Assembly: GCF_012926505.1 (NCBI RefSeq)
Contig: NZ_JABBNT010000002.1
Span: 682,001-746,000 of the forward strand
Source: Pacificispira spongiicola
Lineage (GTDB): Bacteria; Pseudomonadota; Alphaproteobacteria; UBA8366; Aestuariispiraceae
DNA: 64,000 bases
Reading direction: 5' to 3'
Shown here: positions 1 through 64,000 of the stretch, one piece after another
Numbering within the stretch: position 1 is the first letter of the stretch
How the letters are laid out: each line of letters begins with the position of its first letter
Made by a program: the position numbers and the translations under genes
The notes under the pieces: generated by a model
Databases searched by the model: none
Seen by the model: the letters and a program-made list of their open reading frames with translations, nothing else
What the model was told of the DNA's origin: nothing

Positions 1-2
1 GG

Positions 3-941
3 GACCAATCCCTGACGCATTTGTTGAAAGGCGACCTGAAAAAAGGGTTCGAAGCCTACGAGAACCGTTGGGGCCTGGAAGACGTGCCGCGCCTTCACAC
101 GCAGGTCCCCGCCTGGACCGGAGAGCCGCTGGATGGGCGGCGGCTTCTCGTCTGGGCCGAACAGGGGCTGGGCGACACGATCCAGTTCTGCCGCTACCTG
201 ACGGGCCGGGAGGAGGGTGCGATCCTGGACCCGCGTCGAGACGAGCTGGTCCTGGAGGTTCAGCAACCCTTGGCGCGGCTGTTACGCAACTCACCCGATT
301 TCGCGCGGGTCAAGATCGTAGAGCGCGGGCGCAGCCTGCCGGAAGTCGATCTCCAAATTCCGCTATTGAGCCTGCCTTATTGCTTCGGCACCGATCTGAA
401 GTCGATCCCGGACCATTGCCCCTATCTGGTCGCACCCGCGAAAACCGGCCATATGGTGCCACCGCGCAAGAACCGCCTGAAAGTCGGGATCGCCTGGGCG
501 GGCAAGCCGACGCATAAGAACGACCGCAACCGATCCATCGACCTGTGCCAGTTCGCGCCGCTGTTCGATCTGCCGAATGTCGATTTCCATTCGCTGCAAA
601 AAGGCGATGCCACGGCCGATATAGACGAGAAAGGCCTGGGCGCGATCATCCGGGATCGCGGCACGACGTTCCGGGATTTCGCGGACACGGCCGCCGTTGT
701 TCGAGATATGGACCTGATCATCAGTATCGATACCTCCGTCGCGCATCTGGCCGGGGCCATGGCGCGGCCGGTCTGGACGTTGCTGCCCTATGCGCCCGAC
801 TGGCGTTGGATGATGCGCCGGGACGACAGTCCCTGGTATCCGTCCATGACCCTGTTTCGGCAAACGAGCCCCGGCGATTGGGGAGAAGTGTTCTCCCGCC
901 TGCGGCATGCCCTGATCCGGAAGCTCAAAACGCTGCGCTGA
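3..941 (+). CDS. TPR/glycosyltransferase-like protein, 5'-truncated
   Basis: The reading frame is open to the left edge, so the N-terminus (probably TPR repeats) lies outside the window; the first internal start-like codon is a TTG at 21. The visible part resembles the C-terminal half of TPR proteins that carry a glycosyltransferase-9-like domain: an N-terminal LLKGDLKKGFEAYENRW stretch, a WAEQGLGDTIQFCRY motif, a VGIAWAGKPTHKNDRNRS motif and a C-terminal SIDTSVAHLAGAMARPVWTL motif that in GT-B folds binds the nucleotide sugar. The substrate is unknown; surface glycan or flagellin glycosylation is possible but not shown. It ends 430 bases before mraZ and probably belongs to a separate transcription unit. 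Confidence 0.75.
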   Translation, partial: DQSLTHLLKGDLKKGFEAYENRWGLEDVPRLHTQVPAWTGEPLDGRRLLVWAEQGLGDTIQFCRYLTGREEGAILDPRRDELVLEVQQPLARLLRNSPDFARVKIVERGRSLPEVDLQIPLLSLPYCFGTDLKSIPDHCPYLVAPAKTGHMVPPRKNRLKVGIAWAGKPTHKNDRNRSIDLCQFAPLFDLPNVDFHSLQKGDATADIDEKGLGAIIRDRGTTFRDFADTAAVVRDMDLIISIDTSVAHLAGAMARPVWTLLPYAPDWRWMMRRDDSPWYPSMTLFRQTSPGDWGEVFSRLRHALIRKLKTLR

Positions 942-1006
942 TCCGCCTTTCAAGGCATCTTTGATCCTCTGTGGTTCTCAAGAGATCGCTTTCATTGTTT
1001 TAGTTT

Positions 1007-1042
1007 TTGATTTGTTCTCATGAACAAAAGAGAACAAATCAA
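1007..1042. repeat. 13-bp inverted repeat with extra GAACAAA half-site
   Basis: A perfect inverted repeat TTGATTTGTTCTC (1007-1019) / GAGAACAAATCAA (1030-1042) encloses a 10-base loop. The loop contains another GAACAAA (1022-1028), so TTTGTTC (1011-1017) can pair either with it or with GAACAAA at 1032-1038. The stem is AT-rich and lacks a clear T-run. A regulatory dyad is therefore as likely as a terminator of the upstream gene. Confidence 0.6.
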
Positions 1043-1169
1043 GAATTTAAATAAGCGAATTCTCTTACCCACCCCTTCCCGCACTTTCAGATCGATTTTC
1101 CTGCCTCGATTTTGGGGCGTTTTTACTATTCGAGAACTTTGGATAGGTGGCTTTTTACCTGTATCTACG

Positions 1170-1210
1170 TTGACTGACAGTGCTTTCCCATGATATCCCA
1201 TGTTATCCCA
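1170..1210 (+). promoter_or_regulatory. Probable mraZ promoter with three MraZ-box repeats
   Basis: Three copies of TCCCA (TGGGA on the minus strand) at 1186-1190, 1196-1200 and 1206-1210 are separated by exactly 5 bases. TGGGN repeats with 5-base spacers upstream of mraZ are the known MraZ binding layout in other bacteria. A TTGACT (1170-1175) suitable as a -35 lies just upstream. The -10 is weak (GATATC-like near 1192) and would overlap the repeats, which fits autorepression. Here the repeats lie on the strand opposite to the operon. Confidence 0.75.
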
Positions 1211-1373
1211 TAAACGGGACTGATGCGAAAATCCGCTTGGAATTTGTCCGTCCAGGATTGGCATCGAAACGTTGGGGAAAGACCGAAACGCGGGAGAAGC
1301 CCGGGTCGAGGCCGACAGAACTAGCCCCGTTCGGACGCGGACGGGTGCGCATCGGGAAAGGGTGACGGCGATC

Positions 1374-1832
1374 ATGGCGCTGTTTACCGGCACGTTCGAG
1401 AACAAGGTCGACCGGAAGGGACGCGTTTCCCTGCCGTCCGATTTTCGTGCCGAGCTGCCGGAGGGCGGCGAACGGGTCGTCTATATCTACCCCTCTCCCA
1501 AACACGATGCGCTGGAGGCCTGCGACAAGGCCTTCATGCAGCGGCTGGTCGAAGCGATCGAGGATCGCCCCCTCTATTCCGATGAAGAGGAAGACCTGAA
1601 CCAATCTATCGTCGCCCAGGCCCGCCGCGCCCTGCTGGACGATACCGGACGCCTCGTCCTGCCCCCGGATCACGCCGACCATGCCGGTATCGAAGACAAG
1701 GCCGTTTTCGTCGGTCAGGGCAGCCGCTTCCAGATCTGGTCCCCGGACCGCTATGCCGACCATGCGAAGATCACCCGCGAACGGGCGAAATCCCGGACGC
1801 TGTCCCTAAAACCAGTCGGAGGGGACAAATGA
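1374..1832 (+). CDS. mraZ: Transcriptional regulator MraZ
   Basis: This is a 152-residue protein with two AbrB-like half-domains: residues 1-50 with [18 protein letters not shown], and a second half with [17 protein letters not shown] near residue 105. MraZ forms a ring-shaped DNA-binding oligomer that represses the dcw operon by binding TGGGN repeats in its own leader, and such repeats are present at 1186-1210. The ATG at 1374 was chosen over the longer frame opening at 1272 because family members begin a few residues before the FxGxF motif. The stop codon overlaps the rsmH start by four bases (ATGA), so translation is probably coupled. Confidence 0.96.
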
Positions 1833-2821
1833 TCGCCGAACAGAACGCCATTCACCTGCCGGTCATGCTGCCGGACGTGCTGACGGCCTTGAAGCCGACG
1901 GCGCGCGAAACCTATCTGGACGGCACATTCGGGGCGGGCGGTTACAGCCGCGCCATTCTGGAAGCCGCAGATTGCCGCCTGTTCGCCATCGACCGCGACC
2001 CGGACGCCATCGACCGGGGCAAGCCGCTGATCGACGCCTTCGCCGGGCGCCTGACGCTGCTGTCCGGCACTTTCGGCGATATGGACAGCCTGCTGGCCGA
2101 AGTCGGCGTCACCCAATTGGACGGCGTCGTGCTGGACCTTGGCGTGTCCTCCCCGCAGATCGACACACCGGAACGCGGTTTCTCCTTCCGCTTCGACGGG
2201 CCGCTGGATATGCGGATGAGCCAATCCGGCCCCAGCGCCGCCGATGTCGTGAACCATTGGCAGGAAGAAGAACTGGCCCGGATCATCTGGGAATATGGCG
2301 AGGAACGATTCTCCCGCCGGATCGCCAAGGCCATCCTGCGCGAACGGGCCGAAGCGCCGATCGAAACCACCCATCGTCTGGCGGAAATCGTCCGATCCTG
2401 CGTGCCGCGCGCGAAGGACAAGATCGATCCCGCGACCCGCACCTTCCAGGCGCTGCGCATTCAGGTGAACGACGAATTGGGCGAATTGGACCGCGCGCTT
2501 GCCGCCGCCGAACGCCTTCTGTCGCCGGGCGGCCGCCTTGTCGTCGTCGCCTTCCATTCGCTGGAAGACAAGCGGGTGAAGGCCTTCCTGAAATCCCGAT
2601 CGGGCCGCGAGGGCGGTGGATCGCGCCATGCGCCTCAGGGTATGACGCCCGCGCGCGCCCCGTCCTTTACCCTGCCGTCGGCCAGCGCGGTCAAACCCAG
2701 CAGCGCCGAAGCCTCCCAAAACCCCCGCGCGCGGTCCGCCCGCCTGCGCCTTGCCATTCGCACCCAGGCCGACGCCTGGCCCGACCAACCCGCCCCTTCG
2801 GGAAAGAGAGGTTCGCGATGA
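1829..2821 (+). CDS. rsmH: 16S rRNA (cytosine1402-N4)-methyltransferase RsmH
   Basis: This 330-residue SAM-dependent methyltransferase (MraW family) modifies N4 of C1402 in the ribosomal P site. Visible motifs are [10 protein letters not shown] near the N-terminus, the SAM-binding [16 protein letters not shown] at about residues 29-44, [15 protein letters not shown] at about 100-114, and [15 protein letters not shown] near residue 250. The length is usual for the family. It is the second gene of the dcw operon and overlaps mraZ and ftsL by four bases on either side. Confidence 0.97.
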
Positions 2822-3237
2822 GAGCGCTTGTGATCGCCGTTTGGATCGTCATGGTCATGATGACCGGCTATGCGCTGTTCCACATCTCCTTCCAGGTCGA
2901 AGCGCTGGAGGGGCAGCTTGCCGAACTGAACCAGCAGATCCGGCAGGAACAGGAAGTCATCCATAACCTGCGCGCCGAATGGGCCTATAGCAGCCGCCCC
3001 GATTGGATCGAAACCATGGGCGCGGAATTCCTGCCGGACATGCACGGTGTCGAACCGTCTCAGGTCCTGCGCATCGAAGATATTCCTTTCCGTCGGGACG
3101 ATCCGGCCGTGCCGGAAACCGCCGCCCTACCGGCGCCGTCCCAACCGAAAGCGGCAGAAGCCGCGCCCGCCAACCCGTCGGCCAAAGCCGTCAAGGGCAT
3201 GGCGACCCCCGTCACGCTTGTGAGGACACAGCAATGA
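2818..3237 (+). CDS. ftsL: Cell division protein FtsL
   Basis: This 139-residue bitopic protein has an N-terminal membrane segment (residues 2-22, rich in V, M, I), then a short coiled coil ([20 protein letters not shown]), and an Ala/Pro-rich tail typical of alphaproteobacterial FtsL. FtsL forms a trimer with FtsB and FtsQ and activates the FtsW-FtsI septal synthase. Sequence conservation is low in this family, so the call rests mostly on topology and on position between rsmH and ftsI. The start overlaps the rsmH stop (ATGA). The extended frame opening at 1972 is a shadow of rsmH. Confidence 0.88.
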
Positions 3238-5021
3238 TCGGACCGTTCAGAAGAACGCGCCGGCCAAAACCGCCGGAACTCTATTCCCCCCGCAGCAAAC
3301 CGGGCGGCGACCGCCGCCCGGTGTTGAACTGCGCGCCGACCCGCACCGACGGAACGTTCCGCCGCGCCATCGAAACCGGGCGGTCCCGCCTGTTGATCAC
3401 CGGCGCCGTGATGAGCTTCGCCTTCGTCGCGGTGGGTCTGCGTCTGGTCGATCTGGCGGCCTTCGCCTCCCCGACCGCGACCAGCGCGCCGATGCATGCC
3501 GAAACCGCCTACCGCATGCATACCGACCGCGCGACGATCACCGACCGCAACGGCGTCATCGTGGCGACCAGCCTGACGACGACGTCGCTGGCCGCGCGCC
3601 CGGACCGGATGCTCGATCCCGTCGACGCCGCGCGTAAGCTGGCGCAGGTTTTCCCGGAACTGGACCCGGCCGAATTGACGGCCAAGCTGACCTCCGGCTC
3701 CCCCTTCGTCTACATCCATCGCAAGGTCACGCCGAAGATGGAACAGGCGGTGATGGAACTGGGCATCCCCGGCCTGGAATTCGAACGCGACGAAACCCGC
3801 GTTTATCCGCACGGCCCGCTAATGGCGCATGTCCTGGGCTTCACCGATGTCGACGGGCGCGGCCTCGCCGGAATCGAACAGGGCATGGAATCGGTCCTGA
3901 AAGGCAGCGACGATCCGCTGCGCCTGTCCATCGACGTCCGGTTCCAGCACGCCGCCCATCAGGAACTGAAGAAAGCCATCGACACCTATAGCGCCATCGG
4001 CGGCGCTGCGCTGGTCACGGACGTTCGTACCGGCGAGATCCTGGCCATGGTGTCGATGCCCGATTTCGACCCGAACCATCCTGCGGACTCGCCCGCCGTG
4101 AACCGCTTCAACCGGGCGACGTTCGGGACTTACGAACTGGGTTCCACCTTCAAGATCTTCAACACGGCGATGGCGCTGGACAGCGGCGTCACCACGCTGG
4201 CCGACGGGTATGACGCCAGCGAACCCATCCGCATCAGCCGGTTCACGATCAACGATTACCACGCGAAGAACCGGTTCCTGACGGTGCCGGAAATCTTCAT
4301 TTACAGCTCCAATATCGGCTCCGCCAAAATGGCGCTGGATGTCGGCCCGCCCGCGCAGAAGGCGTTCATGGAACGCCTGGGCATGTTGCAGCCGATCGCG
4401 CTGGAAATCCCGGAAACCGGGCGTCCGCAATATCCGGATGTTTGGGCGCCGATCTATACGATGACTATTTCCTATGGCCATGGCCTGTCCGTGACGCCGC
4501 TGCATCTGGCCGAAGGCGTCGGCGCGATGCTGAACGGCGGGATGCTGATGCCGGCGACGCTGCTGGCCCGCGATAACGTGCCGACCGGGCGTCGCGTCGT
4601 GTCCGAACAGGTTAGCTACGACATGCGCCGCCTGATGCGTCTGAACGCCGTTTACGGGTCGGGCAAGGCCGCCCAGGTCAACGGGCTGATGGTCGGCGGC
4701 AAGACCGGAACAGCGGAAAAACCGGGCGGCAGCAAGGGGTATAACCGCCGCTCGCTGATTTCCTCCTTCGTCGCGGCCTTCCCAATGACCGATCCGCGCT
4801 ATGTCGTCTATGTCGTTTTGGACGAACCGCAGGGAACGAAGGAAACCTACGGCTATGCCACCGGCGGTTGGGTCGCGGCCCCGGCGGCCGGAGCGATCGT
4901 CGAACGGATTGCCGGAATCGCCGGAATCGCGCCGATAGAAGAGAACGCGCCCGAGATTCAGCACGCCTTTGCCATAGATCTGCCGGAGGAAACGAAGAAG
5001 CTCGCCTCGCTGCGTCAATAG
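3234..5021 (+). CDS. ftsI: Septal peptidoglycan transpeptidase FtsI (PBP3)
   Basis: This class B penicillin-binding protein of 595 residues crosslinks septal peptidoglycan. It has a basic cytoplasmic N-terminus, one membrane segment at about residues 52-74, a pedestal domain, and a transpeptidase domain with all three active-site motifs: STFK (nucleophile S304, K307), SSN (358-360) and KTGT (K490). The ATG at 3234 overlaps the ftsL stop. The cytoplasmic tail is unusually rich in R and P before the membrane anchor, as often seen in alphaproteobacteria. It works with FtsW, encoded downstream. Confidence 0.96.
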   Translation: MIGPFRRTRRPKPPELYSPRSKPGGDRRPVLNCAPTRTDGTFRRAIETGRSRLLITGAVMSFAFVAVGLRLVDLAAFASPTATSAPMHAETAYRMHTDRATITDRNGVIVATSLTTTSLAARPDRMLDPVDAARKLAQVFPELDPAELTAKLTSGSPFVYIHRKVTPKMEQAVMELGIPGLEFERDETRVYPHGPLMAHVLGFTDVDGRGLAGIEQGMESVLKGSDDPLRLSIDVRFQHAAHQELKKAIDTYSAIGGAALVTDVRTGEILAMVSMPDFDPNHPADSPAVNRFNRATFGTYELGSTFKIFNTAMALDSGVTTLADGYDASEPIRISRFTINDYHAKNRFLTVPEIFIYSSNIGSAKMALDVGPPAQKAFMERLGMLQPIALEIPETGRPQYPDVWAPIYTMTISYGHGLSVTPLHLAEGVGAMLNGGMLMPATLLARDNVPTGRRVVSEQVSYDMRRLMRLNAVYGSGKAAQVNGLMVGGKTGTAEKPGGSKGYNRRSLISSFVAAFPMTDPRYVVYVVLDEPQGTKETYGYATGGWVAAPAAGAIVERIAGIAGIAPIEENAPEIQHAFAIDLPEETKKLASLRQ

Positions 5022-5063
5022 ACGCGGCGGGATCAAGCCTGTGTGAAGGATGAAAGAAAGAGG

Positions 5064-6503
5064 ATGAACGCAGACAGACTATTGCCCGACATTCCCCTAA
5101 CCGGACTGACGGCGGACAGCCGAAAGGTCCGTCCGGGCTATCTGTTTGCCGCAATTCCGGGCACCGTCGCTGACGGTGCCGCCTTCATTTCCGACGCTAT
5201 CGCCCGCGGGGCCGTTGCGATCCTGGCGCCGCCCGGCATCGACACCTGGACTATCGGCGCCAATGTCACGCTGGTCAGCGACGCTAATCCGCGCCGCCGC
5301 CTTGCCCGAATGGCCGCCGCTTTCTACACGCCGCAGCCGGACACGATCGTCGGCGTCACCGGCACGAATGGAAAAAGTTCCGTCGCCGGGTTCACGCGCC
5401 AGATTTGGACGGCGATGGGCCTGCGATCGTGCAGCATCGGGACCCTGGGCATCGAAGGTCCCGGCTATGAAGGTGGCGAAGGTCTGACCACGCCGGACCC
5501 GGTCGACCTGCACCGCGAAATGGCGGCCATGGCGCTGGCCGGAACCGACCATGTCGCGATGGAAGCCTCCAGCCACGGCCTGGACCAGCATCGCATGGAC
5601 GGTGTGCGCTTCAGCGCCGCCGCCTTCACCAATTTGAGCCACGAGCATCTGGACTACCATCACAGCATGGAAGCCTATCGTCAGGCGAAACTGCGCCTGT
5701 TCGAGGAACTGGTGCCGCGCGGCGGTACCTGCATCGTGAATACCTGCGCGGCGGAGCACGACACGATTGCGAATATCGCGTCGGACCGTGGGTTGCGCAT
5801 GATTTCCTACGGCCTGGTCAACGGCATGATCCGTTGTATCGAAGCGTCTGAACAGCGGGGCGGATATGCCGCCGTGCTGGACGTCATGGGCGAGCGCGTG
5901 CCGGTCGATTTTCCCCTTCCCGGCCGGTTCCAACTGGAAAACGCATTGGCGGCGCTGGGTCTTGTCATCGCGACGGGCAGCGACCCGCGTATCGCGGCCC
6001 AAACCCTGTCGCGCCTGGAAGGCGTGCGGGGACGCCTGCAATTGGCCGGAAGCCGCGTCAACGGCGCCCGCGTCTTCGTCGATTACGCCCATAAGGCGGA
6101 AGCGCTGAAAACCGTTCTGACCACGCTGCGTCCATTTGTGAAGGGGCGTCTTGTCGTCGCCTTCGGCTGCGGCGGGGACCGCGACACCGGCAAACGCCCG
6201 GTCATGGGCCGCTATGCCGCCGAATTCGCCGATGCCGTGATTGTCACCGACGACAATCCGCGCACGGAGGATGCGGCGTCGATCCGCAAGGAAGTCCTGG
6301 CCGGATGTCCTGACGCCACGGAAATCGGCGACCGGGCGGAGGCTATCGCCGCCGCCGTTGCCGGTCTGGGTCCGGAAGACGTGCTGCTGATCGCGGGCAA
6401 GGGTCACGAAACCGGTCAAAAGATCGGCACGGAAATCCTGCCCTTCGACGATTTCGAACAGGCGCGGACCGCCATCGCTGCCGCGGACGGGGTGACGCCA
6501 TGA
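5064..6503 (+). CDS. murE: UDP-MurNAc-tripeptide synthetase MurE
   Basis: This Mur ligase adds the third amino acid to UDP-MurNAc-L-Ala-D-Glu using ATP. It carries the P-loop GVTGTNGKSS at about residues 97-106, the central EASSHGLDQHR motif, and DDNPR at about 396-400, the signature of meso-diaminopimelate-specific enzymes, so the peptidoglycan should be the DAP type. The ATG at 5064 directly follows AGAGG; an in-frame GTG at 5043 would add seven residues and is an alternative. Forty-two bases separate it from ftsI, one of the longer gaps in this operon. Its stop overlaps murF. Confidence 0.95.
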   Translation: MNADRLLPDIPLTGLTADSRKVRPGYLFAAIPGTVADGAAFISDAIARGAVAILAPPGIDTWTIGANVTLVSDANPRRRLARMAAAFYTPQPDTIVGVTGTNGKSSVAGFTRQIWTAMGLRSCSIGTLGIEGPGYEGGEGLTTPDPVDLHREMAAMALAGTDHVAMEASSHGLDQHRMDGVRFSAAAFTNLSHEHLDYHHSMEAYRQAKLRLFEELVPRGGTCIVNTCAAEHDTIANIASDRGLRMISYGLVNGMIRCIEASEQRGGYAAVLDVMGERVPVDFPLPGRFQLENALAALGLVIATGSDPRIAAQTLSRLEGVRGRLQLAGSRVNGARVFVDYAHKAEALKTVLTTLRPFVKGRLVVAFGCGGDRDTGKRPVMGRYAAEFADAVIVTDDNPRTEDAASIRKEVLAGCPDATEIGDRAEAIAAAVAGLGPEDVLLIAGKGHETGQKIGTEILPFDDFEQARTAIAAADGVTP

Positions 6504-7939
6504 CGGCCCCGCTCTGGACATCGGCCATGGCGGATGCCGCGCTGAAGACACGGTCCTATCAGACCTGGGAGGCGACCGGCGTCAGCATCGACAGTCGCTC
6601 CCTGGCGGCGGGCGATATGTTCGTCGCGCTGAAGGGCCCCAATCACGACGGTCACGACCATGTCGCGAAGGCGATCGGCGAAGGTGCCGCCGCCGCCGTG
6701 GTCGAATCCTCCTGGGCCGCCGACCGATCGCAGAATCTGCCTCTGGTTCCCGTCACGGATACGATGGAGGCGCTGCGGGACCTCGCCCGCCACAAGCGCG
6801 AAACCGTGGCGGCGAAATTCATCGGCGTCACCGGTAGCGTCGGCAAGACCGGTACGAAGGAAAGCCTCGCGCTCGCCCTGTCTCAATTGGGCGAAACGCA
6901 TAAGACGATGGGCAATCTGAACAACCATATCGGTTTGCCGCTGACCCTCGCCCGCCTGCCGGACAGCGCCCGTTTCGCCGTCCTGGAAATGGGCATGAAC
7001 CACAGCGGCGAAATCGACGAACTGTCCAAACTGGGCCGCCCGCATGTCGCCATCATCACGACGGTCGAAGCGGTGCATCTGGAATTCTTCAATTCCGTTG
7101 AAGGCATCGCCGACGCCAAGGCCGAGATTTTCGACGGCATGATGCCGGGCGGCACGGCAATCCTGCCGCGCGACAATGAACAGTACGACCGCCTGCGGAA
7201 AAAGGCGGTCGCCGCCGGGGTCGAAACCATCCTGGGCTTCGGTTGGCACGAAGACGCCGATATCCGGCTGGTGGACTGCGACCTGCGCGCCGACCATTCC
7301 CTGGCGCAGGTCCGCATGAACGGCCGAGACTTCAGCTACAAGGTCGGCGCGCCGGGCCTGCATTGGGTGGTCAACGGCTTGGCCGTGCTGGGCGCCGTTG
7401 CGGCGCTGGGCGGCGATCCGGAACAGGCCGCCGCCGCCATGGCCGCCGTGAAGGCGGCGCGGGGTCGCGGTGCCTCACGGTCCATCGCCCTACCCACTGG
7501 CGGCAGTTTCCAATTGATCGACGAAAGCTACAACGCCAGCCCGGCATCCGTTCGCGCGGCCATCGCCGTTTTGGGAGCAACACCGCCGAAGACCGGGGGT
7601 CGCCGCATCGCCGTCTTGGGCGATATGCGCGAACTGGGCAATGCCGGGTCGGATCTGCATGCGGCCCTGGCCAAGGACCTAATCGCCGCGGAAATCGACA
7701 AGGTTTTCTGCTGCGGCCCTGTAATCCGGTCGCTTTGGGACGCCCTCCCCCAGTCCATGCGCGGCGGCTATGCCGAAGTGTCGGACGATCTGGTCGCCCC
7801 GGTCTGCGCGGCGATCGGGCAAGGCGATATCGTAACGGTCAAGGGATCGCTCGGCACCCGCATGGCGCCGATCATCCAGGCCCTGGACGATCTTGTATCC
7901 GACGCGGCCGCGACGGCCCGACCGGCAACCGGTTCCTGA
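6500..7939 (+). CDS. murF: UDP-MurNAc-tripeptide:D-Ala-D-Ala ligase MurF
   Basis: This 479-residue ligase adds the D-Ala-D-Ala dipeptide to complete UDP-MurNAc-pentapeptide in the cytoplasm. The ATP-binding loop GVTGSVGKTGTKES lies at about residues 109-122, the central NNHIGLPLTL and EMGMNHSGEI motifs follow, and the C-terminal domain contains ESYNASPASVRAAI. The start overlaps the murE stop (ATGA). The dipeptide substrate is made by Ddl, encoded later in the same cluster. Confidence 0.96.
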   Translation: MTAPLWTSAMADAALKTRSYQTWEATGVSIDSRSLAAGDMFVALKGPNHDGHDHVAKAIGEGAAAAVVESSWAADRSQNLPLVPVTDTMEALRDLARHKRETVAAKFIGVTGSVGKTGTKESLALALSQLGETHKTMGNLNNHIGLPLTLARLPDSARFAVLEMGMNHSGEIDELSKLGRPHVAIITTVEAVHLEFFNSVEGIADAKAEIFDGMMPGGTAILPRDNEQYDRLRKKAVAAGVETILGFGWHEDADIRLVDCDLRADHSLAQVRMNGRDFSYKVGAPGLHWVVNGLAVLGAVAALGGDPEQAAAAMAAVKAARGRGASRSIALPTGGSFQLIDESYNASPASVRAAIAVLGATPPKTGGRRIAVLGDMRELGNAGSDLHAALAKDLIAAEIDKVFCCGPVIRSLWDALPQSMRGGYAEVSDDLVAPVCAAIGQGDIVTVKGSLGTRMAPIIQALDDLVSDAAATARPATGS

Positions 7940-7951
7940 AGGAGACGGAAG

Positions 7952-9037
7952 ATGCTTTACACCCTCCTCTCCCCCTTCGCGGATACGTTTCCGGGGCTCA
8001 ACCTGTTCCGCTACCTGACCTTCCGCACCGGCGGGGCGATCATGACGGCGCTGGTGATCAGTTTCCTGATCGGCCCGGCGGTGATCCGCTGGCTGAAGTC
8101 CAAACAGCGCGGGGCCAGCAACATTCGAGACGACGTCCCCGAAGGCCATCTGGCAAAGGCCGGAACCCCAACCATGGGCGGTTTCCTGATCCTGATTGCC
8201 CTGTCGCTGTCTACGTTGCTGTGGGCCGATATCGGAAACGGCTATGTCTGGATCGTCGTGCTGGTCACGGTGGGTTTCGGGTCGATCGGATTCATGGACG
8301 ACTATCTGAAACTGACGAAGCGGAATTCGAAAGGCCTGCCAGGCAAACTGAAGCTTCTGGGCCAGATCGTCGTCGCGGGCATCGCATCGGCCTGGTTCCT
8401 GTATCTGACGCCGGACCCGTTGGCTGCCGGTCTTGCGGTCCCGTTCCTGAAGGACACGCTGATCAATCTGGCCTGGTTCTTCATGCCCTTCGCCATCTTC
8501 GTCATGGTCGGCGCGTCGAATGCCGTCAACCTGACGGACGGGTTGGACGGGTTGGCCATCGTCCCGGTGATGATCGCCGCCGGGTGCTTCGGGCTGATCG
8601 CCTATCTGGTCGGAAACGCGGTTTATTCAAACTATCTGGGCATCCACTATGTCGCGGGCAGCGGCGAACTGGCGGTGTTCTGCGGCGCGATCCTGGGGGC
8701 CGGTCTGGGCTTCCTGTGGTTCAACGCACCGCCCGCCATGGTGTTTATGGGTGACACCGGATCGCTGTCCCTGGGCGGCGCACTGGGCGCGATGTCCGTC
8801 ATCACCAAACACGAAATCGTCCTGGCCATCATCGGCGGGTTGTTCGTCCTGGAAACAGTGTCCGTGATCGTCCAGGTCGTCAGCTTCAAGACGACAGGCA
8901 AACGCGTCTTCGCCATGGCGCCCTTGCACCACCATTTCGAAAAGAAGGGGTGGAAAGAACCGACCATCGTGATCCGCTTTTGGATCATTGCCGCGATCCT
9001 GGCCCTCGTCGGTCTGGCCACGCTGAAACTGAGGTGA
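7952..9037 (+). CDS. mraY: Phospho-MurNAc-pentapeptide transferase MraY
   Basis: This 361-residue polytopic membrane enzyme has about ten hydrophobic segments. It transfers phospho-MurNAc-pentapeptide to undecaprenyl phosphate, giving lipid I. Diagnostic motifs are PTMGG near residue 75, the catalytic [18 protein letters not shown] with its conserved Asp residues, VFMGDTGSL, and the [11 protein letters not shown] histidine motif. A GGAGAC ribosome binding site precedes the ATG by a few bases, and 12 bases separate it from murF. Confidence 0.97.
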
Positions 9038-9041
9038 GGAA

Positions 9042-10403
9042 ATGACCGCCGCCTCCCCCATCCGCGCGCTGACCGCCTATGCCAACCGCATCGTTTTCGT
9101 GGTCGGCCTGGGCAAGTCCGGCATGAGCGCCGCCCGCGCCTTGAAAGCGGGCGGGGCCAGCGTGCATTGCTGGGACGACGGTGAGGCGGCGCGGAAGAAG
9201 GCGGCGGACGAAGGCTTCACCCTCACCGATCCCAGCAAGAGCCTGCTGCTCGCGGCAGCGGAAGCTCTGGTCCTCGCACCGGGCATCCCGCTGACCCATC
9301 CGACACCGCATCCATCGGTCGTCGCGGCGAAGGCGGCGCGCGTCCCCGTGCTGGGCGACATCGAACTTCTGTATCGCGCGGAACCGGACGCGACCTATAT
9401 CGGGATCACCGGCACCAATGGGAAATCCACGACCACCGCCCTGATCGGTCACATGCTGAGCCGGGCCGGGGTCGATGTCGCCGTCGGCGGCAATCTGGGG
9501 ACGGCGGCGCTGACGCTGCCCAAGGCATCTGTCTACGTCCTGGAAATGTCGTCGTATCAGTTGGACCTGACCGTCAGCCCGATGTTCGATATCGCGGTCT
9601 TGTTGAACGTCACGCCGGATCACCTGGACCGGCACGGCGGCATGAACGGCTATATCCAGGCGAAGGAACGCATCCTGCGGTCGCATGACGACGACAGCAC
9701 CGCCATTATCGGTACAGACACGCCGGAAACCGCGGAAATCGCCAATCGCCTGCTGACCGAAGGCCGGAACATTGTCCGTATCGCGAAGGACAGCCGCCCC
9801 GTCGCCGACCTGATCGACAGCGGCGCCTGCCCGGCTCTGGCGGGCGATCATAACAAACAGAACGCGGCCGCGGCCTATGCCGTCGGGCGCGCCCTAGGCC
9901 TGGATGAGGAAACGATCCTGGACGGGATTCGCAGCTTCCCCGGCCTCGCGCACCGGCAGGAGCGGATCGCGACCCTGGACGGCATCGTCTATATCAACGA
10001 TTCCAAGGCGACGAATGCCGACGCCGCCGCCCGCGCCCTATCCGCCTTCGACGGCATCTATTGGATCGCGGGCGGACGGGAAAAAGACGGCGGTTATGCC
10101 GATCTCGACCCCTATCTGCCGCATGTTCGGCATGCCTTCCTGATCGGGGAAGCGATGGCCAACATGGCGGCCTGGATCGCCCAACGCGTGCCGGTCACCC
10201 TGTCCGGAACGCTGGCGGAGGCCGTATCCGCCGCGCATGCAACAGCCTCGAATGACGGGTCGGGCACGGTGCTGCTGTCCCCGGCCTGCGCATCCTTCGA
10301 CCAATATCAGAATTTCGAAATCCGGGGCGACGCCTTCCGGGATTTGGTGCTGGCACTGCCGGCAACGGCACGCATCGTCCATTCGACACGGGAGGCCGCG
10401 TGA
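9042..10403 (+). CDS. murD: UDP-MurNAc-L-alanine:D-glutamate ligase MurD
   Basis: This 453-residue cytoplasmic ligase adds D-glutamate to UDP-MurNAc-L-Ala. It has a Rossmann-type N-terminus (VVGLGKSGMSAARAL), the ATP loop GITGTNGKSTTTAL at about residues 123-136, the LEMSSYQLD motif, NVTPDHLDRHG, and the C-terminal NDSKATNADAA motif. Four bases separate it from mraY. Its stop codon overlaps the start of ftsW (GTGATG context). Confidence 0.96.
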   Translation: MTAASPIRALTAYANRIVFVVGLGKSGMSAARALKAGGASVHCWDDGEAARKKAADEGFTLTDPSKSLLLAAAEALVLAPGIPLTHPTPHPSVVAAKAARVPVLGDIELLYRAEPDATYIGITGTNGKSTTTALIGHMLSRAGVDVAVGGNLGTAALTLPKASVYVLEMSSYQLDLTVSPMFDIAVLLNVTPDHLDRHGGMNGYIQAKERILRSHDDDSTAIIGTDTPETAEIANRLLTEGRNIVRIAKDSRPVADLIDSGACPALAGDHNKQNAAAAYAVGRALGLDEETILDGIRSFPGLAHRQERIATLDGIVYINDSKATNADAAARALSAFDGIYWIAGGREKDGGYADLDPYLPHVRHAFLIGEAMANMAAWIAQRVPVTLSGTLAEAVSAAHATASNDGSGTVLLSPACASFDQYQNFEIRGDAFRDLVLALPATARIVHSTREAA

Positions 10404-11518
10404 TGGCTATCGCACGGAACGACACATCGGTCCTGGGCCGCTGGTGGTGGACCGTCGACCGCTGGACGCTGGTCGCGGTGACCGTCCTGGCCGTGCTGGG
10501 CCTGTTGATGACCCTGTCCGCCAGCCCGTCCGTCGCGGAACGTATCGGTGTCGACCCGCTGCATTTCGTGCGCAAGCAAGCCGTGCTGTTGTTGCCCGCC
10601 CTGGTCGCGATGCTGGGCGTGTCCCTGATGGACCCCCGGTCCGTGCGCCGCTTGGCGCTGATGATGCTGGGCGGGTCGATTCTGCTGCTGATCGGGACGC
10701 TGTTCATCGGCGCGGAAATCAAGGGCGCCACGCGCTGGGTATCCATCGCGGGCTTCACCGTTCAGCCGTCCGAATTCGCCAAACCCGCCTTCGCCGTCGT
10801 CGCCGGCTGGCTGTTCGCCGCCCGCCGTCTGGGCGAACCGATCCCCGGCTATGCCCTGGCCTGCGCGCTCTATGCGCTTGTCGTCGGCTTGTTGCTGCTG
10901 CAACCGGATGTCGGTCAGGCGACCGTCGTCACCGCCATTTTCGGCGTTCAGTTTTTCCTGGCCGGTCTGCCGATGGTGCTGGTCATCCTGATGGTCATGG
11001 GCAGCGTCAGCGCGCTGGTCGGCGCCTATTTCGTCTTCCCCCATGTACAGAGCCGTATCGACCGTTTCCTGGACCCGACGGCGGGCGATACCTATCAGAT
11101 CGACAAGGCGCGCGAAGCCTTTATGAACGGCGGTCTGTTCGGCCGCGGTCCGGGCGAAGGCATCGTGAAGATGAGCATCCCCGACAGCCATGCCGATTTC
11201 GTCTTCGCCGTCGCGGGGGAGGAATTCGGCCTGATCGCCTGTCTGCTGATCGTTGCGCTATTCGCCTTCATCGTCATGCGCGGTTTCGCGCGTGTGCTAC
11301 AGGACAACGACCTGTTCGCCGTGATTGCCGCAACCGGGCTGTTGGTGCAGTTCGGCTTGCAGTCGCTCATCAACATGGCCTCGACGCTCAGCCTTATCCC
11401 GACCAAGGGCATGACGCTTCCCTTCCTGTCCTACGGCGGGTCGTCGCTGCTGGCGCTCGGCATCGGCATGGGCATGCTGCTGGCCCTGACGCGCAGGCGA
11501 TTGGGGGTGCTGTCGTGA
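10403..11518 (+). CDS. ftsW: Septal glycosyltransferase FtsW (SEDS family)
   Basis: This SEDS-family polymerase of about 371 residues has roughly ten membrane helices and polymerises lipid II at the septum together with FtsI. Conserved features include GATRWVSIAGFTVQPSEFAK, LLLQPDVGQATV (containing the catalytic Asp region), HVQSRIDRFLDP, and the C-terminal GMTLPFLSYGGSSLLA. A GTG three bases upstream (10400) is an alternative start; the ATG at 10403 was taken. The gene overlaps murD and murG. Confidence 0.95.
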   Translation: MAIARNDTSVLGRWWWTVDRWTLVAVTVLAVLGLLMTLSASPSVAERIGVDPLHFVRKQAVLLLPALVAMLGVSLMDPRSVRRLALMMLGGSILLLIGTLFIGAEIKGATRWVSIAGFTVQPSEFAKPAFAVVAGWLFAARRLGEPIPGYALACALYALVVGLLLLQPDVGQATVVTAIFGVQFFLAGLPMVLVILMVMGSVSALVGAYFVFPHVQSRIDRFLDPTAGDTYQIDKAREAFMNGGLFGRGPGEGIVKMSIPDSHADFVFAVAGEEFGLIACLLIVALFAFIVMRGFARVLQDNDLFAVIAATGLLVQFGLQSLINMASTLSLIPTKGMTLPFLSYGGSSLLALGIGMGMLLALTRRRLGVLS

Positions 11519-12654
11519 CGACACTCGGCCCCATCGTCCTCGCCACCGGCGGCACCGGCGGTCATGTCTTCCCCGCTCAGGCCTTGGCGGAGGAACTGAA
11601 ACGACGTGGTTTCCATCTGGCACTGGTAACGGATCGTCGCGGCGACGCCTATTCCGGTCCGCTGGGCGAATTGGAAGCGCACACGATAAAAGCAGCGGGC
11701 GTGTCCGGTAAGGGCGTCATGGCGCGGATCGGCGCCGTCGGCCAATTGTTCGTCGGCTATTTTCAGGCGCGCGCGCTCCTCAACAAGCTGGCCCCCTCCG
11801 CCGTCGTCGGTTTCGGTGGCTATCCCAGCGTGCCGACCATGGTCGCGGCCAGCCATCTGGGCTTGAAGACCGCGATCCATGAACAGAACGCTGTGCTGGG
11901 CCGGGCCAACCGGTTGTTGGCAGGCCGGGTCGACCGGATCGCGCTCAGCTTCGATGAAACGGACAGCCTGTCCGACCGCGACCGCGCGAAAAGCGAACGC
12001 ACCGGCAATCCCGTCCGTCCCGAAATCGCGGCGCTTGCCGGGCGTCCCTTTGCCCCGCCGGAACCGGGTGGACCGATCCGCATTCTGGTCATCGGCGGCA
12101 GCCAGGGCGCGCAGATCCTGGGGGAGGCCGTGCCCGCCGCCCTCGCCGCCCTGCCGGACGACATCCGCACACGCTTGTCCGTGGAACAACAGTCCCGCCC
12201 GGAACAGTTGGCCGCGGTGAAATCCGCCTATGCCAAATCCGGTATCGACGCGGATATCCGCCCCTTCTTCGACGACATGCCCGCCCGCTTGTCGCGCGCG
12301 CATTTGCTGATCAGCCGTGCCGGGGCCTCGACATTGGCGGAAATGACCGCCGTCGGTCTGCCCGGTATTCTGATCCCCTACGCCTATGCCATCGACGATC
12401 ATCAGGCAGCGAATGCCGCACGGTTAAGCGATGCGGGCGGCGGTTGGGCGATCCCGCAAAAGGACGTGACGCCGGAAGACCTGACCCGGCGATTGAAACA
12501 AATTCTAGGCAATCCGGCGGTTCTCGCCGCCGCCGCCCATGCTTCCGCCCGTACCGGTATCCCCGCCGCGACCCAGCGCCTCGCCGATCTGGTGGAAGCA
12601 TTGGCGCTCGGCAAGGCCGTCTCCGACACTTCTTCACCGCAGGAGACACGCTGA
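11515..12654 (+). CDS. murG: Lipid II synthase MurG (GlcNAc transferase)
   Basis: This GT-B glycosyltransferase of 379 residues adds GlcNAc to lipid I at the inner face of the membrane. The [10 protein letters not shown] loop is at about residues 12-21. Further conserved segments are [32 protein letters not shown] and the donor-binding [15 protein letters not shown]. The start is a GTG overlapping the ftsW stop (GTGA); the longer frame that begins at 10237 runs through ftsW and is not real. The stop overlaps the murC start (TGATG). Confidence 0.96.
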
Positions 12655-14060
12655 TGCGCATGCCCCTCACCCTCGGTCGCCTGCACTTCGTCGGTATCGG
12701 CGGGATCGGCATGTCCGGCATTGCGGAGGTCATGCACAATCTCGGCTATACCGTGTCCGGGTCCGACATGTCGGATAACGCCAATGTGAAACGCCTGCGC
12801 GATCTGGGCATCGATGTGCGCATCGGCCATACGGCGGAAAATTCCGAAGGCGCCGCCGTCGTCGTCGTGTCCACGGCGGTGAAACGCGACAATCCGGAAG
12901 TCGCCGCCGCCCGTGCCGCCCATGTGCCGGTCGTCCGCCGCGCCGAAATGCTGGCCGAGCTGATGCGCCTGAAATGGTCCGTCGCCATCGGCGGCACGCA
13001 CGGCAAGACGACCACGACCTCCCTGATCGCGCAAATGCTGGAAACGGCGAAGATGGACCCGACCGTCATCAACGGCGGCATCATCAACGCCTATGGCACC
13101 AATGCCCGCCTGGGCCAGGGCGACTGGCTGGTCGCCGAAGCGGATGAAAGCGACGGCACCTTCGTGAAGCTGCCCGCGACCATCGCGGTCGTGACGAATA
13201 TCGATCCGGAACACATGGACCATTACGGATCCTTCGACGCGCTGCGCGACGCGTTCCGGACCTTCGTCCAGAATATTCCGTTCTATGGCTTCGCCGCCGT
13301 CTGCATCGATCACCCCGAAGTCCAAGCCCTGATCGGCCGGATTGAAGATCGCCGCATCATTTCCTATGGCTTCTCGCCGCAGGCCGAAATCCGCGCGGTC
13401 GAGCACAAGGCCGGCCCGGACGGATACGACCTGACCGTCGAAATCGCGTCCAGGACCGGTGCGCCGCGCCGGATCGACAACATCCGCCTGCCGATGCATG
13501 GCGACCATAACGTCCTGAACGCGCTGGCCGCCATCGGCGTCGCGGTTGAAATGGAACTGGGCGACGACATCATTCGGGAAGCTCTGGCCGCCTTCAAGGG
13601 GGTCAAGCGACGCTTCACGCGTACCGGGGTCTGGAACGACGTTACGATTATCGACGATTACGGCCATCACCCGGTGGAAATCGCCGCCGTGTTGAAGGCC
13701 GCCCGGCAGGCGACCCGCAACCGTGTCCTGGCGGTCGTCCAGCCGCACCGTTATACCCGACTGCGCGATCTGTTCGAAGACTTCTGCACCTGCTTCAACG
13801 ATGCCGACATGGTCTTCGTCGCCCCGGTCTACACCGCCGGGGAATCGCCGATCGACGGCGCGGATCGCGACCATCTGGTGGAAGGCCTGCGGGCACGCGG
13901 CCATCGGTCGGTTCAGGCTATCGAGGGCGAAAACGACCTGCCCTACGCGATCCGCGAGGCCGCGAAGCCGGGCGATTTCGTGATCTGCCTCGGTGCCGGG
14001 TCGATTTCCGCTTGGGCCAACGCCCTGCCCGACCGCCTTGCGGCGGGAGGAGGCGCATGA
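12654..14060 (+). CDS. murC: UDP-MurNAc:L-alanine ligase MurC
   Basis: This 468-residue ligase starts the peptide stem by adding L-alanine to UDP-MurNAc. It shows the nucleotide-binding [15 protein letters not shown] at residues 10-24, the ATP loop [12 protein letters not shown] at about residue 112, the ADESDGTF motif, [11 protein letters not shown], and [10 protein letters not shown] in the C-terminal domain. The ATG at 12654 shares its A with the murG TGA. It overlaps murB by four bases. Confidence 0.97.
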
Positions 14061-14974
14061 TGGCCGCCGCAACCCAATCGCTGATCGACCGGCTGCCCGC
14101 CGTGACGGGCCGCATCACCCAGGGCGGCGCGCTGTCCAAAGTGACGTGGTTCCAGGTCGGCGGCCCGGCGGAGGTCCTGTTCAAGCCGGACGATCTGGCG
14201 GACCTGCAAACCTTCCTGGCCGGAACGCCTACCGATATCCCGATCATGCCGATCGGCGTGGGGTCGAACCTTCTGGTGCGCGACGGCGGTGTAGACGGGG
14301 TTGTCCTGCGTCTGGGCCGCGACTTCGCGGAAATCGCCGTCGATGGGAATGACATCACCGCAGGCGCCGCCGCGCTGGATGCCAATGTCGCGAAGGTCGC
14401 CGCCAATGCGCGCCTGACGGGTCTTGAGTTCCTTTCCGGTATTCCCGGCACCATCGGCGGCGCGTTGCGCATGAATGCCGGGGCATACGGGACGGAAACC
14501 AAGGATGTGCTGATCTGGGCGGAAGCGCTGGATCGGACCGGCGCCCTGCATCGCCTGACCGCCGCCGACATGCAGTTCGACTACCGTCATTGCGGCGTGC
14601 CCGCCGACTGGATTTTTGTCCGGGCCCGGTTCCGCGCGGAACCCGGCGACCCTGAGGCGATCAAGGCCCGCATGGCGGAAATTCAGGAAAGCCGGGGCGC
14701 GAGCCAGCCCATCCGCAGCCGCACCGGCGGGTCGACCTTCCGCAATCCGCCGGGCGGCAAGGCCTGGCAGGCGATCGACGCGGCGGGCTGCCGCGGGATG
14801 AGGGTCGGCGGGGCGCAGGTATCGGAACAACACTGCAATTTCCTGATCAACACCGGTGACGCAAGTGCCGCCGACCTCGAAGCCCTGGGCGAGGAAGTGC
14901 GTCGCCGCGTGAAGGAAAGTCAGGGCATCGATCTGACCTGGGAAATCAAACGCATCGGGAGAGCCGCCGGATGA
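14057..14974 (+). CDS. murB: UDP-N-acetylenolpyruvoylglucosamine reductase MurB
   Basis: This FAD- and NADPH-dependent reductase (305 residues) converts UDP-GlcNAc-enolpyruvate to UDP-MurNAc. Visible motifs are [24 protein letters not shown] for FAD binding, the [18 protein letters not shown] loop, and [11 protein letters not shown] with the catalytic serine. The organisation without the extra domain of the E. coli type fits the short MurB class common in alphaproteobacteria. Two ATGs lie in tandem at 14057 and 14060; the first overlaps the murC stop. Confidence 0.96.
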
Positions 14975-15876
14975 GCAAGACCGTAACCGTCCTGATGGGA
15001 GGTTTTTCCGCGGAACGCGAAGTCTCGCTGTCTTCCGGCAAGGCCTGCGCGGATGCCCTGGAAAATGCCGGTTACGCGGTCACCCGCCTGGACGTAACGC
15101 GCGATATTCCGGCCTTGATGGCGGCGCTGGATCCGCGTCCGGATGTCGTGTTTAACGCCCTTCACGGTCGTTGGGGCGAAGACGGCGCGATCCAATCGCT
15201 GCTGGATATGATGGCGATCCCTTACACCCATTCGGGCCGCCTGACCTCCGCCGTTGCCATGGACAAGCCGCTGTCGGTTCAATTGTTCCGCGATGCGGGC
15301 CTGCCGACGGCGCAACACATCGTATGCGAAATCGACGACTTGCGCAGTCAGCCGGATCCGATGCCCCGTCCCTTCGTGGTCAAACCGGCGCATGAAGGAT
15401 CTTCCGTCGGTGTCTATATCGTACAGGAAGGGACCAACGGGCCGGATTACGCCAATTGGGCCTACGGCACCGCCATGGTCGAAGAATACGTGCCCGGTCT
15501 GGAACTGACCGTCGGCGTCATGGGCGGCAAGGCGATGGCCGTGACCGAATTGCGCGTGACGAAGGGCTTCTACGACTACGACGCCAAATATACCGACGGG
15601 ATCACCGAACATCTGTGCCCCGCGCCGATCCCGGATTCGCTGACAGATGCCTGCAAGGACATTGCCGAACGCGCCCATGTCGCATTGGGCTGCCGGGGCG
15701 TCAGCCGGTCAGACTTCCGATACGACCCGGAAACAGGCCGCCTGATCATTCTGGAGGTCAATACCCAGCCGGGGATGACGCCGTTGAGCCTCGTTCCGGA
15801 ACAGGCGCGGCATCTGGGCATGCGGTTTGAGGAATTGGTGAGTTGGATGGTGGAGAACGCGACATGCGATCCCTAG
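14971..15876 (+). CDS. ddl: D-alanine:D-alanine ligase
   Basis: This 301-residue ATP-grasp ligase makes the D-Ala-D-Ala dipeptide used by MurF. It has the N-terminal [17 protein letters not shown] motif, [13 protein letters not shown], the ATP-grasp segment [15 protein letters not shown], and the magnesium-binding [14 protein letters not shown]. The start overlaps the murB stop (ATGA), and the 3' end overlaps ftsQ by 13 bases. Confidence 0.95.
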
Positions 15877-16763
15877 GGCGAGCGAAAAAGCCTGCCGGGC
15901 GGGCGGCGAAGGAACCGGCAACCGGACGGACGGTCCGGCGGGCCAAGGCGGCACGCCCGCGCTTGGAAGTCGGCAGAATAATGTCCCATCTGAAACTGGG
16001 GGGCTTAAGCCTCGCCGGTCTCGCCGTCGCAGGCATGGTTGCCTATGGCATGTCCACCGGCGCACCGACGCTAATTGCGGATTGGGGCCGCCGGGCGGTC
16101 TTTGACGTAACCGCCGATATGGGGCTTGCGATTAAGGAAGTCTATGTCGTCGGGCGCCGGGAAGTCGCCCGCGACGATCTGCTGGATGCATTGGGCACGG
16201 GCGTCGGCGCGTCGATCCTATCCGTCGATCCGGACGCCGTGCGGGAACGCCTGGAAGGCCTGGGCTGGGTCAAATCCGCAACCGTCCGTCGGCGATTGCC
16301 GGACACGATCGTCCTGGCGTTGGAGGAACGGAAGGCCGTCGCGATTTGGCAGCATGAAGACCGCTTCGTCCTGATCGACGAGGATGGCGTCACCATCGGT
16401 GAAAAAGATGTGCACCGGCACGGTCATTTAAAGGTGGTCGTCGGGCCCGACGCACCGCAACATGTGATGACGTTGCTGGCCATCCTGCGGTCCGAACCGG
16501 AGTTGGAAGATCGCGTGGTCGCCGCGGTCCGCATGGGCGGTCGCCGCTGGAATCTGCGCCTGGACGGCGGAATCGATGTCCGCCTGCCGGAAGAAGGCGC
16601 GCAGGAAGCCTGGCATAAACTGGCCAATTACCAGCGTGAACATGAAATCCTGTCGCGTGCGGTCGGCGCGATCGATTTGCGGTACCCGGACCGGACGGCC
16701 GTCCAATTGACGGAGCCGGGCCTGCAGGAAGTCAAAGGGCGACGTCTCGGCAAGGATACCTGA
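15864..16763 (+). CDS. ftsQ: Cell division protein FtsQ
   Basis: This 299-residue bitopic division protein has a long basic cytoplasmic tail (residues 1-40, rich in R, K, A), one membrane helix (LSLAGLAVAGMVAYGMS, about 52-70), a POTRA domain beginning near IKEVYVVGRREVARDDLLDAL, and the periplasmic FtsQ domain (VKSATVRRRLPDTIVLALEE). FtsQ recruits FtsB/FtsL to the septum. The ATG at 15864 was chosen over the one at 15843 because it has the smaller overlap with ddl and an N-terminus like other alphaproteobacterial FtsQ; 15843 is possible. Confidence 0.92.
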   Translation: MRSLGRAKKPAGRAAKEPATGRTVRRAKAARPRLEVGRIMSHLKLGGLSLAGLAVAGMVAYGMSTGAPTLIADWGRRAVFDVTADMGLAIKEVYVVGRREVARDDLLDALGTGVGASILSVDPDAVRERLEGLGWVKSATVRRRLPDTIVLALEERKAVAIWQHEDRFVLIDEDGVTIGEKDVHRHGHLKVVVGPDAPQHVMTLLAILRSEPELEDRVVAAVRMGGRRWNLRLDGGIDVRLPEEGAQEAWHKLANYQREHEILSRAVGAIDLRYPDRTAVQLTEPGLQEVKGRRLGKDT

Positions 16764-16851
16764 GGACAGTTACGAAACAGCTAGGAAAGGCGACGCCGCC
16801 GCTTGTGGGAAGGGCAAGGAAGCGGATGGCGATTTTGAAGGAAGAACGGAA

Positions 16852-18084
16852 GTGGCCACGAGAAAACTGACGGCGTTGGATGTCGGATCCACGAAAATCT
16901 GCTGCTTCATCGCGGAAGTGTCGGAAGCGGGACGCATTCGCGTAACCGGTATGTCGCACCAACAGTCCGCCGGGCTCAAGGGCGGCGTCGTCGTCGATAT
17001 GGAAAGCGCCTATCGCGCGATCCTCAGCGCCGTTCATTCGGCGGAACAGATGGCCGGAACGACGATCGAAGATGTCGTCGTCTCCGTCAACGGCGGTCGC
17101 CCGCTCAGCACGACCGTCACCCGGGAAATGGTTATCGGCGGCGGGGCGATCCGCGACGGCGACCTGTCGCGCCTGATCCAGGACGCGCGCGGCGCGGCGG
17201 AACTGGACGACCGCATGCTGTTGCATGCCATCCCCATCGGCTATTCGGTGGATGGCGGACCGCTGCTGCGCGAACCGCGCTCCATGCATGCCCAGACGCT
17301 CGGCATGCGCATGCATCTGGTCACCGCCAATGAAGGCGCGGTGCAGAACCTCGTGAACTGCGTCGCGCGGTGCCACCTGCAGGTTTCCGACTTCGCCCTC
17401 GCCCCCTATGCCGCCGGTCTGTCGGCACTGGTGGAGGACGAAAAGGACCTGGGGGCGACGGTCATCGACATGGGCGGCGGGACGACCAGCTTCTGCGTCT
17501 TCTATGAAGGCGCCGCGGTCTATGGCGACTGCCTGCCGGTCGGCGGCCAGCATGTGACCGCCGATATCGCGCGCGGCCTGTCGATCACGCTGCATCAGGC
17601 CGAACGCCTGAAAACACTATATGGTTCATGCCTGCCCGCGCCGTCCGACGACCGCGAATTGATCGACGCGCCGCGCATCGGGGAAGAAGACGACGCCTCC
17701 CCCAATCGCGTCCCGAAAAGCTTCCTCGTCTCCATTATCATGCCGCGGCTTGAGGAGACGTTCGAACTGGTCAAGAAGCGCCTGGACGCGTCCGGCGCCG
17801 CCGGCATGGCGGGCCAACGCGTCGTGCTCACCGGCGGGGCGAGTCAGTTGCCGGGTGTCCGGGAATTGGCGAATCGCATCCTGGGCAAGCAGGTACGGCA
17901 TGGGCGGCCGTTGAAAATTTCCGGCCTCGCGGAAGCGACGGGCGGACCGGCCTTCGCTACGGCGGCGGGCCTTTTGCACTTCGCCGTCGACGACTGCGGC
18001 GAGGCGCGCGTCACCGCCACGCAGAATCATGCGAATCGATCCGGCCTTTTTTCGAAGGTCGGTGAATGGTTTCGTGGCTTTTAA
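16852..18084 (+). CDS. ftsA: Cell division protein FtsA
   Basis: This actin-like ATPase of 410 residues tethers FtsZ to the membrane. Motifs include TALDVGSTKICCFIAE (phosphate 1), the 1C subdomain region, ATVIDMGGGTTSFCVF (phosphate 2), VVLTGGASQLPGV (adenosine), and a C-terminal amphipathic membrane-targeting helix GLFSKVGEWFRGF. The start is a GTG at 16852 preceded by GGAAG; no in-frame ATG fits. An 88-base gap separates it from ftsQ, enough for a promoter, though none is obvious. Confidence 0.95.
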   Translation: MATRKLTALDVGSTKICCFIAEVSEAGRIRVTGMSHQQSAGLKGGVVVDMESAYRAILSAVHSAEQMAGTTIEDVVVSVNGGRPLSTTVTREMVIGGGAIRDGDLSRLIQDARGAAELDDRMLLHAIPIGYSVDGGPLLREPRSMHAQTLGMRMHLVTANEGAVQNLVNCVARCHLQVSDFALAPYAAGLSALVEDEKDLGATVIDMGGGTTSFCVFYEGAAVYGDCLPVGGQHVTADIARGLSITLHQAERLKTLYGSCLPAPSDDRELIDAPRIGEEDDASPNRVPKSFLVSIIMPRLEETFELVKKRLDASGAAGMAGQRVVLTGGASQLPGVRELANRILGKQVRHGRPLKISGLAEATGGPAFATAAGLLHFAVDDCGEARVTATQNHANRSGLFSKVGEWFRGF

Positions 18085-18145
18085 GCAACACACCAAGTAA
18101 AATATGGTAAAAAAATAGCCGGTGCGCAGAAAAAATAGGTCGAAA

Positions 18146-18195
18146 AGGTGCGAATCACCTAACAGTCGATTCGGTACGAAACGCCGTAACGAATC
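18146..18195 (+). repeat. Two inverted repeats in the ftsZ leader
   Basis: Between ftsA and ftsZ (18085-18233) lie a small hairpin AGGTG/CACCT (18146-18150, 18156-18160) and a longer inverted repeat GATTCGGTACG (18168-18178) / CGTAACGAATC (18185-18195). The longer repeat has one mismatch and a 6-base spacer. It ends about 30 bases before the AAGGAGG ribosome binding site of ftsZ. It could be an operator or an mRNA hairpin affecting ftsZ expression. Confidence 0.5.
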
Positions 18196-18233
18196 AGCCC
18201 GGCTACAGTAGCGTCGCTCGAAGGAGGCGAAAC

Positions 18234-20009
18234 ATGAGCATCAATTTCATGGCACCGGAGGCCGATGCCGACCTGAAGCCCCGCATCATCGTCGTCGGGG
18301 TCGGCGGCGCGGGCGGGAACGCGGTCAACAACATGATCCGCTCCAACCTGGAAGGGGTGGAGTTCGTTGTGGCGAATACCGACGCGCAAGCGCTCAAACA
18401 CTCCCAAGCGGATCGGAAAATCCAGCTCGGCCACTCGGTGACACAGGGGCTGGGCGCCGGGGCGCGACCGGAAATCGGGCGCGAGGCCGCAATCGAGACG
18501 CTTGAGGAATCGATGGAATTCCTCAAAGGCGCGAACATGGTCTTCTTTACCGCCGGCATGGGTGGCGGCACGGGAACGGGCGCCGCCCCGGTCCTTGCCG
18601 AAGCGTGCCGCGATGCGGGCATGTTGACCGTCGGTGTCGTGACCAAGCCGTTCCACTTCGAAGGCGCCCATCGCATGCGCGCCGCCGAACAGGGCATCGA
18701 GGAACTGCAAAGCTTCGTCGATACGCTGATCATCATTCCGAACCAGAATCTGTTCCGCGTCGCGAACGAAAAGACGACCTTCGCCGACGCGTTCAAGATG
18801 GCGGACGATGTTTTGTATTCCGGCGTCCGGGGCGTGACCGACCTTATGGTCATGCCGGGCCTCATCAACCTCGACTTCGCCGACATTCGCACGGTGATGA
18901 GCGAGATGGGTAAGGCCATGATGGGCACCGGCGAGGCCGAAGGCGACAACCGTGCCATCCTGGCGGCGGAAAGCGCCATTTCGAACCCGCTGCTGGAAGA
19001 CGTGTCGATGAAGGGCGCGCGCGGCGTGCTGATCAACATCACCGGCGGTCCGGATATGACCCTGTTCGAGGTCGACGAGGCCGCAAACCGTATCCGCGAG
19101 GAAGTCGACGCCGACGCCAACATCATCTTCGGGTCGACCTTCGACGAGAACCTGGAAGGCATGATGCGGGTATCGGTCGTCGCGACGGGTATCGAAAGCG
19201 AGGCCGCCATGGCCGGTCGCCCGGTTTCCCGCGCCTCCGTCACGCCGCTGCGTCCGCGCAAACTGGACCCGGTTGCCGAGGATATCGAAATCGCCGCGTC
19301 CGCGACGATGGAAACCGTCGACGCGCCGGAAATGGATGCCGATCCCTACGACGATGCCGTCGCCTATGACGACACCGCCGCGGCGACCGCCGATTATGAC
19401 ACGGACGCCTATGCCGAACCGGCAGCGGCTGAAGACGCCGTGGGCCATGAAGAACCGGCGCGCGAAACCGGCCTGTTCGACAATCTGACCCAACCGGAAG
19501 CGACGACCGCCGAAGGCGTGCAGGAAGAAGCCGAAGTCGCATCCGCGCCGGACGCCCCGCAAACCGTGCCGGAGCCGGTTCGTCCCAAAGACGCCTTCAT
19601 CCCGCCGCGTCCGGTTCGTCCGGAGGAATTGAAGCGGGGGCCGGCACGCGCCGCCGAACCGTTTCGCGAAGCGGACCTGATGAATGCGGGCGAGACCGAA
19701 GCCCGCCCGACGAAGTCAAAGCCCAGCCTGTTCAGCCGCGCCATCGGTCTGGGCCTAGGCGGCAGCGTGGGACATAAAACGGCTCCGTCCAAACCGGCGG
19801 AACCGCAGATGATTCGACCGGCCCAAGCGACGGCGCAACAAGCCACGCCGAAACCGGAACCGGCAATGCAACGTCCAGCGGCCCCGCAACAAGCGGCACA
19901 GACCGCCGCCGCGCCGCAGCATCGCCCCGCCGAAGCGGACCTGGCCCCGTCCAAGGCGGATGAGGAAATGCTGGAAATCCCGGCCTTCCTGAGGCGGCAG
20001 GCAAATTGA
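18234..20009 (+). CDS. ftsZ: Cell division GTPase FtsZ
   Basis: This tubulin-like GTPase of 591 residues polymerises into the Z ring. The GTPase domain shows [12 protein letters not shown], the tubulin signature [13 protein letters not shown] at about residues 104-116, and the T7 synergy loop [10 protein letters not shown] with its catalytic Asp. After about residue 330 there is a very long acidic, Ala/Pro-rich linker (about 240 residues). The protein ends with the conserved C-terminal peptide [12 protein letters not shown] that binds FtsA and other partners. A strong AAGGAGG precedes the ATG by 6 bases. The long linker is usual for alphaproteobacteria. Confidence 0.98.
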
Positions 20010-20049
20010 TCGGACAGTCCGACCATACCGATTACACCAAAGCGTTCAT

Positions 20050-20090
20050 AGACCGCCCCTTCCTCGCGAAGGGGCGGTCTTTCTTTGTCC
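20050..20090 (+). terminator. Rho-independent terminator after ftsZ
   Basis: A 12-bp perfect stem AGACCGCCCCTT (20050-20061) / AAGGGGCGGTCT (20069-20080) with a 7-base loop is followed by TTCTTTGT. It lies 40 bases after the ftsZ stop and should end the dcw transcript, so lpxC needs its own promoter. The rest of the 309-base gap (20091-20318) shows no ORF; a weak TTGATT at 20145 with TGCTAT at 20170 is the only promoter-like pair I see. Confidence 0.9.
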
Positions 20091-20318
20091 CCACGAAATT
20101 CCGCGCGGAACAGACGGTCGCACTGCAACAAAATGTAACACGAGTTGATTTGAGGCCTTGATAAGGCGGTGCTATCCACTCGAACGTACCGAATGTGGCG
20201 CATTTAAAGTTAAATTGCCGCGACGGTGCCGCAAATGGCGATGACGCACATAGCGACAGTGACGCTACGCAGTTTAAGTGACGGTTCACGGTACAAGTTT
20301 CAACGGGGTGGGGTTTAG

Positions 20319-21263
20319 GTGAACAAAATGCTCGACGGTATGAACGACCTTTCCGAATTCGCCGCGCATTCCGTCTCGACGGGGCTGCTTCAACGCACCC
20401 TACAGGCGCCGATCCATTGCAGCGGCATCGGCCTTCATACCGGCGCGGTCATAAACATGACGCTGATCCCGGCCGACCCTAATACCGGCATCCTGTTCCG
20501 CCGCACGGACCTGAAAAACGGTGCCCGCGATATTCCGGCGCGGTTCGACGCGGTCATCGATACCCGGCTGTGCACCACCATCGGCAACGACCATAACGGT
20601 TCCGTCGCGACCATCGAACATCTGATGGCGGCGCTGGCGGGCTGCGGCGTCGACAATGCCGTGGTTGAAATCGACGGTCCGGAAGTGCCCGTCATGGACG
20701 GTAGCTCCGAACCCTTCGTTTTCCTGATCGATTGCGCCGGGGTCGTCGAACAATCCGCCGAACGGTCCGTCGTTCGCGTGAAACGTCCTGTCCGGGTCGA
20801 TCAAGGCGACGGCTTCGCCGCCCTGGAACCGGGCCGCCGCTTCACCATGTCGATGGGCATCGATTTCGACAGCCGCGCCATCGGCCGTCAGGAAATCTTC
20901 CTGGAAGTCAGCGACCTGACGTTCAAGCGCGAACTGTCGCAGGCCCGCACCTTCGGCTTCCTGCATGAAGTCGAGGCGATGCGCGCTGCCGGTCTGGCCC
21001 GTGGCGGCAGCCTGGAGAACGCGGTCGTGATCGACGGCGACACCGTGATGAACAGCGAAGGCCTGCGCTACGAAGACGAATTCGTCCGCCATAAGGCCTT
21101 GGACTGCATCGGCGACCTGTCCCTGGCGGGCGCGCCGATCCTGGGCCATTTCAAGGGCAGCCGGACGGGCCATGGGTTGAACAACCTGTTGCTGCGCGCG
21201 CTGTTCTCCGACAAGGAAAACTACGATCTCGTCCCGACCTCCGAGGTCATGGCCGCGGTCTGA
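20319..21263 (+). CDS. lpxC: UDP-3-O-acyl-GlcNAc deacetylase LpxC
   Basis: This zinc amidase of 314 residues performs the committed step of lipid A synthesis. Motifs include LQRTLQAPIHCSGIGLHTG at the domain start, TIEHLMAALAGCGVDNA with a zinc-binding His, EVPVMDGSSEPF, and the C-terminal HKALDCIGDLSLAG plus GHGLNNLLLRALF with the catalytic His region. The frame starts with GTG at 20319; ATGs at 20328 and 20340 are alternatives, all upstream of the conserved region. Confidence 0.95.
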   Translation: MNKMLDGMNDLSEFAAHSVSTGLLQRTLQAPIHCSGIGLHTGAVINMTLIPADPNTGILFRRTDLKNGARDIPARFDAVIDTRLCTTIGNDHNGSVATIEHLMAALAGCGVDNAVVEIDGPEVPVMDGSSEPFVFLIDCAGVVEQSAERSVVRVKRPVRVDQGDGFAALEPGRRFTMSMGIDFDSRAIGRQEIFLEVSDLTFKRELSQARTFGFLHEVEAMRAAGLARGGSLENAVVIDGDTVMNSEGLRYEDEFVRHKALDCIGDLSLAGAPILGHFKGSRTGHGLNNLLLRALFSDKENYDLVPTSEVMAAV

Positions 21264-21299
21264 TCCTCCCTTTCGGAACGGTTCGAAACGACGTTGCCG

Positions 21300-21332
21300 A
21301 CGCCGCCTCATCAGGGCGGCGTTTGGCGTTTT
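21300..21332 (+). terminator. Probable terminator after lpxC
   Basis: An 8-bp stem ACGCCGCC (21300-21307) / GGCGGCGT (21315-21322) with a 7-base loop is followed by TTGGCGTTTT. The T-run is interrupted, so efficiency is uncertain. Confidence 0.6.
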
Positions 21333-21348
21333 GATCCGCCGACTCGGG

Positions 21349-21357
21349 TGCTATAGT
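21349..21357 (+). promoter_or_regulatory. Candidate extended -10 promoter of bamD
   Basis: The sequence TGCTATAGT combines an extended TGn element with a good -10 hexamer (TATAGT, 21352-21357). A TTGATC lies upstream at 21331. It stands about 60 bases before the bamD start and just after the putative lpxC terminator. Confidence 0.5.
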
Positions 21358-21419
21358 CGCGCACCCGAATGGGTCCGATTTCCATAATCAGGTTCCGATA
21401 CGCTTTGAGAGTCTTCGCG

Positions 21420-22223
21420 ATGTCCCGATCCCTGTTGTTACCTTTCCTGCTTGCCGCCCTTCTCGGCCTCGCCGCTTGTTCGGACGAGGAACCGGAATAT
21501 GTCGAACGCCCCGTGGACGAGCTCTACAACGAGGCGATGGATATGATGGAGGTACGGAACTACGCCGGCGCCGCCGCCGCGTTCGAGGAAGTCGACCGGC
21601 AGCACCCCTATTCCGTATGGGCGACCAAGGCGCAGTTGATGCTGGCCTATGTCTATTACCGCAGCGACGAATATGACGAGGCGATTATCGCGCTCGACCG
21701 CTTCATCGACCTGCATCCCGGTAACCGCGACGTGGCCTATGCCTATTATCTGCGGGCCATTTGCTATTACGAACAAATCGTCGATGTCGGTCGCGACCAG
21801 AAAATCACCCAACTTGCGCTCGACAGTTTGCGCGATGTGACGCGGCGCTTCCCGAATTCGGAATACTCACGCGACGCGAATCTGAAGATCGACCTGACCA
21901 TGGACCATCTGGCCGGTAAGGAAATGCTGATCGGTCGGTTCTATCAGCGTCGCGAAGAGCATCTTGCGGCGATCAATCGCTTCAATGCGGTGATCAAGAA
22001 TTACGAAACCACGACACATGTCCCGGAAGCCTTGCACCGACTGGTCGAAAGCTATTATGCGCTCGGCATCCGGCCGGAGGCGGAACGTACCGCCGCCGTC
22101 CTGGGGTATAACTTCCCGGGCAGCGATTGGTACGCCTATAGCTACGCCCTTCTGGAAGGGAAAAATCTGGACCAACCGGAAGAAGACTCGTGGCTTAGCT
22201 GGACCTGGTCCTGGATATTCTAG
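21420..22223 (+). CDS. bamD: Outer membrane assembly lipoprotein BamD
   Basis: This 267-residue lipoprotein of the BAM complex inserts beta-barrel proteins into the outer membrane. It has a signal peptide ending in the lipobox LAAC (Cys near residue 21), followed by TPR-like repeats (VDELYNEAMDMMEVRNYAGAA; AYVYYRSDEYDEAIIALDRFI; LRAICYYEQI). The ATG at 21420 gives a standard lipoprotein signal; the longer ATG at 21369 would place 17 extra residues before it. Ten bases separate it from recN. Confidence 0.94.
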   Translation: MSRSLLLPFLLAALLGLAACSDEEPEYVERPVDELYNEAMDMMEVRNYAGAAAAFEEVDRQHPYSVWATKAQLMLAYVYYRSDEYDEAIIALDRFIDLHPGNRDVAYAYYLRAICYYEQIVDVGRDQKITQLALDSLRDVTRRFPNSEYSRDANLKIDLTMDHLAGKEMLIGRFYQRREEHLAAINRFNAVIKNYETTTHVPEALHRLVESYYALGIRPEAERTAAVLGYNFPGSDWYAYSYALLEGKNLDQPEEDSWLSWTWSWIF

Positions 22224-22232
22224 ACGACGGAT

Positions 22233-26071
<3,839 letters not shown>

Positions 26072-26072
26072 C

Positions 26073-27347
26073 ATGCTATCCCGTATTTGGGCCGCCATAG
26101 CCGGCGTAGGTCTGGTCATCTGTGCGACGACTGCCGGGCCGCATTCCGCCGCCGCCGGAGACCACGGCTGGACCGTCCTGGAATATGGCGAGGACGGAAC
26201 CGCCGTCCGCTCCCGGCAGAGCGACCCGACCCAGAACGATAAGCCCATCGGCTTTTCCGATCCCAACAGCCGCGCCGTCGAATCCGATCAGGTCCTTGTC
26301 GTCGATCCGACGGAAGAAGACCTGACGCAGCTTTCCACCGCCGGGTTTCGTGTCATCGCGAAAAACCGACTGGACGGCTTGGGCATGACCCTGGTCGAAC
26401 TGACAATTCCCCGCGACTACGACCTCGCGGAGGCGTTGCGGGTTCTGGCGCGGGACTTTCCGAACCTGATCGTCGGCGCCAACGACCTGTTGGATATGTC
26501 GTCCGGCCCGCAAGTGGCGCAGGCTTCCGGGTCGACGGATTTCACTCGAAGCCTGTCCGGCTGGGGCGAAGTTCCGGAAAGCTGTGGCCAGGGGATCGTC
26601 TTGGGGCAGATCGACGGATTCGTCGATACCGACCATCCCGCGCTGCGCGGCAAGCGGCTGGTCTATGGCAGCTTCATCAAGGAAGGTCGCCTGCCCGCGG
26701 CGGGGGATCACGGGACCGCGGTCGCGATCATGCTGATCGGTCGCTCCACCGACGGCCGTCCCGGCGGCCTGTTGCCCGGTGCGCGGCTATACGCCGCCAA
26801 TATTTTCGAACGTCGCGACGGGCGGGAGGCCGGGAATCTGGCCGCCCTGGTCCGCGCCATCGACTGGCTGGTGCAGAACCATGTGAAGGTCGCCAATCTG
26901 TCCATCGCCGGACATGACAGTGTCATCATGCAGATCGCCGTGAAACGGTCGATCGAGAAAGGGCTGCTGCTGGTCGCCGCCGCCGGGAATAACGGCCCTT
27001 ACGCCCCGCCCGTCTGGCCCGCCGCGCATCCCGACGTCTTCGCCGTGACGGCGGTCGACAGCAACATGCATCAATATCGGAACGCCAATAACGGCGACTA
27101 TATAGACTTCGCCGCGCCCGGCGTGAACGTGCCGACGCAAACCCCGCACGGACCGATGGCGCAAAGCGGCACCAGTTTCGCCGCGCCCTTCGTCACCGCC
27201 ATGGTCGCGCTACATCTGCAAATCGGGTTCGAAGCGAAAGCCGATTTGATCCGGCGCAGCCTGCAACGCTACAGCACGGATCTGGGAACGACGGGCAAGG
27301 ACGCGAATTTCGGTTGGGGGCTGGTGCGTCTTCGGCCCAAATGCTGA
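26073..27347 (+). CDS. Secreted S8 (subtilisin-type) serine protease
   Basis: This 424-residue protein has an N-terminal signal peptide (about residues 1-28, ending AAAG) and a region of roughly 140 residues that may be an inhibitory prodomain. The subtilase catalytic domain has Asp181 (GQIDGFVDTDHP), His213 (GDHGTAVA), the oxyanion Asn306 (AAAGNNGP) and Ser368 (SGTSFAAPF). The protein should act in the periplasm or outside the cell; the substrate is unknown. It begins one base after ligA and is probably cotranscribed with it, an unusual pairing with no obvious functional link. Confidence 0.88.
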   Translation: MLSRIWAAIAGVGLVICATTAGPHSAAAGDHGWTVLEYGEDGTAVRSRQSDPTQNDKPIGFSDPNSRAVESDQVLVVDPTEEDLTQLSTAGFRVIAKNRLDGLGMTLVELTIPRDYDLAEALRVLARDFPNLIVGANDLLDMSSGPQVAQASGSTDFTRSLSGWGEVPESCGQGIVLGQIDGFVDTDHPALRGKRLVYGSFIKEGRLPAAGDHGTAVAIMLIGRSTDGRPGGLLPGARLYAANIFERRDGREAGNLAALVRAIDWLVQNHVKVANLSIAGHDSVIMQIAVKRSIEKGLLLVAAAGNNGPYAPPVWPAAHPDVFAVTAVDSNMHQYRNANNGDYIDFAAPGVNVPTQTPHGPMAQSGTSFAAPFVTAMVALHLQIGFEAKADLIRRSLQRYSTDLGTTGKDANFGWGLVRLRPKC

Positions 27348-27366
27348 CCCAAGTATCGAAACGCAA

Positions 27367-27388
27367 CGGGGGGCGCGAAGGCCCCCCG
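27367..27388. terminator. GC-rich hairpin between convergent genes
   Basis: An 8-bp perfect stem CGGGGGGC (27367-27374) / GCCCCCCG (27381-27388) with loop GCGAAG sits between the protease gene (plus) and gapR (minus). There is no long T-run on either side, so it is a likely but imperfect bidirectional terminator. Confidence 0.55.
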
Positions 27389-27414
27389 AAACAATGACCG
27401 TCTAACCGATCCGC

Positions 27415-27699
27415 TTACATGCCCAGCGCCGCCATATAGGTTTCGAGCAGCGCGTCTTCTTCCGCGCGGTCGTCCGGGTCCTTTTTGCGGATCGCGATGA
27501 TCTTGCGCATGGTTTTCACATCGAAGCCTTGGCCCTTGGCTTCGGAGAAGATTTCCTTGATATCTTCCGCCAGCGCTTTCTTTTCTTCCTCCAGACGCTC
27601 GACGCGTTCGATGAAGGAGCGAAGACGGGCGCCGGTCGCCGTGTCGGTCGTGTTGGTTTCCGTGTCGGAATTGCTGGGGAAAGAAGCGATGTCGGCCAT
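27415..27699 (-). CDS. gapR: GapR family nucleoid-associated protein (DUF2312)
   Basis: This 94-residue protein has a disordered Thr-rich N-terminus, then a conserved coiled-coil helix ([21 protein letters not shown]) and the GapR core [22 protein letters not shown] followed by the RKKD motif. In Caulobacter GapR clamps overtwisted DNA ahead of forks and polymerases and is needed for replication and division. It is a single-gene unit with a good promoter upstream (27751-27779) and diverges from hemN. Confidence 0.93.
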
Positions 27700-27750
27700 G
27701 GTCTCCGGGGCTCCTGTGCAGGGCGGTTTGTCGCGGGATTGTTTCGCCGG

Positions 27751-27779
27751 ACTCTAGCCGTCCCCTGCCCGTCCTTCAA
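27751..27779 (-). promoter_or_regulatory. Candidate gapR promoter
   Basis: On the minus strand TTGAAG (27779-27774) and TAGAGT (27756-27751) are separated by 17 bases, a good vegetative promoter layout about 52 bases upstream of the gapR ATG. Confidence 0.55.
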
Positions 27780-27823
27780 GCCACCAGTCCGCCGCTATGG
27801 CAGTATCGGTTATTCAGAGGCCT

Positions 27824-27837
27824 TTGATGCGGATCAA
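27824..27837 (+). promoter_or_regulatory. FNR/FixK-type operator upstream of hemN
   Basis: The sequence TTGAT-GCGG-ATCAA is a perfect match to the FNR/Anr/FixK consensus. Its centre (27830.5) lies 41.5 bases before the ATG at 27872, so a class II FNR start site would fall at or next to the start codon. Low-oxygen activation of hemN-type genes by this family is well known. Confidence 0.8.
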
Positions 27838-27871
27838 TGCCGGACGGGCCCGTTTTCCGTATTTCAGGGCC

Positions 27872-29221
27872 ATGACACAGGACCTTCTGAAACGATATGG
27901 CGGCGCGGTTCCGCGCTATACCAGCTATCCCACGGCCCCACATTTTTCGGATGCCGTGACGGAAACCGACTATCGCGACCGGCTTTCTCACCTGCCGTCG
28001 GGCGAGCCCGTTTCGCTGTATCTGCATGTTCCCTATTGCGATACGCTGTGCTGGTTTTGCGGTTGCCACACCAAGATCACGCGGGTCTATAAGCCGGTTC
28101 AAAGCTATGTCGACACGGCCATCGCGGAACTACGCCTGTTGGCCGATGCGGCGGGCAACCGACTGAAGCTGGGGCATCTTCACTGGGGCGGCGGGTCGCC
28201 GACCCTGATGCGACCGGAAGAAATCCTTCGTCTGGCCGAAGCGACGAAGGGCGTTCTCCCGCATGCCCCGGATTTCGAATTCGCGGTGGAAATCGACCCG
28301 CGCGAAACCGGTCCGGATCGGATCGCGGCCTTGGCGGAATCCGGCCTGACACGCGCGAGCATCGGCATTCAGGATTTCGACCCGGAGGTCCAGAAAGCCA
28401 TCAATCGCATGCAGAGCTATGAGGAAACCGCGCGGACCGTTCAGGACCTGCGGCGGTTCGGTGTGCATGCGCTCAACCTCGATCTCATGTACGGACTGCC
28501 GTACCAAACGCAGGAACGGACGCTTGAGACGATCCGCACGGCATTGTGGCTGCGTCCGGGGCGGGTTGCGCTGTTCGGCTATGCCCATGTGCCGTGGATG
28601 AAGACTCATATGCGCATGATCCCGGAAGAAGCGCTGCCCGGGCCTGAAGAACGTCTGGAAACGGCGGAAGCCGCGGCGGAACTGCTTGTATCCGCCGGGT
28701 ATCGGCGCATCGGGTTGGACCATTTTGCCCTGCCGGAGGATTCGCTGTCCGTCGCTCAGGACAACGGCACGCTGCGCCGGAACTTCCAGGGCTATACGAC
28801 AGATCAGGCAGATACGCTGCTCGCCGTCGGCGCCAGCGGGATCGGTCGCTTGCCGGACATGTTCGTGCAGAACGAACCGTCGCTGCAAACCTATGCCCGG
28901 CAAGTCTCGGGCGGTATCCTGCCGATTGCGAAAGGCGTGGTGCTCAGTGCCGACGATCGCCTACGCGCCGCCGTCATCGAACGGTTGATGTGCGACTTCG
29001 CGGTAGACCTGAACATGCTAATCGCGTCCCACGGCGCATCGGCGGATTGTCTTGCCGATGCCGATGGGATGCTGAGCCGGATGGAAGACGACGGTCTGCT
29101 GACCCGGTCTCATGGTAAACTGACCCTGACGACCGACGGTCGCCCCTACGTCCGACAGGTCGCCGCCTGTTTCGACAGTTACTTCCGGGGCGGCGCAGCG
29201 CGTCATTCCAGCGCCGTCTGA
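27872..29221 (+). CDS. hemN: Oxygen-independent coproporphyrinogen III oxidase HemN
   Basis: This radical-SAM enzyme of 449 residues decarboxylates coproporphyrinogen III to protoporphyrinogen IX without oxygen. The cluster motif YCDTLCWFCGC places cysteines at 56, 60, 63 and 65, matching the C-x3-C-x2-C-x-C pattern of genuine HemN. Also seen are RYTSYPTAPHF, HWGGGSPTLM, IGIQDFDPEVQKAINR and the C-terminal HemN domain. The frame opens at 27797, but that start would put the FNR operator inside the gene, so the ATG at 27872 (weak AGGG before it) is preferred. It converges on the M16 protease genes with a 9-base gap. Confidence 0.93.
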   Translation: MTQDLLKRYGGAVPRYTSYPTAPHFSDAVTETDYRDRLSHLPSGEPVSLYLHVPYCDTLCWFCGCHTKITRVYKPVQSYVDTAIAELRLLADAAGNRLKLGHLHWGGGSPTLMRPEEILRLAEATKGVLPHAPDFEFAVEIDPRETGPDRIAALAESGLTRASIGIQDFDPEVQKAINRMQSYEETARTVQDLRRFGVHALNLDLMYGLPYQTQERTLETIRTALWLRPGRVALFGYAHVPWMKTHMRMIPEEALPGPEERLETAEAAAELLVSAGYRRIGLDHFALPEDSLSVAQDNGTLRRNFQGYTTDQADTLLAVGASGIGRLPDMFVQNEPSLQTYARQVSGGILPIAKGVVLSADDRLRAAVIERLMCDFAVDLNMLIASHGASADCLADADGMLSRMEDDGLLTRSHGKLTLTTDGRPYVRQVAACFDSYFRGGAARHSSAV

Positions 29222-29230
29222 CTGTCCGTC

Positions 29231-30541
29231 TTACAGACCGGCGGGACGCCCAGCGATCACGAACAGCAACCCGTCCGGGTCCAGCAGTTCGGCCGCAAGC
29301 GCATTCACGTCCTCCGCCGTCACGGATTCGATCCGCTCGTTTCGGGTTTCGAAATAGTCGATGGGGAAGCCATAGACCTGCATCGCCACCAACTGATCGG
29401 CAATCCGCGACGAATTGGTGAAACGCAGCGGGAAGGACCCGGTCAAATAGGTCTTCGCGTCGTCGATCCTATCGATGGACAGCCCTTCCTCTTTCACCTT
29501 GCGGAAGGCATCCCGGATCAGCGACACAACCTCCCCCACCGTTTCATTCGCCGTCCCGGCGCCACCGCGCAACAGTGCCGCATGATCCATCGGATGCAGG
29601 AAGGAATAGACGGAATAGACCAGCCCGCGTTCCACGCGTATCTCATCGGTCAACAGCGATCCGAACCCGCCACCGCCCAGCGCATGATTCAAAACCATGG
29701 CGGTATAGTAACGCGGATCGTCCAGCGCGATGCCTTTCTGCGCGAACAGGACCGTGCTTTGCGGAACATCCATGTCCACAACCTTGATCCCCGGCGGCAC
29801 GGCCCCGTCGAAATCCGGCGTCGCATCGGTTTCGCCGCGATCCGGCAGGCCACCGAAAGCGCTGTCCAGGATCGGCCCCAATTCTTCCGGCGTTATCGAC
29901 CCGACGACGCCGATGAACAGGCGATCCTTGGTCAGTACAGCGCGGCGAAAGGCTTGTAGGTCGTTCACCGTGACAGCGGCAAGACTGTCTTCCGTCCCTT
30001 CCGTGGGACGGGCATAGTCATGACCGTCAAAGATCGTTTCGAACATCAGTTCGCCGGCGCGCGACGACGGGTCGGTTTGTTGCCCCCGCAAGGACGTGGT
30101 CATCTGCGCGCGGATACGGTTCACCGGCTCTTCATCGAAACGCGGTTCGGTCAGGGACAGGCGCAACAGATCGACCGCCTTATCGCGGTATCGGTTCAAC
30201 GTGTAGACGCTGCCGGAGAAACTATCCCGACCGGCACTGAACCCCAGGGAAATCGATTGGTCGGCCAATTCCTTGCGAAAGGCCATGCTGTCATAAGGCC
30301 CGGCCCCTTCGTCCATCGTCGCGGCCAGCAGTTGCGCGGTCCCTTCCCGGCCCATCGGATCGTGGCCGGCCCCGCCGCCCTTGAACTCGAACTGGATGGC
30401 CGTCACCGGGACTGTTTCGTCGCGGACCAGCCATGCGGTCAGACCGCGCGGACTGACGACCTTTTCCACGTTGACTTCGGCCAGCGCCGGTCCGGCCCAA
30501 ACCAGGATCAGCGCGATCAGCAGATATCGGATCGGTTTCAC
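29231..30541 (-). CDS. M16 family peptidase-like subunit, zinc site absent
   Basis: This 436-residue protein has a signal peptide (about 1-21, ending ALAE) and two M16 half-domains. Where active members have HxxEH, it reads MGREGTAQLLAATMDEG, so the zinc-binding residues are missing and it is probably the non-catalytic partner. The later R/Y-containing segment (DEIRVERGLVYSVYSFLHP) that contacts substrate is kept. The start overlaps the stop of the active M16 gene by four bases, which suggests a heterodimer like mitochondrial processing peptidase or other bacterial PqqL/M16B pairs. Confidence 0.88.
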   Translation of the reverse strand: MKPIRYLLIALILVWAGPALAEVNVEKVVSPRGLTAWLVRDETVPVTAIQFEFKGGGAGHDPMGREGTAQLLAATMDEGAGPYDSMAFRKELADQSISLGFSAGRDSFSGSVYTLNRYRDKAVDLLRLSLTEPRFDEEPVNRIRAQMTTSLRGQQTDPSSRAGELMFETIFDGHDYARPTEGTEDSLAAVTVNDLQAFRRAVLTKDRLFIGVVGSITPEELGPILDSAFGGLPDRGETDATPDFDGAVPPGIKVVDMDVPQSTVLFAQKGIALDDPRYYTAMVLNHALGGGGFGSLLTDEIRVERGLVYSVYSFLHPMDHAALLRGGAGTANETVGEVVSLIRDAFRKVKEEGLSIDRIDDAKTYLTGSFPLRFTNSSRIADQLVAMQVYGFPIDYFETRNERIESVTAEDVNALAAELLDPDGLLFVIAGRPAGL

Positions 30542-31917
30542 GATTTGGGCGCCTCCGCTTCGGGTTTCGGCAGCAGACGGGTTTCCACCTCGCCGGGATC
30601 GGAAAAGATCTTATGTGCCGCGTCATTCACCGCCTCGACCGTCACCGCGCCGATCCGGTCCGGCCAGGATTCGACATCGTCCACCGTCATGCCGATGGCC
30701 AGGGACGACCCCAGCGTCCGCGCCGGGCCGCTGAGGCTATCCATCGCGGTCGCGGCGGCGTCCTGGAGACGAACGATCGCCCGCTCGACCGCATCCTTAC
30801 CGATACCATCGCGCAGAATCGTCTCGATTTCCTGCCGAAGGGCGGTTTCCGCCTCATCCGGCGATACGCCGTCCTTGGGGGTAATATAGAAACCGAAGGA
30901 GCTTGGCCCCCGGTTGCTGCCGTCATACCAAGCCCCGGCGGACACCGCCAAACCCCGGTCGATCACAAGACGCCGATAAAGGATACCCGTCGGCCCGCCG
31001 CCGACGATCTGCGAGAGGACCTGCAGGGCGTATCGTTCGGAAGCGGCATCCGGATCGTTCCGGCTCTCCGCCCAACCCGGCGCCTGCTTGCGGATCGACA
31101 GGCTGGGCGTCGTAACGCGTGGATCGGCATAACTGACGACCGCCTGGGTCAGCAACGGCGGTTCCGTTTCGACGGGCCTGTCGGGCAGGTCGCGGGCGGG
31201 GATCGGGCCGTAGATGCGCTTCGCCATATCGAACACATCCGGCGCCGCTACATCGCCGGACACGACCAGGATCGCGTTGTTCGGGGCGTAAAAGCGGCGA
31301 TAGAAAGCCTGCGCGTCTTCCAGCGTCAGGGCTTCGATCTCATGCCGCCAGCCGATCACCGGAATGGCATAGGGATGATTTCGGTAGAACGCGGACCCGG
31401 CCTGTTCCGACAGGATCGATCCCGGCTCGTTATCGATGCGCATGCTGCGCTCTTCCAGGATCACTTTCTTTTCTGGCTCGAAATGGGTCGCGTCGATGTC
31501 CAGATTGGCCATGCGGTCCGCTTCCAGCGTCATGACCAATTCCAGACGGTCGCTGGCGACGGATTGGAAATACGCCGTGTAGTCCTGAGACGTGAAGGCG
31601 TTTTCCTCCCCGCCGTTGCGAGACAGGATGGCCGAAAACTCCCCCGCCGGATGGCTTGGCGTGCCTTTGAACATCAGATGTTCCAGGAAATGCGCCAGAC
31701 CGGACTTGCCCGGCGGTTCGTCCATCGCCCCGACCTTGTACCAGACCATCTGCGTGACGACGGGCGCGCGGTGGTTTTCCACGACCACGACCTGCAACCC
31801 ATTGTCCAATACGGTCTGTTTGGCGTCGAAGACCTTCGCTTGAACGGCGGCCGGACCAATGGCGATGGGCAGGACGAACAGAAGGCCCATCAGGGCGACC
31901 CGTTGGAAGCTGGACAT
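30538..31917 (-). CDS. M16 family zinc metallopeptidase, catalytic subunit
   Basis: This 459-residue protein has a signal peptide (about 1-27, ending VQA) and the inverted zinc motif HFLEH at residues 76-80 in GLAHFLEHLMFKGT, with the distal Glu expected in the following LELVMTLEADRM segment. It should cleave peptides in the periplasm. The ATG at 31917 follows GAGGAG at good spacing and is preferred to the longer frame at 31953. It is the first gene of a two-gene operon with an inactive homologue. Confidence 0.92.
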   Translation of the reverse strand: MSSFQRVALMGLLFVLPIAIGPAAVQAKVFDAKQTVLDNGLQVVVVENHRAPVVTQMVWYKVGAMDEPPGKSGLAHFLEHLMFKGTPSHPAGEFSAILSRNGGEENAFTSQDYTAYFQSVASDRLELVMTLEADRMANLDIDATHFEPEKKVILEERSMRIDNEPGSILSEQAGSAFYRNHPYAIPVIGWRHEIEALTLEDAQAFYRRFYAPNNAILVVSGDVAAPDVFDMAKRIYGPIPARDLPDRPVETEPPLLTQAVVSYADPRVTTPSLSIRKQAPGWAESRNDPDAASERYALQVLSQIVGGGPTGILYRRLVIDRGLAVSAGAWYDGSNRGPSSFGFYITPKDGVSPDEAETALRQEIETILRDGIGKDAVERAIVRLQDAAATAMDSLSGPARTLGSSLAIGMTVDDVESWPDRIGAVTVEAVNDAAHKIFSDPGEVETRLLPKPEAEAPKS

Positions 31918-32000
31918 GCATTCTCCTCTCGATCTTACAGGAGAGATAGGCAATCGAACCGGATCATGCCACCCGTCGCACGGATAATTGATCGCCTAAA

Positions 32001-32027
32001 CAAAAACCCCTCTCGGGGGGAGAGGGG
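32001..32027 (-). terminator. Terminator of the DUF3035 lipoprotein gene
   Basis: On the minus strand an 8-bp stem CCCCTCTC/GAGAGGGG (plus coordinates 32007-32014 and 32020-32027) with a 5-base loop is followed by TTTTTG, giving a typical intrinsic terminator. It separates the lipoprotein gene from the M16 pair. Confidence 0.85.
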
Positions 32028-32055
32028 CTTCAGGTCGCCATCACTTAAAAGGAGC

Positions 32056-32658
32056 CTAGAAGGGCCATTCGAAAAAAGACTTCTCGCCTTCACGCGTGAT
32101 GATCGGCGTCTGTCCTTCGGTCACCGGTTGCCCCAGGGCCGCATTGCTCTGAATGCGGCGGGATTCTTCCTCGGCATCGATGATATCGCCTGTTTCGGGC
32201 TTGTCCTTCCAGAACACCAGATCATCGACGAAGGAGTCTTGTTCCGCCGCCAGCGCCGCCGTTTCCTGATCGACGATGCGCCGGATATTCGGATCGGCAT
32301 CGATCGCGCCGGTCCGATCCAGCAAGGCCAAATCACCCGTCGTCGCGCCCTCGGCCCGTAACCGCGCTTCTTCTTCCTGCCGCCGTTGGACGGCTTCCGC
32401 GCCGAAAAGGGCCCGTTGCGCGTCCAATTGCGGTTGAAGGTCTTGGTTGCGTTGCCCGTTCGGATCCGGTGGACGCAGGCCGTAATTCGGCGGCAGCGTC
32501 AGCGGGGCGCGGGATACGACGGCGAATTCGTCCGGCGTTTGCTTTTCCAGTCCCAGAAACGATCCGGATTCCGAACCAGAACATGCGGACAAGACCGCCC
32601 CGCACAGCATGGCGACGAAAAGCGTTCTTCCCAGATTTTTTTGGCGCGACACCGACAT
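32056..32658 (-). CDS. DUF3035 lipoprotein (BamF-like)
   Basis: This protein of about 200 residues has a signal peptide and the lipobox LSAC. The conserved TPDEFAVVSRAPLTLPPNYGLRPP motif directly after the lipidated Cys region is the hallmark of the alphaproteobacterial DUF3035 family, described as a BAM-complex accessory lipoprotein (BamF). The rest is Glu/Arg-rich, low in conservation, and ends in GEKSFFEWPF. The ATG at 32658 is taken; a GTG four codons upstream (32670) is possible. It is followed downstream by the M16 protease pair, and the lspA gene that would help mature it lies just upstream on the same strand. Confidence 0.85.
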   Translation of the reverse strand: MSVSRQKNLGRTLFVAMLCGAVLSACSGSESGSFLGLEKQTPDEFAVVSRAPLTLPPNYGLRPPDPNGQRNQDLQPQLDAQRALFGAEAVQRRQEEEARLRAEGATTGDLALLDRTGAIDADPNIRRIVDQETAALAAEQDSFVDDLVFWKDKPETGDIIDAEEESRRIQSNAALGQPVTEGQTPIITREGEKSFFEWPF

Positions 32659-33199
32659 TTCAGGGGCCACCTTTATTTCCCACCGTTAAGGCTATCCTAC
32701 CATATAAGGACGCCTGGATCATTCTTTAAGGGGTTTCGCCCCCCCGAACAACCCGTCGAACACCAGCACCGCCGCCCCGACGACAATGGCACAATCGGCA
32801 ACATTGAATGCCGGCCAATGGTACCCGGCGGCGTGGAAGTCCAGAAAATCCACGACGGCGCCGTAAAGCAGGCGATCCAGCGCATTGCCGAACGCCCCGC
32901 CGATGATCAGGCCCGCCGCAATCGCCATGATCGTCTTTTCGCAACGACGCAGCAGGAACCACCACACACACGCCGCGATCACGACGGCCAGACCGGCCAG
33001 AAGATAGGGACCATGGGTCAAGTCGTTGGTGAACATGCCGAAGCTGACGCCGCGGTTATAGACCAGCACCAGATTGAAGAACGGCAGGATTTCGATTGCC
33101 TGGAACCTGTCCTCGAACACGGACAGGATCCAGGGTTTCGAAATCTGGTCCAGGGCAAAAACCGCGACCGCAAGGATCAGACCGAGACGTTGCAAGCGC

Positions 33200-36061
<2,862 letters not shown>

Positions 36062-36424
36062 CGTTCGGACTTTCTACTGACCCGATCCGGTATCACGGGC
36101 GGGCGGAATTTATGTAAGGAACGGCTATTCTGGGGTGCCGGGGGGCACCGGGCACATACCGGCAAAGGCCGGTCGCCACGGCAACGACACTATCCCGACA
36201 CCCGCGCGCCCCGACCCGCGAGAGTCGGGCTGATAATTCGTGCGCAGCGCAAAGCCCCAAGATTGAAGGGGGCCGCAGCGTATGGACTGTTTCCTGTCAT
36301 CATAGCGGCGCGACTTTATGGTCTGGCAGGCGCTAAATCAAGCATGCGTGACCTTTACCTTGGATTAAGGAAATCGGTGTTATCATACCATCCGTATTGG
36401 TGGGTGAGTCCGAAAGGATGAAAC
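36062..36424. other. Divergent intergenic region between ileS and the PilZ gene
   Basis: This 363-base region has no convincing ORF. It contains several GC-rich short hairpins: GGTGCC/GGCACC at 36134-36149, an ACCGG/CCGGT hairpin near 36157-36173, and CCCGAC/GTCGGG near 36210-36230. Toward the right a TTGGAT (36360) and TATCAT (36381-36386) pair may form the PilZ gene promoter. A structured RNA is possible but I do not recognise one. Confidence 0.4.
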
Positions 36425-36748
36425 GTGATCGACAGCAGTATCGAGACCGGTAGTACCACGGTGGACCGCCGCGACGCCGCGCGCCTGACCACGGTTTTGC
36501 CTGTTCTGGAAATTGACGGAAAATTCCGTCACCTGCTGGATTGCAGCGCGCATGGATTCCGCGCCGAATTGCCGGAGCGCTTTCGCAAGATCGGCGTGAC
36601 TGCCACCGGCATCCTGCATTTTAATGCCGCCGGTCACAGCGTGCACAAGACAATCTCGTTCGAGGTCATCCATGTGCTGGGCGCCGCCGTCGGCGTCCGT
36701 TTCGAGGTTCTGCATACCAAGACGGAAGCCAGCGGAACGCTGTTCTAA
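36425..36748 (+). CDS. PilZ-domain protein
   Basis: This 107-residue protein appears to be a single PilZ domain. It has an RRDAAR segment at about residues 15-20 and a DCSAHG match to the D/NxSxxG motif at about 39-44, the two elements that bind cyclic di-GMP. The second motif agrees fully and the first (RxxxR) only approximately, so nucleotide binding is likely but unproven. The start is a GTG with AAAGG upstream. It stands alone, convergent with the next gene with a 2-base gap. Confidence 0.7.
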   Translation: MIDSSIETGSTTVDRRDAARLTTVLPVLEIDGKFRHLLDCSAHGFRAELPERFRKIGVTATGILHFNAAGHSVHKTISFEVIHVLGAAVGVRFEVLHTKTEASGTLF

Positions 36749-36750
36749 GA

Positions 36751-37746
36751 CTATTCAGGATATACCATGTGGAACAGGCAGTCCCCGCGAAGCACCCGCG
36801 CCGGGACGCGATGCGCCACAATCGTACCGGGACGCGTGAAGGTGATCTCCACCGGTTCCTTGCCCGGCCGTTCCGGAAAATGGATTCGGGCCGCCGGTTG
36901 ACCGACCTCCACATCCTCTCCGCTGACCGCCAGGGGCTCATATAAACCGGCTTCATCGGCATAGATCAGGTCTTCGGAGAAAAACTCCCGCATTTTTCCG
37001 GCCAAGCGCTGCTTTGGCAGGTTTGCGTCGTAGAGACCGATCGCGGCCAGCGCACGCAACACGCCCGACTGCGCCCCTTCCCGGATTTTCGGGTCGACCG
37101 TTCCGCCGCCGCCAAGTTCCAACGTAAACCCGGCGGCGCCTGCCCGCACCGCAGCGGAGGTGGAAAACCATCCCGTCTTTTCCGACCCGTGCCACAAGAC
37201 GACCGGCAGCCCCAATGCATAGAGGATCGCGCGCCGCAGATCCGCATGCTTGTCCCCGTCTTCCGTCATGGTCATCGCGAAGGGCAGGCAATACAGCGAC
37301 GACCCGCCGGAATGCAGATCGATGAAGACATCGACCCCCGGCATCAGGACATGCTCGATATAATAGGCCGTCATTTCGGTCGGCTGACCCAGCGGAACGC
37401 CGGGGAAACTGCGGTTCAGGTTGCCGCTGTCCAGGGGCGATGTCCGCAACCCTGCCTCCGCCGCCGCGAAGTTCGCCATGGGCAGTATGACCAGCTTGCC
37501 GGATACATCGGCGGGATCGATCATCCGGATCAGTTCGGACAGGACGATCTGGCCTTCATATTCATCGCCGTGGTTCCCGGCCATCAGCAACACGGAAGGG
37601 CCGGGCTTGTCCCCAACAATCGACGCGACCGGTACGGGAATGTGACCGTAAGCGGACCGATGAACGGAATGCGGGACCCGCAGAACGCCGAGATTGCGTC
37701 CGGGCTGGTTCAGGTCGACACTGCAAACGATCGGGGAATCGGACAT
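36751..37746 (-). CDS. Succinylglutamate desuccinylase/aspartoacylase family deacylase (DoeB-like)
   Basis: This 331-residue zinc carboxypeptidase-like deacylase has LMAGNHGDEYEGQI (zinc His and Glu at about residues 58-62) and DVFIDLHSGGS (third zinc ligand), with the substrate-binding NLNRSFPG motif between them. The GDEYEG wording and length resemble N-alpha-acetyl-L-2,4-diaminobutyrate deacetylases of ectoine breakdown, but no other doe or ect gene is nearby, so the substrate is left open. The C-terminal third resembles the beta-barrel part of the family. Confidence 0.82.
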   Translation of the reverse strand: MSDSPIVCSVDLNQPGRNLGVLRVPHSVHRSAYGHIPVPVASIVGDKPGPSVLLMAGNHGDEYEGQIVLSELIRMIDPADVSGKLVILPMANFAAAEAGLRTSPLDSGNLNRSFPGVPLGQPTEMTAYYIEHVLMPGVDVFIDLHSGGSSLYCLPFAMTMTEDGDKHADLRRAILYALGLPVVLWHGSEKTGWFSTSAAVRAGAAGFTLELGGGGTVDPKIREGAQSGVLRALAAIGLYDANLPKQRLAGKMREFFSEDLIYADEAGLYEPLAVSGEDVEVGQPAARIHFPERPGKEPVEITFTRPGTIVAHRVPARVLRGDCLFHMVYPE

Positions 37747-37929
37747 GATTGCTCACATAAATAAGATTTGGCCGGGCCGCAGGACCCGCCGGATAGGGGG
37801 TCACATGCGTCGTGGCCATTTGAGGCGGCGTGCGCCCGGCTGGCAAGCGGTTCCCACGTGTTTTGACACAGGAAGCCATCGCTTTGCTGGCTTAGGGATT
37901 GGATCGCACACAATGATACCGTTTTCATC

Positions 37930-38472
37930 GTGACGACATTAAAAGACATAGTGCCTGACGCCGATCCACGCATCTTTCAATTCTTCGATGCCTGGAACGC
38001 GGCGCGCGCCGTCGGTGGCGTCCATCGGACAATTCCGTATAAGCGCGACTTCGATCCGGCGTCGATCCCTGGCCTGTTACATCAGACATGGCTGTACAGA
38101 TACGACCCCGATCTGGGCGATTTCGTCTGTAATCTGGCGGGGGAAGAGGTGAACCATGCCTGGGGCAAAAGCATTCGCGGGATGCGGCTGCGCGATATCG
38201 TGGGCATCGAAGATCACCCGACCATCCTGGACCGTTGGCACCGGATCGTCGGCAAGGGCATGGTGCATTATGGCGCCAGCCGGGAACGCTTGACCCGCCT
38301 GAAGGTACAGATCGGCGAACGGCTGCTTCTGCCGCTTCTCGACGGGGAAGACAGGGTCGACTACGTCTTGGGGATCAGCCTCTACCGTTTCGGGTCAAAC
38401 GACCCCGGCCAGTCGACCCTGCAGGAAGAAGACATCATCCAATTCCCCTGCGCGGAACTCGACTGCCCCTAA
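37930..38472 (+). CDS. PAS_5 family sensor-like protein
   Basis: This 180-residue protein is made almost entirely of a PAS-like domain of the type seen in many alphaproteobacterial single-domain proteins ([37 protein letters not shown]...). There is no kinase, cyclase or DNA-binding part, so its output is unknown. The start is a GTG at 37930. A TTGACA lies at 37863-37868 but without a good -10. Its stop overlaps the stop of the convergent choline-dehydrogenase-like gene by four bases. Confidence 0.75.
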
Positions 38473-40190
38473 CGGGGCCGGGTATCGATCCGTGACGAAA
38501 ACGCGCGGACCGGTGCGCCTTCCCGCTGTTTCGTTTCCCAATCCGGCGCGATCCAGACCGGCGCATTCGACGCCGGTAGCGCATCGCGCCCCAACACCAT
38601 ATCCGCGCCCTTTTCCCCGACCATGATGGTGGGCGAATTCAGGTTGCCGTTCGGGATGGTCGGGAAGACGGAACTGTCGATCACACGCAGCGAGTCGATG
38701 CCGATCACCCGGCATTCCGAATCCAGAACCGCCATCGGATCGTCCGCCGCCCCGATCTTGCAGGTGCAGGCGGGATGATAGGCGCTTTCCGCGTTCTGAC
38801 GTATCCAGGCGTCGATGGCCTCGTCGCTGTCGATCGCTTCGCCCGGTTGGATTTCCGGTCCGCGATAGGCGTCCATCGCCGGTTGGCTCATGATTTCACG
38901 GGTCAGCCGGATGCAGGCCCGGAAGGCCTCGATATCCTCCTGCGCCGTCATGTAGTTGAACAGGATGGACGGTTTCGCCATCGGATCGGCGGAGGTAATG
39001 CGCAGATGCCCCCGGCTCTTCGGCTTGTTCGGGCCGACATGAACCTGGAATCCGTGACCGTCGAAGGCCGCGTTCCCGTCATAGCGCATCGCGGCGGGCA
39101 GGAAGTGATATTGCAGGTCCGGCCATTTCAGCCCCGGTTTCGACCGGATGAAGGCGCAGGATTCGAAATGGTTCGTCGCGCCCAGCCCTGACTTGAAGAA
39201 GAACCAACGGGCCCCGATCAGGAACTTATGGAACGGATCCAAATGGCCGTTCAGCGTGATCTTCTGCTTGCTGCGGAATTGGAAATAGACCTCCAGATGG
39301 TCTTGCAGATTTTTACCAACGCCCGGCAGGTCGTGCACGACGTCCACGCCCGCGTTCTTGAGGACCGATGCCGGACCGATCCCGGACAGTTGCAGCAATT
39401 GCGGCGACCCGACGGACCCGGCGGAAAGAATAACCTCCCGCCGCGCGGTCGCGTCGACGACCTTGCCGCCGACTTCATAGCGCACACCGGTCGCCTTCTT
39501 ACCGTCCAGCAGGATCTTATGTGTCATCGCCTTGGTCACGACGGTCAGGTTCGCGCGGTTCATCACCGGTTTCAGATAGGCGTTCGCCGTCGACCAGCGA
39601 ACCCCGTCCTTCACCGTCATATGCATGCGGCCGAAGCCTTCCTGACGGTATCCGTTGTAGTCTTCGGTCTTACCGTAGCCCGCTTGTTCCCCCGCCTCGA
39701 TCCAGGCTTTGTAGAGCGGGTTCCGCATTTCGTTGCCGTTATTGGTATTCAGCGGACCGTCGGTCCCGCGATAGTCGTCCGCAGCACGGTGGTCCGGGTC
39801 CTTCCAGGTCTCCGCCCGGCGGAAATAGGGCAGGACATGGCGATAGCCCCAGCCCGTCGCCCCATGTTCTTCCCATTGGTCGAAGTCGCAGGCATGGCCG
39901 CGCACATAGACCATGCCGTTGATGGAGGACGACCCGCCCAAAACCTTGCCGCGCGGCGTGTGCAGGCGGCGGTTATCCAAGCCCGGTTCCTCTTCGCTTT
40001 CAAAGAACCAGTTGAATTTCGGCATATTCATCGGGATCGACAGCGCCGTCGGCATCTGGATGAAGATGGAGGAATCGCTGCCGCCCGCTTCCAGCAGCAG
40101 GACGCGGTTCTTGGGGTCTTCCGTCAAACGCGCCGCCAGGACGCAGCCCGCGGACCCGGCTCCGACAACGATGAAATCATATTCCGACAT
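38469..40190 (-). CDS. GMC oxidoreductase, choline dehydrogenase-like
   Basis: This flavoprotein of 573 residues has the FAD-binding [19 protein letters not shown] at its N-terminus, the GMC signature [18 protein letters not shown] at about residues 80-97, the second signature [17 protein letters not shown], and the catalytic C-terminal motifs [10 protein letters not shown] and [11 protein letters not shown]. It resembles BetA (choline to betaine aldehyde), but betB and betI are absent from the window, so another alcohol may be the substrate. The ATG at 40190 follows a GGGGG stretch and gives the canonical start. Transcription diverges from the ABM-domain gene across a 238-base region with a perfect palindrome. 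Confidence 0.88.
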
Positions 40191-40343
40191 GCTATCCCCC
40201 CAATCAAAACCGGTCACAACGTTCCCATCGGGACATGGTCGCGCGAATTGCGCGATTTAAAGTCCCCGCCCCATGGTATCGCCCAGAACGCCCGCATCAA
40301 GTTTCACCATAGAGGCACCGGGGAACGCATTTGCGTCGTTTCT

Positions 40344-40359
40344 TTGCACGATCGTGCAA
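40344..40359. promoter_or_regulatory. Perfect 16-bp palindrome, candidate operator
   Basis: TTGCACGATCGTGCAA is its own reverse complement. It lies between the divergent GMC oxidoreductase and ABM-domain genes, about 70 bases before the latter. Such symmetric sites are typical of dimeric repressors, but no regulator is encoded nearby. Confidence 0.6.
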
Positions 40360-40428
40360 GGGGTTGGCAAGCCCCGGCATTCTGACCGATAGTGCGACCC
40401 GACGAATAGACACTTCTGGATACCCGCC

Positions 40429-40764
40429 ATGCCGGACAAACTGTTCACACCGCCCTACTATGCCGTGATCTTCACCGCGACGCGAACCGATGCCGACCCG
40501 GAAGGGTACGAGAAGACCGCCGATCTGATGTCGGAACTGGCCGCGTCCATGCCGGGGTATTTGGGCGTGGAATCGACCCGCGACCCGGAAACGGGCCTGG
40601 GCATCACGGTCAGCTACTGGCGGGACCTGGAGTCCATCGCCGCCTGGAAAAAGCAGACGGATCACACCGCCGCGCGCAACCAGGGGCGTGCGTCCTGGTA
40701 TCGCGACTATGCCCTGCGCGTCGCGCGGGTCGAACGCGAATACGATTTCAAGGCACCGGACTGA
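40429..40764 (+). CDS. Antibiotic biosynthesis monooxygenase (ABM) domain protein
   Basis: This 111-residue protein has the ferredoxin-like dimeric alpha-beta barrel pattern: YYAVIFTATR, then a helix, SMPGYLGVESTRD, ITVSYWRDLESIAAWK and a final HTAARNQGRASWYRDYALRVARVERE. Family members oxidise aromatic substrates without cofactors or degrade haem, but many have no known activity and the W/H-rich part does not fix the substrate. It is monocistronic or cotranscribed with the MFS gene 89 bases downstream. Confidence 0.85.
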   Translation: MPDKLFTPPYYAVIFTATRTDADPEGYEKTADLMSELAASMPGYLGVESTRDPETGLGITVSYWRDLESIAAWKKQTDHTAARNQGRASWYRDYALRVARVEREYDFKAPD

Positions 40765-40853
40765 TCGGTTATTGAGTATCCGTCCCGACTGTTTATCCGG
40801 GGCGGGGCAGCCTTCCTTCTTCCCTTTAGACGCGATGACGCCACACTGACGCC

Positions 40854-42128
40854 ATGACGACAGACGCCGCCGACCCAACGCCCGCCGCCGTTTCAAAACC
40901 CAGCCTGAGGGCCTGGGCCGCCTTCGGCCTCGGATGCTGCTGTTTCGGCTATGCCTTTCTGCAACGCGTCGCGCCCAGTGTGATGACAGACGACCTGATG
41001 CGCGATTTTTCGGTCGGCGCCGGGGCCTTGGGGGCGTTGAGCGCCTTTTACTTCTATGCCTATGCCGGGATGCAGATGCCGATCGGCATCCTGATCGACC
41101 GCTACGGTCCCCGGCGCATTCTCAGCGCCGCGATGGCGGCCTGCCTTGTCGGCAGTCTGGTTTTCGCCTTCGCGGACAATCTGGGGATCGCCAGCGCGGG
41201 CCGGGCGATGATCGGCGCGGCGGTCGCCTTCGGCTATGTCGGATCGATGGCGATTGCCGGGACCTGGTTTCCGACGCGGCATTTCAGCCTGCTGATCGGT
41301 ATCCTGCAAAGCATCGGCATGGCAGGGGCGATGACCGGGCAGGCCCCGATGAGCCTTGCCGTATCCGCCCTGGGATGGCGCGACACGATCACCGCCATGG
41401 GGATCGGCGCCGCCGTGTTGGCCGTCCTTGTCTTCCTGGTGGTTCAGGAATTGCCGCCGCATCGCAAACAAGCCGCTTCCGCCGCGAAAAAAGGGGCGTT
41501 CTCAGACGTTCTGCGCAATCCGCAAAGCTGGGTCTGCGCGATACTGGGCTTCACCCTGACGCCGCCGATGCTGGCCTTTGCCGGTCTTTGGTCCGTCCCG
41601 TGGCTGGTCGATGTCTACGGCATGACCAAACCGGACGCCGCGACCACCGCGTCCCTGATTTTTCTGGGATGGGCCGCGGTCGGCCCCGTCATCGGTTGGG
41701 CGACGGAACGGATCGGTCGCCGCAAACCGATCCTCTATCTTGGCTTCCTGCTCGGCGCCGGGGCGATGGCTTGCCTGTTCTATATCCCGAATCTGCCGAT
41801 CTGGGCGATTCGGGTGCTTTTCCTGATCAACGGGATCGGCGGCTGTACGATGATCCTGTGTTTCACCTGCGTACGCGAATTGAACCGGCCCAGCCGCGCC
41901 GGATCGGGCCTGGGCTTCGTCAATATGTTCGTGGTCGGGGCGGGTGCGGTTTTCCAACCGCTGATCGGTGTCCTGCTGGACCTGAATTGGGACGGGGCCT
42001 TGGTCGACGGCGCGCCGGTCTATACCGCCGGGGCCTACAGTGTCGCGCTATCCGCCATGCTGGTCGCGCAGGCCATCGGTTTCATCGCCTGCTTGTTGCT
42101 CAAGGAAACCCGTTGCCGACAATTATAA
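40854..42128 (+). CDS. Major facilitator superfamily transporter
   Basis: This 424-residue carrier has about twelve membrane segments. The loop motif between helices 2 and 3 is GILIDRYGPRRIL, and a second copy GWATERIGRRKPILY lies in the second half. The family resembles anion:cation symporter/nitrate-nitrite-type small-solute carriers; the substrate cannot be told from sequence. It ends 183 bases before the DUF3800 gene, and that gap contains a promoter and hairpins of its own. Confidence 0.88.
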   Translation: MTTDAADPTPAAVSKPSLRAWAAFGLGCCCFGYAFLQRVAPSVMTDDLMRDFSVGAGALGALSAFYFYAYAGMQMPIGILIDRYGPRRILSAAMAACLVGSLVFAFADNLGIASAGRAMIGAAVAFGYVGSMAIAGTWFPTRHFSLLIGILQSIGMAGAMTGQAPMSLAVSALGWRDTITAMGIGAAVLAVLVFLVVQELPPHRKQAASAAKKGAFSDVLRNPQSWVCAILGFTLTPPMLAFAGLWSVPWLVDVYGMTKPDAATTASLIFLGWAAVGPVIGWATERIGRRKPILYLGFLLGAGAMACLFYIPNLPIWAIRVLFLINGIGGCTMILCFTCVRELNRPSRAGSGLGFVNMFVVGAGAVFQPLIGVLLDLNWDGALVDGAPVYTAGAYSVALSAMLVAQAIGFIACLLLKETRCRQL

Positions 42129-42183
42129 GATGCACAAAATATACGTAGCGTAACTTTTCAAGACTCAATCGCAACCAGAGCGG

Positions 42184-42211
42184 TTGACTTTACGGGTGTT
42201 AATCATAATAT
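42184..42211 (+). promoter_or_regulatory. Strong sigma-70-type promoter
   Basis: TTGACT (42184-42189) and TAATAT (42206-42211) are separated by 16 bases, in an AT-rich setting. Transcription should start near 42217, directly before the hairpin/terminator element at 42217-42280. Confidence 0.7.
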
Positions 42212-42216
42212 TTGAT

Positions 42217-42280
42217 GCGCGGTTGAGAGGACTGCCTTCGCAGTTCGCCGAGACAGGTTCTCGCTCGGCCGCCTTTTTTA
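42217..42280 (+). ncRNA. Candidate small RNA or transcription attenuator
   Basis: From the expected start point about 62 bases hold two hairpins: ACTGC (42231-42235) / GCAGT (42240-42244) with loop CTTC, and GCCGAG (42247-42252) / CTCGGC (42264-42269), followed by CGCC and six T. The second stem can alternatively form CGAGA/TCTCG inside it. With its own promoter and an intrinsic terminator this looks like a short stable RNA, or an attenuated leader of the DUF3800 gene that begins 31 bases later. A third reading is a plain terminator of the MFS gene. Confidence 0.55.
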
Positions 42281-42311
42281 TCCTCATTTCAGCCACCGGA
42301 AGCTGTTTCTA

Positions 42312-43064
42312 TTGTACGTCTTATACCTTGATGATGCCGGTTCTGTAAAAAATTCATCAGACAAGTACTTTGTTCTGGGCGGTATCGCTATTTTTGAGCG
42401 GCAAATCCACTATCTCTCAGAGGAGATGGAAAAAGTTGCGGTCCGCACGGGACATCCTAACCCCCAAAACATTGAGTTGCATGGCAATGAGATCTTCTCG
42501 GGACGCGGATGGTGGCGCAGTATCGCAAACAAAAAAAGACGCCGGCAATTCATTCACGACGCGCTCTACAGCGTCAACTTACTCCGAGGGGATTGGGCCT
42601 TATTCGGCGTAGCGGTTAACAAACAAGACGTTTCTCCCAAAGACCCTATCGAAGTAGCGTTTGAGCAAATATGTAGCCGCTTCGACCTATATCTTGGCCG
42701 AATGTACAAGAACTATAATAACCCACAGCGCGGCATGATTGTTTTTGATAAATCGACGAGAGAAACTAGACTGCAAACTCTTGCCACAGAATTTAGGCGT
42801 AGCGGCCACAGCTGGGGGAAACTGCATAATCTAGCAGATGTTCCACTGTTTGTAGATTCTCGAGCCACACGGAGCGTGCAATATGCCGATCTTGTTGCTT
42901 ATTCGATCCGTCGATATTTCGAAGCACACGACACTTCGTTTCTTGATCCAATAAAGCGCCATTTTGACAACGAAGGAGGCACCCTTCACGGCTTAGTGCA
43001 CGTCCGAAAAAATGAAGGTGTTTGCCCATGTCTTGCTTGCAACCCAAGTTTTTTGGGTAAATAG
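42312..43064 (+). CDS. DUF3800 domain protein
   Basis: This 250-residue protein begins MYVLYLDDAGSVKN, the conserved acidic start of DUF3800, and continues with the family's ELHGNEIF and the late SVQYADLVAYSIRR with a second Asp. These acidic residues suggest a nuclease-like metal site, which is an inference. Family members often sit in mobile or defence regions. Codon use is visibly less GC-rich than the neighbours, suggesting acquisition between the MFS gene and the suf operon. The start is a TTG without a clear ribosome binding site. It ends with CPCLACN and converges on sufA with a 3-base gap. Confidence 0.8.
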   Translation: MYVLYLDDAGSVKNSSDKYFVLGGIAIFERQIHYLSEEMEKVAVRTGHPNPQNIELHGNEIFSGRGWWRSIANKKRRRQFIHDALYSVNLLRGDWALFGVAVNKQDVSPKDPIEVAFEQICSRFDLYLGRMYKNYNNPQRGMIVFDKSTRETRLQTLATEFRRSGHSWGKLHNLADVPLFVDSRATRSVQYADLVAYSIRRYFEAHDTSFLDPIKRHFDNEGGTLHGLVHVRKNEGVCPCLACNPSFLGK

Positions 43065-43067
43065 CGT

Positions 43068-43415
43068 TCAACCGACAGAGAAGCTTTCGCCGCAGCCGCA
43101 GCGGGCGGTTTCGTTCGGGTTCTTGAAGGTGAAGCCGGACTGAAGGCGCGATTCCTCGTAATCGATTTCCGCGCCGATCAGGAACATCGTGGCCGCCGGA
43201 TCGATCAGCAGCTTGGCGCCGTCGATATCGACTTCTTCCTCGAACTGCTTCTTGTCCTTGGCATATTCCACGACATAGGACAGGCCGGAGCATCCCTTGG
43301 AGGACACCCCCACGCGCAGCCCGATAACGCCGTCCCCGCCCTTGGAGATTAGCGCCCGCACCCGATCCGCCGCAGCGTCGGTCAAGGTAACGATGGGTTT
43401 GCCGGTTCCGAACAT
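43068..43415 (-). CDS. sufA: A-type Fe-S carrier SufA (HesB/IscA family)
   Basis: This 115-residue iron-sulfur carrier has the three conserved cysteines: KGCSGLSYVVEY in the middle and CGCGESF at the C-terminus. It accepts clusters from the SufBCD scaffold and passes them to target proteins. It is the last gene of the suf operon, 44 bases after sufT. It could also be called ErpA; operon position supports SufA. Confidence 0.92.
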   Translation of the reverse strand: MFGTGKPIVTLTDAAADRVRALISKGGDGVIGLRVGVSSKGCSGLSYVVEYAKDKKQFEEEVDIDGAKLLIDPAATMFLIGAEIDYEESRLQSGFTFKNPNETARCGCGESFSVG

Positions 43416-43459
43416 GTCTGCCTCTAATCAGTCGTTCTTAGTACTATATTGGATTCGGA

Positions 43460-43942
43460 TTAAAAGAAATCCAGGGCCAGCTTGGCATCTTCCGACATCA
43501 TGTCGGGCCGCCAGGGCGGCGTCCAAGTCAGGGTGACGCAGACGACGCCGATCCCCTCCACCGCCGCGACGGCATCCGCCACCTGCTGCGGCATTTCCCC
43601 GGCAACCGGACAGGCAGGCGCCGTCAACGTCATGACGATATCGCAATCGCCCTTCGCATCGACGTCGCAGGAATAGATCAGACCCAGGTCATAGATATTC
43701 ACCGGAATTTCCGGGTCGTGAACGGTGCGCAAGGCGGCTTCCACCGCGTCCTGCGTGGCAAGCGGCGTTCCTTCCGGCAGGGCGTCGCCGGCAAGCGCTT
43801 GCAACCCTTCTTCCGCCTGCTGGCCGTCACCGAACATGCCCATATAGGGATGCACCAGATCAGCCCCGCTCTGCGGCGGTTCCGCATGTATGCCGAGATA
43901 GTCCCGGCTTTCCGCGTCCGTCTTGTCGTGCGTATCGTTCAT
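43460..43942 (-). CDS. sufT: SUF system assembly protein SufT (MIP18/DUF59 family)
   Basis: This 160-residue protein has a variable N-terminus and a C-terminal DUF59 domain: VEAALRTVHDPEIPVNIYDLGLIY, then VMTLTAPACPVAGEMPQQV with the conserved Cys, and TWTPPWRPDMMSEDAK. SufT-type proteins help Fe-S cluster maturation under high demand. Its place between sufS and sufA is typical of alphaproteobacterial suf operons. Confidence 0.9.
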   Translation of the reverse strand: MNDTHDKTDAESRDYLGIHAEPPQSGADLVHPYMGMFGDGQQAEEGLQALAGDALPEGTPLATQDAVEAALRTVHDPEIPVNIYDLGLIYSCDVDAKGDCDIVMTLTAPACPVAGEMPQQVADAVAAVEGIGVVCVTLTWTPPWRPDMMSEDAKLALDFF

Positions 43943-43952
43943 CCGTTCATCC

Positions 43953-45197
43953 CTATCCGAAAATCGAATTCACTTTGTCCAACGCCTCCGCCAGCCGATC
44001 GATTTCGGCCCGGGTGTTGTACATGCCTATGGACGCCCGCGCCGTGCCGACGACATTCATGCGATGCATCAGCGGTTCCGCGCAGTGATGGCCGGCGCGG
44101 ACGCAGACCCCTTGCTGGTCGATGATCGTCGCGACGTCGTGCGGATGCGCTTCCCCCATGACGAAGGAAATGACCGCCGTCTTGTTCGGCGCCGTGCCGA
44201 TGACCCGCAGATTGTCGACTGCCGCCAAGCGCTGCATGGCATAGGTCAGGAGGTCGCGTTCATGCGCCGCGACCTTGTCCACGCCGATACCCGCCAGATA
44301 TTTCACCGCCGCCCCCAGGCCGATGGCCTCGACGATCGGCGGGGTTCCGGCCTCGAACTTCGCGGGCAGGTCGGCCCAGGTCGATTTCTCGAAAGTGACG
44401 GAGGAGATCATATCCCCGCCCCCCAGGAAGGGCGGCATCGCATCCAGAATCGCTTCCTTGCCGTAGAGCACACCGATCCCCGTCGGGCCGTAGATCTTAT
44501 GGCCGGTGAAGACGTAGAAATCGCAATCCAGCGCCTGCACGTCGACGGTCATATGCATGACCGCCTGGCTGCCGTCGAACAGGATCTTCGCGCCCGCCGA
44601 ATGCGCCATTTCCACGATGCGCTTGGCCGGGGTGATCGTACCCAAGACATTGGACACATGGGTGATGGCCACCAGCTTCGCCTTGCCGTCTTCCAACAGC
44701 GTGGCCAGCACATCCATCTGCAACTCGCCCTCGTCCGTGACGGGCGCGACGCGTAATTCGATACCGATCATGTCGCGCAGCAACTGCCAGGGAACGATGT
44801 TGGAATGGTGTTCCATTTCCGACACGATGACGGCATCCCCGGATTTCAGCATCCCGCGCCCCAGGGAGTAGGCGACCAGATTGATCGCCTCCGTCGCGTT
44901 CTTTGCGAAGATCACTTCCCGTTCGCTTTTCGCGTTCAGGAAGGCCCGCACGATCTCCCGCGCATCCTCATAGGCTGCCGTCGTCTGTTCTGAGAAATGA
45001 TAGGCGCCGCGATGCACATTGGCATAGCAATGTTCATAGGCACCGGACATGGCGTCGATCACGGCGCGCGGTTTCTGCGCCGACGCGCCGTTGTCCAGAT
45101 AGGTCAGCGGCTTGCCGTGCACCGCTTCCGACAGGATCGGAAAATCGGCGCGGATCGCCTCTACATCATATTCCATCGGCAGGATCGTATCGTTCAT
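43953..45197 (-). CDS. sufS: Cysteine desulfurase SufS (group II)
   Basis: This PLP enzyme of 414 residues takes sulfur from cysteine for the SufBCD scaffold. It shows YLDNGASAQKPRAVID, SEMEHHSNIVPW, the PLP lysine in FTGHKIYGPTG, and the catalytic-loop cysteine in RAGHHCAEPLM, the group II (SufS) pattern. The ATG at 45197 overlaps the sufD stop (ATGA); the upstream extension to 45395 is a shadow of sufD. Confidence 0.95.
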   Translation of the reverse strand: MNDTILPMEYDVEAIRADFPILSEAVHGKPLTYLDNGASAQKPRAVIDAMSGAYEHCYANVHRGAYHFSEQTTAAYEDAREIVRAFLNAKSEREVIFAKNATEAINLVAYSLGRGMLKSGDAVIVSEMEHHSNIVPWQLLRDMIGIELRVAPVTDEGELQMDVLATLLEDGKAKLVAITHVSNVLGTITPAKRIVEMAHSAGAKILFDGSQAVMHMTVDVQALDCDFYVFTGHKIYGPTGIGVLYGKEAILDAMPPFLGGGDMISSVTFEKSTWADLPAKFEAGTPPIVEAIGLGAAVKYLAGIGVDKVAAHERDLLTYAMQRLAAVDNLRVIGTAPNKTAVISFVMGEAHPHDVATIIDQQGVCVRAGHHCAEPLMHRMNVVGTARASIGMYNTRAEIDRLAEALDKVNSIFG

Positions 45198-46411
45198 TCC
45201 GTCACCCCACCCAGACGCGCCGTCAGGACCGCCTGAAAAACGTCGCGCACCGCCGTCCGGCCGATCTTCTCCACGGCTTCCGCCAGGAAGGACCGGGTCA
45301 GCAGCGCCCTTGCATCCGCTTCCGAAATGCCGCGCGCGCGCAGATAGAACAATTGGTCTTCGTCCAGCGTCCCGACCGTCGCGCCATGGGCGCACTGCAC
45401 ATCGTCGGCATAGATTTCCAGTTCCGGCTTCGCGTCGATTTCCGCCTCGCGCGACAACAGCAGCGCCTTGTGCTGTTGTTGACCGTCGGTGCCTTGCGCG
45501 CCCTCGCGCACCAGGACCTTGCCCTGGAATACGCCGCGCGACCGGTCGCCGACGACACCGCGGAAGAACTGGCGGCTGACCGCATTTTCCGCGATATGCG
45601 TGACGAAGGTCGTATTGTCGATCAACGCATCACCGGACCCGACATAGGCGCCCGCGACGGTCGCTTCCGCCCGTTCCCCGGCCATGGTCAGGCGCGTTTC
45701 GCGGCGAGTCAGCCCTTCACCGAGGGTCAGAAGGAAGGAGTCCAGCACCGCCCCGTCGGCAAGGCCGATATCCGCCAACCCGATCTGCGCCGAACCGGCG
45801 CTGTCCAACAGCGCGGAATACAGACCCAAACGCGCGCCCTTTTCCAGGCTGATACCCAGGCTCGGCACGGAAAAGCCCCGGCCTTGTACCTGTGCGTGAC
45901 TTTCGACGATGCAGGCCTCGCCGCCTTCGGCGACGGTGATGACGACGCGCGCCGCATGGGCGATGGCCGCTTCGTCATCCGCACCCCAGGTGACGTGATG
46001 CAGATGCACGACCGGTTCGATCGTCTTTCCGGCGTCGACGCGAATACAGATTTCCTCCTGCGTCAGCGCGTCGCTCAATCGATCCGTGAAATCGTCGCCC
46101 CAGGCTTCCGCCGCCGGACCGGCCTCAACCGACAGACCGGCGGGCAAATGATCCAGATCGGACAGATCGCGGTCCAGGAAACCGTTCACGATGACGATGT
46201 CGATCGTCTTTTCCAGTCCCGGCAGGACCGTCGGCAGGCGCGTCACGCCATGGCTGTCCTCGGCCAGCCACAGGGACCAGCCAATTTTCTCCAGACGCAT
46301 CAGGTCGGTATATTTCCACTGCTCCGCCTTGCGGGTCGGCAAGGCTTCTTCCGCCTCGAACCGGCCCGACGCACCACGCTGGCGCAGCAGGTCTTGCAGA
46401 ATACCCGTCAT
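45194..46411 (-). CDS. sufD: Fe-S scaffold subunit SufD
   Basis: This 405-residue SufD subunit carries the KAEQWKYTDLMRL motif near the N-terminus and the C-terminal core ALLLSREAEIDAKPELEIYADDVQCAHGATVGTLDEDQLFYLRARGI with the conserved His. It forms the SufBC2D scaffold with SufB and SufC. It overlaps both sufC and sufS by four bases. Confidence 0.95.
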   Translation of the reverse strand: MTGILQDLLRQRGASGRFEAEEALPTRKAEQWKYTDLMRLEKIGWSLWLAEDSHGVTRLPTVLPGLEKTIDIVIVNGFLDRDLSDLDHLPAGLSVEAGPAAEAWGDDFTDRLSDALTQEEICIRVDAGKTIEPVVHLHHVTWGADDEAAIAHAARVVITVAEGGEACIVESHAQVQGRGFSVPSLGISLEKGARLGLYSALLDSAGSAQIGLADIGLADGAVLDSFLLTLGEGLTRRETRLTMAGERAEATVAGAYVGSGDALIDNTTFVTHIAENAVSRQFFRGVVGDRSRGVFQGKVLVREGAQGTDGQQQHKALLLSREAEIDAKPELEIYADDVQCAHGATVGTLDEDQLFYLRARGISEADARALLTRSFLAEAVEKIGRTAVRDVFQAVLTARLGGVTE

Positions 46412-47166
46412 GCCGCAGCCTCGCCCGTGTAATCGGCGTATCCCGTCTTTTCCAGTTCGGTGGCCAGCGATTTGTCGCCGGTCTTCACGATACGCCCGCC
46501 CGACAGGACGTGCACTTGGTCCGGGACGATATAATCCAACACCCGCTGAAAATGGGTGATGATCAGGAAGGCCCGATCCGGGTTGCGCAGGGCGTTCACG
46601 CCTTCGGCCACCAGTTTCAGCGCGTCGATATCCAACCCACTGTCGGTTTCGTCCAGGATCGCCAGTTTGGGTTCCAGAACGGCCATCTGCAGCATTTCGT
46701 TGCGCTTCTTTTCCCCGCCGGAGAAACCGACATTGACCGGACGTTTCAGCATATCGTCCGGCATATTCAGGTCTCTCGCCTTCTTCCGGACGGCCTTTAC
46801 GAATTCCAGCGCGTCCAGTTCCGGCTCCCCAACATATTTGCGGCGCGCGTTCAGCGCATGTTTCAGGAAGGTCGTATTGGCGACGCCCGGCAGTTCGACC
46901 GGATACTGGAAGGCCAGGAACAGGCCTTCACAGGCGCGATCTTCCGGCGCCATGTCCAGCAGGTTCTTGCCGTCATAGGTCACCGTGCCGCCGGTCACGT
47001 CATAATCGCTTTTCCCCGCCAGAACATTGGACAGGGTCGATTTGCCGGACCCGTTCGGGCCCATGATGACATGCACCTCACCCGCGTTAATTTCCAGGTC
47101 GATGCCTTTCAGGATGGGCTTGCCATCGACTTCGGCGGTCAGGTTTTCAATCTTCAACAGGCTCAT
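46408..47166 (-). CDS. sufC: Fe-S assembly ATPase SufC
   Basis: This soluble ABC-type ATPase of 252 residues drives the SufBC2D scaffold. It shows Walker A IMGPNGSGKSTL at about residues 35-46, the Q-loop FLAFQYPVELPGV, the signature VGFSGGEKKRNEMLQ, Walker B LAILDETDSGLDIDAL, and the ITHFQRVL switch His. The ATG at 47166 is preceded by an in-frame GTG (47169). Confidence 0.97.
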   Translation of the reverse strand: MSLLKIENLTAEVDGKPILKGIDLEINAGEVHVIMGPNGSGKSTLSNVLAGKSDYDVTGGTVTYDGKNLLDMAPEDRACEGLFLAFQYPVELPGVANTTFLKHALNARRKYVGEPELDALEFVKAVRKKARDLNMPDDMLKRPVNVGFSGGEKKRNEMLQMAVLEPKLAILDETDSGLDIDALKLVAEGVNALRNPDRAFLIITHFQRVLDYIVPDQVHVLSGGRIVKTGDKSLATELEKTGYADYTGEAAA

Positions 47167-47189
47167 CACATATCGTCCTTAACTTGTCC

Positions 47190-48656
<1,467 letters not shown>

Positions 48657-48687
48657 ATCTTTGACTACCGTTTCTTAACCGTATCGT

Positions 48688-49146
48688 TCACTGTTGCAGC
48701 GTAATGCCCGGCGCGGCACCGAAAGCCGGGTCCGACATGCCGCATTCCGAAATCAAGTCGGCCAGCGAGACATCGTCCAGCGCCGCCTTGACCGCCAGAT
48801 TGATCCGGTTCCAGCCACCCGCCAGCGGGCACAGCCGTTCCACCGAACAATTATCGTCCGATCCGTCCACACAGGCGGTCAGCGCGACCGGCCCGTCCAA
48901 CGCAGCGATGATCTCCGCGACGGTGATGTCGGCCGCCGGGCGGGCAAGCGAATAGCCGCCTTGCGCCCCACGGGTCGCAACGATCACCTGCCCCTTCGCC
49001 AAGGCTTTCAGGATTTTCGCCACCGTGGGCGCCGGCAACATGGTGCGATCGGCAAGGTCCGGCGCGGTCGACAGACAGTCCGGCCGCTGCGCCATGCTAC
49101 TCAGCAGGACGACGCCGTAATCGGTCATGCGTGACAGTTTGAACAC
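48688..49146 (-). CDS. Rrf2-family suf operon regulator
   Basis: This 152-residue winged-helix regulator has the recognition region TMLPAPTVAKILKALAKGQVIVATRGAQGGYSLAR and three cysteines (TACVDG, DNCSVERLCPL at about residues 91-106) spaced to hold an Fe-S cluster. Rrf2 proteins heading suf operons sense cluster status and repress when clusters are sufficient. An IscR-like operator lies 22 bases upstream (49168-49188). It is the first gene of the suf operon. Confidence 0.93.
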   Translation of the reverse strand: MFKLSRMTDYGVVLLSSMAQRPDCLSTAPDLADRTMLPAPTVAKILKALAKGQVIVATRGAQGGYSLARPAADITVAEIIAALDGPVALTACVDGSDDNCSVERLCPLAGGWNRINLAVKAALDDVSLADLISECGMSDPAFGAAPGITLQQ

Positions 49147-49167
49147 CGCTGGGTTCTCCCGCGCAAT

Positions 49168-49219
49168 ACAGTACTTATTTAGTCCTGTTTATATCTAGCG
49201 CGTTAGAGAGGTTTTGCAA
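49168..49219 (-). promoter_or_regulatory. suf operon promoter with IscR-like operator
   Basis: On the minus strand TTGCAA (49219-49214) and TAGATA (49197-49192) are spaced by 16 bases. A 21-base inverted repeat follows at 49188-49168: ACAGGACT, AAATA, AGTACTGT, with arms matching at 7 of 8 positions. Its GACTAAATAAGT core resembles the type 1 IscR motif (GACTRWWWYAGTC). The operator covers the expected start site, which fits autorepression. Confidence 0.75.
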
Positions 49220-49321
49220 GCCCGCGGTTTGGCCTGAGTTTAAGACACTACCAAGGCACCGCTTACCGACGGCGCACCGCCGAAGCTGTGACGCTTCATA
49301 GAAAGAAGAGGGGTATTTGCC

Positions 49322-49375
49322 AACCGTTTTTGACCGGCAGGCGCGATTTCCGTCGCGGCCGCCGGTCAGACGGTT
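49322..49375. repeat. Nested hairpin after the phosphoesterase gene
   Basis: Three nested complementary segments are visible: AACCGT/ACGGTT (49322-49327, 49370-49375), GACCGGC/GCCGGTC (49332-49338, 49361-49367) and CGCG/CGCG inside. The T-run (49327-49331) lies on the wrong side for the minus-strand phosphoesterase gene. It may be a factor-dependent 3' end or a structural element. The rest of the 238-base gap 49147-49384 holds only the suf promoter. Confidence 0.45.
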
Positions 49376-49384
49376 CTGAAGGAA

Positions 49385-50221
49385 TCAGGCCCGCAAGCCG
49401 CCGACACCCAGAGCGGCAACATCCGATTGGAAGTCCGTCGTGGAGATTTCGTAATCCTCGCTATGCGACAGCACCCCATGGGGCGTGAGCAACAAGATGC
49501 CATAGGCCGACGGTTCCTCGACGGAGGACGCCGGGTCGACATTGACGAAGTCGAGCGGCATTTGATGGCACGGGCTTTTGAAGATCGAAAACGGGATGCC
49601 GCGATGGGACCCGGAAATCGTCCGGTGCACATGTCCGGCGACGATATGGCGGACCTTGCCGTGGCGTTCGACGACCTCATAGAAGACGTCACCGTTTTTA
49701 AGCTTGATCGCATCCATCCCCGGGAAGCCGATATCGTGCGGCGGATGATGCATGAACACCGCAACCCGATCCGGCGCACCGGCCAGTTCCGCGTCCAGCC
49801 AGGACAGCCGGTCGTCGCACAGATACCCGCTATAGGCCTCCGGAAAATCATATGGCGGCGCGTTCAGGGTATCGAGGAAGATCAGGCGCCAGCCGTCGAT
49901 ATCCAGGCTGCTCTGCACGAAACCGGCCCGGTCCGTCTTGGCGTCATCGAACACCGACAGGAATTCCCCCCGATTGTCGTGATTGCCCAATAGCAGCGTG
50001 GCCGGAATGGCGGAGCGGTCCAGGATTTCCTTCAAACGGCGGTAGGAGTGCGGGTCGCCCCAATTGGTCAAGTCGCCGGTACAGACGATGCGATCGGCAT
50101 CGGCGTTCAGCCGGTTCGCGTGATCGATACCCTTGGCGAGCTTCTCATAGGGGTCGAGCCCGATGATGCGCTCCCCTTCCGGGACGATATGCAGGTCTGT
50201 AAAAACGATGATCTTGGCCAT
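49385..50221 (-). CDS. Metallophosphoesterase (CpdA/GpdQ-like)
   Basis: This calcineurin-like phosphoesterase of about 278 residues has the full set of metal-binding motifs: FTDLHIV (D-x-H), CTGDLTNWGD (GD), LLGNHDNR (GNHD), MHHPP, and VAGHVHRTI (GHxH). CpdA-type enzymes cut cyclic AMP and GpdQ-type enzymes cut glycerophosphodiesters; both share this architecture and the sequence alone does not decide. The ATG at 50221 is taken because the family starts directly at the first strand; the frame extends to 50284. Confidence 0.9.
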   Translation of the reverse strand: MAKIIVFTDLHIVPEGERIIGLDPYEKLAKGIDHANRLNADADRIVCTGDLTNWGDPHSYRRLKEILDRSAIPATLLLGNHDNRGEFLSVFDDAKTDRAGFVQSSLDIDGWRLIFLDTLNAPPYDFPEAYSGYLCDDRLSWLDAELAGAPDRVAVFMHHPPHDIGFPGMDAIKLKNGDVFYEVVERHGKVRHIVAGHVHRTISGSHRGIPFSIFKSPCHQMPLDFVNVDPASSVEEPSAYGILLLTPHGVLSHSEDYEISTTDFQSDVAALGVGGLRA

Positions 50222-50320
50222 AATTCCTCCGCGTCGGTCGCCGGACAATGCCAGAGGAATGTTACAATTGTCAGTAACGATCATCGCTATTCGACGGCAC
50301 GCGCCCCGTGCCGAAAAGAA

Positions 50321-50350
50321 AAAGGGCGGCGACCGAGGTCACCGCCCTTT
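50321..50350 (-). terminator. Terminator of the cold-shock gene
   Basis: A 9-bp stem AAAGGGCGG/CCGCCCTTT (50321-50329, 50342-50350) with an inner GAC/GTC pair is followed on the minus strand by TTTCTTTT. It is a good intrinsic terminator 24 bases after the cold-shock stop codon. Confidence 0.88.
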
Positions 50351-50373
50351 TCCGTCCCTATCGCGGGATGGCC

Positions 50374-50577
50374 TTAGGCCGCGCGCAGGTTCACCGCCTT
50401 CGGACCGCGGCGGTCGGCTTCGACGTCGAATTCGACCGTCTGTCCGTCGCTCAGCGTGTCCAAACCAGAGGCCTGCACAGCGGTGATGTGGACGAAAACG
50501 TCCTTTTCGCCGCCGTCCGGCGTAATGAAGCCGAAGCCTTTGGTGGTGTTGAAGAATTTCACGGTGCCTTTGGCCAT
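50374..50577 (-). CDS. cspA: Cold-shock protein (CspA family)
   Basis: This 67-residue single cold-shock domain has RNP1 KGFGFIT and RNP2 DVFVHI, with the start MAKGTVKFFNTTKGFGF. It binds single-stranded RNA and DNA and may act as an RNA chaperone. It is monocistronic, with a terminator behind it and a promoter about 160 bases ahead, so its mRNA has a leader of about 155 bases, as in classical cold-inducible csp genes. Whether it is cold-induced is not shown. Confidence 0.95.
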   Translation of the reverse strand: MAKGTVKFFNTTKGFGFITPDGGEKDVFVHITAVQASGLDTLSDGQTVEFDVEADRRGPKAVNLRAA

Positions 50578-50739
50578 GATCTCGTAGTCCTATTCAGTCT
50601 GCACGTGCCGACCGCCCGTCTGGGTCTGGTCCGGCACACTCCATATGCCCGGATCGCGCGAATGCGATGCCGGAGCGACTTGTCCCACGGTGCTTATGAG
50701 GGGTTTCGGGTCCGCAGGCGTTTCGGACGGTGAGGTCCT

Positions 50740-50768
50740 AGTTTATTCTGCAGTCGTTACTCTCTCAA
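50740..50768 (-). promoter_or_regulatory. Cold-shock gene promoter with long leader
   Basis: On the minus strand TTGAGA (50768-50763) and TAAACT (50745-50740) are spaced by 17 bases. The start site would be near 50733, leaving a leader of about 155 bases before the ATG at 50577. The -35 overlaps the T-run of the ferredoxin terminator. No ORF is seen in 50578-50840. Confidence 0.65.
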
Positions 50769-50786
50769 AAACGGCTGCGGGGCCGT
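50766..50786 (-). terminator. Ferredoxin gene terminator
   Basis: On the minus strand ACGGC/GCCGT (50786-50782, 50775-50771) with a 6-base loop is followed by TTTTG. A wider inverted repeat ACTCTCTC/GAGAGAGT (50759-50766, 50808-50815) encloses it. Confidence 0.6.
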
Positions 50787-50840
50787 CACGGGACGGACAA
50801 TGCGCCGGAGAGAGTTGAAACGCAAGACAAAACTATGAAA

Positions 50841-51158
50841 TCAGAAATCGTCGGGAACCCGGAAGCGGACGCCGTCCAGTTCCTCCGTCACCCGGATCTG
50901 GCAGGACAGGCGGGACGTTTTCGTCAGGCCGAAGGCGAGATCGAGCATATCTTCCTCGTCATCGCTGGGCGCCCCCAATTTGTCGTACCATTCCTGATCG
51001 ACGACCACGAGGTGACAGGTCGCACAAGCAAGCGACCCTTCGCAGGCCGCTTCGATATCGATACCGTTGTCGACTGCGGTTTCCATGACGGACAAGCCCG
51101 GTTTCGCATCCACGACGGTTTCGCTTCCGTCCCGGTTGATGAACGTGATTTTCGGCAT
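50841..51158 (-). CDS. 2Fe-2S ferredoxin (adrenodoxin type)
   Basis: This 105-residue ferredoxin has the cluster motif [10 protein letters not shown] (C-x5-C-x2-C) and a distant fourth cysteine in RLSCQIRV, the pattern of Isc-type/adrenodoxin ferredoxins that donate electrons in Fe-S assembly. It follows the IscS-like cysteine desulfurase by 87 bases and is probably functionally tied to it. Confidence 0.95.
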
Positions 51159-51245
51159 GAATGGGATACTCCGGTACTGAAATCGCCTGATGGCCGCTTA
51201 TTTGGGCCACGCGGATGGCGTTGTCAAAAACTAAGCGGCATTCGC

Positions 51246-52421
51246 TTAACCCGCCCCCGTAAGGCGAGTCATGGCGGCGATCAGATTTTCCGCTGCGGCG
51301 TCGATTTCCGCCGGTGTCGTAAAACGGCCCAGACCGATCCGGATTCCGGCGGCGGTCTTGGCCGGGTCCTGGCCCAGCGCCTGCAACACATGGCTGCCTG
51401 CATTCCCTGCGGATGAACAGGCAGACCCGCCGGAGATAGATAGGCCCGGTACGGCGGCCAGCAGCTCCGCCGTTTCAATACCCGGCAGGGTAACATTCAA
51501 ATTTCCGGCGATGCGCCGTTCCGCATGCCCGTTCAGAGTGAGCGTCGGGACCGTGGTTCTAAGCCGCTGCCACAGATCGTCCCGTAGCCCGCGCAATCGG
51601 CTGGATTCCGCCTCGTTTTCCCGCGCAGCGATTTCCGCCGCAGCGCCCATACCGACACATAGCGGCGTCGGCACGGTGCCGGACCGTAACCCGCGCTCCT
51701 GCCCGCCGCCGTCCATCAGGGCGGCCAGCGTGACTTTCGGTTTCCGCCCCCGAACGTAAAGCGCGCCGATCCCTTTCGGACCGTAAATCTTGTGACCGGA
51801 GACGCTCATCAAGTCGATGGCCATTTCATCGACGTTCAGCGGGATTTTGCCGTAACCCTGCGCCGCATCGGTATGGAACCACGCCCCGACCCTGCGCGCC
51901 ATCGCGCCGATTTCCGAGAGCGGCTGGATCACCCCAATCTCGTTATTCACCGCCATGATCGACACGACCGCTACCCGATCGTCCAGAGCCGCGTCCAACC
52001 GCGCCAGATCGACCAATCCGTCGCTTCCAACCGGCAGGATAACGGTTTCGAAGCCTTCGCGGTCCAGCCGGGCAACGCTTTCCAACACGCATTTATGCTC
52101 GCTGGCCACGGTCACGACCTTGTCACGGCCTTCCGCCTCGCGCCGATATCGGGCCGCGCCCTTGATCGCCAGATTGTTGGATTCCGTGGCGCCGGAGGTG
52201 AAGACGATATCCCGCGCCCGCGCCCCGATCGGGTCCGCGATCTGGCGGCGGGCGGTTTCCACCGCTTCCTCCGCTTCCCAGCCATGGCGGTGATCCGCGG
52301 AATGGGGATTGCCGAAGGCAGTGGTGAAATAGGGCACCATCCGGTCGACCACGCGCGGGTCGCAGGGCGTCGTCGCCTGATAATCCAGGTAGATCGGACG
52401 CACGGGATTGTTGCCGGTCAT
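51246..52421 (-). CDS. Cysteine desulfurase, IscS/NifS type
   Basis: This group I desulfurase of 391 residues begins IYLDYQATTPCDPRVVD, has the PLP lysine in SVSGHKIYGPKGIGALYV, the REQ-like GGGQERGLRSGT, and the catalytic-loop cysteine in SGGSACSSAG. It supplies sulfur for Fe-S clusters or tRNA thiolation. Its start overlaps the stop of a second group I desulfurase. IscU and the HscAB chaperones are not in this window, so a classic isc operon is absent. Confidence 0.93.
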   Translation of the reverse strand: MTGNNPVRPIYLDYQATTPCDPRVVDRMVPYFTTAFGNPHSADHRHGWEAEEAVETARRQIADPIGARARDIVFTSGATESNNLAIKGAARYRREAEGRDKVVTVASEHKCVLESVARLDREGFETVILPVGSDGLVDLARLDAALDDRVAVVSIMAVNNEIGVIQPLSEIGAMARRVGAWFHTDAAQGYGKIPLNVDEMAIDLMSVSGHKIYGPKGIGALYVRGRKPKVTLAALMDGGGQERGLRSGTVPTPLCVGMGAAAEIAARENEAESSRLRGLRDDLWQRLRTTVPTLTLNGHAERRIAGNLNVTLPGIETAELLAAVPGLSISGGSACSSAGNAGSHVLQALGQDPAKTAAGIRIGLGRFTTPAEIDAAAENLIAAMTRLTGAG

Positions 52422-53536
52422 GCGCCGCCTCCCAACCGGACTGCCAGCCGGACCGCCATGATCTGATATGCTTTCAGGAATCCGGCGATTTCCTCCGCCG
52501 TCGTTTTCCAGCCCAGGCTGATGCGGACGGCCGATCCGGCGATGTCCTCGGGCAGGCCCATGGCGCTCAACACATGGCTGGTCTTCACCTTGCCGGAGGA
52601 ACAGGCGGATCCGGCGCTAACCGCATAACCGGCAAGGTCCAGGGCAATCACCTGCTTTTCCGCCGGTACGCCGGGCAAGGCGACGGACAGCGTATTCGCG
52701 ATCCGGTCCATATGCGTGGCGATCAGCACCGCCGCCGGCACCGTGGCGGCAATGCCGCGTTCCAGCCGGTCGCGCAGGGCCACGATACGGTCGCGTTCTT
52801 CCTGCCAGATGGACTGCAGGGCCGCCGCCGCCGCGCCGAAGCCGACGATACCCGCCGTATTCTCCGTTCCGCCGCGCCGCCCGCGTTCCTGGCCGCCGCC
52901 GCGCGTCTGGGCCGTCAGGGGCAAATCCGTCTTCAGGACGAGCGCGCCGATACCGGGCGGCCCGCCCAGCTTGTGTGCGCTGACACTCATCGCCGCGGGG
53001 CTCAGCCCGCCGAAATCCAGCGCCATCCGCCCGGCGGCCTGAACGGCATCGACATGCAGGACGGCCCCGGCTTCCGCGACGATTGCCGCGATATCCGCAA
53101 GCGGCTGGATGACGCCCGTTTCGTTATTGGCGGCCATGACGGATACCAGATCGCCCTCTCGAACCACGCCGCGCAGGGCGTCCAGATCGATCCGTCCCGC
53201 GCCATCGACCGGTAGCAGGACCGGGTCGGAAACGGCGTTCAGAACACTGTCATGTTCGATGGCGGACACCAACACACGCCTGGAGGGCAGACCGCGCAGG
53301 GCGAGGACATTCGCCTCGCTCGCCCCCGATGTGAAGGTCACGGAACCGGGTTTCGCACCGACCAGGTCCGCCACCTGGGCCCGTGCCGCCTCCACCTTGT
53401 CGCGCGCCGCGCGTCCGGCCGCATGGACGGAGGACGGATTGCCGCCCAGGCGCAACATATCCATGACCGCATCCGCTGCTTCCGGGCGGATCGGACTGGT
53501 CGCATTATAGTCGAGGTAAACCGTTTCGCGCATCAT
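52418..53536 (-). CDS. Cysteine desulfurase family protein
   Basis: This second group I desulfurase of about 372 residues has VYLDYNATSPIRPEA, the PLP lysine in SVSAHKLGGPPGIGALVL, GGGQERGRRGGTENTAG, and the catalytic-loop SAGSACSSGKVKTSHVL. It is shorter and more diverged than its downstream neighbour and overlaps it by four bases. Tandem NifS-like genes near suf are frequent in alphaproteobacteria. ATGs at 53536 and 53533 are both possible. Confidence 0.92.
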   Translation of the reverse strand: MMRETVYLDYNATSPIRPEAADAVMDMLRLGGNPSSVHAAGRAARDKVEAARAQVADLVGAKPGSVTFTSGASEANVLALRGLPSRRVLVSAIEHDSVLNAVSDPVLLPVDGAGRIDLDALRGVVREGDLVSVMAANNETGVIQPLADIAAIVAEAGAVLHVDAVQAAGRMALDFGGLSPAAMSVSAHKLGGPPGIGALVLKTDLPLTAQTRGGGQERGRRGGTENTAGIVGFGAAAAALQSIWQEERDRIVALRDRLERGIAATVPAAVLIATHMDRIANTLSVALPGVPAEKQVIALDLAGYAVSAGSACSSGKVKTSHVLSAMGLPEDIAGSAVRISLGWKTTAEEIAGFLKAYQIMAVRLAVRLGGGA

Positions 53537-53548
53537 TGCCGCGTTTTC

Positions 53549-53584
53549 CCACGCCGCCCCGCTCTTGCCAAGCGGGCGGCGTGG
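53549..53584. repeat. Strong hairpin between cysE and the desulfurase
   Basis: Eleven consecutive pairs (53549-53559 with 53574-53584), then one bulged base and three further pairs, form a stem around a 7-base loop. There is no T-run on either side, so it is not a standard terminator. It lies in the 65-base gap of a likely operon and may set the expression ratio or protect one mRNA part. Confidence 0.55.
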
Positions 53585-53601
53585 CACCATTCAATTCGGG
53601 A

Positions 53602-54354
53602 TCAGCCCTTTTTGGCGCTGGCCGTGTTGTCGTCGGAGTCGACCGGGAAGCCGAAGTTGGGACGCTGTTCCGCGTCCGCCAGACGGGATTCCAGATCACC
53701 GACCTGCGCCTTCAGGATTTCCACCTGCTGCATCAGGCCTTCAATCGCCCGGGCCGCCGGATCGGGCAGATCGCCCAGCGGCGTCCCATAGGGCGCGAAG
53801 CCGTCTTCCGTCCGGCTGGCACGACCGGCAACCGGCTTCGCCGGGATTCCGACCATGGTCGCCCCTTCCGCGACATTCTTGATGACGACGGCATTCGCCC
53901 CGATCCGCGCGCAGCGGCCGACCGTGATCGGCCCCAGGATTTGCGCGCCGGACCCGACGATGACGTTATCTTCCAGGGTCGGGTGACGCTTGGTGCAGCG
54001 CTGACCGTCCGAGTTTTCAGCCGGGGACACACCGCCCAGGGTAACATCGTGATACAGCGTCACATTGTCGCCGATTTCCGCCGTTTCCCCGATCACGACA
54101 CCCATGCCGTGATCGATAAAGAAGCCCTTGCCGATTGTCGCGCCGGGATGGATTTCGATCCCGGTCACCCAGCGGGCGAATTGGGAAATCCCACGCGCCA
54201 GGAAGAACCAGCGATGACGGTAGAGCCAGTTGGAAAGACGATAGTAACAGATCGCATGAAAGGCCGGATAGAACAGCACAACTTCCAAACGGGAGCGTGC
54301 GGCCGGGTCGCGCGAAATCATCGCGTCGATATCGGAACGGATCGTGTCGAACAT
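53602..54354 (-). CDS. cysE: Serine O-acetyltransferase CysE
   Basis: This left-handed beta-helix acetyltransferase of about 250 residues makes O-acetylserine for cysteine synthesis. It has [44 protein letters not shown] with the catalytic His/Asp, then further hexapeptide repeats and VVGIPAKPV-like [11 protein letters not shown]. The C-terminal coiled stretch ([23 protein letters not shown]) is typical of the EpsC/short type. The ATG at 54354 follows AAAGGTGG. Placed ahead of two desulfurases, it links cysteine supply to sulfur use. Confidence 0.94.
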
Positions 54355-54567
54355 ATTCGCCACCTTTCTATCCGGCATCGTCCAGAAAAGGGCCACGATG
54401 GCGCTTTTGGAACCGATTGCGGGCCCCTACATATACGGCGGGCTCAATCGCCGTCAAGGAATGGGCCCATCAAACTTTCACCTTAGCGCTTGTATCCGCC
54501 GCCCGCCGCGTTTACGGAGAAGGGCTGGGTTGAAGGCTTTAACCGTTACCATTCCACCGGAGAGAAC

Positions 54568-55206
54568 ATGCCGGAAGTCATTATCAACGGACCTGAAGGC
54601 CGCCTGGAAGGCCGTTACACGCATGGCAATTCGGACACCGCGCCGATCGCCCTTTTCCTGCATCCGCATCCGCAACATGGCGGCACGATGAACAACCGTG
54701 TCGTTTACGAGATGTATCATACCTTCGCGAAGCGCGGCTTTTCCTGTCTGCGATTCAATTTCCGGGGTGTGGGCCGGTCCCAGGGCGTCTTCGCCCGGGG
54801 CGAGGGCGAATTGTCGGATGCCGCGACCGCGCTGGACTGGCTGCAGACCTATAACGAAAACGCCCGCGACTGCTGGATCGCCGGATTTTCCTTCGGCGCC
54901 TGGATCGGCATGCAGCTTCTGATGCGCCGCCCGGAAATCAACGGCTTCATCTCCGTGGCCCCGCCCGCGAATATGTATGACTTCACCTTCCTCGCGCCCT
55001 GCCCGTCGTCGGGTCTGATCGTCCATGGCGACACCGACGACATCGTCCCGCACGAACAGGTCGGCAAGCTGGTCGACAAGCTGCGCGCGCAGAAGGGGAT
55101 CACCATCGATTACGAATTGATGCCGGATACGAACCATTTCTTCACCGGCAAGGTCGACGACCTGAAACAGTCGGTCAGCGATTATCTGGACAAGCGGCTG
55201 GCTTAA
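54568..55206 (+). CDS. Alpha/beta hydrolase
   Basis: This hydrolase of 212 residues has the fold order of the family: ALFLHPHPQHGGTMNN, FNFRGVGRSQG, the nucleophile elbow AGFSFGAW (Ser), HGDTDDIVP (Asp region), and DTNHFF (His). Homologues in alphaproteobacteria commonly lie next to cysE/suf genes, as here, but the substrate is unknown. The ATG at 54568 follows GGAGAG at good spacing; the longer start at 54490 lacks one. Confidence 0.85.
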   Translation: MPEVIINGPEGRLEGRYTHGNSDTAPIALFLHPHPQHGGTMNNRVVYEMYHTFAKRGFSCLRFNFRGVGRSQGVFARGEGELSDAATALDWLQTYNENARDCWIAGFSFGAWIGMQLLMRRPEINGFISVAPPANMYDFTFLAPCPSSGLIVHGDTDDIVPHEQVGKLVDKLRAQKGITIDYELMPDTNHFFTGKVDDLKQSVSDYLDKRLA

Positions 55207-55221
55207 GCCACCCTTTTTTCG

Positions 55222-56310
55222 TCATCCTGAAACGCGTACCAAGCGCCCTCCGGTCATCGGCCGGGGGGCGCGTGTCGTTTGGGGGAAGCTGATTGGCAGA
55301 CCCAGCAGACTACGCACCGCCATGAAGGCGAAGGCCTGGGCCTCCAGCGCGTCGCCGTCCCATCCGACGCTCTCCACCGGATCGACCGGCACACCGATCC
55401 GTTCCGCCAGTCCGCGCATGATCGTCGGGTTGCGCCGCCCGCCGCCAGTCACCAGAACCCGGCAAGGCCGCGTCGGCAGCAGGTCCGCGCCGCGCCCGAC
55501 GCTTTCCACCGTGAAGGCCGCCAGGGTCGCCGCGCCGTCTTCCAGCTCCAGGGCCTCTACCGGCGTCGGATCGAAGGCATTGCGGTCCAGCGATTTCGGA
55601 TAAGGTGCGCTGAAATAGGCGTTGTCCATCAATGCCGCCAAAACACCGGCATCGACCGTCCCGGCGGCGGATACCGTCCCGTCGCGGTCCATCGCTTCCG
55701 TCCCGTTCCGTCCGATCCAGTCGTCCAGCAGGGCATTCGCCGGGCCGGTATCGAAGGCGACGGGCTCGCTGTCCGGGCCTTCCAGATAGGTCAGGTTCCC
55801 GACCCCGCCCAGATTGAGGACGGCCAGCGGGAAGTCCAGGTCCCGCGCCAGGGCCCGGTGATAGACGGGGGCCAATGGTGCGCCCTCCCCGCCCGCCTGC
55901 ACATCCGCGCCGCGCAGGTCATAGACCGTGTCGATCCCCACCGCCCGCGCCAGGCGGTCGCCCAGACCGATCTGCCACGTCCATTGTCGCGCCGGCATAT
56001 GGTTGATCGTCTGTCCGTGAAAGCCGACCACGTCGATATCGGACGCGGTCAGTCCGGCCTGCGCCAGAAGATCCTGCACCGCCGCCGCATGCCGGTCGGT
56101 CAGATCCGCCTCCAGCGCCGAGATTTCCGCCGTCGGTTCCATCGCGCCCAGGGACGATCGCAGCCGCGCCCGGAATTCCGGATCGTAGGACCGGCACAGG
56201 CGCGCCCCCTTTGACAGGATCGCCTCCCCATCCGTTTCGATCACGGCGGCGTCGATACCGTCCAGGCTGGTGCCGCTCATCAGGCCGATCGCGCGATACT
56301 GTCGGGTCAT
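55222..56310 (-). CDS. anmK: Anhydro-N-acetylmuramic acid kinase AnmK
   Basis: This sugar kinase of 362 residues phosphorylates and opens anhydro-MurNAc recovered from peptidoglycan turnover, giving MurNAc-6-phosphate. It has the GLMSGTSLDGIDAAVIE phosphate motif at the N-terminus, VGFHGQTINHMP, NLGGVGNLTYL, FDTGPANALLD, and LVTGGGRRNP. The ATG at 56310 has GGG at suitable spacing; an ATG at 56319 is directly abutted by GAAGGG. It diverges from tyrS. It recycles products of the murein made by the dcw genes. Confidence 0.93.
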   Translation of the reverse strand: MTRQYRAIGLMSGTSLDGIDAAVIETDGEAILSKGARLCRSYDPEFRARLRSSLGAMEPTAEISALEADLTDRHAAAVQDLLAQAGLTASDIDVVGFHGQTINHMPARQWTWQIGLGDRLARAVGIDTVYDLRGADVQAGGEGAPLAPVYHRALARDLDFPLAVLNLGGVGNLTYLEGPDSEPVAFDTGPANALLDDWIGRNGTEAMDRDGTVSAAGTVDAGVLAALMDNAYFSAPYPKSLDRNAFDPTPVEALELEDGAATLAAFTVESVGRGADLLPTRPCRVLVTGGGRRNPTIMRGLAERIGVPVDPVESVGWDGDALEAQAFAFMAVRSLLGLPISFPQTTRAPRPMTGGRLVRVSG

Positions 56311-56393
56311 TTCGGGCATCCCTTCGATTGCCGGTTTGCACGCTTCATGCTATGCCGCGCCGCATCAACTAATCAATCAGTGAAAATCGGATC

Positions 56394-57644
56394 ATGACTG
56401 ACGTAAAATCGGACTTTCTGAAGGCTGTCCGCGACCGCGGCTTCCTGCATCAGTGCACGGATATGGAGGCGCTCGACGCCCGCGCGCTTGAAGGTCCGAT
56501 CCCGGCGTATATCGGCTTCGATGCCACGGCGGACTCGCTGCATGCGGGGTCCCTGGTGCCGATCATGCTGCTGCGCCTGCTGCAACGGACCGGGCATAAG
56601 CCGGTCGTCCTGATGGGCGGCGGTACGACGAAGGTCGGCGACCCCAGCGGCAAGGACGAGGCCCGTAAGCTGCTGACCAACGAGGATATCGCCCGCAACA
56701 TGGCCGGGATCAAGAAGGTCTTCGAAAAGTTCCTGACCTTCGGCGACGGCCCGACCGACGCGATCATGGTCAACAACGACGACTGGCTGTCGCAGCTTCA
56801 ATACATCGATTTCCTGCGCGACTACGGCCGTCACTTCTCCGTCAACCGCATGCTGAAATTCGACAGCGTGGCGCTGCGCCTGGAACGCGAACAGCCGCTC
56901 AGCTTCCTCGAATTCAACTACATGATCCTGCAGGCCTACGATTTCGTGGAACTGAGCCGCCGCCACAATGTCTGCCTGCAGATGGGCGGATCGGATCAAT
57001 GGGGCAATATCGTCAACGGTGTCGAACTGGGCCGCCGGACGGAAGACGTGTCCCTGTTCGGGCTGACCGTGCCGCTGCTGACCACCGCGTCGGGCGCGAA
57101 GATGGGCAAGACGGCCAGCGGCGCGGTCTGGCTGAACGAAGAACGATTGAGCGCCTACGACTACTGGCAATACTGGCGCAACGCGGAAGACGCGGACGTC
57201 GCCAAGTTCTTCCGCTTGTTCACCGACCTGCCGCTGGAAGAAATCGCGGAGATCGAAAAGCTGGAAGGCGCGGCGATCAACGAGGCGAAGATCCGCCTGG
57301 CGAACGAAGTCACCGCCCTGTGCCACGGCTGGGATGCGGCCAATGCGGCGGCGGAAACGGCGCGCAAGACCTTCGAACTGGGCGCGGTCGGCGACGACCT
57401 GCCGACGGTGGAAATCACCGCCGCCGAACTGGATGCCGGGATCGGCGTGCTGGAGGCCCTGACCCGATCCGGCCTGACGCAGAGCAACGGCGACGCCCGC
57501 CGTCAGATCAAGGGCGGCGCGATCCGCGTCAATGACGAAAAGGTCGAAGACGACAAGCTGACCCTCGGCACGGCGTCCCTGGTCGATGGGGTGATCAAGC
57601 TATCGATGGGCAAAAAGAAGCATGCCTTGCTGAAATTGGCGTGA
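56394..57644 (+). CDS. tyrS: Tyrosyl-tRNA synthetase
   Basis: This class I synthetase of 416 residues charges tRNA-Tyr. It shows [17 protein letters not shown] (HIGH-like), the tyrosine-binding [20 protein letters not shown], the KMSKS variant [14 protein letters not shown], and a C-terminal S4-like RNA-binding domain ([19 protein letters not shown]). A promoter-like TTGCCG (56328) and TATGCC (56351) with 17-base spacing lies upstream. Confidence 0.97.
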
Positions 57645-57704
57645 TTTCGGCGCAAAATGAGGGGAAAGGTCGTGGGGAATGCCCTGCGGCTTTTCGCCTC
57701 AATT

Positions 57705-57734
57705 TTGTGATCACATTTCGTTCACATCTATAAT
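57705..57734 (+). promoter_or_regulatory. Promoter of the TrmO-like gene
   Basis: TTGTGA (57705-57710) and a perfect TATAAT (57729-57734) with 18-base spacing lie about 30 bases before the next start codon. Confidence 0.65.
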
Positions 57735-57764
57735 TCATAATGTTTGGATTATAGGGAGTGAAAA

Positions 57765-58160
57765 ATGTCGACCGGAATTCGCGTTACCCCCATCGGGTCT
57801 ATACGTACACCATACAAAACCCTCGACGAGTGTCCGAAAGGCCCAGACGAGAATAACGGCAAGGCCAAGATCGAACTGCTGCCAAACTACGCCGACGGCC
57901 TGTTGAAGCTGGAGGCGGAAGAAGTCGACCTCCTCTACTGGTTCGACAAGGCACCGCGCGATCAACTGCGTGGGGTCAGCCCCCATGACGGGATCGAACG
58001 CGGCGTATTCGCCATGCGCTCCCCCCATCGGCCGAACCCGATCGCGCTGTCGCGGGTGAAACTGCTGTCGATCAGCGGCAATATCCTGACGGTCAGCGGC
58101 ATGGACTGCCTGGACGGCACGGCCCTGCTGGACATCAAACCCGCACCGCGCAAACGTTAG
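57765..58160 (+). CDS. TrmO/TsaA-family tRNA methyltransferase domain protein
   Basis: This 131-residue protein is a single TsaA-type beta-barrel domain with VTPIGSIRTPYK, GVFAMRSPHRPNPIALSRV and LDGTALLDIKPA motifs. TrmO methylates N6-threonylcarbamoyladenosine at tRNA position 37 using SAM. The protein is much shorter than E. coli TrmO because the C-terminal extension is absent, so it may act on another substrate. A clear AGGGAG precedes the ATG. The stop overlaps the convergent cupin gene by four bases. Confidence 0.88.
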   Translation: MSTGIRVTPIGSIRTPYKTLDECPKGPDENNGKAKIELLPNYADGLLKLEAEEVDLLYWFDKAPRDQLRGVSPHDGIERGVFAMRSPHRPNPIALSRVKLLSISGNILTVSGMDCLDGTALLDIKPAPRKR

Positions 58161-58525
58161 GCGGCGGGTTCCAGAATAACGTAGAGCTTTTTCGCGGCGC
58201 TTAGGTTGCGCCATGTCCCGGCAAAGCCCGCCGGGACCACGAAGGCGTCGCCGGGGCCGAAGCGTCGGCTGCCGCCCTGCCTATCCGATATCTCGACTTC
58301 GCCTTCCAGCAGGTGGCAGAACTCGTCCTCGTCATAGGACACGGTCCAGCACCCGGCCTCTCCCGTCCAGATCCCGCAATGGAACCGACCCGACGCATCG
58401 GAAAAGACGTTCTGCACGGTCTGGCCGCAGGCACCCTCCAGAAGTTTCTCCGGTGCCGGAGCGAAACTTTCAACCGGCGCGTCCGTACCGGTAAAGGCGG
58501 CAATGTCGTTTACGCTACGGATCAT
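58157..58525 (-). CDS. Cupin-domain protein
   Basis: This 122-residue protein has one beta-barrel cupin domain of the type with FSDASGRFHCGIWTGEAGCWTVSYDEDEFCHLLEGEVEISD followed by FGPGDAFVVPAGFAGTWRN. The metal-binding pattern is incomplete: the first motif has E, C and H (EDEFCHLLEG) and the second lacks a His, so catalysis is doubtful and a binding role is possible. It marks the left border of an AT-rich patch. Confidence 0.85.
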   Translation of the reverse strand: MIRSVNDIAAFTGTDAPVESFAPAPEKLLEGACGQTVQNVFSDASGRFHCGIWTGEAGCWTVSYDEDEFCHLLEGEVEISDRQGGSRRFGPGDAFVVPAGFAGTWRNLSAAKKLYVILEPAA

Positions 58526-58667
58526 GGAAATTACCTTCGGTAAATTCAGACTATTTCTAAAACTAGATTAAGAAGGGTTTTATCTCTTCAATATCCTTTA
58601 GCAAATCTGACATCTGTGCGATCGATTTTTGCCGAGTATCTCCTTAATCCGCGTGAATTTTAGAGGC

Positions 58668-58696
58668 TTGAGAAATGAATGAACCAGACATATCGT
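58668..58696 (+). promoter_or_regulatory. Promoter ahead of the Abi-like gene
   Basis: TTGAGA (58668-58673) and TATCGT (58691-58696) are spaced by 17 bases in AT-rich DNA, about 45 bases before the small ORF start. The surrounding gap 58526-58741 has no other feature that I can support. Confidence 0.5.
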
Positions 58697-58741
58697 TTAA
58701 CTTGTTATATATCAAAATAATTACGTTTAGGGAGATCACGG

Positions 58742-58876
58742 ATGACTTCAGAAAACCAAAAAAAGTACGTATGGCGATACTTTTTGGCTTCGGCAGCGAT
58801 AATCACAGCCATCATACTCGGTTACACAATTTATATTTTTTGTAAGTCAGATAGTTTTTCAAGCAAAACAATGTAA
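58742..58876 (+). CDS. Small membrane ORF, 5' part of the interrupted Abi-like gene
   Basis: This 44-codon ORF starts with ATG 6 bases after GGAG. It encodes a basic start (MTSENQKKYVWRY), one membrane segment (FLASAAIITAIILGYTIYIF) and a short polar tail, and ends ATG-TAA at 58871-58876. The following frame (58886-59584) is in the same phase and continues the expected family N-terminus without a gap. The simplest reading is a two-helix membrane protein split by a single stop codon. A genuine separate small protein with coupled translation is the alternative. Confidence 0.6.
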   Translation: MTSENQKKYVWRYFLASAAIITAIILGYTIYIFCKSDSFSSKTM

Positions 58877-58885
58877 ATATTTGGA

Positions 58886-59584
58886 TTGTTTGGAGATAGT
58901 TTCGGTATATTAACCTCTTTATTTTCTGGATTAGCCTTTGTAGGAATAATAGCAACCATACTATTACAAAAAAATGAACTAGAGCTACAAAGAGACGAAC
59001 TTTCCTTAACCAGAAAGGAAATATCAATACAAAATGAGACCTTAAAAAAACAGCTTTTCGAAAACACGTTCTTTCAATTAATCAGAACCTTAAATGAAAT
59101 TGTCTCTTCTCTTGACTTGCAGAAGAGCACCTCCTCACGCACAACTATATCGACCGGAAGGGACTGCTTTATCATATTTTACCGTTCCTTAGAAAACGCT
59201 ATACAAGAAAAAGATTCTCGAGGAAAACCAAGCGGACGGCACCCCAAAATTCTCGAAATAATAAATGACCGGTATGTAATTTTTTACAAGAATCACAACC
59301 AAGACCTAGGTCATTATTTTCGACTAATGTACAGAATATTCTTATACATAGATAACTCCGAGGAGATAAATAAGTTATTTTATGCAAAAATATTGCGTTC
59401 TCAAATAAGCGACTATGAACTGGCAATACTATTCTATAATGGAATTTCAGAAAATGGCAGAAATAAGTTTAAACCACTGATTGAGAAATACAGTCTGTTC
59501 GACAATCTTCCAGAGTCGTTAATTTTCGACAAATCGCATAAGCAATTTTATGATGAAATAGCATTTGGTGTTAAAGAAAAATAA
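58886..59584 (+). CDS. Putative phage abortive infection protein (AbiC-like), 3' part
   Basis: This 232-residue frame begins with TTG and reads MFGDSFGILTSLFSGLAFVGIIATILLQKNELELQRDELSLTRKEI, the membrane segment plus charged coil that opens the putative AbiC family. It continues with FFQLIRTLNEIVSSL, LGHYFRLMYRIFLYI and LYNGISENG-like FYNGISENGRNKFKPLIEKYSLFDNLP, all typical of that family. The composition is strongly AT-rich, unlike every neighbour, so it was probably acquired. Its true N-terminus is likely the 58742 ORF, separated only by an in-frame TAA. It may be a recent pseudogene. Confidence 0.65.
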   Translation: MFGDSFGILTSLFSGLAFVGIIATILLQKNELELQRDELSLTRKEISIQNETLKKQLFENTFFQLIRTLNEIVSSLDLQKSTSSRTTISTGRDCFIIFYRSLENAIQEKDSRGKPSGRHPKILEIINDRYVIFYKNHNQDLGHYFRLMYRIFLYIDNSEEINKLFYAKILRSQISDYELAILFYNGISENGRNKFKPLIEKYSLFDNLPESLIFDKSHKQFYDEIAFGVKEK

Positions 59585-59591
59585 TGAAGGA

Positions 59592-60101
59592 TCAAAGGCT
59601 CGTCGCGCTGCGGGCGGCTTGGTCGTAAAGGCCAGACAGGGCCCGCAGCGTGCGGGCGGTGTCGTGGATGTCGTCGGGATTGACGCCGCCCAAGGCCTGA
59701 AAGGCATCGACAAGGCAGGCCTCGCGGACTTCCCTGTATTTCCGGCATGCCTCCCGCCCGGCTTCGGAGGTCTGGTAGAAGACCTCCTTCCCGCGTTTTT
59801 CGGCCACGACGAGATCGGCCTTCAACAGCTTCTTGAGCGCGTAGTTGACGGTATGCGTATCCTCGACATTCAAGGTGAAGCAGATATCGGCCAGCCGTTT
59901 CACGCGGTCGCGGTGGTTCGCGGAATGCAGCACCATGATGTCCAGGGACGACAGATCGCCATATCCCGCCGCCGCCATGCAGCGCGTGATCCAGCGCTGA
60001 AAGGCGTTCCAGCCGACCATCAGCCCGTATTCGTATTCGCTCAACTCCGCCGCCTGTTCGGAGACGAGATGCGCCGAAGCAACGATACGGTTCTTCGACA
60101 T
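59592..60101 (-). CDS. MarR-like winged-helix regulator
   Basis: This 169-residue protein has a winged-helix fold of MarR type: LSSLDIMVLHSANHRDRVKRLADICFTLNVEDTHTVNYALKKLLKADLVVAEKRGKEVFYQTSEAGREAC. It contains no obvious ligand domain beyond the dimerisation helices. It lies 3' of the 5-oxoprolinase gene on the same strand, with a long inverted repeat in between, so it may regulate that gene. It ends seven bases from the convergent Abi-like gene. Confidence 0.85.
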   Translation of the reverse strand: MSKNRIVASAHLVSEQAAELSEYEYGLMVGWNAFQRWITRCMAAAGYGDLSSLDIMVLHSANHRDRVKRLADICFTLNVEDTHTVNYALKKLLKADLVVAEKRGKEVFYQTSEAGREACRKYREVREACLVDAFQALGGVNPDDIHDTARTLRALSGLYDQAARSATSL

Positions 60102-60126
60102 GGCCTGTTCCTTCCTCTTTTATTTT

Positions 60127-60224
60127 ACCGCCAAGAGCGCCAAGGAGGGCGCAAAAGAATGCTAAGCCGGCTTCGCCGTTTTTCCTTTGCAGTCCTTGGC
60201 GCCCTCCTTGGCGTCCTTAGCGGT
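60127..60224. repeat. 98-base inverted-repeat element of CGCCAAGG type
   Basis: Two arms of 26 bases (60127-60152 and 60199-60224) pair at 23 positions. They are built on repeated units such as GCGCCAAGGAGGGCGC and CCTTGGCG. The 46-base centre contains a small GCCGGC-rich hairpin. Intergenic hairpins with this GCCAAGG wording recur as dispersed repeats in many genomes (from memory). It fills most of the gap between the regulator and the 5-oxoprolinase gene (60102-60234). Confidence 0.7.
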
Positions 60225-60234
60225 TCCCCTTACC

Positions 60235-63200
60235 TCAAGCCTTGCCGTAGCCGCCGCCGCCGGGGGTTTCCAGCACGAAGACGTCGCCGGGCATCACATG
60301 GCGCAGATCGGTCGAGCCCATCTCGTCGCGCGAGCCGTCGGTGCGTTCGACCCAGTTGCGGGCCAGCGCGCCCGGCTCCCCGCCCGCCATGCCGTAAGGC
60401 GGGATTTTCCGGCGGTTGGCCAGGATGACGATGTCCACTTCCTCAAGAAAGCGAACGCGGCGCCGCACGCCGTCGCCGCCGTGATGCTTACCCTTACCAC
60501 CCGTACCCTTCAGGATTTCAAAGCTTTCCAGCAGGACAGGCAGACGCCATTCCAGGATTTCCGGGTCGGTCAGGCGGCTGTTGGTCATATGGGTGTGGAC
60601 CGCATCGGTGCCGTCGAAATCCGGTCCGGCCCCGGTGCCGCCGCAAACGGTCTCGTAATATTGGTGCGTGTCGTTGCCCCAGATGAAATTGTTCATCGTG
60701 CCCTGGGCCGCCGCCATGACGCCGAGTGCGCCGTAGAGTGTGTCGGTGACGACCTGCGACGTCTCGACATTGCCGGCGATGACCGCGCCCGGATAGCGGG
60801 CGTTCAACATGCAATCCTCCGGCAGGACGATTTCGATGGGCTTCAGGCAGCCCTCGTTCATCGGAATTTCGTCGTCGACCAGGGTGCGGAAGACATAGAG
60901 CACCGCCGCACGGCAGACCGCGGAGGGTGCGTTGAAATTATTCTCCCCCTGCGGCGAGGTACCGGTGAAATCGACCTTTGCCGAGCGGTTCGGCTTGTCG
61001 ATGGAGATCGTGACCGTGACTTCCTGGCCGTTGTCGAGCGGATAGGTAAAGGCCCCGTCCTTCAGCACGTCGATGACGCGGCGCACGGATTCCTCCGCAT
61101 TGTCCTGAACGTGGCCCATATAGGCCTCGACCGTCTCCAGCCCGAAATGGGAGACCATCTTACGCAGTTCCTGCAGCCCCTTTTCGTTGGCCGCGAGCTG
61201 GGCGCGCAAATCCGCCTCGTTCTGCGCCGGGTTGCGCGCGGGATAGAGCGCGCCGGTGAGCAGGTCGTGCAACTCCTGTTCCCGATAGTCTCCGCGATCG
61301 ACAAGTTTGAAATTGTCGATCAGCACGCCTTCCTCGTCGATATGCTTCGAATCCGGCGGGGCGGACCCCGGCGTGCGTCCGCCGATATCGGCGTGGTGGC
61401 CTCGGCTGGCGATGAAGAACAGGATCTTGGCGCCCGCCTCGTCGAAGACCGGCGTCACGACGGTCACGTCCGGCAGGTGGGTCCCGCCGTTATACGGATT
61501 GTTCAGGACGAAACTGTCGCCCGGATGGATGCCGTCCGGATTGTTGCGCACCACGGCGCGCACGCTTTCGCCCATAGAGCCCAGATGCACCGGCATATGC
61601 GGCGCATTGGCGATCAGATTGCCCTCCGCGTCGAAAATGGCGCAGGAGAAATCCAGCCGTTCCTTGATGTTCACGGAATAAGCGGTGTTCTGCAGCGTGT
61701 AGCCCATCTGCTCCGCAATCGACATGAACAGATTGTTGAAGACTTCCAGCATGACCGGATCGGCCTGCGTGCCGATGGCGACCTGACGCGGCAGCGCCTC
61801 GACGCGGGTCAGAACGATATTGCCGATGGCGGTCAATTCGGCCTCCCAGCCCGGCTCGATAATGTTGGTGCCGGTACGCTCGATCAGGATCGCCGGGCCT
61901 TTCACCTTCTGCCCCGGGACCATGACATCACGATCATAGACCGGCGCCTGTACTTCCTTTCCGCCCATAAAGGCTGTGACGGTTTCGACCGGTGACACCG
62001 CATCGCCCGCCGCCGCCAGCGCATCGGCGGACAGATCGAAGGTCCGCCCGATCGCCTCGACGGACAGGGCGGACGCAACCAGCCCCTTGCTGCCCATCAG
62101 GAAACCGAAACGACTGCGATAGGCTTCCTTAAACGCCGCATCCATTTCCGGCAGCGGGCCGAACGGAACCTCGATGGCGGTGTCAGAGCCGTCGTAACGG
62201 ATATGCACCTTGCGCAGGATGGTGCGGTGGTCTTCCGGTACGTCCTGATCCTTCAATTCCTGTTCCGCCTGATCGGCCATCGTGTCCAATTCGGCGGTCA
62301 AACGGTCCAGCAGGGTATCGTCCAGCGGCTGTTCGACCGACCGTTCGCGCATCGCGCGGATATCGGCCAGTCCCATACCATAGGCCGACAGAACACCGGC
62401 GAAAGGATGGATCAGCACCTTGGTCATGCCCAGCGTATCGGCGATCAGGCAGGCATGCTGCCCCCCCGCGCCGCCGAAGCATTGCAGGGCATATTCGGTC
62501 ACGTCATAGCCGCGCTGAACGGAGATTTTCTTGATCGCATTCGCCATGTTTTCGACCGCGATTTTCAGGAAACCGTCGGCGATTTCTTCCGGCGTGCGTT
62601 TCGTGCCCGTCGCCTTTTCGACCTCGGCGGCGAGCGCCTCGAATTTGACGCGCACGGCCTCGGGGTCCAGCGCCTCGTCCTGGTTCGGGCCGAACACCTT
62701 GGGAAAGAATTGCGGCTGCAACTTGCCCAGCATGACGTTGCAGTCGGTAACGGCCAACGGACCGCCCCGGCGATAGCAGGCCGGGCCCGGATTGGCCCCG
62801 GCACTTTCCGGGCCGACGCGGAAGCGCGCACCGTCGAATTGGCAGATCGACCCGCCGCCCGCCGCGACGGTATGGATCAACATCATCGGTGCGCGCATGC
62901 GCACCCCCGCCACCAGCGTCTCGAAGGCGCGTTCGTATTCGCCGTCAAAATGCGCGACATCGGTCGAGGTACCGCCCATGTCGAAGGTGATGACCTTTTC
63001 GAAACCGGCCTGTTCCGCCGTTTTCACGGACCCGACGATACCGCCTGCCGGACCGGACAGGATCGCGTCCTTGCCCTGGAACAGGCTGGCATCGGTCAGG
63101 CCGCCGTTCGATTGCATGAATTGCAGGCGCACGTCGCCCAGCTCCCCCGCGACCTGCTGCACATAGCGACGCAGGATCGGCGACAGATAGGCATCAACCA

Positions 63201-63858
63201 CGGTCGTATCGCCGCGTCCGACGAATTTGATCAGCGGGCTGGTCTCATGGCTGGTCGACACCTGGGTGAAACCGATTTCCCGCGCCAGATCGGCGATCTT
63301 CTTTTCATGATCGGGCACGCGGTAGCCGTGCATCAAAACGATGGCCGTCGCGCGGATACCGTCGTCATAGGCGGCCTGCAGCTTCGGGCGCAAATCGTCG
63401 AGGTCGAGCGGGATCAGGACCTCGTCATGGACATTCACGCGTTCGACGACTTCCTCTACCCGTTCATACAGCATTTCCGGCAGGACGATATGCCGGTCAA
63501 ACAGGCGCGGGCGGGCCTGATAGGCGATGCGCAATTGATCGCGGAACCCTTTCGTGACGACCAATAGCGTCCGATCGCCCTTGCGTTCCAACAGGGCGTT
63601 GGTGGCGACCGTCGTGCCCATCTTCACGGCGTCGATCTTGTCGGACGGAATCGGGTCCCCGGCTTTCAGGTCCAGCAGATCGCGGATGCCCTGAACGGCG
63701 GCGTCCTTATACGCCTCCGGATTTTCGGACAGCAGCTTATGCGTCAGCAGGGTGCCATCGGGCTTGCGCGCCACGACATCGGTGAACGTACCGCCCCGGT
63801 CGATCCAGAATTGCCAACCGTCGCGTTCGTCCCGCACCACGTCTTGAGCCGCCGTCAT
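60235..63858 (-). CDS. 5-oxoprolinase/hydantoinase, fused A and B domains
   Basis: This protein of about 1207 residues joins HyuA- and HyuB-type domains. The N-terminal half shows [11 protein letters not shown]-like [35 protein letters not shown] and the ATPase segment [18 protein letters not shown]. The HyuB half begins near residue 700 with [20 protein letters not shown] and contains [20 protein letters not shown] and [26 protein letters not shown]. Such fused proteins hydrolyse 5-oxoproline to glutamate with ATP, or related cyclic amides. The ATG at 63858 has GGAGG at 6-base spacing; the adjacent ATG at 63861 is possible. Confidence 0.93.
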
Positions 63859-63885
63859 CATATCCCTCCGGTTAAAAGACGGATA

Positions 63886-63914
63886 ACGATCACGATTTAT
63901 CGATAAATTGTCAA
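63886..63914 (-). promoter_or_regulatory. 5-oxoprolinase promoter with palindromic operator
   Basis: On the minus strand a perfect -35 TTGACA (63914-63909) is followed by 17 bases and GATCGT (63891-63886) as a weak -10. The spacer contains ATTTATCGATAAAT (63895-63908), a perfect 14-base palindrome, in the classic place for a repressor. Confidence 0.65.
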
Positions 63915-63948
63915 CGTTAATTCTCGAACGTGAGGGAATCCCCCCCGC

Positions 63949-64000
63949 TTACGAAAACCCCATACGCAACAGAACCACGCAGACGGTTCCGATGGCGACG
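63949..64000 (-). CDS. 3' end of a possible membrane protein gene
   Basis: Sixteen codons before a TAA on the minus strand read VAIGTVCVVLLRMGFS, a hydrophobic end like that of a transporter. The rest lies outside the window, so this may be chance. Confidence 0.3.
   Translation of the reverse strand, partial: VAIGTVCVVLLRMGFS

Follow-up and report, generated by a model that had tools for sequence, protein, structure and literature searches.

A single in-frame stop codon splits a putative AbiP-like abortive-infection gene on an AT-rich islet of Pacificispira spongiicola

The lactococcal abortive infection protein AbiP is anchored by one N-terminal helix. Phage resistance, membrane anchoring and nucleic-acid binding are reported for it in PMC10127798 (citing Domingues 2008). 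The Pfam family PF16872 (putAbiC, putative phage abortive infection protein) resembles AbiP in profile, with matches in 15 of the 15 family proteins of our alignment A2, and is likewise predicted to be membrane-anchored, although it carries two hydrophobic segments instead of a single helix. Literature searches retrieved no paper dealing with PF16872 by name, or linking this family to integrons. Here we describe a member of PF16872 from P. spongiicola, located in a stretch of 64,000 nt that we analyzed as a whole (the window). It displays the order typical of the family, namely two hydrophobic segments, an FGDSFG motif, a long helix and a C-terminal domain, but, unlike the 42 homologous loci examined, it is split by a TAA codon between the hydrophobic segments. 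The relevant features are:

58530–59590, unstranded: AT-rich islet (ca. 33% G+C) with a single gene, flanked by a cupin gene and a marR-type gene; delimited by composition profile and undetected in five congeneric genomes.
58730–58735, + strand: Shine-Dalgarno-like GGGAGA, 5′ of the ATG at 58742 (anti-SD pairing of −7.9 kcal/mol, spacing 6).
58742–58876, + strand: upstream fragment, whose 44 codons include the first hydrophobic segment and run up to the in-frame TAA (frame reading, hydrophobicity).
58853–58898, + strand: RNA hairpin covering the TAA and TTG, which folds more strongly than any other local segment of the islet; not conserved against synonymous shuffles.
58874–58876, + strand: in-frame TAA, in the linker separating the two hydrophobic segments; no homolog has a stop there.
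58877–58885, + strand: codons for I, F and G between the TAA and the TTG, with G in a family-conserved column of the homolog alignment.
58886–59584, + strand: TTG-started downstream fragment of 232 aa with the FGDSFG motif, second hydrophobic segment, long helix and PF16872 domain (frame, Pfam and structural model).

A single phase runs from the ATG at 58742 to the TAA at 59582–59584, broken only by the TAA at 58874–58876: 44 sense codons precede this stop, which is followed by ATA TTT GGA TTG and by a total of 235 sense codons up to the terminal stop. With the base composition of the islet, a stop-free run of 235 codons has a chance probability of around 1e-8; because of this, and of a match of 78 bits to PF16872, the downstream frame is not a chance ORF. 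No overlapping ORF in another phase crosses the stop, and a frameshift bridge around it was discarded. The initial annotation had placed the 44-codon ORF and the downstream frame in the same phase, as frame reading confirms, and had predicted that a single base change would restore a protein of about 280 residues with two membrane helices. The read-through product does contain two hydrophobic segments, in windows that begin at residues 15 and 56, in agreement with the architecture of the family.

The product deduced from the TTG (TTG form) matched PF16872 with 78.1 bits (E 7e-22), well over the curated Pfam cut-off of 22 bits, and the PADLOC model for AbiP (PDLC02351), for which the library gives no curated cut-off, with E 1.4e-13 over 160 residues (42–201). 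The match to the PADLOC model for AbiC (PDLC02343) was far weaker, with E 0.004 for the TTG form and E 0.0016 (16 bits, a weak full-length match) for the read-through product, and about half of the homologs match AbiC. For this protein, which the initial annotation had described as AbiC-like, AbiP is the nearer of the two PADLOC models, although the domain bears the name putAbiC in Pfam. The closest relatives show around 45% identity at best. A profile match to FADD (E 0.02) was weak and taken as due to chance.

A profile built from 23 homologs, leaving out the query, scored the read-through product at 291.7 bits, the frame from just after the TAA at 281.8 bits and the TTG form at 277.0 bits. 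The codons between the TAA and the TTG, which had been proposed to continue the N-terminus of the family, do so: adding them raises the score of the TTG form, and their Gly is conserved in 20 of the 23 homologs. The first 60 residues alone reached 25.3 bits (E 2e-9), and the 44-codon ORF alone just 3.1 bits (E 0.01); because of this low score, the upstream ORF appears tied to the family mainly by its phase, position and hydrophobicity, together with the conserved codons right after the TAA. Low similarity of this kind is usual in first transmembrane helices. The TTG form matches phrog_8999 (PHROG 8999, 270 positions) only from position 45, as would be expected from the loss of the first 44 positions. 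The parts of the two-segment architecture with its FGDxFG linker are thus in one phase and broken by the TAA, and, as judged from sequence, membership of PF16872 by descent holds but the intact protein does not.

Homologs were gathered from plasmids, phages, whole genomes and viral contigs, extending the frames upstream of each match. In all 42 homologous loci, many of them on viral contigs and including some close pairs, the first hydrophobic segment, the linker, the FGDSFG motif and the second hydrophobic segment follow one another in a single open frame. None of these 42 loci showed a two-gene arrangement, a stop in the linker or the loss of the first hydrophobic segment. The only other copy flagged with a stop (L049) has an unbroken frame from the N-terminal segment via the linker through the conserved C-terminal domain, and when 369, 78 and 43 genomes were screened with a full-length profile, no second linker-broken copy turned up. 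Since no two-gene arrangement occurs among the 42 loci, the family consists of one protein, of which the window copy is a split version; this rules out a two-protein family and upholds the split-gene reading of the initial annotation.

Two further observations arose from the homologs. In five loci (L050, L051, L053, L058, and L070) the N-terminal module, i.e., the hydrophobic segment, FGDSFG and the second hydrophobic segment, precedes quite different C-terminal parts, which suggests that it may be an exchangeable membrane module. Additionally, a homolog from a Falsirhodobacter plasmid (L011, 2776–3657) is annotated as a 134 aa product starting at 3253, yet the frame of the family is already open at 2776, and its start is apparently mis-annotated.

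The window copy differs from the family majority in 4 of 39 well-conserved columns, mostly by residues found in relatives or by conservative changes, and we found no second stop or frameshift in its 280 codons. Under neutral drift, three nonsense hits are expected once ca. 0.06–0.09 substitutions per site have accumulated, or earlier with frameshifts included. The near-complete retention of the conserved residues and the lack of a second lesion argue for a recent stop; by itself, the lack of a second lesion could mean that the break is recent, that the downstream part is still under selection, or that the base is a sequencing error. In this last case, the real chromosome would carry a sense codon, for which a single base suffices, and the gene is indeed otherwise undamaged. 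Nevertheless, the neighboring genes on both sides, including an ORF of 1208 aa, are full-length and without frame defects, and the assembly is of good quality, with 19 contigs, 97.85% completeness and 0 contamination, so that an error of sequencing or assembly is improbable. Consensus substitution errors are rare. We therefore favor, with a probability of roughly 0.73, that this two-pass, membrane-anchored and AbiP-like member of PF16872 was horizontally acquired and recently inactivated by one nonsense mutation. Out of the four options initially offered, a decaying defense gene is the best supported. There is a single in-frame TAA, the family is otherwise continuous, and the gene carries no other lesion.

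AlphaFold2 predicted, for the downstream part (mean pLDDT 86), that the second hydrophobic segment continues into a long helix followed by an all-helical C-terminal domain. Compared with the PDB and with models of viral proteins, Foldseek gave no match under E 0.1 for this model, and the best VIA match (Z 5.7) is in the range of common helical arrangements. The intact protein would be inserted in the inner membrane, its C-terminal domain facing the cytoplasm. By analogy with lactococcal AbiP, intact members of the family probably abort phage infection by means of a helical domain, a cytoplasmic effector or nucleic-acid binder, that is anchored at the inner membrane; as AbiP is the best-described relative by profile, our leading guess is an abortive-infection effector tethered to the membrane. 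In the window copy, ribosomes starting at the ATG at 58742 would stop after 44 residues and release a one-helix peptide of no use, and the cytoplasmic domain would then be made poorly or not at all through inefficient reinitiation, because the TTG at 58886 is almost devoid of a ribosome-binding site (a weak SD match abutting the start codon, −2.4 kcal/mol).

Alternatively, reinitiation at this TTG might allow the downstream frame to be translated independently, into a working short form with a single helix, as in AbiP. The TTG is only nine bases after the TAA, near enough for termination-reinitiation, and the 232-aa frame is free of further lesions and keeps the motif, the second helix and the PF16872 domain; furthermore, AbiP itself is described in PMC10127798 (citing Domingues 2008) as a membrane-anchored protein that combines a transmembrane domain with one for nucleic-acid binding. 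However, all the homologs retain the first hydrophobic segment, the TTG has almost no SD, and the codons directly 5′ of it are still family-like, all of which make this short form unlikely. It is more doubtful still that the TAA is retained for a purpose, in such a way that the level of a short AbiP-like effector with a single helix would be set, upon reinitiation at the TTG, by the stop-spanning hairpin and the 44-residue leader; if true, a two-pass anchored defense protein would have been turned into a translationally throttled, AbiP-like form.

The hairpin could also be a signal for programmed readthrough or recoding at the TAA, allowing the synthesis of some full-length protein. Its z-score was −3.2 against dinucleotide shuffles and −2.2 against synonymous shuffles, but it was found after the fact, and the same place in 37 homologs without the stop folds similarly (mean z −0.35, s.e. 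0.20, synonymous shuffles). The hairpin is thus poor evidence for programmed readthrough, because stop-less homologs fold in a similar way and synonymous shuffles largely reproduce it; it is probably coincidental and mostly a by-product of coding content, and we discarded it as a recoding hairpin. Additionally, the gene itself likewise ends in TAA and no homolog has a stop at that site. With no conserved signal, the readthrough option of the initial annotation found no backing, and we regard it as very improbable.

Abortive-infection genes can be costly, and off states are plausible in principle, so that the stop could also represent a phase-variable off state. However, the site lacks simple repeats, which rules out a simple-repeat phase switch, as well as any invertible element or recombination partner, and the genome has no second copy of the gene. 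The change is a point nonsense codon, and the phase-like off state considered at first is hardly credible.

A recent nonsense mutation in an acquired gene, the reading that we prefer, also has to be considered in its genomic setting. The islet spans ca. 1 kb, with around 33% G+C against around 62% in its surroundings, and neither it nor any homolog of its gene was detected in five other genomes of the genus; we interpret the gene as horizontally acquired, on a single-gene islet. The marR gene is conserved across sister species, the adjoining content varies, and the rearrangement of this neighborhood in sister species left no clean empty-site junction to be drawn. In a sister species, the marR-tyrS interval (L039, 3677–6097) contains other AT-rich genes, coding for GmrSD N-terminal and RiboL-PSP-HEPN domains, beside a transposase of the IS1595 type; the interval could repeatedly serve as a site for defense-like genes.

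Homologs elsewhere ride on mobile elements, including an inovirus, Vibrio arrays and viral contigs. The homologs from inovirus vB_VipaK (L043) and from one Vibrio array (L009) show 40–42% identity to the window copy, and that from a second array (L044) around 27%; all three are solitary genes, like the window copy. Nevertheless, they are intact and on mobile elements or cassette-like arrays, whereas the window copy is broken and its surroundings yielded no mobile-element ends. The two Vibrio arrays resemble integron cassette arrays, as suggested by small genes on the same strand, DUF3265 genes and GCGTTATG-type junctions 5′ of the start. An integron cassette was discarded for the window, where matches to GTTRRRY are below chance and those near the islet, 58156 (+) and 58695 (−), have no paired site; no close DNA relatives were found on plasmids. 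The homolog of the filamentous Vibrio phage vB_VipaK (L043, 2878–3726) is intact and annotated as hypothetical, and could be a superinfection-exclusion gene.

Most likely, then, the window copy is a fresh nonsense allele, or ordinary pseudogene, and not a new kind of system; it belongs to a known family that is horizontally mobile and defense-like. It provides a further example that solitary defense-like genes reach AT-rich islets and can be lost by point mutation soon afterwards. It is also a warning for annotators, because automatic annotation would take the 232-aa TTG frame as a complete abortive infection protein, when comparison with the family indicates that its first membrane segment has been cut off.

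Elsewhere in the window, positions 42220–42271 (+) matched the Rfam family RF02915 (DUF3800-VI RNA; 51.9 bits), directly 5′ of an ORF that starts at a TTG and contains a DUF3800 domain (42312–43064, +), a regular pairing of this RNA motif and its associated gene.
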